This document shows positions 1-32,323 of a DNA stretch of 32,323 bases, piece by piece. A model generated the notes under the pieces. It saw only the letters and a list, made by a program, of their open reading frames with translations, did no database searches and was not told where the DNA came from. Numbering within the stretch: position 1 is the first letter of the stretch; each line of letters starts with the position of its first letter. The position numbers and the translations under genes were made by a program. Source of the DNA: Acidobacteriota bacterium (GTDB taxonomy: Bacteria; Acidobacteriota; Terriglobia; Acidiferrales; UBA7541); assembly GCA_003154775.1 (NCBI GenBank), contig PMES01000103.1, positions 23,368 to 55,690 on the forward strand, written 5' to 3'.

Positions 1-425
1 CCATCCTCGTGCCGCACCACGCGAATGTCGTACACGTTCGTGTCCGGGTCGCCCGTCTCCGGCATCAGAATCGGATAATCCCAGAAGCGGAAGTTGTCCA
101 CGCCGTTCGGGCTTTCCGCCACCGCAAGGAACGATTTGCGATCCGCTCCCTCGACGCGCGCAAACACCAGAAACTTGCCCTCAAATTCCATGGCGCCGGC
201 GTTGAACGTTGCGTTCACGCCAATGCGCTCCATCAGGTGGGGGTTGCTCTTGTGGTCGAAATCGTAACGCCAGAACAGGGGAGTGTGCTCCGCCGTCAGA
301 ACGGGGTTGATGTAGCGGTCGTACACCCCGTTCCCGCTCCTGGCTTTCACGTTTTTCCGGGCAATCAGGTCCTCGTGTTGCCGGAATAGTTCTTGCACTT
401 TTTTCTTATAATCGGCTGCGTTCAT
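1..425 (-). CDS. GH130 mannosylglucose phosphorylase, N-terminal part (runs off left edge)
   Basis: Reading the minus strand from the ATG at 425 gives about 141 residues with no stop before the window edge, so the gene is cut by the window. The start reads MNAADYKKKVQELFRQHEDL and continues with TAEHTPLFWRYDFD, LMERIGVNATFNAGA, RVEGADRKSFLAVAESPNG and TNVYDIRVVRHEDG. These blocks match, from memory, the N-terminus of GH130 subfamily 1 enzymes such as the Bacteroides fragilis 4-O-beta-D-mannosyl-D-glucose phosphorylase; the Asp in NVYD should be the catalytic general acid. The enzyme splits Man-beta-1,4-Glc with phosphate into mannose-1-phosphate and glucose in the cytoplasm. It lies 43 bp downstream of the cellobiose 2-epimerase gene on the same strand, which makes its substrate, so the two are very likely one operon. 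Family assignment is strong; exact substrate is inferred from the neighbour. Confidence 0.9.
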   Translation of the reverse strand, partial: MNAADYKKKVQELFRQHEDLIARKNVKARSGNGVYDRYINPVLTAEHTPLFWRYDFDHKSNPHLMERIGVNATFNAGAMEFEGKFLVFARVEGADRKSFLAVAESPNGVDNFRFWDYPILMPETGDPDTNVYDIRVVRHED

Positions 426-468
426 TCGTCGTCTCCAGTCGTAGGGTATTGGCCCGCACCTGCCGTAC

Positions 469-1737
469 TCAAGTTCCGCGTTTCTTGGCCAATCTGTCCA
501 GGCGTTCCATCACTTCAAAGCAGGTCCGGCTGTTGTGATACGGACATTTCCAGGGATCCACTTTGCACTTGTCGTTGCCGGGCGTTCCGTCGCGCGACAC
601 TTTCCAATACCACTCTCCGCGTTGGCGATCCACGATGTATTTTTCGATGAACTCCCAGCTATTCTGCGACGCCTTGAGGAAATAGTCGCGCCCCGAAAGT
701 TCGTAGGCGTTGAGGAATCCCACCACGGCTTCCGCCTGGGGCCACCAGTGCTTGTCGGTGTCGATGATTTCCTTCCCTGTGCCCTCGTAGAGCAATCCGC
801 CATCGCTGTCCACTGCCTGCTCATAAACCGCCTGCGCCATCCTCACCGCTGCTTTCCGCGCCTCCTCCAGAATCGCGGTGTCGCCCAATACTTCCGCGGC
901 CTCGCAGATCAGCCAACTCCCTTCAATATCATGGCCAAAGGAAAACCGGTCCGAGCGGTCGTGCCACGTTTCGTCGAAAAACATCCGGAAATGGTGCGTC
1001 TCCGGATCGATGATGTGGTCCAGAAAAATGCGAAGCAGCTCCCGCAGGCGCTTCCGCAGTCCGTCGTCATTCCATAACCGCAGGAGATTCGCATACGCTT
1101 CCAGCAAGTGCAGGTGCGTGTTCATGGATTTCTTTTCATCCATGTCCACTTCGCTCAGCCGCTGCTCGCCCGCGAGTTTCCAGTCCCGATCGTAGGTCTC
1201 GAAGTATCCGCCGTTCTGTGCGTCATGGCTTGCGTCTTCAATCATGCGGCGCAGCGCAATGGCCTTTTCCAGGGGTTCCTTTTCCGCGCTCGCAGCCGCG
1301 TACTCCGCCAGCGCGTAGACGGTGAAGGCCTGACCGTAAATCCGCTTTTTTGTCTCCACCGGGTTCCCCAGGTGGTCCACCATCCAATACACGCCGCCAA
1401 ATTCCGCATCCCAGAAATAGCGCTGCAGATATTCGTAGGCCCGCCGCGCCGTCCGCAGGTACACCTCGTCGCCGTAAACCTTGTAAGCCTTCGCAAAGGT
1501 CCACAGAATGCGGGCGTTCAGGATCAGCCCTTTGTGCGCCAGGGGATCAATCGTCAGGTCATTCGCAATCTGTCCGCGAAAGCCGCCAAATTCGTGGTCC
1601 ACCGCGTAGTTCAGCCAAAACGGCAGAATGTCGCCAAGCAATTCCCGCTCGACCCGCTCACGCAACCCTTCCACGATCCTCACACTTTCTCCCTGCAGCC
1701 CCCCGCGCCAAAGATCGTACCTATATTTCTTGTGCAC
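469..1737 (-). CDS. Cellobiose 2-epimerase (AGE family)
   Basis: A 422-residue (alpha/alpha)6-barrel protein of the N-acylglucosamine/cellobiose 2-epimerase family, close to the usual length of about 390-420. Visible family blocks are HKGLILNARILWTFAKAY, MNTHLHLLEAYANL, FGHDIEGSWLICEAAEVLG and DKHWWPQAEAVVGFLNAYEL; the histidines in these blocks correspond to the active-site His of characterised cellobiose epimerases. The enzyme turns the reducing-end glucose or mannose of beta-1,4-disaccharides into its C2 epimer (for example mannobiose to mannosylglucose). In the described mannan pathway that product is split by a GH130_1 phosphorylase, and such a gene follows directly downstream. The ATG at 1737 is the longest choice; the first about 16 residues are not family-like, so a start near the VRIVEGLRERV block is possible. 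A LacI-type regulator is divergent upstream. Confidence 0.92.
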   Translation of the reverse strand: MHKKYRYDLWRGGLQGESVRIVEGLRERVERELLGDILPFWLNYAVDHEFGGFRGQIANDLTIDPLAHKGLILNARILWTFAKAYKVYGDEVYLRTARRAYEYLQRYFWDAEFGGVYWMVDHLGNPVETKKRIYGQAFTVYALAEYAAASAEKEPLEKAIALRRMIEDASHDAQNGGYFETYDRDWKLAGEQRLSEVDMDEKKSMNTHLHLLEAYANLLRLWNDDGLRKRLRELLRIFLDHIIDPETHHFRMFFDETWHDRSDRFSFGHDIEGSWLICEAAEVLGDTAILEEARKAAVRMAQAVYEQAVDSDGGLLYEGTGKEIIDTDKHWWPQAEAVVGFLNAYELSGRDYFLKASQNSWEFIEKYIVDRQRGEWYWKVSRDGTPGNDKCKVDPWKCPYHNSRTCFEVMERLDRLAKKRGT

Positions 1738-2054
1738 GCTTCATGACTTAGTTGATGGGTGTTGGCGGCCGCGGAGGGTCCGGCTCGGATGGAGCGACGA
1801 CCGCGTGCATCACTTCGGTGGGAAGACATCGCTTCTTCTGCGTTGAGTCTGGAATACACGCCGCGCCCATGTCAAGAATAGATAAACGTTACTGTTAAGA
1901 GAAATTACACGCGCTCGCCTTTATCCCCTTCCCGCGAAGCGGTATTCCCTTGGCACCTCCGTTGTATTTCCCTCCCCGGATTGCGCTAGAATGCTGGTCA
2001 CTGATGGTGTTTCTGTTGGTTGCTCCGCAGGGCCTTGAGCGAGGTCAGGACCCA
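1738..2054. promoter_or_regulatory. Divergent intergenic region with candidate LacI-family operator
   Basis: This 317-bp gap separates the epimerase (minus) from the LacI regulator (plus) and holds no gene. An AT-rich patch at 1876-1900 contains TAAACGTTACTGTTA (1883-1897), with the core palindrome AACGTT at 1885-1890. A central CG inside an AA..TT palindrome is typical of LacI-family operators, which makes this a reasonable autoregulatory site, but the flanking symmetry is poor. The same words TAAACG and TACTGTT occur again between lacI and the phosphoketolase gene (3144-3169). Function is inferred only. Confidence 0.35.
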
Positions 2055-3101
2055 ATGACAAAAACTGCTAAGGCGTACGGCGCCGTGAAGGCGCCTGCCG
2101 TTACTCTCAAGTTGCTGGCTTCGCATCTCGACCTGACAGCGGGAACCGTTTCCAGTGTGCTGAACAATTCGCCCGCCTCACGCTCCATCCCCGAACGCAC
2201 CCGCAATCGCATCGTCGAGGCCGCTCGACGGCTCAACTATCGCCCTAATTTCCTGGCGCGTTCTCTGCGCGTCCGGCGCAGCTACACCGTGGGCGTAATC
2301 GCCCAGGAGATCGGCGATCCCTACGGCGCAACAATCATCAGCGGTGTCGAAACGTTCCTGCGCAAGAACAATTACTTTTTTCTCACCGTCGTTCACCGCC
2401 ATGACGACAAACTCATGCGCTCGTATTCCCAGTTGTTGCTCACCCGGGGCGTCGAAGGCATCATTACCATTGACACCTCAATCGACCAACAGCCCACTCT
2501 TCCGACCGTTGCCATCGCCGGCCATCAGCAAGTCCCGAACGTCACCAACATCATCCTCGATCACCATCGCGCCGCGCGGCTTGTCCTGGAGCATTTGCTT
2601 GACCTCGGGCACAGACAGATCGCATTTTTCCGGGGGCCTTCGTCCAGCTCGGACTCCGCGCCTCGCTGGAACGCCATCCAGGAAGTCGCCGCCGAATTGC
2701 ATCTCCCCATCCACCCGGAACTCGTGTTCCAGCTCGAAAGAATCCCGAATACTTCCGATATTGGCTATCTTCCCGCGAAAGAACTGCTGGCGGCCGAAAT
2801 CCCGTTCACCGCGCTCTTCGCCTATAACGACACTTCCGCGGTCGGCGCGATGTTCGTGTTGCATGAAGCCGGCTTCCGCGTTCCCGACGACGTTTCCGTC
2901 GTGGGATTCGACGACATCTCCGTCGCCTCATTCGCCTTCCCACCTCTTACGACGGTACGCCAGCCTCTTTTGGAAATGGGCACCGTCGCCGCACAAACCC
3001 TTCTCGACCGCATCGAGGAGCGCGCTCCCTTTATTCCTGAAATCGTCCTCGCGCCGGAACTCATCATCCGCAATTCGACCGGCCCCGCCCGCCAGCGGTG
3101 A
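2055..3101 (+). CDS. LacI family transcriptional regulator
   Basis: A 348-residue regulator with a LacI-type N-terminal helix-turn-helix (TLKLLASHLDLTAGTVSSVL, about residues 17-36), hinge region YRPNFLARSLRVRRS, and a periplasmic-binding-protein-like effector domain starting TVGVIAQEIGDPYG; the C-terminal half has the usual VVGFDDISVASFAFPPLTTV block. An upstream in-frame start at 1950 exists, but its 35 extra residues are not family-like, whereas the ATG at 2055 puts the HTH near the N-terminus and has a GAGG-type ribosome site at about 2041. Neighbours are mannan-disaccharide genes (divergent) and phosphoketolase plus acetate kinase (same direction), so the effector is likely a sugar or sugar phosphate. 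The coding strand is unusually C-rich compared with the genes that follow. Family is certain; targets are inferred. Confidence 0.93.
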   Translation: MTKTAKAYGAVKAPAVTLKLLASHLDLTAGTVSSVLNNSPASRSIPERTRNRIVEAARRLNYRPNFLARSLRVRRSYTVGVIAQEIGDPYGATIISGVETFLRKNNYFFLTVVHRHDDKLMRSYSQLLLTRGVEGIITIDTSIDQQPTLPTVAIAGHQQVPNVTNIILDHHRAARLVLEHLLDLGHRQIAFFRGPSSSSDSAPRWNAIQEVAAELHLPIHPELVFQLERIPNTSDIGYLPAKELLAAEIPFTALFAYNDTSAVGAMFVLHEAGFRVPDDVSVVGFDDISVASFAFPPLTTVRQPLLEMGTVAAQTLLDRIEERAPFIPEIVLAPELIIRNSTGPARQR

Positions 3102-3167
3102 GGACGCAGCGAAGCCGGGAGGTTTCGTAACACTTCGGAAAGGTAAACGCGCTACACTACGATACTG

Positions 3168-3196
3168 TTGTAAAGTCAGGTTTTCCGCGCTAATGA
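3168..3196 (+). promoter_or_regulatory. Possible sigma70 promoter for phosphoketolase
   Basis: TTGTAA at 3168-3173, a 17-bp spacer and TAATGA at 3191-3196 resemble -35 and -10 boxes with four of six matches each. The site is 136 bp upstream of the phosphoketolase start and overlaps the TACTGTT word shared with the lacI upstream region, as an operator would. Pattern match only. Confidence 0.3.
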
Positions 3197-3331
3197 CCCC
3201 GCACCTGGTGAACCCTCTTCTGGTCTGGGGCCGATCATGCTCACGGCGAAATAGCCGACAACGAATTGGCTCACTGTTCGCTTCCCCAGCGACTCACCTC
3301 ACCAATCGTTGCTGGAACTGAGAGGTTCCCG

Positions 3332-5770
3332 ATGACAACGACGGTTCGGGCTGATTCCCCTACAATTCAGGCGCTGAGTGCGTTTGGCAAAGCGAGATCC
3401 ACGGTTCAGGGAACTCCCCTGAGCGCCGATGAGTTGCGCAAGACAGATGCGTTTTGGAGAGCGTGCACTTACGTAATCCTGGGCATGCTCTATCTGCAGG
3501 AAAATCCACTGTTGCGGGAACCCCTGAAGCCGGAACACATCAAGAACCGCCTCCTGGGACATTGGGGCTCGAGTCCCGGCCTGGCATTCACCTACATTCA
3601 CCTGATGCGCCAGATCAAGAAGTACGATCAGGACATGATCTTTCTGGCCGGGCCCGGGCATGGCGCCCCCGGTCTTCTTGCTCCCGTCTATTTGGAAGGC
3701 AGCTACTCCGAGGTGTACCCGGACAAGTGTGAAGACGAAGAAGGCTTGCGGGAATTTTTCAAGCAATTCTCGTTTCCCGGAGGCATCGGGAGCCACTGCA
3801 CCCCGGAGACGCCGGGCTCGATTCACGAAGGAGGAGAGCTTGGGTATGTGCTATCGCACGCTTGCGGGGCGGCGTTCGATAATCCGGAACTAATCGTTGC
3901 GGCAGTTGTCGGCGACGGCGAATCGGAAACGGGACCCTTGGCGACTTCATGGCACATCAATAAGTTTCTTAGCCCCGTTCGCGATGGCGCGGTCCTGCCG
4001 ATCCTTCATTTGAATGGCTACAAGATCAACAATCCCACGATGCTGGCGCGGATCAGCCACGAGGAATTGGAGAGTCTGATGCGAGGATACGGCTGGACGC
4101 CCTACTTCGTCGAAGGCTCGGAGCACGGGAGCATGCATCAAGCCATGGCCGCGACGACGGAGTTTTGCGTCACGGAAATCAGAAGAATTCAGCGGGAAGC
4201 GCGCGCCAGCGGCGTGGCCGAGCGCCCGCGGTGGCCCATGATTGTTCTGCGCTCGCCGAAAGGGTGGACGGCCCCGGGAATTGTGGACGGCCACAAACTG
4301 GAAGGCTTCTGGCGCGCGCACCAGGTTCCGATCATGAATGTGAAGAAGAACCCGGAGCACCTGCAGCTACTGGAAAACTGGATGCGCGGGTACAAGCCGG
4401 AGGAACTATTCGATCAAACTGGGAAGCTGCGCGCCGAGTTCAAGGAGATTGCGCCCGCGGGAACACGCCGCATGGGCTCCAATCCTCATGCCAATGGCGG
4501 CCGCCTGAAGAGGGCGCTCCGGTTGCCGGACTTCCGCCAGTACGCGCTGAAATTCGAGAAGCCCGGGATCATGCAGGCAGAAAATACCCGCCCTCTGGGC
4601 GCGTTCTTGCGCGACGTCATGAAGTTGAATATGACGAATTTCCGGGTTTTCGGGCCGGATGAAACCACCTCCAATAAGCTGGATGACATTTATGAGGTGA
4701 GCAAGAAGTTCTGGATTGAGGAATATTTTCCCGAGGACGCGGACGGCGGAGAGTTGGCACCTGACGGACGCGTAATTGAAATTCTGAGCGAACACACGAT
4801 TGAGGGAATGTTGGAAGGCTACCTGCTGACCGGCCGCCACGGGTTCATCAATTCCTACGAATCCTTTGTCCACGTGATTGATTCGATGTTCAACCAGCAT
4901 GCCAAATGGCTATCCATCTGCAATCACCTGTCGTGGAGGGAAAACGTCGCTTCGTTGAATCTGCTGATTACTTCAACCGTGTGGCGGCAAGACCACAACG
5001 GATTCACCCATCAGGACCCCGGCTTTCTGGACCTGGTGGTGAACAAGAGCGCCAGCGTAACGCGCATTTATCTCCCGCCTGACGTCAATTGCCTGCTCTC
5101 GGTGGCCGACCACTGTCTGCGCAGCGAAAACTACGTCAACGTTATTGTTTGCGACAAACAACTCCATCTCCAGTTCATGGACATGGATGCCGCCATCAAG
5201 CACTGCACCAAGGGAATCGGCATTTGGGAATGGGCCTGCAACGACCAGGGCTGCGAGCCGGACGTTGTGATGGCTTCGGCAGGAGATATTCCGACGCAGG
5301 AAGCGCTGGCGGCAATTGTGCTCTTGCGGGAAGAATTCCCCGATATAAAGATTCGTTACGTCAATGTAGTTGATCTTTTCAAATTGCAGCCGAATACTGA
5401 ACATCCACACGGACTGCCGGACCGGGACTTCGATTCCCTTTTTACCGTCGATAAGCCGATCATCTTCAATTTTCATGGGTATCCCTGGCTGATTCACCGG
5501 CTGGCCTATCGCCGCAAAAACCACGACGGCATGCACGTCCGCGGATACAAGGAGAAGGGCAACATCAATACACCCATGGAACTGGCCATCGAAAACGAAA
5601 TCGATCGTTACAGCCTGGCCATTGACGTGATTGATCGCGTGCCGAGGCTTCAAAGGGTCGGAGCCCACGCCAAGGAAAAGTTCCGTAATTTGCAGATTGG
5701 GTGCCTGAACTACGCGCACCAGCACGGCATAGACGAGCCGGCCGTTGCTGCGTGGACCTGGCCCTATTAA
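3332..5770 (+). CDS. xfp: Xylulose-5-phosphate/fructose-6-phosphate phosphoketolase
   Basis: An 812-residue protein, the expected length for bacterial phosphoketolase. It uses thiamine diphosphate to split xylulose-5-P or fructose-6-P with phosphate into acetyl phosphate plus glyceraldehyde-3-P or erythrose-4-P in the cytoplasm. Family motifs are [10 protein letters not shown] (residues 75-84), AGPGHGAPG (106-114), [20 protein letters not shown] (146-165), and the ThDP/Mg motif beginning [15 protein letters not shown] (194-208) and ending LNGYKINN. The ATG at 3332 is preferred over an upstream in-frame codon at 3266 because a GAGAGG ribosome site sits 6 bp before it and the extra 22 residues are not family-like. 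Acetate kinase follows 99 bp downstream, completing acetyl-P to acetate plus ATP. Which of the two substrates is preferred cannot be read from sequence. Confidence 0.97.
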
Positions 5771-5869
5771 ACTCGTGATGCTTTCAGGCTGTGAGTGACT
5801 GCTCGCTCTTGCACCGGTCAAGCACTGCTGGATTGGCTTTTCTCTAAAAAAGTATAGGGCGGTATCGAT

Positions 5870-7114
5870 ATGAGCGTTCTCGTACTGAATTCGGGAAGTT
5901 CCAGCCTGAAGTTTCAGCTCATCGCGACCGATCGCGAGCGCATCCAGAAAAACGCGGATGAGCGCATCTGCCGGGGAGAGGTGGAACGCATTGGCGGCGA
6001 GGCGATTGTTACGGCGGAATCAGAAAAATCGCCCAGACAGAAGTTCACCGCGCCGCTGGCCAACCTTTCCGCAGCACTGGATTATTTGATTCGCTGGATT
6101 GCGTCGGAAGAATCGGGCATTTCACAAGTCCAGAGCGCCGCAGATATCCATGCTGTGGGACATCGTGTGGTCCACGGCGGCGAAATGTTTGCAGAGTCCG
6201 CCATCATCACCGACGAAGTTTTGAAGGGGATCGAAGACTGCATCGATCTCGCGCCGCTTCACAATCCCAACAACATCAAGTGCATTCGGGCTGCGCGCCA
6301 AATCCTGGGGCCGAAAATTCCGCAGGTCGCCGTCTTCGACACGGCATTCCATCATTCCCTGCCGGAGCAGGCCTACTTGTATGCCTTGCCCTACCATTTG
6401 TACCGCCGGCACCACATTCGCCGCTACGGATTTCACGGAACGTCGCACCGCTATGTGGCTTACCGCTATCGGGTTTTGCGCAACTTGACGCGAGAACAGA
6501 CGCACGTCATCACGCTGCATCTTGGCAACGGTTGCTCAGCCGCTGCGATTCGCGCCGGATACCCGGTGGACACTTCCATGGGCATGACGCCGCTGGAAGG
6601 ACTGGTGATGGGGACGCGCTCCGGGGATATCGACCCGGCGATCGTGAATCTCATTGCGACAAAGGAGGGTCTGTCACCCCATGAAGTGGAAATGCTCCTC
6701 AACACGCAGTCGGGACTCCTCGGAATCTCCGGACTCACAAACGACATGCGTGTCCTACAGCAGGAATTGAAGGAACATGACGACCGCCGCGTACGCCTGG
6801 CCATCGAGATTTTCTGTTATCGCGCAAGAAAATATATTGGAGCATATCTTGCGTGCATGGGCGGGGCCGATGCCGTCGTCTTCACCGGGGGAATCGGAGA
6901 GAACTCGGCGGATATTCGTGCGCGCATTTGCACGGGCCTCGAATGGGCGGGGCTGAAGCTCGACAAAAACAGGAACGAGCAGGCCGTGGGCAAGGAAGCG
7001 CAGATAAGCACCGACGGTTCAAACTTAAAGGCGTTTGTGATCCCGACGGACGAGGAGCTCCTAATCGCGCGAGACACTGTGCGTTGCATTGCCGGTGAAC
7101 CACACCCCTCGTAA
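5870..7114 (+). CDS. ackA: Acetate kinase
   Basis: A 414-residue ASKHA-fold kinase catalysing acetyl phosphate + ADP to acetate + ATP. The N-terminal phosphate loop [15 protein letters not shown], the block [10 protein letters not shown], the segment [19 protein letters not shown], the signature [23 protein letters not shown], the [20 protein letters not shown] block and FTGGIGENS near the C-terminus are all present, so all known catalytic regions look intact. It lies 99 bp after the phosphoketolase gene in the same direction, the usual partner of that enzyme; together they yield ATP from sugar phosphates without the lower part of glycolysis. No phosphotransacetylase gene is seen nearby, which fits acetyl phosphate coming from the phosphoketolase. 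Likely cotranscribed; I see no terminator between them. Confidence 0.97.
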
Positions 7115-7255
7115 GCGGTTGCGGAGAGGCAAGCTTAAAAGCCCAGCAAAAATGGATGGCGTGCCTGAAGTCCTTGGTGTTTTGGCTGAGGACGCAGAAC
7201 AGCAGCCTACTCACCCGTCACAGACAGCTAGGGCGGAGAGTGCTACGTTTCACGG

Positions 7256-7915
7256 ATGGGCGGACCCTTCCTGCTTGGTGAGGCCTTTCTGCTGGGGCTG
7301 GCGTCCGGCCCGGCATGCGTGGCGTCCTGCGGCCCAGTGGTAGTTCCTTCCCTGCTTGCCGAGGGCGCAGGCTGGCGCTTGAACGCGCGTTATCTTTCCT
7401 CCTTTCTGGGCACACGCTTCGTTGGGTATCTGCTTTTTGCCGCTGTGGCATGGGAACTTGGTGCACTGGTGTCGCCTCCGCCCGCTGTGCGCACTTTGAT
7501 CTACGGCGGGATTCATGTCCTGCTGGGGGTGGTGTTGCTGTGGTACGCGCACTCAATAGGACGAGTCTGCACGCACGCTTGCGCGGGCTCCGGGCTGGTA
7601 AGCATCGGCCGGGTAGGAAAACGCGGGGTGTCGGGGGCGGCTGTGTTGGGGCTCCTGACGGGCGTGAGCCTGTGCCCGCCGTTTGTAGCGGCTGGCTTGC
7701 GCGCGGCACAATTGAGCAACATTGCTGCCGCACTTCTTTTTTTCGCGGTGTTTTTTGTCGCCACAACTCTCTGGTTTGTGCCATTTGTGGGTCTGGGCTG
7801 CGTGCGGCGAAACGCGTCCGTCATATTCGTGGCGCGAACGGCAATGATCCTGGTCGCGTTGTATTACTTGCTTGCCGGGGTTGCCATGCTCGCGGGAAGG
7901 AGGATCTATGGCTGA
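7256..7915 (+). CDS. DsbD_2 / TauE-SafE-like integral membrane protein
   Basis: A 219-residue hydrophobic protein with about six membrane segments. The first segment holds GPACVASCGPVVVPSLLAEG and the fourth LLTGVSLCPPFVAAG; a Cys-Gly-Pro near the start and a Cys-Pro-Pro in the second half resemble the DsbD_2 (cytochrome c biogenesis transmembrane, often annotated sulfite exporter TauE/SafE) family, whose members pass electrons or metals across the membrane. An extra CTHAC motif lies in the central loop. Its last 8 bp overlap the next gene, which begins inside it with a strong ribosome site, so the two are translationally coupled. Together with the following Fe-S protein and a single-pass protein it forms a three-gene cassette, suggesting electron transfer to the periplasm. 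The transported species is unknown. The ATG has only a weak ribosome site. Confidence 0.75.
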   Translation: MGGPFLLGEAFLLGLASGPACVASCGPVVVPSLLAEGAGWRLNARYLSSFLGTRFVGYLLFAAVAWELGALVSPPPAVRTLIYGGIHVLLGVVLLWYAHSIGRVCTHACAGSGLVSIGRVGKRGVSGAAVLGLLTGVSLCPPFVAAGLRAAQLSNIAAALLFFAVFFVATTLWFVPFVGLGCVRRNASVIFVARTAMILVALYYLLAGVAMLAGRRIYG

Positions 7916-9080
7916 CGCGGCGTGTACGGCGTTCGCCGGAAAGACGCCTCCACGGACGTGGAGCAGGGCGCTGCTGCTGACCCTGCCCATTGCGCTCTGG
8001 TCGTTGTTCATGTCCTTGCGCGGGCTCATGCAACCCGATCGTTCCTTGCAGATAGCCAGCGCGCTCACCGCCGCATTCCTGATCGCGCTGTTCTTCATGA
8101 TGATGAAGACGTCCAGCACCTATCGCTGGCGAAGATGGTTTTTCGTTGCGTTGGGAGTGCTCTTTCCCATTGAGTTCATTCACAACGTCATGGTTCTGCG
8201 GGGAAGCATGGGCATCCCCATCGAAGAGATGATCGCGGGCCGCACGCCGTTCTGTTTCTTGCCGATTCCGCTGCTGATTCTCCCCGCGGCACTCACGAAA
8301 ACGCTGGTCTTTCCGGGGTCCATCCTTCCCGGAGGAGGCATGGCCGGAAGCGGCATGGCGGCAATGGTGGGCCTCTGGCTGGCGATTACGCTGGTCGTCG
8401 GCAAAGGCTGGTGCAGCTATGCCTGCTTCTTCGGCGGAATTGAAGAAGGAATGGCCGCGCTGCCAAAGAAGGCGCAGTGGAAAAAGCTCGATCCGCGCTT
8501 GAGGCTTGTCCCTTGGGCCGTGCTGCTGGCGATGGTGTTGCTCTCGTTGGCGCTGTTTGAGCCCGCCTACTGCATGTGGCTGTGCCCCTTCAAAGCCGTT
8601 TCGGAATACGTGGCCGCGCGCAATACCGTGGGACTAGTGCAAAACGGAATTTTCGTGGTGCTCTTTGCCGCGCTGGTGATTGTGCTGCCTCTGCTCACCA
8701 AGAAGCGCACGCAATGCACCTTTCTCTGCCCGTTTGGCGCGTTCCAATCCATTTTCAACAAGACCAGCGTCTTCGACATCAAGATTGACCGCACGGTCTG
8801 CTCGCCCTGCGTGCTGTGCCAGAAAAGCTGCCCCACAATGTCCCTGACCGACGATTCCATCAAGAAGGGCGAAACGCTGATGTCCTGCATGAAGTGCGGA
8901 GCCTGTGTGGATGCCTGTCCGAAAGGCGCCGCGGTGTGGCACATCAGGGGAACGCAGGTGGCGGTTAAACCGGAACGCGCGCGGCTGATGTTTCTCTATG
9001 TGGCCTGGGCCATGGCGGCGATGTTCGGAGGCACCATCATCACGCAGGGCCTCGCGACGATCTTGCAGCGCGTGATTTAG
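7908..9080 (+). CDS. NapH/NosR/CcoG-like polytopic membrane 4Fe-4S protein
   Basis: A 390-residue protein with several membrane segments (about 21-40, 48-66, 77-95, 118-136, 150-166, 200-217, 243-264, 357-376) and a soluble ferredoxin part. Cysteine motifs in order: CSYAC (169-173), CMWLCP (222-227), CTFLCPFGAFQ (270-280), then two complete CxxCxxCxxxCP [4Fe-4S] motifs (298-309 and 327-338). The paired CxxxCP motifs in membrane loops plus a bis-[4Fe-4S] domain are the hallmark of NapH, NosR and CcoG electron-transfer proteins; the CPFGAFQ segment is most like CcoG (CPYARFQ). The start at 7908 is chosen for its GGAAGGAGG site 4 bp upstream. No nitrate, nitrous oxide or cbb3 oxidase gene is nearby, so the partner enzyme is unknown. 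Part of a tight cassette with the genes on both sides. Confidence 0.85.
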   Translation: MADAACTAFAGKTPPRTWSRALLLTLPIALWSLFMSLRGLMQPDRSLQIASALTAAFLIALFFMMMKTSSTYRWRRWFFVALGVLFPIEFIHNVMVLRGSMGIPIEEMIAGRTPFCFLPIPLLILPAALTKTLVFPGSILPGGGMAGSGMAAMVGLWLAITLVVGKGWCSYACFFGGIEEGMAALPKKAQWKKLDPRLRLVPWAVLLAMVLLSLALFEPAYCMWLCPFKAVSEYVAARNTVGLVQNGIFVVLFAALVIVLPLLTKKRTQCTFLCPFGAFQSIFNKTSVFDIKIDRTVCSPCVLCQKSCPTMSLTDDSIKKGETLMSCMKCGACVDACPKGAAVWHIRGTQVAVKPERARLMFLYVAWAMAAMFGGTIITQGLATILQRVI

Positions 9081-9089
9081 GAGTTGCGC

Positions 9090-9584
9090 ATGAAATGGCC
9101 AACCTCGAAACTCGGTTACACGGCTGCGGGAATGACGGTGCTTGCGGCAGTGCTGGTGCCCTTCTTGCTCATGGGACTATTCACGAAAGGCTTCACCAAG
9201 CTTGGATTGCATGTGGACGAAATGTACAGCGGCGGGCCGACGGTGCGCACAATCCAGGCGGATGGCTACACGATTACCATTCACAAGGCGGTCTATCCCC
9301 ACCTGTTGCAGACCGAAAAGCCGTTTGTGCAACTCGACTGGAAACCGGTAAGCGCGTTGCCGCAACACGTGTCTGATGCCGTGGACGTGGATGGCGACGG
9401 CCAGCCGGATGTTCGCGTGAGTTTTGACGTTCCCAAGGATCCCAAGACGCCCCTGCGCGTGGATGTGGATGCGCTGAACCTGCGCTATCAGGCTATGCGG
9501 AATGTGGGCAAGCCGAAATTTTCGGAGTTGATCGTTCGCTTGGACGACGCGATTCTCGTGCGTGTTCCCCTTACGGAACACTAG
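9090..9584 (+). CDS. Single-pass membrane protein with extracytoplasmic Ca-binding-like loop, unknown function
   Basis: A 164-residue protein that I do not recognise. An N-terminal hydrophobic segment (about residues 9-30, LGYTAAGMTVLAAVLVPFLL) should anchor it with the rest outside the cytoplasm. The middle holds DVDVDGDGQPDVRVSFD, an acidic DxDxDGxxD loop like those of EF-hand or dockerin calcium sites, between predicted beta strands. The start is the ATG at 9090 with TTAGGAG upstream; a TTG two codons earlier is possible. The gap to the Fe-S protein gene is only 9 bp, so it is in the same operon. Size and topology resemble FixH/CcoH, which accompany the CcoG-type protein in cbb3 oxidase maturation clusters, but I see no clear sequence match. 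No cysteines that could bind a cluster or haem are present. Confidence 0.75.
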   Translation: MKWPTSKLGYTAAGMTVLAAVLVPFLLMGLFTKGFTKLGLHVDEMYSGGPTVRTIQADGYTITIHKAVYPHLLQTEKPFVQLDWKPVSALPQHVSDAVDVDGDGQPDVRVSFDVPKDPKTPLRVDVDALNLRYQAMRNVGKPKFSELIVRLDDAILVRVPLTEH

Positions 9585-9628
9585 CCCACCTTCCGCAGTC
9601 TGGGTGATTTAAAAATATTTTGGGCACA

Positions 9629-10763
9629 TTTGGGGGACGGTTCGAGCCTGGAGTTTCCCTAACCTTCCTGTTTGCCGTGGGAGTTCTCGGTGCCTGTTGC
9701 AGGGCGCGTGGAAACGCCGTTGTAGTGAAGACCCACGCACTTGAAAGTGTCGCTGCGATGCGTAGGATCAACGCATGTACCTGCGTCGTTGCTATCGCCG
9801 GAAGGATGGCAAGCGCCACGGCTACTGGGCGCTGGATCGCGGCATGGTGAGCGAAGAGAACTTGAGGTTTTTGAAGGAAGCGAAGCGGCGTTACATCGTC
9901 GGGACACCGAAGGGCATGCTGAAACGTTTCGCGCCGGAGTTGCGAAGCCGGGATTGGAAGCAAGTGCGGGAAGGCCTGGAGGTGCGCGGGTGTCCCGCTC
10001 CTGGTGGCCAGGAAATATTTCTTCTCTGCCGGAGCACGCAGAGGAAAGAGAAAGAGCAGGCCAGGCACGAGCGGTTCGAGAAACGGATTGCGGAGGGCCT
10101 GGAAAAGATCATGGCCAGCTGCCGAAAGCGAAAACAACTGCCGGCCGTCGTGGGGCAGCGCGTCGGGCGATTGCTGGGCCAGAACTCACGAGCGGCGGGA
10201 GCGTTTGCAGTAAAGATCGATGCCGATGTAGACGGCTTCGCGAAGTGCCGTTGGAAGGAAATGGATCGCTGGCGGGAATGGGCGCGGCTCAGTGAAGGCT
10301 GTTATGTGTTGCGCAGCAATGTGACCGATTGGAACTCGGAAGAACTCTGGCGCGCCTACATGCAACTCACCGAGGCCGAGGCCGCCTTCCGCATCCACAA
10401 GACGGATCTGCAACTGCGGCCCATCTGGCATCAGAGACAGGAACGCGTCGAGGCGCACATCCTGGTGTGCTTTCTGGCGTATGTGTTGTGGAAGACGCTG
10501 GCGCAACTCTGCCAGCGCGCCGGGTTGGGCAACGAACCTCGGAAAGTATTCCAGGAGTTGGCGGAGATCACCCTGGTCGACGTGGTGTTGCCAACGCGAA
10601 ACGGAGTAACCATCCGAAAGCGCTACGTCAGCCGTCCCACCGAGCAGCAGGCGGTTCTGTTGCAACACCTGAATCTGCGCTTCCCCAACTCGCTAGAAAT
10701 GGCCCAAGTGTAGTGAAGACTCGACCATGTCCGCACTGAAAACACAGGTATTTATCCCCCAAA
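9629..10763 (+). mobile_element. Internally deleted IS1634-like insertion sequence
   Basis: A defective element of about 1.1 kb enclosing a shortened transposase. TTTGGGGGA at 9629-9637 and its reverse complement TCCCCCAAA at 10755-10763 are the best candidate terminal inverted repeats; they are short, so the exact ends are tentative. No matching target-site duplication is visible at these ends. A 12-bp direct repeat, TGTAGTGAAGAC, lies at 9721-9732 and 10709-10720, close to both ends of the gene. The left flank is AT-rich (9607-9620). The right end abuts a truncated antitoxin gene, indicating that the insertion or later deletion destroyed that gene's N-terminus. Confidence 0.6.
9775..10713 (+). 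pseudogene. IS1634-type transposase with in-frame internal deletion
   Basis: The 312-residue frame is open but is not a whole transposase. Residues 1-20 (MYLRRCYRRKDGKRHGYWAL) are the usual extreme N-terminus of this family, and residue 21 onward (DRGMVSEENLRFLKEAKRRY, IVGTPKGMLKRF) is from the middle of the protein, after the first DDE catalytic aspartates. Full-length relatives are, as I remember, around 550-590 residues, so roughly 250-280 residues are missing, including the first catalytic Asp region. The C-terminal part is well preserved (SEGCYVLRSNVTDW, QLTEAEAAFRIHKTDLQLRP, HILVCFLAYVLWKTL), with the YREK-like Glu segment LTEAEAAFRIHK intact. The junction TGGGCGCTGGATCG would encode W-A-L-D in both parents, suggesting recombination at a short repeated word. 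It should be unable to transpose by itself. Confidence 0.8.
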
Positions 10764-10770
10764 CTGCGGA

Positions 10771-10998
10771 ACTCGAGCTAAGACAGCGTTGAGAGCCGCG
10801 GCGGCGGCATCCAATCGTTCCGTAAGCGAGTTCGTTCTGGAGAGCGCACTTGCCCGTGCCGATGAAGCACTGGCGGATCGGCGTACCTTTGGGCTGAATA
10901 CAGCGCAATGGAAAGCATTCTTGGCAGCGCTTGACGCTCCTCCGCGTCCCCTGCCCCGCTTAGCACGCGAAGCGTCTGCCGCCGGGCGGCTTCGTTGA
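10771..10998 (+). pseudogene. DUF1778 (TacA-type) antitoxin, N-terminus lost at IS edge
   Basis: The frame reads TRAKTALRAAAAASNRSVSE, then FVLESALARADEALADRRTF, then GLNTAQWKAFLAALDAPPRP and a short tail to TGA. This is the typical body of DUF1778 antitoxins: the ribbon-helix-helix helices followed by the toxin-neutralising tail with W-x-x-F-L-x-A-L-D-A-P-P. The N-terminal beta strand of the DNA-binding fold (usually R-I-N-L-R) and an ATG are absent; the frame instead continues upstream into the IS right end. A TTG at 10789 could act as a start but would give a protein lacking DNA binding. The normal partner, a GNAT acetyltransferase toxin, should follow immediately, but only about 100 bp lie before the next gene. 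I read it as the dead remnant of a toxin-antitoxin operon broken by the insertion sequence. Confidence 0.75.
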
Positions 10999-11101
10999 AA
11001 CGCGGTAATCGGAAAGTGATCCGCTACTCGACTCTTTCCGCGATTGCGGTAGCGGGGGGTTTCGGATATTGTGCGGATTCGGGTTCTTGGGAGAGTTTAC
11101 G

Positions 11102-11689
11102 GTGAAAAAGAGCGGAATGTTCGCGGTGTTGTGCGTTATGGGCATGCTGCTTTGTGCGCAGGAGGGCCACGCGCAGGCGGGCCCAGAGGGCGCGAGCAGC
11201 GAATGGCAGGTGTGGACCGGCGGAGGGCACGGGATTAACGGGAGCCAGTCCGGCACGGGCGTATGGAACCTGGGATTGCGTTACGGCATAGTGATCACAT
11301 CGCCGCACGGGCCGGGCTTTCTGCGCGGGCAATTGGAATACGCGCTGGATGCGGTGCCGGCGTGGGTGATTGTGCAGAGCACGAACAAGGCGTACGGGGC
11401 AGGCGTGAATCCGTTTGCGTTCAAATGGATCCTGACGTCACCGAAAAAAGTGAAACCGTATTTCGAGATTGAGGGCGGGACGCTGTTCACGAATACGAAG
11501 GTGCCGGAGGGAACTTCACACGTGAACTTCACGACGAGCGGGGCGTTGGGCGCGCACATTTTGGGCGAGAAACACAACTGGACGGCGGAAGTGCGGTTCA
11601 TGCACATCTCGAATGCGGGGATTTCGGACCCTAATCCGGGGATCAACACGATTCAAGTGCGAATTGGGTGGGGAGTGTTTCGGAAGTAA
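11102..11689 (+). CDS. pagL: PagL-like lipid A 3-O-deacylase (acyloxyacyl hydrolase family)
   Basis: A 195-residue outer-membrane beta-barrel enzyme candidate. The start is GTG at 11102 (V-K-K-S), preceded by GGGAGAG; the longer TTG start at 11069 would put residues before a clear Sec signal peptide ending in GHAQA. The C-terminal part has RFMHISNAGISDPNPGIN, matching the PagL active-site region in which His and Ser of H-x-S-N are catalytic, and ends with the aromatic-terminated strand typical of outer-membrane barrels (GWGVFRK is close to that). Alternating hydrophobic strands such as WNLGLRYGIVIT and RGQLEYALDAVPAW support a barrel. PagL removes the 3-linked hydroxyacyl chain of lipid A, which points to a lipopolysaccharide-bearing outer membrane. 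Acidobacterial members are usually annotated only as acyloxyacyl hydrolase; the exact bond cut is inferred. Confidence 0.8.
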   Translation: MKKSGMFAVLCVMGMLLCAQEGHAQAGPEGASSEWQVWTGGGHGINGSQSGTGVWNLGLRYGIVITSPHGPGFLRGQLEYALDAVPAWVIVQSTNKAYGAGVNPFAFKWILTSPKKVKPYFEIEGGTLFTNTKVPEGTSHVNFTTSGALGAHILGEKHNWTAEVRFMHISNAGISDPNPGINTIQVRIGWGVFRK

Positions 11690-11752
11690 GGACTAAGGCG
11701 AGCCATTCGGCCGACTCGGCTCAGCTGGATGTGTGGCGTACGCCTTGCCGAG

Positions 11753-11777
11753 AGGGGTCGAGCAGTGCTCGACCCCT
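11753..11777. repeat. Perfect 12+1+12 palindromic hairpin (dispersed-repeat type)
   Basis: AGGGGTCGAGCA and TGCTCGACCCCT form a perfect inverted repeat around one G, followed by ACA. No T-run follows, so it is not a standard terminator. Sequences of the form GGGGTCGAGCA..TGCTCGACCCCTACA are, from memory, scattered through many bacterial intergenic regions as REP-like repeats. It sits between convergent pagL (plus) and the catalase (minus), in a 351-bp gene-free gap; the rest of that gap has only the catalase terminator. Copy number elsewhere is unknown. Confidence 0.6.
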
Positions 11778-11952
11778 ACAAGGAAATGTGAGAATCACTC
11801 GCCGGGGTTGAAGGCTTTGAAAGTCAGGACCGCCACCGCTCCTCCCAGGAAATCTGCAGCCAAAAAGATCCGGACGCTCGAACACGCCGAAAACTCGGGA
11901 GAATTCCGCCAAGGTGTGCTTGCAGCAGCGGTGCACAATTTCCGCTCGTCAG

Positions 11953-11985
11953 AAAAAAACAGGGCAGGCCTCTCAGCCCGCCCCG
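11953..11985 (-). terminator. Rho-independent terminator of the catalase gene
   Basis: Read on the minus strand, CGGGGCGGGCT (11985-11975), loop GAGA, and GGCCTGCCCTG (11970-11960) make an 11-bp stem with three G-U pairs, followed at once by seven Ts (11959-11953). It begins 56 bp after the catalase stop codon. Confidence 0.85.
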
Positions 11986-12040
11986 TTTCCAGTTTGCTAA
12001 TTGCTGCTGCCTGCTCTCTCTGAAATCAGCATTGGCCCAT

Positions 12041-13531
12041 TCAATCCGCAGCCGAGGCGTGTTTCTTCGCCACCACGGCATTGATGTCCAGGCCCAGACC
12101 TTTCGCCACGCCGGACCCATACGCCGGATCGGCCTTGTAGAAGTGCTGCACTTGCAACTCCTGGATGCGCACTGGCACTTCTTTCAAGCTGCCCACGATG
12201 TTCCCGATCAGCCGCTCCCTCGCGTCCGCCGGCAGCAACCGGAACAAATTCCCCGGCTGCGTGTAGTAGTCGCTGTCCGAACGATGATCGTGGCGAGCGA
12301 CGGTGCCAGTGACGAGCTTCGGGCGCTCGGTGAATCTGGGATCCTGGGTGGGACCACCAAAGCTGTTGGGTTCGTAGTTCACGGAGGCTTCGCCATTGCC
12401 GTCGAAGCGCATCGCGCCATCCTTGTTGTAAGTATGGTAGGGGCACTGCGGCTTGTTCACCGGCAAGGAATCGTAATTCACGCCCAGGCGGTAGCGGTGC
12501 GCGTCCGGGTAGGAGATGAGCCGCGCCTGCAGCATCTTGTCGGGAGAAAAGCCCATACCGGGCACGACATTGCGGGGTTCAAAGGCCGCCTGTTCCACTT
12601 CCGCGAAGTAGTTGTCCGGATTCCGGTTGAGTTCCAGTTCGCCCACTTCGTGAAGCGGGTAATCCTTGTGAGGCCACACCTTCGTCAGGTCGAACGGGTT
12701 GATAGGATACGTCTCCGCTTCCTTCTCTGGCATGATCTGCACGCACACCCGCCACTTCGGGTAATCTCCGCGCTTGATGGCCTCGAACAAGTCCCGCTGC
12801 GAATAGTCCGGATCGATCCCGCGCATCTCGCTGGCCTTTTCGCCGGTGAAGTTCTTGATGCCCTGCTTGGTCTTGAAGTGCCACTTCGCGTAGAAGAGCT
12901 CGTTTTTGTCGTTGATGAGGCTGAAGGCGTGACTGCTGAAGCCGTCCATGTGGCGGTAACCGTCGGGAGTTCCGCGATCGCTGAAGAGGATGGTCACCTG
13001 GTGCAGCGACTCCGGGGAGAGCGACCAGAAATCCCACATCATCGTCGGCGATTTCAGGTTTGTTTGCGGATCCCGCTTCTGCGTGTGAATGAAATCTCCG
13101 AACTTCAGCGGATCGCGAATAAAGAAGACGGGAGTGTTGTTTCCCGTCATGTCCCAGTTGCCCTCTTCCGTGTAAAACTTCAGCGCAAACCCGCGCGGAT
13201 CGCGCTCCGTGTCCGCCGAACCCTTCTCACCACCCACCGTGGAGCAGCGCAGGAAGGTCGGCGTCCTCTTGCCCACCTGCGAAAATAGCTTCGCCGTCGT
13301 GTACTTGGTGATCTCCTTGCTCGTGCACACGAAATGTCCGTGCGCGCCCGAGCCCTTTGCGTGCACCACGCGCTCCGGGATTCTCTCCCGGTTGAAGTGC
13401 GCCATCTTTTCAAACAGCAGGAAATCTTCAAAGACAATCGGCCCGCGGGGTCCCACCGTGAGCGAATTCTGGTTGTCGCCCACCGGGCGCCCCGCATCCG
13501 TGGTCATAGTTTGCTTTTTCTCTTCTGCCAT
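12041..13531 (-). CDS. katA: Monofunctional haem catalase
   Basis: A 496-residue small-subunit (clade 3-like) catalase that dismutates hydrogen peroxide. The active-site His is H57 in [12 protein letters not shown], the distal Asn lies in [12 protein letters not shown] (about 131), and the proximal haem ligand is Y341 in [15 protein letters not shown]. All are in place and the C-terminus is complete, so it should be active. The ATG at 13531 is preferred over one at 13594 because AGGAGG lies 5 bp before it and family members start near this point. A strong terminator follows. The gene is divergent from an OxyR regulator, and an OxyR-like palindrome lies in the shared promoter region, so peroxide induction is likely. 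No signal peptide: cytoplasmic. The plus strand here is C-rich, unlike the region right of 14.7 kb. Confidence 0.96.
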
Positions 13532-13662
13532 GGCTTCCTCCTCAGTCCCGTCCTTTGTCGCAGCGCTCGTCGCGGCGGCTTTATTGCGCGTCACTCATCA
13601 CGCAATTTTCTACCCTATTGGTTTGCCAGCGATAATTCCAATATCTAGATCGGATACAATAG

Positions 13663-13677
13663 ATAGGCATTGCCTAT
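13663..13677. promoter_or_regulatory. Candidate OxyR binding site in the katA-oxyR promoter region
   Basis: ATAGGCATTGCCTAT is a perfect palindrome and exactly fits one ATAG-N7-CTAT dimer unit of the OxyR consensus. One repeat to the left, at 11-bp steps, stand GGAT (13652) and ATAT (13641), degenerate copies of the second unit. Reading toward katA, TTGTAT (13661-13656) and AATTAT (13639-13634) with a 16-bp spacer could be the katA -35 and -10, directly next to the palindrome, the arrangement expected for OxyR activation. The site also lies in the oxyR upstream region, allowing autoregulation. Pattern-based. Confidence 0.65.
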
Positions 13678-13695
13678 AGTACCAAATGCTGTTTC

Positions 13696-13716
13696 CTGAT
13701 CTCTGATCACTGATCG
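13696..13716. repeat. Three tandem CTGATCN heptamers
   Basis: CTGATC begins at 13696, 13703 and 13710, exactly seven bases apart, between the OxyR-like palindrome and the oxyR start. It could be a small slippage tract or part of a dispersed intergenic repeat. No role is evident. Confidence 0.5.
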
Positions 13717-13737
13717 CTGGTTACCCGGACTCGCCCT

Positions 13738-14625
13738 ATGGAACTTCACCAGCTCCGGTACTTCTGCGCCGTGGCCGATACCGGCAGCTTTAGCCGCGGC
13801 GCCGAGCAGTCTCACGTCTCGCAACCCTCCCTCTCGCAGCAAATACGCAAACTCGAAGACGAACTCGGCGCCCGCCTCTTCGACCGTCTCGGGCGTTCCG
13901 TTCGCCTCACGGAGATCGGGAAAGCGTTTCTCCCCCGCGCCCGCGCGGTCCTTCGCGAAGTCGAGGCCGCTCGCGGCGACGTCGCCGAGCTCAAAGACTC
14001 CGTCGGCGGTTCTCTTCGCCTTGGCGTCATCCCTACCGTTGCGCCGTACCTCCTGCCCGCACAGCTCACCGCCTTTGCCCGCAAATTTCCTCAGGCGCAT
14101 CTTTCTGTTGTGGAGGAGATCACCCCCGTCCTCCTTGAACGCCTTCGCGCCGGCAACATAGACATCGCCATCCTCGCGCTTCCCATCCGCGGCCATGAAT
14201 TTGAATCCGCGCCATTCCTCACCGAACGCCTTTTTGCTGCCATTCCCAAGCATCATCACCTCGCCAAGCGCTCTTCGCTCTTCCTAAAGGATCTCCGCTC
14301 CGAGCCCTTCCTCCTCCTCCGCGATGGCCACTGTTTTCGCGACACCGCCGTCGCCGCCTGCGACCGCGCCCGCGTTCATCCGCAAATCGTCTTCGAAAGC
14401 GGCCAGTTCAGCAGCCTTCTCAGCATGGTTGGAGCACGCATGGGCGTATCCATCGTTCCCGAGATGGCCATCGAAAGATCCGCTCCCTGCCACTTCATCC
14501 GCATCGCCGACGACCAGGCCTTCCGCACCATTGGCAGCGTCTTCCTCCGCGGCCGCGCCCTCTCCCGCCTGCACTCCTGTTTCCTCGCCCTTCTCCGCTC
14601 CTCATTTGCCTCTCACACATCCTGA
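13738..14625 (+). CDS. oxyR: OxyR-type hydrogen peroxide-sensing LysR regulator
   Basis: A 295-residue LysR-family protein with an N-terminal winged HTH (LRYFCAVADTGSFSRGAEQ, then SHVSQPSLSQQIRKLEDELG) and a substrate-binding-like C-terminal domain. Within DGHCFRDTAVAACDRA the two cysteines fall at residues 199 and 208, the same positions and spacing as the peroxidatic and resolving cysteines of E. coli OxyR (GHCLRDQAMGFC), so it should form the H2O2-induced disulfide. It is divergent from the catalase gene with an ATAG-N7-CTAT palindrome between them, which supports the call. The ATG at 13738 gives the normal family start, although its ribosome site is weak. The coding strand is extremely rich in C and T compared with the G-rich coding strand of the next gene. 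Confidence 0.93.
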   Translation: MELHQLRYFCAVADTGSFSRGAEQSHVSQPSLSQQIRKLEDELGARLFDRLGRSVRLTEIGKAFLPRARAVLREVEAARGDVAELKDSVGGSLRLGVIPTVAPYLLPAQLTAFARKFPQAHLSVVEEITPVLLERLRAGNIDIAILALPIRGHEFESAPFLTERLFAAIPKHHHLAKRSSLFLKDLRSEPFLLLRDGHCFRDTAVAACDRARVHPQIVFESGQFSSLLSMVGARMGVSIVPEMAIERSAPCHFIRIADDQAFRTIGSVFLRGRALSRLHSCFLALLRSSFASHTS

Positions 14626-14668
14626 TGGCCCGAGTCAGAAATTAGAAAAGAAATCAGCGGAGCGAGGA

Positions 14669-14697
14669 TTGACAGGCGGGGCGGAGAAAACTAAAGT
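14669..14697 (+). promoter_or_regulatory. Sigma70-type promoter for the NCS2 permease
   Basis: A perfect -35 TTGACA (14669-14674), a 17-bp spacer and TAAAGT (14692-14697) lie 46 bp before the permease start, after the end of oxyR. Good match to the housekeeping promoter pattern. Confidence 0.6.
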
Positions 14698-14742
14698 GAC
14701 TGCGAAACCGCGAAAAATAACAACAGGCGACAGGAAACCTTC

Positions 14743-16038
14743 TTGATCGAGCGACTTTTCCGTTTACAGGAAAACCAGACCAGCGTGCGTCGAGAGTTGC
14801 TGGGCGGCGCGACGACGTTTCTTACCATGGCGTACATCATCGTGGTGAATCCGCAGATCCTGGCGCAAACGGGGATGCCGGCGGAAGGCGTGGTGTTCGC
14901 AACGTGTTTATCGGCGGCGGTGGCGACGCTGGTGATGGGGTTGTACGCGAATTATCCGATCGCGCTGGCGCCGGGGATGTCGCTGAACGCGTACTTCACT
15001 TATTCGGTGTGCCTGGGGATGCATGTTCCGTGGCCGACGGCGCTGGGGGCAGTGTTTTTTTCGGGAGTGCTGTTTGTGCTGTTGACGGTGACGCACGTGC
15101 GGGAGCAGATCGTGAACGGCATTCCGCACGGCTTGAAGCACGCAACGGCGGGCGGGATCGGCATGTTTATCGCGTTTGTGGGCTTGCGCAGCGCGAAGCT
15201 GGTGGTGGCGAATCCCGCGACGTTTGTGAGCCTGGGCAATTTCTCGGACCGGGAAGTGCAGGCGGCTTGCCTGGGAATTGTGTTGACGCTGGCGCTGATG
15301 GTGCGGCGGGTGAACGGCGCGATCTTACTGGGGATTGTGGGCACGACGCTGTTTGGGATTTTCCGGGGATTGGCGCACTGGCCTTCGGCTGTGCTGGCGC
15401 TGCCGCATCCTTCGGCCACGTTTCTGAAGCTGGATTTGCGGGGCGCCGCGCACCTGGGGCTGGCGGAGATCATTTTCATATTTCTGTTCGTGGACCTGTT
15501 CGACAACGTGGGCACGCTGGTGGGCGTGTGCGAGCAAGGGGGATTCGTCAAGGAAGGGAAAATTCCACGGGTGGGGCGCGCGTTGCTGGCGGATGGCGTG
15601 GGAACGATGTTCGGCGCGCTGACGGGGACCTCGACGGTGACCAGTTATATCGAGAGTGCCGCGGGAGTAGCGGCGGGGGCGCGCACGGGGCTGAGCAACG
15701 TGATGGTGGCGGGGCTGTTTCTGGCAGCGATGTTTTTTTCGCCCATGGCCGCGGCGATTCCGGGATTCGCAACGGCGCCGGCACTGATCCTGGTGGGCGC
15801 GCTGATGACGGAATCCCTCGCGCAAGTGGATTGGAAGGAGTTCAGCGAAGCGTTTCCGGCGTTCGTGACGTTGGTGGCGACGCCGCTGACGTTCAGCATT
15901 GCCACGGGCTTGAGCCTGGGGGTGATTTCCTACACGGTGGCCAAAGTGGCCGCGGGGAAATTCCGTGAAGTGAGCGTGCTGCTGTGGATACTGACGCTTG
16001 TGTTTGTGCTGCGGTACATCTATATGGCCGCAGAGTGA
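14743..16038 (+). CDS. NCS2 family purine (adenine/guanine/hypoxanthine) permease, AzgA-like
   Basis: A 431-residue inner-membrane transporter with about 12-14 hydrophobic segments. The N-terminal ELLGGATTFLTMAYIIVVNP and the following IALAPGMSLNAYFTYSVC are signatures of the AzgA/PbuG branch of NCS2 proton-purine symporters; FLFVDLFDNVGTLVGVCEQG and ALTGTSTVTSYIESAAGVAA are the conserved core blocks that carry substrate-binding residues in this branch. It imports purine bases for salvage. The start is TTG at 14743 (reading I-E-R-L-F after it), with AGGAAA about 8 bp upstream; no ATG fits. A good TTGACA promoter lies just upstream, so it is probably a single-gene unit. The coding strand is strongly G-rich. 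Which purine is taken cannot be decided from sequence. Confidence 0.93.
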   Translation: MIERLFRLQENQTSVRRELLGGATTFLTMAYIIVVNPQILAQTGMPAEGVVFATCLSAAVATLVMGLYANYPIALAPGMSLNAYFTYSVCLGMHVPWPTALGAVFFSGVLFVLLTVTHVREQIVNGIPHGLKHATAGGIGMFIAFVGLRSAKLVVANPATFVSLGNFSDREVQAACLGIVLTLALMVRRVNGAILLGIVGTTLFGIFRGLAHWPSAVLALPHPSATFLKLDLRGAAHLGLAEIIFIFLFVDLFDNVGTLVGVCEQGGFVKEGKIPRVGRALLADGVGTMFGALTGTSTVTSYIESAAGVAAGARTGLSNVMVAGLFLAAMFFSPMAAAIPGFATAPALILVGALMTESLAQVDWKEFSEAFPAFVTLVATPLTFSIATGLSLGVISYTVAKVAAGKFREVSVLLWILTLVFVLRYIYMAAE

Positions 16039-16089
16039 GTTTTGCCGGGTGTGTGTGGAAGGACCGCCGGGGCGGGTGATGAGAAGATA

Positions 16090-16176
16090 TGGTGCCCAAG
16101 AGAGGACTCGAACCTCCACGACCTTGCGGCCACTAGCTCCTGAAGCTAGCGCGTCTGCCAGTTCCGCCACTTGGGC
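16090..16176 (-). tRNA. tRNA-Leu (anticodon CAG)
   Basis: On the minus strand the acceptor stem GCCCAAG (16176-16170) pairs with CTTGGGC, followed by A and an encoded CCA (16092-16090). The anticodon arm is CTAGC-TTCAGGA-GCTAG, giving anticodon CAG, which reads CUG leucine codons. A long variable arm (GTGGCCGCAAGGTCGT) and T-loop GGTTCGAGTCC complete a class II tRNA of 87 nt. It lies downstream of and opposite to the permease gene, with its own promoter. Confidence 0.97.
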
Positions 16177-16204
16177 ACAAGCGGGGTAAAACGAGGCAGC
16201 ATCA

Positions 16205-16233
16205 ATTTTGAGGCCCAGGTATTGGTTTGTCAA
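16205..16233 (-). promoter_or_regulatory. Promoter of tRNA-Leu
   Basis: On the minus strand TTGACA (16233-16228), 17 bp, then CAAAAT (16210-16205). Transcription would start near 16198, about 22 bp before the mature tRNA 5' end. Confidence 0.6.
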
Positions 16234-17075
16234 CGAAACGTGGGGTGGGAAGCGGGGGCAGTTGCCGATTACCGTTGCTGTCGGCGTCGACTGCCGGCGA
16301 TAGCGATTGATCAACAGTAAAGGGAAGCGCCTGGGGCGACGGAGGAGCGCGCTGGCCGCGTGGCGGGGCTAGCGGCGTTTATGAAGTCTTTATGACTCCC
16401 TCAGGACTTTCCGAGGTGCATTTTGCGATTTTGTCTTTGTCGAGTGACGCTTTAGGGGTCCGCGGAAGTGGAGAAAGCGGAGTAAGACCTATAGCTCAGC
16501 TCGAACTTGTGTCATGGCTCTGGTGGTCTTCGAAACGATTTGCGTGCTGGCTTGCGGTTTCTACCTCTATGTGCTTCAGCAGTGGAGGCGAGAGGGGAAG
16601 GGCAAGACTGCGTTCAGGCTCGCGGCGCATGAAAAGAGCAGGTGGAGAATCCGGAATGGGCCGCTGAATGTGGTGAGTTTCCGGAGGGAGGCCAACGGAG
16701 GAGAGAAACGCGCAAGCGGCCGAGCGCGTGGGGTGGGAGAACGAGACCACCAGATGAAAAGGGTAGCCCGAGTTGCAGTCAGTGCGAACGGATGGCGCAC
16801 GAGCGGATTGCAAGGGCAGGGGTCACGTGGAGAAGAGGATAGGGGAAAAGCGGTGGAAGTGACAGTGTTCCATTTGCGACCACTTGTGTAAGTCATACAA
16901 AAAAAATGGGTAAGTAGGCAGCCAAGGAGGAGGAGCGGGGGTGTGAAACCTTTCGCTCGGCCGCCAGGGTTGTCATTAGGCTATAGCAATAAAGTAGTAA
17001 TTTCAGAAGTTGGTGAGGAAGTGGATTGTGTGACCGCTGGACTGCCAGTACCCCCCTAGCATTCCCCAAACAGAG
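16234..17075. other. Gene-poor stretch
   Basis: Apart from one doubtful small ORF (16514-16891), I see no convincing gene here. The segment about 16580-16860 is purine-rich on the plus strand, and several overlapping frames stay open for that reason without family-like sequence. A homopolymer A8 lies at 16898-16905. No hairpin with a T-run, tRNA or riboswitch-like structure was recognised. Confidence 0.5.
16514..16891 (+). CDS. Doubtful small ORF with N-terminal membrane segment
   Basis: The 125-residue frame begins MALVVFETICVLACGFYLYV, a plausible membrane anchor, followed by LQQWRREGKG and then an Arg/Gly/Glu-rich tail that looks like random translation of purine-rich DNA. A short membrane anchor ending in a W-R-basic stretch is reminiscent of small acidobacterial proteins, so the real gene may be shorter or recently frameshifted after about residue 35. 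No good ribosome site precedes the ATG. I do not recognise a function. Confidence 0.35.
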   Translation: MALVVFETICVLACGFYLYVLQQWRREGKGKTAFRLAAHEKSRWRIRNGPLNVVSFRREANGGEKRASGRARGVGERDHQMKRVARVAVSANGWRTSGLQGQGSRGEEDRGKAVEVTVFHLRPLV

Positions 17076-17084
17076 TGCTATACT
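17076..17084 (+). promoter_or_regulatory. Extended -10 promoter
   Basis: TGCTATACT is an extended -10 element (TGN plus TATACT) 73 bp before the small two-TM gene. No good -35 is present, as is usual for extended -10 promoters. Confidence 0.45.
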
Positions 17085-17101
17085 GCGCGCAGAATTAGGT
17101 T

Positions 17102-17127
17102 TGCCCGGCCCGAAACAATCGGGGGCA
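17102..17127 (+). other. Small hairpin in the 5' leader of the two-TM gene
   Basis: CCCGA-AACAA-TCGGG with flanking TGCC and GGCA pairs forms a hairpin between the -10 element and the ribosome site. It leaves the GGAGG at about 17146 free. It could be a leader structure or protein-binding site; no known riboswitch is recognised. Confidence 0.35.
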
Positions 17128-17156
17128 CTGCCTACTGGTTCCAAGCGGAGGTTTCT

Positions 17157-17450
17157 ATGGAGACCGTAGAATCTGTGTTGCGGGGGCCAATGCTGTATCT
17201 TCTGATCGCCTGGGGAATCGTCACCGCCGTCTTTATTGTCTTGGTCGCATGGCGGAGCGTTCTCACCAGCCATGAGGACGACCAGATCTTCCTGGATAAG
17301 GCGCAAGATCACATGGCGAAAGAGCAGCACGAACTGGTCGCCAAGATTAATAAGCTCTCCAAGCCCATCCTGACCAGCGGAATCACTTCCGGGGTACTGC
17401 TGCTGTTGATTGCCGGAATCTTCGTGTACCACGGCCTGAAGAATTTCTAG
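17157..17450 (+). CDS. Small two-TM membrane protein, unknown function
   Basis: A 97-residue protein with a hydrophobic segment at about residues 12-31 (MLYLLIAWGIVTAVFIVLVA) and another at about 74-92 (GVLLLLIAGIFVYHG), separated by a charged, probably helical loop (DDQIFLDKAQDHMAKEQHEL) predicted to lie on the cytoplasmic side. The GGAGG site 6 bp upstream and an extended -10 promoter support real expression. I do not recognise the family, although similar small two-TM proteins are common in acidobacteria. It stands alone, ending 37 bp before the convergent NTF2-like gene. Confidence 0.75.
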   Translation: METVESVLRGPMLYLLIAWGIVTAVFIVLVAWRSVLTSHEDDQIFLDKAQDHMAKEQHELVAKINKLSKPILTSGITSGVLLLLIAGIFVYHGLKNF

Positions 17451-17486
17451 GGCAGGCGTGGTAAAGCGCAAGGCCGAGCGAACACT

Positions 17487-18089
17487 TCAGGGCTTTGCGG
17501 ATGGCGCAGGGGTTGTGTTTGCGGGGGTGACCGGCTGAGAAGCCTGGACGAGGGAGGTGTGATTATGGACCACCACCCAGTCGCCGCCCCGTTTTTCAAA
17601 GACGAGCGTGGTCTGCCCCTGAGCGGTGTCAGGCTGGCCGTCCACAACGGCTGAAAAATCCCACTGATAGGAGGCCCAGGCGAATTTCCCGGCAAGACGT
17701 ATGAGTGTGTTCGTGCGGTCGAGGCGGACTTGCTGGATGCGCGAGCGCTGCAATTTGTAATCCGCCAGGTAATTATCCCAGCCGATGACCGGCGGGGCCC
17801 AAAAGCCGTTCACCACGCTGATGTCGTCGGCGATGCATTTGTGAAGCTTATCAATATCCCCTACCTGCCAGGCGCCCATCATCTCGGAAATCAGGTAGTC
17901 GATCCTCTGTTCATCGGGCATAGCCGTCGTGTTGTCGGTGGAGGCGGGTGGCGGGGTGTCGTCTTTCTTCTTTTTCTTTTGGGCGGCGGCGGTGGTGGCC
18001 AGCGCCAGGCTGAATGCGAGGATGAGAAAAAGAGAGAGGCCGCGAAAGAGCGTGCGGCTCCCGTGAGAAACAATTGACGCGCGTTTCAT
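17487..18089 (-). CDS. Exported NTF2/SnoaL-like (DUF4440-type) protein
   Basis: A 200-residue protein starting at the ATG at 18089 (MKRASIVSHG), with CAGGAG 8 bp upstream; the longer frame from 18197 adds 36 residues unlike a signal peptide. Residues 1-36 form a Sec signal ending ATTAAAQ, followed by a KKKKKDD and Pro/Thr linker. The rest is a cone-shaped alpha+beta NTF2-like fold: DYLISEMMGAWQVGDIDKL, CIADDISVVNGFWAPPVIGW, SYQWDFSAVVDG and TLVFEKRGGDWVVVHNHTS. The final HNHTS block after a WxVVH pattern is typical of DUF4440/SnoaL-like ketosteroid-isomerase relatives. Members act in small-molecule binding or isomerisation; the role here is unknown. It lies 144 bp after the PIG-L gene on the same strand. 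Confidence 0.8.
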   Translation of the reverse strand: MKRASIVSHGSRTLFRGLSLFLILAFSLALATTAAAQKKKKKDDTPPPASTDNTTAMPDEQRIDYLISEMMGAWQVGDIDKLHKCIADDISVVNGFWAPPVIGWDNYLADYKLQRSRIQQVRLDRTNTLIRLAGKFAWASYQWDFSAVVDGQPDTAQGQTTLVFEKRGGDWVVVHNHTSLVQASQPVTPANTTPAPSAKP

Positions 18090-18233
18090 GCTCGAACGCT
18101 CCTGCGGAGTGTGTCGCGCCGGAAGTTTGCGAGGAAATTGCGGCGCGCCGAATTCGTCATGTTGCTGCGAGTGCCAAGCATGATGAGCATAGCGCATTGC
18201 CGGGATTGCGGCGGCGGAGTGTGCCTAGTTGGT

Positions 18234-20780
18234 CTAGTGGGTGGCGGCGGCGTTGTGCGTGCGCGAGGCGCTGATGAGATTCACGAAGAGGCGATAGGCC
18301 CCGGAAACGCCCTCGGGCAATTGGCGGAAAAAGGAAAGGCCGGTGTAGATGTAGGTGCCCTGGCCATAGCGGGCGTAGACAAGGCTGCCATTCAGGTCGT
18401 TTTCGCCGGGATCGTGCATGGCGAGGAGGGGCATGTAGCGGGAATCGAAATTGCTCCAGAAGTAGAGGCCGCGTTCCTGGACCCAGTTGTTGAAGTCGGC
18501 GGCGGTGATTTTGTTGGGGGAATTGAGAAGAGGATCGGCGGGCTGGAGGAATTTCACATCGGCGGTTTCATCGGTGACGCGGGGAGTGGGACTGCCGATC
18601 TTTGCGGGATAGGGAGCGGGCTGAAGCTTGTCCCAGACGAAATCGCGGTTGTACTGAACGACCAGCGTGCCGCCGCCTGAGACGTAGTCGAGCAGGCGTT
18701 TGTTCGCGCCCGCAAGTTCGGGGCGAAGTTCGTAGGCGCGCACGCCGACGACGATGGCGTCGTAATTCGAGAGATTGCCGAAAGCGAGCGCGGCGGGATT
18801 CAGCAATTCGACGGAGATACCGAGGCGTTTCAGGGCGTCGGGGATGGGTTCGCCTTCAGCGGAAATGTAACCGACGCGGAGATGCGGGGGGACGTTGATA
18901 TCGAAGGCGTGGACGATGCACTGGGCGGGCTCGCTCCAGAGGATGTTGGGCATGGAGGGGAGCGGCTCAAGAGAGGTGGAAAAGGTTTCGTCGCCGCGCT
19001 TGGCGTAAGCGGTGATGGTGAAGTTTCCCGGAGCGAGTTGAGCGGGCGGGGTTACGGTGAATTTGGCGTATTGATCGCCGATGCCGTCGAAGTTGAGGTC
19101 AACGGGAGCGCTAGCGTTCAGGCCATCGGGAACGTTGAGGCCGACGGTGACTTTCGCGGCTTTGGCGGAGTAGGAATGAACGCGCAGGAAGACATCAAAC
19201 GGTTTGTGCTGCTTCGACAGGACTTCGACGGTCTGAATTGGATCGACCGCCAAAGTATAGGCAGGTACGACACGGATGGGAACTCTGGCCACGGTCGTGG
19301 ATGAGGCGAATGTGTAGAACACACTGCTGGGGACGTAGATTGAGTGTTCAGGATCGATTTGCTCTTTCAGCGAGACAAAGATCACGGGCCGAGGCTCTGC
19401 GCTGAGTTGCGCGTATGTTGGAGGCATTTGCGGAGCCGAGTCGAGTGTTATTTCGAATTTCACGCCACGTGCCGGGTCGCCTCCGGTCGGCTGGAATTGC
19501 CTGCCTGCTGTTACTAACAGTGGGCCTTGAAACGGGCACTGCAAGCCCGGACGGCAATGGTAGGCCACGGTCAACGACAAAGGCTCGCCAAGGACGACGT
19601 CGTTTCGATCTGCTTCCGCTTCAAAAATGAATCCTGCAGCGAGACGGAGAGCGCGCGTTACTCGCTCCAACTGAAGACCAACTTGGAATAAGTCTAGGCC
19701 TCTTCCATGGGAAGAGATGACATCGGCAGGAAGAATCATTGCCAACTGCTTCTGAACATCCAACAACAGATTGGTTGCGGCGGAAAAATCCAACGCCAAA
19801 GCGGCTGCGCGGGCCTGGGACAATTCTTGATCGGAACGCTTCAGGCCGTCGCACCACTCCTTGTTTGCCTTACAAGTATCCCCATCTTCACTTTCGAGCA
19901 GCGTCGTGATGGGTTGCGCGAGTTCAGAAGCCTGCAACTGCTGATTGTCTTCCCTAGAGAGAGAAATGGGCCGCTTGATGAAAGGGGAGTTCAAGAATGA
20001 GGCGATACCCTGCGTGCGATGATTGGTGAATGCATCAATGCCGATTTCCCGCCAAGATTTTCCGTAGAGAGGCGAGACATCTTCGAGAGGGAGGAGGAGA
20101 CCTTTTCCTTTGTCATCCGATCGGATGACGTCCAGGATGATGGGCAACTTACCTTCTGGTTTCCACGGCCGCAGGCCCTCTTTAAGTTGGAGTTCCGGGA
20201 ATGCATTTTCATCGGCGGCGAGGGCGACGGCTTTGGTGGTCCAGATGCCGGACAGTTGGTGATGGCCGTGGCCGGAGTGGACGCCGCCCCAGTGGTTGAT
20301 GACGATGTTGGGGCGGAAGGAGCGGATGACGCGGACCATGTCTTCGAGAACTTGGTCGCCCCAGATTTTTTCGGTTTCTTCGGGCGTTTTGGAATAGCCA
20401 AAATCGCGAGCACGGGTGAAATAGAGCTTCACGCCATAGCCGCGGGTGGCGGCGAGCAATTCCTGCGTGCGGATGAGGCCGAGTTGGGGAGCTTGTTCGG
20501 GCCCAAGAGCGTTCTGACCGCCTTCGCCGCGGGTGAGGGAGAGCAAGGCCACATCGGCGTGAAGCCCGCGAGCAAGATAGGTGAGGACGGCGGCGCTTTC
20601 ATCGTCGGGATGCGCGGTGATGTAAAGGATGCGCGTGGTGACGCGGGCGCTGTCAATGGCTTCGATGGTTTCGGGGAGACCCGGACCCGTTCCGGGTGCC
20701 GGAGGAAACTGGGCAGCAGCGGGCGGAACGCGGAGCAGCCCGAGTAGGAGAACGAGCACGAATGATTTAAGGAAACGCAA
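18234..20780 (-). CDS. Exported PIG-L/LmbE family deacetylase with long C-terminal extension
   Basis: An 848-residue protein. The start is TTG at 20780 with GGGAGG 4 bp upstream, giving a Sec signal (MRFLKSFVLVLLLGLLRVPP, ending AAAQ). Residues about 50-290 are a PIG-L zinc-dependent N-deacetylase domain: the zinc motif ITAHPDDESA (about 54-63) and the second motif GGVHSGHGHHQLSG (about 163-176), whose His is the third ligand. The following about 550 residues contain beta-sandwich repeats (such as VTPPAQLAPGNFTITAYAKR) and a C-terminal glutamine-amidotransferase-like domain (YDAIVVGVRAYELRPELAGA, then YVSGGGTLVVQYNRD). Soluble PIG-L enzymes deacetylate GlcNAc-containing small molecules; a secreted one probably acts on glycans or glycoconjugates outside the cell. 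This large architecture is frequent in acidobacteria and Bacteroidota. Substrate is unknown. Confidence 0.88.
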   Translation of the reverse strand: MRFLKSFVLVLLLGLLRVPPAAAQFPPAPGTGPGLPETIEAIDSARVTTRILYITAHPDDESAAVLTYLARGLHADVALLSLTRGEGGQNALGPEQAPQLGLIRTQELLAATRGYGVKLYFTRARDFGYSKTPEETEKIWGDQVLEDMVRVIRSFRPNIVINHWGGVHSGHGHHQLSGIWTTKAVALAADENAFPELQLKEGLRPWKPEGKLPIILDVIRSDDKGKGLLLPLEDVSPLYGKSWREIGIDAFTNHRTQGIASFLNSPFIKRPISLSREDNQQLQASELAQPITTLLESEDGDTCKANKEWCDGLKRSDQELSQARAAALALDFSAATNLLLDVQKQLAMILPADVISSHGRGLDLFQVGLQLERVTRALRLAAGFIFEAEADRNDVVLGEPLSLTVAYHCRPGLQCPFQGPLLVTAGRQFQPTGGDPARGVKFEITLDSAPQMPPTYAQLSAEPRPVIFVSLKEQIDPEHSIYVPSSVFYTFASSTTVARVPIRVVPAYTLAVDPIQTVEVLSKQHKPFDVFLRVHSYSAKAAKVTVGLNVPDGLNASAPVDLNFDGIGDQYAKFTVTPPAQLAPGNFTITAYAKRGDETFSTSLEPLPSMPNILWSEPAQCIVHAFDINVPPHLRVGYISAEGEPIPDALKRLGISVELLNPAALAFGNLSNYDAIVVGVRAYELRPELAGANKRLLDYVSGGGTLVVQYNRDFVWDKLQPAPYPAKIGSPTPRVTDETADVKFLQPADPLLNSPNKITAADFNNWVQERGLYFWSNFDSRYMPLLAMHDPGENDLNGSLVYARYGQGTYIYTGLSFFRQLPEGVSGAYRLFVNLISASRTHNAAATH

Positions 20781-20840
20781 TTAACCTCCCTGGCAAACGC
20801 AATCATTCCTAACAGTGAAGTCCCGCTGCCTCTTGCGAAA

Positions 20841-20883
20841 AGCAGATCCCTCGCCCGCAAAAGACGCGGGTTCGGGATGACAA
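20841..20883. repeat. Candidate dispersed intergenic repeat (GATCCCTCG..CGGGATGACAA type)
   Basis: AGCAGATCCCTCG (20841-20853) is joined through a CCCGC/GCGGG hairpin (20854-20870) to TTCGGGATGACAA (20871-20883). Elements of the pattern GCAGATCCCTCG..CGGGATGACAA are, from memory, scattered in the intergenic DNA of many soil bacteria. It lies in the 191-bp gap between the APC permease and the PIG-L gene, which otherwise holds no gene. Confidence 0.5.
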
Positions 20884-20971
20884 CGGGTTAAAGTCTTTCC
20901 GCAGCGTGTGCCCTTCGGTGCGCTCAAAGCAAAAAGCCGTGCCCTCTTGGGGGCCAGATGTGAGATGGCAT

Positions 20972-22339
20972 CTAGTTCTCCGCAGGGGGCGCTGAACTGG
21001 CGAAAGGCCATTGTCGCATTACGTTGGACCAAACGAGAAATGCGGAAATGCCGAGAACAATTTCCAGCAAACCCCACTTGCACGCCGCGCCGGTCTGCCA
21101 GAAGAGCCACCCCCAGCCGAGCATGGTGAGCACGGCAGGCAGCGGGTAGAGCCACATTTTGAATGGCAGTTTGTCCGAGCCCCAGCTGCGGCGCAAAAGC
21201 ATGACGCCGACGGCTTGGCCGATAAACTGGACAATCAGACGCATGGCCAGGATTCCCGCGATGGCCGTTTCCAGCTTCAGCGCAATGCTGAAAGCAAAGG
21301 CCAGCGCTCCTAAGATTAGAAGCGAGACATGAGGAAAATGTTTCGTCGGATGCACTTTGGCGAAGATGGGGAAGAAGTTGCCGTCAAGCGCCGCGGAGTA
21401 GGGCACGCGCGAATAGCCGAGAAGAAGGGAGAAGACGGAAGCCATGGCTATCCATAACACCATACCAGTGAAGAGAAGAGCGGCCCGCTTGCCGTAGAGA
21501 GTTTCGACAAAGAGACTGGCGATGAAGGGGGAGTTCTGGGCGATACGCCAGGGCACCACGCCGAGAAGGCTCGTCTGCATGGCGAGATATAGCACGGTGA
21601 TACCCAGAATGGAGAGGAAAATGCCGCGGGGGATATTTTTCTCGGGGTCGCGGATTTCGCCGCCGAGATGGCAGATGTTGTAGTAGCCCCAGTAGCTGTA
21701 GACGGTGTTGATCATGGCCGCGCCGAGAGCCGCGAACCACACGCCGGAGAGATGAAACGCGCCGGGCGGAAAATCGAAGGCGAGCTTGGCGTCAAAGTGG
21801 CGCACACCGCCCGCGATGAGCCAGAGCATGGTGCCCACCACGCCTACCCACAGCAAGACAGAAATTTTGCCGATGGTCTGAATACGGCGATAGAGGAGAA
21901 TCACCAGGGAAATCACCAGACCGCCGGAGATGGCTTTTGACTGAAGCGTGGTGAATGGGTGCAGGTAGCTAGCGTAGCGGGCAAATCCGATGGATGCGGA
22001 AGCGACGGAAAGGGGGGCTTGCACGAAGGTCTGCCACACGAAAAGGAAGGACATCAGGCGGCCCCAGCGCGCGGGCCCGTAGGCTTCGCGCAGAAAGACA
22101 TACGTGCCGCCGGCCTTGGGCATGGCCGCGCCGAGTTCCGACCAAACAAAACCGTCTAGCGTGGCCAGGAGAGCGCCGGCGAGCCAGGCCACCAAGGCTT
22201 GCGGCCCGCCCATCGCCTTGATCACCAGCGAACTGACGACGAAGGGGCCGATCCCGACGATCTCAATCATGTTGAGAGCGACGGCCTCTTTCAGGCCGAG
22301 GCCGCGCTCCAATGCGGGTTGTGGTGTGGTGGCGGTCAA
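20972..22339 (-). CDS. APC superfamily amino acid permease
   Basis: A roughly 455-residue inner-membrane transporter with about 12 hydrophobic segments. The first segment GLGLKEAVALNMIEIVGIGP carries the G-x-G-type unwound helix of APC (LeuT-fold) carriers, followed by LATLDGFVWSELGAAMPKAG and GGTYVFLREAYGP, the standard APC block; helix 6 holds NTVYSYWGYYNICHLGGEIR, and DPEKNIPRGIFLS follows. It imports amino acids or polyamines; substrate is not predictable. The start is uncertain: the TTG at 22339 (L-T-A-T-T-P) has AGGA just 3 bp upstream, and the frame is open up to another TTG at 22420 whose extra residues are not family-like. It lies first in a minus-strand series with the PIG-L and NTF2-like genes, spaced by 191 and 144 bp. 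Confidence 0.85.
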   Translation of the reverse strand: MTATTPQPALERGLGLKEAVALNMIEIVGIGPFVVSSLVIKAMGGPQALVAWLAGALLATLDGFVWSELGAAMPKAGGTYVFLREAYGPARWGRLMSFLFVWQTFVQAPLSVASASIGFARYASYLHPFTTLQSKAISGGLVISLVILLYRRIQTIGKISVLLWVGVVGTMLWLIAGGVRHFDAKLAFDFPPGAFHLSGVWFAALGAAMINTVYSYWGYYNICHLGGEIRDPEKNIPRGIFLSILGITVLYLAMQTSLLGVVPWRIAQNSPFIASLFVETLYGKRAALLFTGMVLWIAMASVFSLLLGYSRVPYSAALDGNFFPIFAKVHPTKHFPHVSLLILGALAFAFSIALKLETAIAGILAMRLIVQFIGQAVGVMLLRRSWGSDKLPFKMWLYPLPAVLTMLGWGWLFWQTGAACKWGLLEIVLGISAFLVWSNVMRQWPFASSAPPAEN

Positions 22340-22526
22340 GTTTCCTGCCGGAATCGCCGTGCGTTGCGAGAATAACAAATACGCGGTTGCAGCCCAACGG
22401 GTGTGGCAAAGTTTGTGCAAGGTGATGCGGCAATCAGCAATAAGCGCGGGTTGCAGCCTTCATGTTGAGCGGTCCTTCAGGATTGAGCGTTTGCGCGCGC
22501 GGTGCGGGCAGCGCCGATGCCGGTGA

Positions 22527-22685
22527 TTGACGGAATTCCATCCAGGCATTCAGGTGATCTACATGTGCGGCTACGCGGAAGGATTTCCGGAGACACAAAT
22601 TCCACCGGACACCACATTCCTGCAGAAACCATTTCGTTTTGTATCTCTTCTGGAACAGCTTAAACTCATGCAGCGGAAGAGCTGA
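22527..22685 (+). pseudogene. C-terminal fragment of a response-regulator receiver domain
   Basis: The frame reads EFHPGIQVIYMCGYAEGFPE then TQIPPDTTFLQKPFRFVSLL and EQLKLMQRKS before TGA. V-I-Y-M-x-G-Y is beta4 with the switch residue (usually Ser or Thr, here Cys) and F-L-Q-K-P-F is beta5 with the conserved Lys-Pro of CheY-like receivers; the tail is the last helix. This is the usual end of a hybrid kinase or response regulator, but only about 50 residues remain: an in-frame TGA stands at 22524-22526, and no phospho-acceptor Asp part or start is visible upstream. I read it as the decayed 3' end of a two-component gene, filling the gap between the permease and the TPR gene. Confidence 0.75.
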
Positions 22686-22712
22686 AGGCCCGAGCGGCTC
22701 CCGCACAGACAA

Positions 22713-23672
22713 ATGGCGCGCTGGCTTGCGGCAATACTCCTTTTCGTGACGGTTGTATCCCCCTGTGTGGGCGTTCCGCCACCAGGCCCTGCCGGGCTTT
22801 CCCTGCCGCCCTTTACGGCGAGCATCCTTGACCACATCTATTCAGGCCGCCCGGACCTGGCGATACCCGAGGCGCGGCAACTGTAACAGCAGCAAGTGAA
22901 CCAGCCGCTGGGATATTTATTGGAAGCGGAGTCGCTGTGGTGGGGGATCTGGTGCACGTCGGCCGACTTCAGATATGGGATGACGATGGCGCGTCACCGG
23001 GAGAAACAGGCTGCCGACCAGGCGTATGTGAATCTGGCGACAAAAGCGTCAGTCCTTGCCGACGCGCAATTGAAACAGCACGAAACGGGTGAGATGCACT
23101 TGTATGCCGCGATGGCGGATTCGCTGCAGGCGCGCCTCTACAGTCTGCGCTGGGAGAATCGTGCCACGGCGCGGGTCGGAGTACGTGCGCGGGAACATTA
23201 TGAGCGCGCGCTGGCGCTCGATCCATCCTTGGCGGACGCTTACCTGGGATTGGGGTTGTACAACTATTACGTGGACACACTCTCAACAATGGCGCGCATT
23301 CTGCGATTCATGATGGGCATACCGGGCGGGTCGAAAGAAGAAGGGATACGCCAACTCCACCTGGCCATGCTTTACGGCGAGTTGACGCCGGCGGTGGCGC
23401 GATTCTATCTGGCGATTAACCTGCACAACTACGACCAGCGCTATGAGGAGGCACTGCAGGTGCTGCGGCCGCTGGTGGAGGAGTATCCGCAGAATCCGTT
23501 GTTCCAACTGGCGATCGGCGATCTGTATGCGAAGCTCGGCAGGAAGCTACAGGCGCTGGAAGCTTACCGTGCGGCGGCTACCTCTCCCAACATGGCGGAG
23601 CCGGCTTGCCGCCGGAAGATCCAATCGCTGGTGCGGGCGGCGCTGAGTGGCACGGCCTTGCCGGGGCACTGA
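22713..23672 (+). pseudogene. Exported TPR protein split by an in-frame TAA
   Basis: From the ATG at 22713 the frame gives a Sec signal (MARWLAAILLFVTVVSPCVG), a short mature start (LSLPPFTASILDHIYSGRPD, LAIPEARQL) and then TAA at 22884-22886. The same frame continues at once with QQQVNQPLGYLLEAESLWWG and a TPR-like domain: YERALALDPSLADAYLGLGL, NLHNYDQRYEEALQVLRPLV, FQLAIGDLYAKLGRKLQALE. The stop sits inside a run of Gln codons (CTG TAA CAG CAG CAA), so a single C-to-T change from CAA explains it. The full frame would be 319 residues. A GTG at 22896 could restart translation but would make a protein without signal peptide and lacks a ribosome site. Either a real nonsense mutation or a sequencing error; function unknown beyond TPR scaffolding. 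Confidence 0.75.
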
Positions 23673-23879
23673 AGGACTTTCCTCCAGCGCCGGGCTGCGT
23701 AATAATAGGAAAGGGTAGATTTGTGCTCCGGCACCGCGTCCTTCCTGGATCCCGGGGGCGGGTCAACGCGGGTGGCTGTTTTTGCATCTCAACCCACACA
23801 GACGCGCCATAATATTTTTTCTTCCCGTCTATGAGTAGGGAGTTGGCGCACACAATTGTCTTCGGGTGGAGGAGAGTCC

Positions 23880-25376
23880 ATGAGGCAGTCTTGGAGAGCA
23901 TTCGGCGTCGTGCTATTGGCGCTGGGCTTGGAGGCCGGGTGCAACGATTACAACACCTCCATACAATACCCCACGGGGGCATCGATTCTGACTCTCGCGC
24001 CCTCGGGAGTCGTGTTCGGCAGCGCCGGCTTCACACTGACAATCATTGGCTCGAGTTCAAACGGCTTCCAAACCAACACCGTGGTGGAATGGAATGAGCA
24101 AAAGCTGGTTTCCACCTATGTTGATACCGTGACCATGACTGCGACCGTGCCAGCCAACTTGGTTGCGAAAGTCGGCACGGCTTACGTAAATACGTATACG
24201 CCGCAATCGGGCACGGGCATGAATGGATTATCGAACTCGGTTGCATTTTTGGTTTACGGGACACCCAATCCTGTACCGGTGGTCACGTCGGTGACGCCGA
24301 ACACGGCGCCGGCTTGCGGCAGCAGTTGTGGGAACGCTTCGGTGAAGATCACGATTGCGGGATCCAATTTTCTGCCCACGTCCACAAACGGAGCTTCAAC
24401 GGTGACGTTCACCGGAGTGTCCACCAGCGAGGTGGAGACGGCGATCAATGTCAGCAGCATTACTTCGACACAGATTCAGGCGGTGATTCCGGGAACGATG
24501 CTTGCGGATGCGGATCCCAATGCGCAGATTAACGTGATCAACCCGCCGAGTGGCGTGTGCCTGGTGGGCTGTCCGGTGCTGGGCGGGGGACCCAGCCTGG
24601 AGCCGCAGACGTTTACGATCACCGGTGGCGCAGCGGCCGCAGCGGTGGCGGAAGAAACGCCGGCGCTGAGCCAGGATGGACGCTACGTGGCGTTCTCAGC
24701 GCAGGAAAACGAGACCACACAGATCATGTTGCGGGATACCTGCCTGGGAGTGCAGAACGGGTGCACCCCGAGCACAAAAATGATTTCCGTTGCCGCGGAT
24801 AACGCGCCGGGCAACGCCGACAGCCACACGCCGGTGATCAGCGCGGACGGGCGGTACATCGCGTTCAGTTCGGCGGCGACGAATCTTCTGGAAGGTGCGC
24901 CCTCGGGGCGCCAAGTGTATCTGCGGGACACCTGTGCAGGAGCAAGTGCTTCTTGCAAGGTGGCGACGTCGCTGGTCTCAACGGATCCGGGAGGCGCGCT
25001 GAACGGCATCGAGAGCATATTCCCTTCGATCAGTTCTTCGGGGCGCTACATCGTATTTCTGGCGGTGACACCGAGCCAAGATGCGGCCAAGGGAAAATTG
25101 CCGGCTAGCCCGGCGGCTTCACCCAACAGCGGTTTGCGCCAGGTGTTCCTGCGGGATACTTGCCTGGGTGCAACGAATTGCACGCCGAAGACAACGCGCA
25201 TTTCCCTCTCGCCCGGAGATACGCCAGCGAACTCGAACAAGCCGGTGGGTCCGGCGCTGAGTGGCCTGGCTAAACAGGTGGCACTGGCGGATCGCAAGAG
25301 CGCGACGGTGTTTACGCCCACTGTGCCCGTGGACGATCAGGTATTTCTGGCGGTGCCGCAGGATCCCAAACAATAA
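23880..25376 (+). CDS. IPT/TIG plus TolB-like beta-propeller surface lipoprotein
   Basis: A 498-residue exported protein. The ATG at 23880 has GGAGGAGAG 5 bp upstream, better than an in-frame codon at 23856. The signal peptide ends LLALGLEAGC, a near-lipobox (Glu at -3 is unusual), so lipid attachment at that Cys is likely. Two IPT/TIG immunoglobulin-like domains follow (ILTLAPSGVVFGSAGFTLTI at about 30 and VTSVTPNTAPACGSSCGNAS at about 135). The C-terminal half is a WD40/TolB-like propeller with ALSQDGRYVAFSA, VISADGRYIAFSS and SISSSGRYIVFLA blades. Each blade unit also carries a L-R-D-T-C-x-G-x(4-6)-C pair, three times, suggesting disulfide staples. It likely binds something at the outer surface; ligand unknown. 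I see no operon partner. Confidence 0.85.
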   Translation: MRQSWRAFGVVLLALGLEAGCNDYNTSIQYPTGASILTLAPSGVVFGSAGFTLTIIGSSSNGFQTNTVVEWNEQKLVSTYVDTVTMTATVPANLVAKVGTAYVNTYTPQSGTGMNGLSNSVAFLVYGTPNPVPVVTSVTPNTAPACGSSCGNASVKITIAGSNFLPTSTNGASTVTFTGVSTSEVETAINVSSITSTQIQAVIPGTMLADADPNAQINVINPPSGVCLVGCPVLGGGPSLEPQTFTITGGAAAAAVAEETPALSQDGRYVAFSAQENETTQIMLRDTCLGVQNGCTPSTKMISVAADNAPGNADSHTPVISADGRYIAFSSAATNLLEGAPSGRQVYLRDTCAGASASCKVATSLVSTDPGGALNGIESIFPSISSSGRYIVFLAVTPSQDAAKGKLPASPAASPNSGLRQVFLRDTCLGATNCTPKTTRISLSPGDTPANSNKPVGPALSGLAKQVALADRKSATVFTPTVPVDDQVFLAVPQDPKQ

Positions 25377-25480
25377 AAAAGCGGGGGGCGGGAGGGCTCA
25401 GGCGTTGCGCCCCATGCGGTTGCATCTCCTCGGTTATCCTGAGTCAGCAAACCCTTTCCCAAGTGACGGTAGGCAGGCTT

Positions 25481-26466
25481 TTAGTTGAAACGCACCTTGA
25501 TGTCCGGGCGCTTTTCGAGATGCACGGATTCGATGAAACGTACCTGGCGTTCATCGAGGGTGAGAATCATGGAGGAAGTGCGCACGCCTTCACCGAAGAA
25601 GCGCACGCCCTTGAGCAGATTGCCGTCGGTGACGCCGGAGCAGGCGAAGATGATCTTTTTGCCGGGAGCCAGATCTTCGGTTGCGTAAATGCGCTTCGGA
25701 TCTTTTACGCCCATGCGCGCGAGGCGTTCGTGATGCTCGGGTTTGCTGACGACGAGGCGGGCGAGAATCTGACCATTGAGGCAGCGAAGCGCCGCCGCCG
25801 TGAGCACACCTTCCGGAGCGCCGCCCGTGCCCATAACCATGTGCACGCCCGTGCCGACAACAGCGGCGGAAATGCCGGCGGAGAGGTCGCCGTCACCGAT
25901 AAGCCGGATGCGTGCCCCGGCAGCGCGGATTTCCTCGATGAGTTTTTCGTGGCGGGGGCGATCGAGAACGATGACCACGAGATCTTCGACGTCGCGGTCG
26001 AGACGTTTGGCGACGGCGCGAAGGTTATCGGCCACGGGCGCATCGAGATCGACGGCGCCTTTGCAGGCGGGGCCAACAACGATTTTCTCCATGTACAAGT
26101 CAGGAGCATGCAGCAAGCCGCCTTTTTCGCTGGCGGCAAGAACGACGATGGCATTGGGCGCGCCGGTGGCGCAGAGATTGGTGCCCTCGAGCGGGTCCAC
26201 GGCGATATCAACCACGGGGAAAAGAGCTTTGGGGCATGAGTGGCGAGGCCGACCTTTTCGCCGATGTAGAGCATGGGCGCTTTGTCGCGCTCGCCTTCCC
26301 CGATGACGATGGTGCCGTCCATTTGCACCTGATCCATGGTCTTGCGCATGGCTTCGACGGCCACTTCATCGGCTTTGTGGCCATCACCAAAGCCCATGGT
26401 GCGGGCGGAGGCGATAGCGGCATTTTCAACAACACGCAGAAATTCCAGGCTGAGTTGTTCTTCCAT
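25481..26466 (-). pseudogene. glpX: Class II fructose-1,6-bisphosphatase, frameshifted
   Basis: Two overlapping minus-strand frames together make one GlpX of about 328 residues, the normal length. The first frame, from ATG 26466, gives [20 protein letters not shown], the metal and phosphate block [20 protein letters not shown] and stays correct to about HAPKLF. The second frame then gives [54 protein letters not shown] and runs to TAA at 25481. The switch is at 26216-26223, where the plus strand has GGGGAAAA; the minus strand needs one more base there (for example five Ts). GlpX hydrolyses fructose-1,6-bisphosphate in gluconeogenesis, and is often essential for growth on non-sugars, so a sequencing or assembly error is as likely as true decay. 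All catalytic blocks are otherwise intact. Confidence 0.85.
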
Positions 26467-26594
26467 GCAGAGCGCCCTCCGAGACGGCTTATGTTAGGGC
26501 AAAGTAATGCTTATGGTCGAGAGGGAGGCGCGGCGGAAGGACGAATCGGTCATCGTTTACCCGATCGCGAACGAAGAAGAGCGGAAATTACGGA

Positions 26595-27869
26595 TCAGGG
26601 AGCGGCGGCAGGGAGAGGCTGAATGGTGACGTTGAGAAGATTGGGGTCGGCGAATTCGGTCTGATCGCCGGCGCGTTTTCCGGCGACCGGGAGCAGGCGT
26701 GCGGAGAGCGGCTTGTTCCATTTGACGGAGAGAGAAGCCACATCACCGATGATGCGGGCAAGCGCGTCCACGCTCGTATCGCCGGGAAGAGGAATCGTGT
26801 CGAGGCCGGTGCCGCAGACGGCGGAGTAGCTCAGCAGCGCATCGAGAGAAATCAGGCCGTTGTTCCAGCGCTCGGCGAGACGCGGGTCCTCAAGGATTGG
26901 AAGCATCAGGCCGGAGTACCCGGCTTTGCGCGCGCCAATGTCCTTAAATATGGAAGTGATCGTGGCAACAGCGGTGAGCGTGCCGCTGGTGCCGAAGGGT
27001 TGGTGAGAAAGCGCTTCAATGGCGGCGCCGATGGAAGCGTCTTTTGCAGGAGCGGGGGAGAGATCGAGGCCCAGGTATATCCAACCTTGTTCGCGATCGG
27101 CGCGGCTGGCGAGTTCCTCAACACCGAAGGATTGCTGGATGAAGATGTCGAGCAAGCGGCGCCGGGCCGTGGGGATATCCGGAGCATTGTGAAAGGCCGT
27201 GGCGACGGTGTTGGCCGATTCCAAACCCACGGTGAACTGGTGGCCGGTGCCGGTGTGATAGGCCGCGGGGAAGAAAGGCGAGTAAGGAGGGACGCTGGCG
27301 ATGGCGGCGAAGCGGAAATTGCCTTCGCTGCGCGGCGTGGTGTCCGCGAGTTTCTTGACGGTGCGGGCGGCGGCTCTGACGGCGGGCCAGTTGACGGTGT
27401 CGTCCTTGGTCACAAAAACAGTGCCGCTGATGGATTTGGTATTCTGCAGAATTTCCGCAAGCAGATCGGCTTGCGCGTCGCCATCCTCGCCGGAGAGATA
27501 TGCCGGGCCAATGGAAAGAATGACGTGGTCCTGCTGGGCGAGGCCGTCGAGGTCTTTGAAGAACTGCACTGCCTCATTGTGAGGAAGCGACATCGTGTAT
27601 TCGGGAAAGGGCTGCGTGGCGATGCGCAGAGTCTCAACGGTGTAGCCGCGGGACTCGAAAACGGTTTGCGCGTATTTGAGGAAGCGCACCGCTTCGGAGA
27701 TTTGGATCTGATAGCGGGCGCGGTCGAGGTTGATGAAAGCGGTGATGGCGCGGACTTTGGGCTTTGGGCTGCTTTCGGGCTTTTGTTGCGCGGCGGAAGA
27801 GAGCGCGAAGAGAGAAAGAAGCAACATGCAGATAATTATAAAGCGAAGATGGCGTGTGCGGAGCGACAT
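26595..27869 (-). CDS. Exported DUF711 (UPF0210-like) family protein
   Basis: A 424-residue protein starting at the ATG at 27869; a much longer frame upstream is only the shadow of the acyl-CoA dehydrogenase. Residues 1-28 form a Sec signal (LRFIIICMLLLSLFALSSAA). The rest matches, as I recall, DUF711: RAITAFINLDRARYQIQISE, VFESRGYTVETLRIATQPFP, ILSIGPAYLSGEDGDAQADL, and the later blocks GLDLSPAPAKDASIGAAIEA and AGYSGLMLPILEDPRLAERW. The family has no firm biochemical role; known structures suggest a homotetrameric alpha/beta protein. Export is unusual for UPF0210, which is normally cytoplasmic. It begins 5 bp after the glutaryl-CoA dehydrogenase stop on the same strand, so it is almost certainly cotranscribed with it. 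Confidence 0.8.
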   Translation of the reverse strand: MSLRTRHLRFIIICMLLLSLFALSSAAQQKPESSPKPKVRAITAFINLDRARYQIQISEAVRFLKYAQTVFESRGYTVETLRIATQPFPEYTMSLPHNEAVQFFKDLDGLAQQDHVILSIGPAYLSGEDGDAQADLLAEILQNTKSISGTVFVTKDDTVNWPAVRAAARTVKKLADTTPRSEGNFRFAAIASVPPYSPFFPAAYHTGTGHQFTVGLESANTVATAFHNAPDIPTARRRLLDIFIQQSFGVEELASRADREQGWIYLGLDLSPAPAKDASIGAAIEALSHQPFGTSGTLTAVATITSIFKDIGARKAGYSGLMLPILEDPRLAERWNNGLISLDALLSYSAVCGTGLDTIPLPGDTSVDALARIIGDVASLSVKWNKPLSARLLPVAGKRAGDQTEFADPNLLNVTIQPLPAAAP

Positions 27870-27874
27870 GAGTT

Positions 27875-29047
27875 TCACACAAAGGCAGCGATGCCGGTGA
27901 TTTTCTCCCCGATGATGAGCTTGTGGATGTCGTTGGTGCCCTCGTAAGTGTAGACGCTTTCGAGGTTGTTCATGTGGCGCATGACGCAGTAGTCGTCCAC
28001 GATGCCGTTGGCGCCAAGGATGTCGCGGGCTTTGCGCGCGGTTTCCAGGGCGATGGCGACATTGTTCATCTTCAGCATGGAGATGTGCGCAGCATCGGCT
28101 TTGCCCTGATCCTTCAGGCGGCCGACATGCAAAGCGAGCAACTGGCCCTTGGTGATTTCGGTAATCATCCAGGCGAGTTTTTCCTGGACAAGTTGGTGTG
28201 AAGCGATGGGCTTGTTGGCAAACTGCTTGCGCGTCTTGGCGTATTGCAGAGCGGTGTCGTAGCAGGCCATGGCGGCGCCCAGCGCGCCCCAGCCGATGCC
28301 AAAGCGCGCCTGATTGAGGCAACTCAGCGGGCCGCGCAGGCCCGTGACACCAGGAAGAAGATTCGCTTCAGGAATTTCGCAATCGGAGAGGGAGAGGCCA
28401 GAGGTGATGGAAGCGCGCAACGACCACTTGCCGTGGACATCCCACGTCTTGAAGCCCGGCGCGCCCTTCTCGACGAGGAAGCCGCGCACTTTTTCGTCCT
28501 CGCATTTGGCCCAGACGACGGAAACGTCAGCGAGGGAGCCGTTGGTAATCCACATTTTTTCGCCGTTTAGGACGTACTTGCCGCTTTTCTTGACGGCACG
28601 GGTGAGCATCCCGCCGGGATTGGAGCCGAATTGCGGCTCGGTGAGACCGAAACAGCCGATGGCTTTGCCTTCCTGGAGCAGCGGGAGCCATTTGTTTTTC
28701 TGAGCGTCGCTTCCGTAGGAGTGGATCGGGTACATCACCAGGCCGGTTTGGACGGAGACGAAACTGCGCAAGCCGGAATCACCGCGCTCGAGTTCCTGGT
28801 TCATCAGGCCATAGGCAACATTGGACATGCCGGCGCAGCCGTAGCCCTGCAGGTTCGCGCCGAAAAAGCCGAGTTCGCCCAGTTGCGGCACAAGCTGCAT
28901 CGGGAAGGTGGCTTCGCGGCTGTGTTTTTCGATGATAGGAAGAATCTCGTTATCAACGAATTGGCGGGCGGTCTGGCGAACAAGTTTTTCTTCGTCGTTG
29001 AGAAGGGAGTCAAACTCGATGAAGTCGACACCAGGGAATGAAGGCAT
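27875..29047 (-). CDS. gcdH: Glutaryl-CoA dehydrogenase (acyl-CoA dehydrogenase family)
   Basis: A 390-residue FAD enzyme, the usual length. Blocks point to the glutaryl-CoA branch: RSFVSVQTGLVMYPIHSYGS, IGCFGLTEPQFGSNPGGMLT (the FAD-binding strand region), WDVHGKWSLRASITSGLSLS, and the catalytic-base region SVYTYEGTNDIHKLIIGEKI near the C-terminus, whose Glu is the expected base. The family oxidises and decarboxylates glutaryl-CoA to crotonyl-CoA in the degradation of lysine, tryptophan or aromatic compounds. The ATG at 29047 has GGAG upstream. It is followed 5 bp later by the DUF711 gene and is divergent from the GH105 gene. No electron-transfer flavoprotein or CoA transferase is nearby. 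Decarboxylating activity is inferred from the family. Confidence 0.88.
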   Translation of the reverse strand: MPSFPGVDFIEFDSLLNDEEKLVRQTARQFVDNEILPIIEKHSREATFPMQLVPQLGELGFFGANLQGYGCAGMSNVAYGLMNQELERGDSGLRSFVSVQTGLVMYPIHSYGSDAQKNKWLPLLQEGKAIGCFGLTEPQFGSNPGGMLTRAVKKSGKYVLNGEKMWITNGSLADVSVVWAKCEDEKVRGFLVEKGAPGFKTWDVHGKWSLRASITSGLSLSDCEIPEANLLPGVTGLRGPLSCLNQARFGIGWGALGAAMACYDTALQYAKTRKQFANKPIASHQLVQEKLAWMITEITKGQLLALHVGRLKDQGKADAAHISMLKMNNVAIALETARKARDILGANGIVDDYCVMRHMNNLESVYTYEGTNDIHKLIIGEKITGIAAFV

Positions 29048-29270
29048 GAGAGGCTCCGAAGAGCCAGAGTAGCAAAGGGCAAAGGGTGCGGCAAGGAAGG
29101 GAGGGGGGAGCGGCAGCAGATTGCGATTTTTGGAGGATTAGACCTGGCAGTTTGCTGGTTGGTCAGGACTTGGCGGTAGCGGTGGCGCCGCATTCCATGT
29201 CTGCGCATCACAGTCATCTCCCGCACTTTCGGAGTAGCATCGCGAACGGTTAACCAATAGGAGGTAAGCG

Positions 29271-30314
29271 ATGGATCGCAGAGAATTGTTCCGTGGCGCG
29301 GCATTAGTGGGAGCTGGATTGGCCTTTCCTCGCGCAGCAGACTCGGCCGCCGGCGAAGAAACTTCCGAGGCCCACAGCAGAATCAAGAAGGCCGCTGCGG
29401 CTGGGCTGGCCATGGAACGCCGTGACTGGGAACAGGGCATCCTGGCCCAGGCATTCCTGGAGGCCGGTGATGACGAGAACGTCATTCTGCTCACCAAGGC
29501 CGCGATTGTGCAGCGCGTCCCCGATGGACGATTGGCGGTGGTGATCGAGGGGGGGACGACCGATCCGGCGATGGGCGGCGAGGCCTACTGGCGCGCGGGG
29601 CAGGTGACGGGTGACGCGGAAATCCAGGAAGCGGTACGCGGGCTGCTCGAGTGGATCCTGCACAAGGCGCCACGCGCGGCGGACGGAACGTTGTATCACG
29701 TCTTCAAGGATCCGCAAGTATGGTCCGACGGGTTCAACGGCGCTCCGCCATTTCTTGCCGCCACGGGGCACTATGACGAGGCCTTGCGGCAGATTGACGG
29801 TTTCCGCGAGCGGCTCTGGGACCCCAAGAAAAAGCTGCTGGCGCATATTTGGGATGACGGCGAGAAAGCGGACAACCGAAAAGAGTATTGGGGCGGCGGC
29901 AACGGCTGGGCGGCTGCGGGACTGGCTCGCGTGATTCGAGCGTTGCCCGTGGACCGAAAGGAGGACCGGCAGAGGCTGGCGGCGTTTGTCACGGAACTGA
30001 TTGACGGATGCTTGAGCTACCAGCGAGCGGATGGGCTCTTCCATGATGTCGTGGATCGTCCGGACACTTTCGTGGAAGCGAACCTTGCGCAGATGCTGGC
30101 TTTTGCGATCTACACCGGCATTCACGGCGGATGGCTGCCCGAAAGATACCGGCCTGCTGCGGACAGGATGCGAAATGCCGCCCGCGCCAAGATGGATTCC
30201 TTCGGGTACGTGCAGAGCGTTTGCGGCGCACCCAACTTCGACCGCCAAGGCACCTCAACGGAAGCACAAGCTTTCGCGATCATGATGGAAGCTGCAGGGA
30301 GCAAGCTGCGGTGA
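29271..30314 (+). CDS. GH105 unsaturated rhamnogalacturonyl hydrolase, Tat-exported
   Basis: A 347-residue (alpha/alpha)6-barrel hydrolase of family GH105 (YteR/YesR-like). It removes the unsaturated galacturonic acid made by pectate or rhamnogalacturonan lyases. Visible blocks: VIEGGTTDPAMGGEAYWRAG, HVFKDPQVWSDGFNGAPPFL (Asp of WSDG is a catalytic-site candidate), HIWDDGEKADNRKEYWGGGN, GWAAAGLARVIRALP and FDRQGTSTEAQAFAIMMEAA. The N-terminus MDRRELFRGAALVGAGLAFP carries twin arginines followed by a hydrophobic stretch, so it is probably Tat-exported, as often seen in acidobacteria. A perfect TAGGAGG site lies 7 bp upstream. It is divergent from gcdH and has no lyase or SusCD partner here. 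Exact substrate is inferred. Confidence 0.85.
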   Translation: MDRRELFRGAALVGAGLAFPRAADSAAGEETSEAHSRIKKAAAAGLAMERRDWEQGILAQAFLEAGDDENVILLTKAAIVQRVPDGRLAVVIEGGTTDPAMGGEAYWRAGQVTGDAEIQEAVRGLLEWILHKAPRAADGTLYHVFKDPQVWSDGFNGAPPFLAATGHYDEALRQIDGFRERLWDPKKKLLAHIWDDGEKADNRKEYWGGGNGWAAAGLARVIRALPVDRKEDRQRLAAFVTELIDGCLSYQRADGLFHDVVDRPDTFVEANLAQMLAFAIYTGIHGGWLPERYRPAADRMRNAARAKMDSFGYVQSVCGAPNFDRQGTSTEAQAFAIMMEAAGSKLR

Positions 30315-30599
30315 AGTCACCGGGGATTTTTGTGCCAGCGGGAGTGAGAGAGAATCCACTCTGGAGGGAAGCTGGTATGCGGAGCAGGCGGAGGATGCGG
30401 GACAACCTGTTCGGAGAGACAGAAATGGGCCGGGGTACGTCGTCCCGCGGCCTCCCTGTCTGACGGAGTCCCGCAGAGGAGCCGCTTGAGCTCGCCGCGC
30501 AAGAGCTCACGCCCGGCGGTCGCCGAGCTTCTCCCGCACTGTGAGAGAGTGCGCGAAGAACAGGTACACTGGAAGGGGGACGGAAAGGAACCAGGAGAC

Positions 30600-31313
30600 G
30601 TGGCGAAAAGGGGAACGACGCAGGCGCGGGGGAAGGTGAACCCGGCGATTTTGATTTTTGACGTGGATGGGGTGCTGGTGGATGTGCGGGAAACCTACTG
30701 GCGATCCGGGCTGCAGACGATGCAGCACCTGACGGGGAAAAAGCGGACTTGGGCGGAGTTTTACGAGTGGAAGCAAAAGCCGGGGAACAACGATGACTGG
30801 CGCTTGGTGTCGCGCTGGGCGACGGCGCTGGGCGTGCCAATGACCTATGAGCAGGCGCGCGCGGCGTTCCAGCCCTTTTATTGGGGAAGCGACGGGCAGC
30901 CGGGAAATGTGTTGAAGGAAAGGCTGGTGGTGACGCCGCGCTTGATCGAGAAATGGGCCAAGGGGCGGGAGCTGAACCTGTTCACCGGGCGCACGCGACA
31001 GGAATTCACGTATACTTCCGAGCGCTGGGCGGCGGCGAAGTGCTTCCGCACGGTGGTGACGATGGACGACGCCGAGAAGAAGCCCGATCCCGAGGGATTG
31101 CGCATCATTCTGGCGGGCCGCGATCCGGGCAGCGCGCTCTACCTCGGCGACAACATCGATGATGCGCTGGCGGCGAAGGCGGCGGGCGTGCCGTTCATGG
31201 GGATATTGCCAAAAGCGGCATTTGACTACCGGCAGCGCGCGAAGGAGTTTCGCAAGTTGGGCGCGGTGGCGCTACTGGAACGCGCGCGGGACCTGGATCG
31301 CTGGCTGGTGTGA
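30600..31313 (+). CDS. HAD superfamily phosphatase (subfamily IA type)
   Basis: A roughly 237-residue haloacid-dehalogenase-like hydrolase. All four motifs are present: FDVDGVLVD (nucleophile and acid Asp, preceded by a hydrophobic strand), LFTGRTRQE (Thr of motif II), KKPDPEGL (Lys of motif III) and YLGDNIDDALAAKAAG (Mg-binding Asp pair). A helical cap of about 100 residues (VRETYWRSGLQTMQHLTGKK onward) lies between motifs I and II. This resembles the HAD-IA group annotated as phosphoglycolate-phosphatase-like or TIGR01548-like. The start is uncertain: GTG at 30600 has AAGGA about 10 bp upstream; the frame is open back to 30486, but the extra residues are not family-like. It follows the GH105 gene after about 285 bp that hold no other gene. 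Substrate unknown. Confidence 0.8.
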   Translation: MAKRGTTQARGKVNPAILIFDVDGVLVDVRETYWRSGLQTMQHLTGKKRTWAEFYEWKQKPGNNDDWRLVSRWATALGVPMTYEQARAAFQPFYWGSDGQPGNVLKERLVVTPRLIEKWAKGRELNLFTGRTRQEFTYTSERWAAAKCFRTVVTMDDAEKKPDPEGLRIILAGRDPGSALYLGDNIDDALAAKAAGVPFMGILPKAAFDYRQRAKEFRKLGAVALLERARDLDRWLV

Positions 31314-31443
31314 TGTCGCCAGGCAGCCCCAGGGCACCCGGGTGAATCCTATCTGGTGAACTTCCCCGCGAAGAATGCGGGAACTCCAGCGGGCATTTGG
31401 GGGAAGAAGGAAACAGGGCAAGCTTGCCCTTTGGACACGAAGA

Positions 31444-32175
31444 ATGAAAAAAACGATCTACATGGCTGCTTTCGGATTGGGCTTCATTGTTACACAGAAT
31501 CTGCATGCTCAAGCGCCTCCGGGACCCATTCAGCCTGCTCCCTCCGCGGTATCCTCCACGGCGCCGCCTGCGCCGCCGGTAAAACGGATTGAACCGAGGA
31601 AGAGCATTCTGGGAGCATGGAAACTGAATAGCGACGAAAGCGACGATCCGCGGCAAAAAAGCGCGCAACGCTCAGCGGGCAATTCAACTGGCAATCCTGG
31701 TGGGAATGGCGGCGGCCCGCGCGTGGGCTGGCCCGGCGGCGGAATGGGTGGGGGCGGGATGGGCGGTGGACACCACGGGAATGGCGGATCGCAGAATGGC
31801 ACGGCGGAAGATCGCCAACGCTACAACCAGTTGCTGGACCCTTCGATCCGGCTGGAGCTGGCGCGGAAAAATGACAAGGATCCCATCGTCGAAATGATGG
31901 GCGATCAAGGCCGGAAGACGGTTTTCTATACGGACGGGCACAAACCAGACGCACCAGCGGGTGTCGGCACGGAAGTAGTGGAAGCAAAATGGGACGGCGC
32001 GAAACTGGTGAGCGATTCCACGCTGCCAAAGAATGGCTCGTTGAAGCGGACCTACGAGGTGTCGCCGGATGGACTGCAGTTGTGGGAAGAAGTTGAGATG
32101 GTGAGCGGTAAGGACAAATACCCATCCAAATTCCGTTTTGTCTACGACGCCGTAGCCCCGGGCGACAATTACTAG
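31444..32175 (+). CDS. Gly-rich exported protein, unknown function
   Basis: A 243-residue protein beginning at the ATG at 31444 (MKKTIYMAAFGLGFIVTQNL) with a Sec signal ending HAQA. The mature N-terminus is Pro/Ala-rich, then ILGAWKLNSDESDDP, a lipocalin-like opening (G-x-W-x-x-N), then a roughly 40-residue Gly-rich segment (GNPGGNGGGPRVGWPGGGMG and more), and a C-terminal domain of beta strands ending SPDGLQLWEEVEMVS and FRFVYDAVAPGDNY. I recall similar proteins in acidobacteria annotated only as hypothetical. The earlier in-frame codon at 31375 is not used because it would place residues before the signal peptide. It is followed on the opposite strand by the 3' end of a group II intron, 41 bp away. 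Confidence 0.8.
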   Translation: MKKTIYMAAFGLGFIVTQNLHAQAPPGPIQPAPSAVSSTAPPAPPVKRIEPRKSILGAWKLNSDESDDPRQKSAQRSAGNSTGNPGGNGGGPRVGWPGGGMGGGGMGGGHHGNGGSQNGTAEDRQRYNQLLDPSIRLELARKNDKDPIVEMMGDQGRKTVFYTDGHKPDAPAGVGTEVVEAKWDGAKLVSDSTLPKNGSLKRTYEVSPDGLQLWEEVEMVSGKDKYPSKFRFVYDAVAPGDNY

Positions 32176-32216
32176 CCGAACTTTCTCACGAGCTACAATT
32201 TTGAAGTTGAGGTCCT

Positions 32217-32323
32217 GTCGAGTAGGCGCAGCGGGTTGCCCCGCCGCGCCTCTCACAGAACCGGACTTGCGGGCCTCGCATCCGGCTCTTTGGATCGTTG
32301 ACTCAGAAGACCAGATGAAGCTG
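32217..32323 (-). mobile_element. Group II intron, 3' end (domains V and VI); body lies right of the window
   Basis: On the minus strand, a complete domain V hairpin (32288-32258), domain VI (32254-32220) and a 3' end in CTACTCGAC at 32217 can be read; group II introns usually end in AY. The pattern is canonical (see separate ncRNA entry). The maturase/reverse-transcriptase ORF would lie to the right, beyond 32323, and the 5' exon is not visible. The 3' exon starts AGGACCTCAAC and reads toward the Gly-rich gene's stop, so the intron sits in intergenic DNA on the opposite strand. Whether the intron is whole cannot be seen. Confidence 0.8.
32220..32288 (-). ncRNA. Intron ribozyme domains V and VI with bulged branch-point A
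   Basis: Domain V: GAGCCGGA (32288-32281) pairs with TCCGGTTC (32265-32258), including the usual G-U at the third pair and AGC catalytic triad in GAGCC; a 2-nt AG bulge and TGCG/CGCA upper stem follow. At 31 nt it is slightly shorter than the common 34. Domain VI: GAG plus AGGCGC plus GGCGGG, GCAA tetraloop (GNRA), CCCGCT plus GCGCCT, then an unpaired A (32223) and CTC. That A is seven bases from the 3' end, the normal branch point. Confidence 0.8.

Follow-up and report, generated by a model that had tools for sequence, protein, structure and literature searches.

What does a group II intron use as its home when only its last 107 bases are in view? The question is raised by the right edge of the window, by which we mean the whole stretch of 32,323 nucleotides analysed here, the last 32 kb of contig C7 of an Acidobacteriota genome; the final bases of window and contig coincide (55690 of 55690). 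When the whole window was searched with cmscan, 32290-32217 on the minus strand matched RF00029 (Intron_gpII) over model positions 1-77 of 77 with 44.4 bits (E 9.2e-6; gathering cut-off 40 bits). Folded by hand, domain V shows an AGC triad, a G-U pair and a 2-nt bulge, and domain VI carries a GCAA loop and a bulged A, the seventh base back from the intron end (...GAC). In an alignment of 11 homologous copies, 99.3% of the 306 cells in the drawn domain V-VI helices are paired, and 7 of the 28 helix pairs, six of them in domain VI, are altered on both sides. Double changes occur in 19 cells against a shuffle mean of 5.8, a number reached in none of 500 shuffles, and pairing drops to 39-46% when the structures are slid along the alignment. 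The first-pass annotation had claimed a group II intron 3' end here, with an AGC triad and G-U pair in domain V and a GNRA-capped domain VI whose bulged A lies seven bases from a terminal AC; the Rfam match and the covarying helices bear this out, and the details are as it described them. It was also right that the intron is antisense to the nearest gene, whose stop codon is 41 nt away. It does not mention other copies of the intron in the genome, its class or a hairpin target, which are taken up below. Coordinates are collected in the table.

Features at the right edge of the window (positions in the window; strand as + or -)
Feature	Position	Strand	Basis
Neighbouring gene frame	31375..32175	+	Open reading frame opposite the intron strand
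Short dispersed repeat, most of the 3' exon	32172..32208		Seven further copies in the genome
3' splice junction ...CTCGAC/AGGACC	32216..32217	-	Same end with different exons on C26, C3 and relatives
3' part of group IIC intron, cut off by the contig end	32217..32323	-	Rfam match; 43-nt exact match in MAGs
Domain VI with GCAA loop and bulged branch-point A at 32223	32220..32254	-	Rfam match; covariation
Domain V	32257..32289	-	Rfam match; covariation
Putative C-terminal six codons and stop, intron-encoded protein	32303..32323	-	Line-up with relatives by eye

Contig C7 stops inside the intron, so that the RT and the 5' end of the window copy are out of sight; as the contig ends there, the lack of an RT within 3 kb does not refute the intron in this assembly. 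With the 107-nt tail as query, exact matches of 20 nt and 19 nt to the intron's last bases were found in the same genome at the extreme ends of contigs C26 and C3, where the shared 3' end is followed by different exons. With a whole relative as query, a 5' intron end was found at the end of contig C44 (82% identical to relative L030 over 382 nt, starting GTACG), and a 5'-end pattern detected no further 5' ends in this genome. Since contigs end at three 3' junctions and at one 5' junction, the intron must be present in several copies that the assembler was unable to span. The window intron is one of at least three copies in the genome, broken by the assembly.

C44 was rejected as the 5' half of the C7 or C26 copy because the exons do not pair, the longest exact complement being 7 nt with C7 and 6 nt with C26. 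The exons at the ends of C44 (L038) and C3 (L040) do pair, with 30 nt exact and a near-perfect inverted repeat over 60 nt, and the intron lies in opposite orientations in apparent left ends of one IS type. Our reading of C44 and C3 is that the intron inserted twice into a near-palindrome, once in each strand, and it may be able to enter either strand of such an IS sequence; the two ends could also belong to a single locus. Two further RT sequences in the genome were discarded as the missing half. That on C58 is of another class (RF02005) and sits on a very long branch in the protein tree, and the RT fragment on C37 adjoins integrase-like frames, and an intron 5' end was not visible there. The C58 element (L008 2642-4528) is a group II intron distinct from the first; its 494-aa RT frame is open, and it has an RF02005 domain I-IV and a domain V-VI match of 36.4 bits, under the cut-off of 40; putative conjugation genes appear to flank it. 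The C37 fragment (L011 2230-2514), of yet another type, abuts the integrase-like frames and runs off the contig.

Relatives supply what the window copy does not show. A 43-nt piece of domains V-VI recurs exactly in six Acidobacteriota MAGs, and the window copy has the domain V-VI sequence of this lineage. Five of the six hold a complete intron of 1958-2061 bases, which starts with GTGTG in four and with GTACG in L029, so that the GUGYG rule is followed by four of the five; their 3' end is CTACTCGAC. The RT frame is open to its C-terminus in four of these five and ends differently in L033, where it looks broken. On the minus strand, 32323-32303 reads as six codons and a stop; in an alignment made by eye these correspond to the C-terminal end of the protein in L030 and others, and the 13-nt spacer to domain V lines up as well. 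Intact domains V-VI and the relatives' open protein frames suggest that the window-copy lineage would be able to splice. Plasmids carry further relatives in Sinorhizobium meliloti SM11 (two), Rhizobium leguminosarum, where the RT is annotated as two overlapping frames, and Novosphingobium resinovorum. In a DNA search, two of the 396 genomes of the phylum, the window's own included, matched the whole intron; the closest copies, those in the six MAGs, came from a different collection. It was not found in viral contigs. At two family loci (L031 and L036) the 3' end is the visible part. L036 (3007-3079, Novosphingobium sp. PP1Y plasmid Lpl) is a domain V-VI tail of the family; the preceding 3 kb has no RT annotation, which suggests a fragment or an ORF-less copy.

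RNA and protein were classified on the relatives and, for the RNA, also on C44. RF02001, the IIC-type domain I-IV RNA, matches all seven family loci scanned, C44 among them, and seven of eight control class C loci (the exception is L060). The closest solved protein to the family RT in the PDB is the GsI-IIC RT, with 369 bits against 123 for LtrA, and in the protein tree the family's six members group as one clade, next to other RF02001 introns (support 99/97 against eight other class C proteins). Judged by the RNA and protein of its relatives, the intron is a group IIC intron. Domain V sets the family apart: where it has AGC, the six class C controls whose domain V could be read have CGC. The two-base bulge, which falls within the catalytic core, also differs. 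In 10 of 11 family rows it is AG (the window and the Acidobacteriota copies) or TG; in the six controls, and in the family-like row L021, it is CG.

The 5' and 3' exons are complementary to one another in all nine relatives for which both junctions are known. Their scores range from 12.3 to 21.3; when exons are swapped between loci, the mean is 9.1 and the maximum 15.8. The observed sum over the nine loci was reached in 0 of 20000 permutations. Shuffled 3' exons scored as high as the locus's own in 3/200 cases for L029, 2/200 for L030 and 1/200 for L054, and in none for the other six. When the two exons of a locus are joined, they fold into a single long hairpin, which the intron divides. Across the nine loci its arms differ and its centre is similar. 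In the five control class C introns with readable ends, out of eight (L060, L061 and L063 have no clear 5' or 3' end), exon complementarity is 6.0-8.2, and in four of the five a terminator hairpin with its T-run lies wholly within the 5' exon, L058 having no clear one. Insertion after an intrinsic terminator, common though not general in group IIC (IIC-attC introns differ), was not encountered in the nine relatives, nor was a T-run terminator in their 5' exons. Two points of entry were observed: in Acidobacteriota the intron lies to the 3' side of the hairpin centre, in alphaproteobacteria in or beside the apical loop, directly after ...GCGTAG.

Alleles without the intron were found for some of these sites. 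The joined exons of the pSmeSM11c copy equal pSymA of S. meliloti RU11/001 at 340/340 positions, in an ISRm9-type element and ahead of its istA frame, and those of the pSmeSM11b copy match another plasmid at 99.7%, beside istB (an IS21-type site). These alleles show that the S. meliloti intron boundaries are exact and that the hairpin exists without the intron; in S. meliloti, insertion was into a pre-existing hairpin. At the Novosphingobium site, IS3-type homologues at 69-80% cross the junction, and for the Rhizobium leguminosarum site an intron-free allele was sought and not found. In the Acidobacteriota loci L029, L030, L032 and L034 the joined exons keep a frame open into transposase orfA, which is weak evidence because more than one frame is open in L030, L032 and L034. 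A scan of L029, L030 and L034 found HTH_Tnp_1 in the first two and scored 24.0 in L034 against a cut-off of 24.1.

When intron-free IS3 and IS21 relatives are aligned, the arms of the hairpin vary and the centre is nearly fixed. The core can be written GNA-GG-GA-NNNC-GNA-GNNN-GA-CC-GNA and consists of a C-GNA-G triloop, a GA/GA internal loop and a GNA/GNA internal loop, motifs of a kind that is probably unusually stable in DNA. As an exact pattern the core is present in 13 of the 396 genomes of the phylum, the window's own included, at 0-4 matches per genome, and the reversed pattern has no match in the same 396; the window's own genome has one match, beside an intron. A 35-nt version of the core occurs in 186 plasmid records; those displayed (60 records) and the ten genera named are alphaproteobacterial, and 12 further genera are among the 186. 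The core was not found in a phage collection. An Rfam search of 12 loci with intact hairpins gave three matches up to E 10, none at the family cut-off and none at the hairpin.

The arms differ from element to element. At 19 of 22 distinct intron-free sites at least 12 of 14 arm positions are paired, compared with 9 of 462 swapped combinations; the other three sites, from two genomes, pair at 2, 7 and 7 of 14. Two rows at the intron-bearing C44 site and a third row truncated by a contig end were dropped from this count, which is confined to loci that fit the core pattern (L068-L070, L100 and L101 are among those that do not). The core reads toward the IS gene in 12 of 12 assignable cases and off the contig in 12 of 12 at contig edges, and the independent count is smaller because several cases are copies of one element; L067, L073, L075, L081, L082, L087 and L093 are unscored, as no IS gene was identified for them and they lie at no contig edge. 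By annotation and Pfam, the neighbours of the hairpin include IstA/IstB, rve and HTH_Tnp_1 proteins, and L033, L085 and L086 are probably IS481-like, to judge from their HTH and rve domains. In L082, two copies of the core 270 nt apart (1501-1522 and 1771-1792) have poor arms and overlap a long open frame, and may represent a tandemly repeated unit instead of a hairpin of a transposon.

The surroundings of the window copy itself differ from those of its relatives. The neighbouring gene is 93% identical over 462 nt, up to its stop, in a genome of the same genus, where the sequence beyond the stop is unrelated and there is therefore no intron at that place. The 3' exon opens with A, as on C3, C26, L029 and L033, then enters a dispersed repeat, and meets the chromosomal gene stop after those 41 nt with no transposase or IS gene in view. 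The repeat (GCCGAACTTTCTCACGAGCTACAATTTTGA..., elsewhere running on into ...CAGCACCCTGTCATCTTGA) is found in at least seven other places in the genome (86-94% identity, E below 1e-5) and also in the same-genus genome (loci L042-L048 and L106), and the window intron interrupts or adjoins one copy. By eye, a hairpin at this place is not evident in the other copies. Either the window copy entered the reverse strand of an element end, as the C3 copy seems to have done, or it entered another kind of site; the repeat, the gene stop and the lack of a transposase in the 3' exon make the hairpin target less certain here than in the relatives.

Taken together, we give about two chances in three to the reading that the intron in the window is a group IIC retro-intron, present in this genome in three or more copies, whose lineage retrohomes into a conserved hairpin of several IS families. 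The intron RNA would splice by branching with the help of its class C maturase, and the resulting RNP would reverse-splice into the hairpin folded as single-stranded DNA, on the 3' side in Acidobacteriota and at the apical loop in alphaproteobacteria, leaving the hairpin divided between the exons as observed. That the substrate is folded single-stranded DNA is suggested by analogy with the IIC-attC introns. Splicing would then rejoin the exons and restore the hairpin. The window copy, placed by kinship, is expected to have arrived in the same way. Its 5' exon, which is missing from the assembly, would on this model end in the GNA/GA core and have an arm complementary to GGACCTCAACTTC. For the transposon the hairpin may serve as insulation. 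A broader proposal is more tentative, and we hold it at somewhat less than even odds: that several unrelated IS families of two phyla share an inward-reading hairpin near their end, fixed in its core and freely covarying in its arms, as an insulating or ssDNA-folding signal, which has become the universal homing site of one IIC lineage.

The same tail could come from an ordinary class C intron lying beside the intrinsic terminator behind a gene, with the relatives' hairpins being just terminators. The window copy does sit just behind a gene, and IIC introns are described, in the parts of PMC4424553 and PMC3522654 available to us, as inserting after intrinsic terminators. What makes this unlikely is the position of the hairpin, which spans the junction in nine of nine relatives, whereas four of five controls keep hairpin and T-run on the 5' side; in Acidobacteriota, moreover, it stands at the start of transposase frames. 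The window intron is also antisense to its neighbour, so that the gene's terminator would fall on the intron's 3' side. A dead tail that has lost its 5' part is likewise an improbable reading of the window copy. In its favour, the sequence upstream of 32323 is out of view and a complete copy cannot be assembled; against it, C7 stops where a multi-copy element would halt the assembler, and C26 and C3 stop in the same 3' end.

Homing into a transposon hairpin also has to be set against the idea that the core is no transposon module at all, having been carried or left behind by the intron or being a REP-like mobile palindrome. Its single occurrence in the window's genome is beside an intron, and the core palindromes, led by GTAG or GGAG, resemble REP elements. 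We regard this origin as quite improbable, since the core is also present in intron-free IS copies, the arms differ between elements, the orientation is inward wherever it was scored, and the low copy number in few genomes of the phylum is not the high copy per genome expected of REP-like sequences.

If retrohoming into the IS hairpin is correct, a folded hairpin would open many different transposons to one intron. Recognition of structure rather than sequence by IIC introns is so far partly worked out, and a fixed core with free arms, two entry points and intron-free alleles up to 100% identical make recognition of folded DNA directly testable. As for the hairpin, it has no Rfam entry and looks like a module found in transposons of several families; that it points inward wherever it was scored suggests a function they share.

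Among known systems, terminator-type IIC introns such as GsI-IIC share with this family the IIC RNA (RF02001), a class C protein and a hairpin as part of the target, but the family intron enters its hairpin instead of following it, and its 5' exon has no T-run terminator. IIC-attC introns, as far as the consulted part of PMC7923331 describes them, have as target an imperfect inverted repeat of variable sequence and insert into or after its stem-loop. The family target is also an imperfect inverted repeat of variable sequence, but one borne by IS elements and built on a GNA/GA core; no attC boxes (R, L) and no TTGT/T consensus were seen by eye at the family sites. In the portions consulted of PMC5894124, PMC7923331, PMC4424553 and PMC3522654, terminators and attC sites appear as IIC targets, and one class C intron is reported in S. 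meliloti GR4. In the titles and abstract openings searched, whose coverage of IIC targets is incomplete and does not prove priority, neither a transposon hairpin as target nor class C introns inside a shared IS hairpin was encountered.

The hairpin, imperfect and led by GTAG or GGAG, resembles REP or GTAG-tagged palindromes. Unlike REP palindromes, it is of low copy number, stands beside IS genes, has long element-specific arms and points inward. RmInt1 is a group II intron that homes into the insertion sequence ISRm2011-2, and the present family resembles it in having an insertion sequence as host in Sinorhizobium. According to the part of PMC5894124 consulted, RmInt1 belongs to class D. Where RmInt1, of that class, uses one type of IS, the lineage described here is IIC and is found in several IS families.
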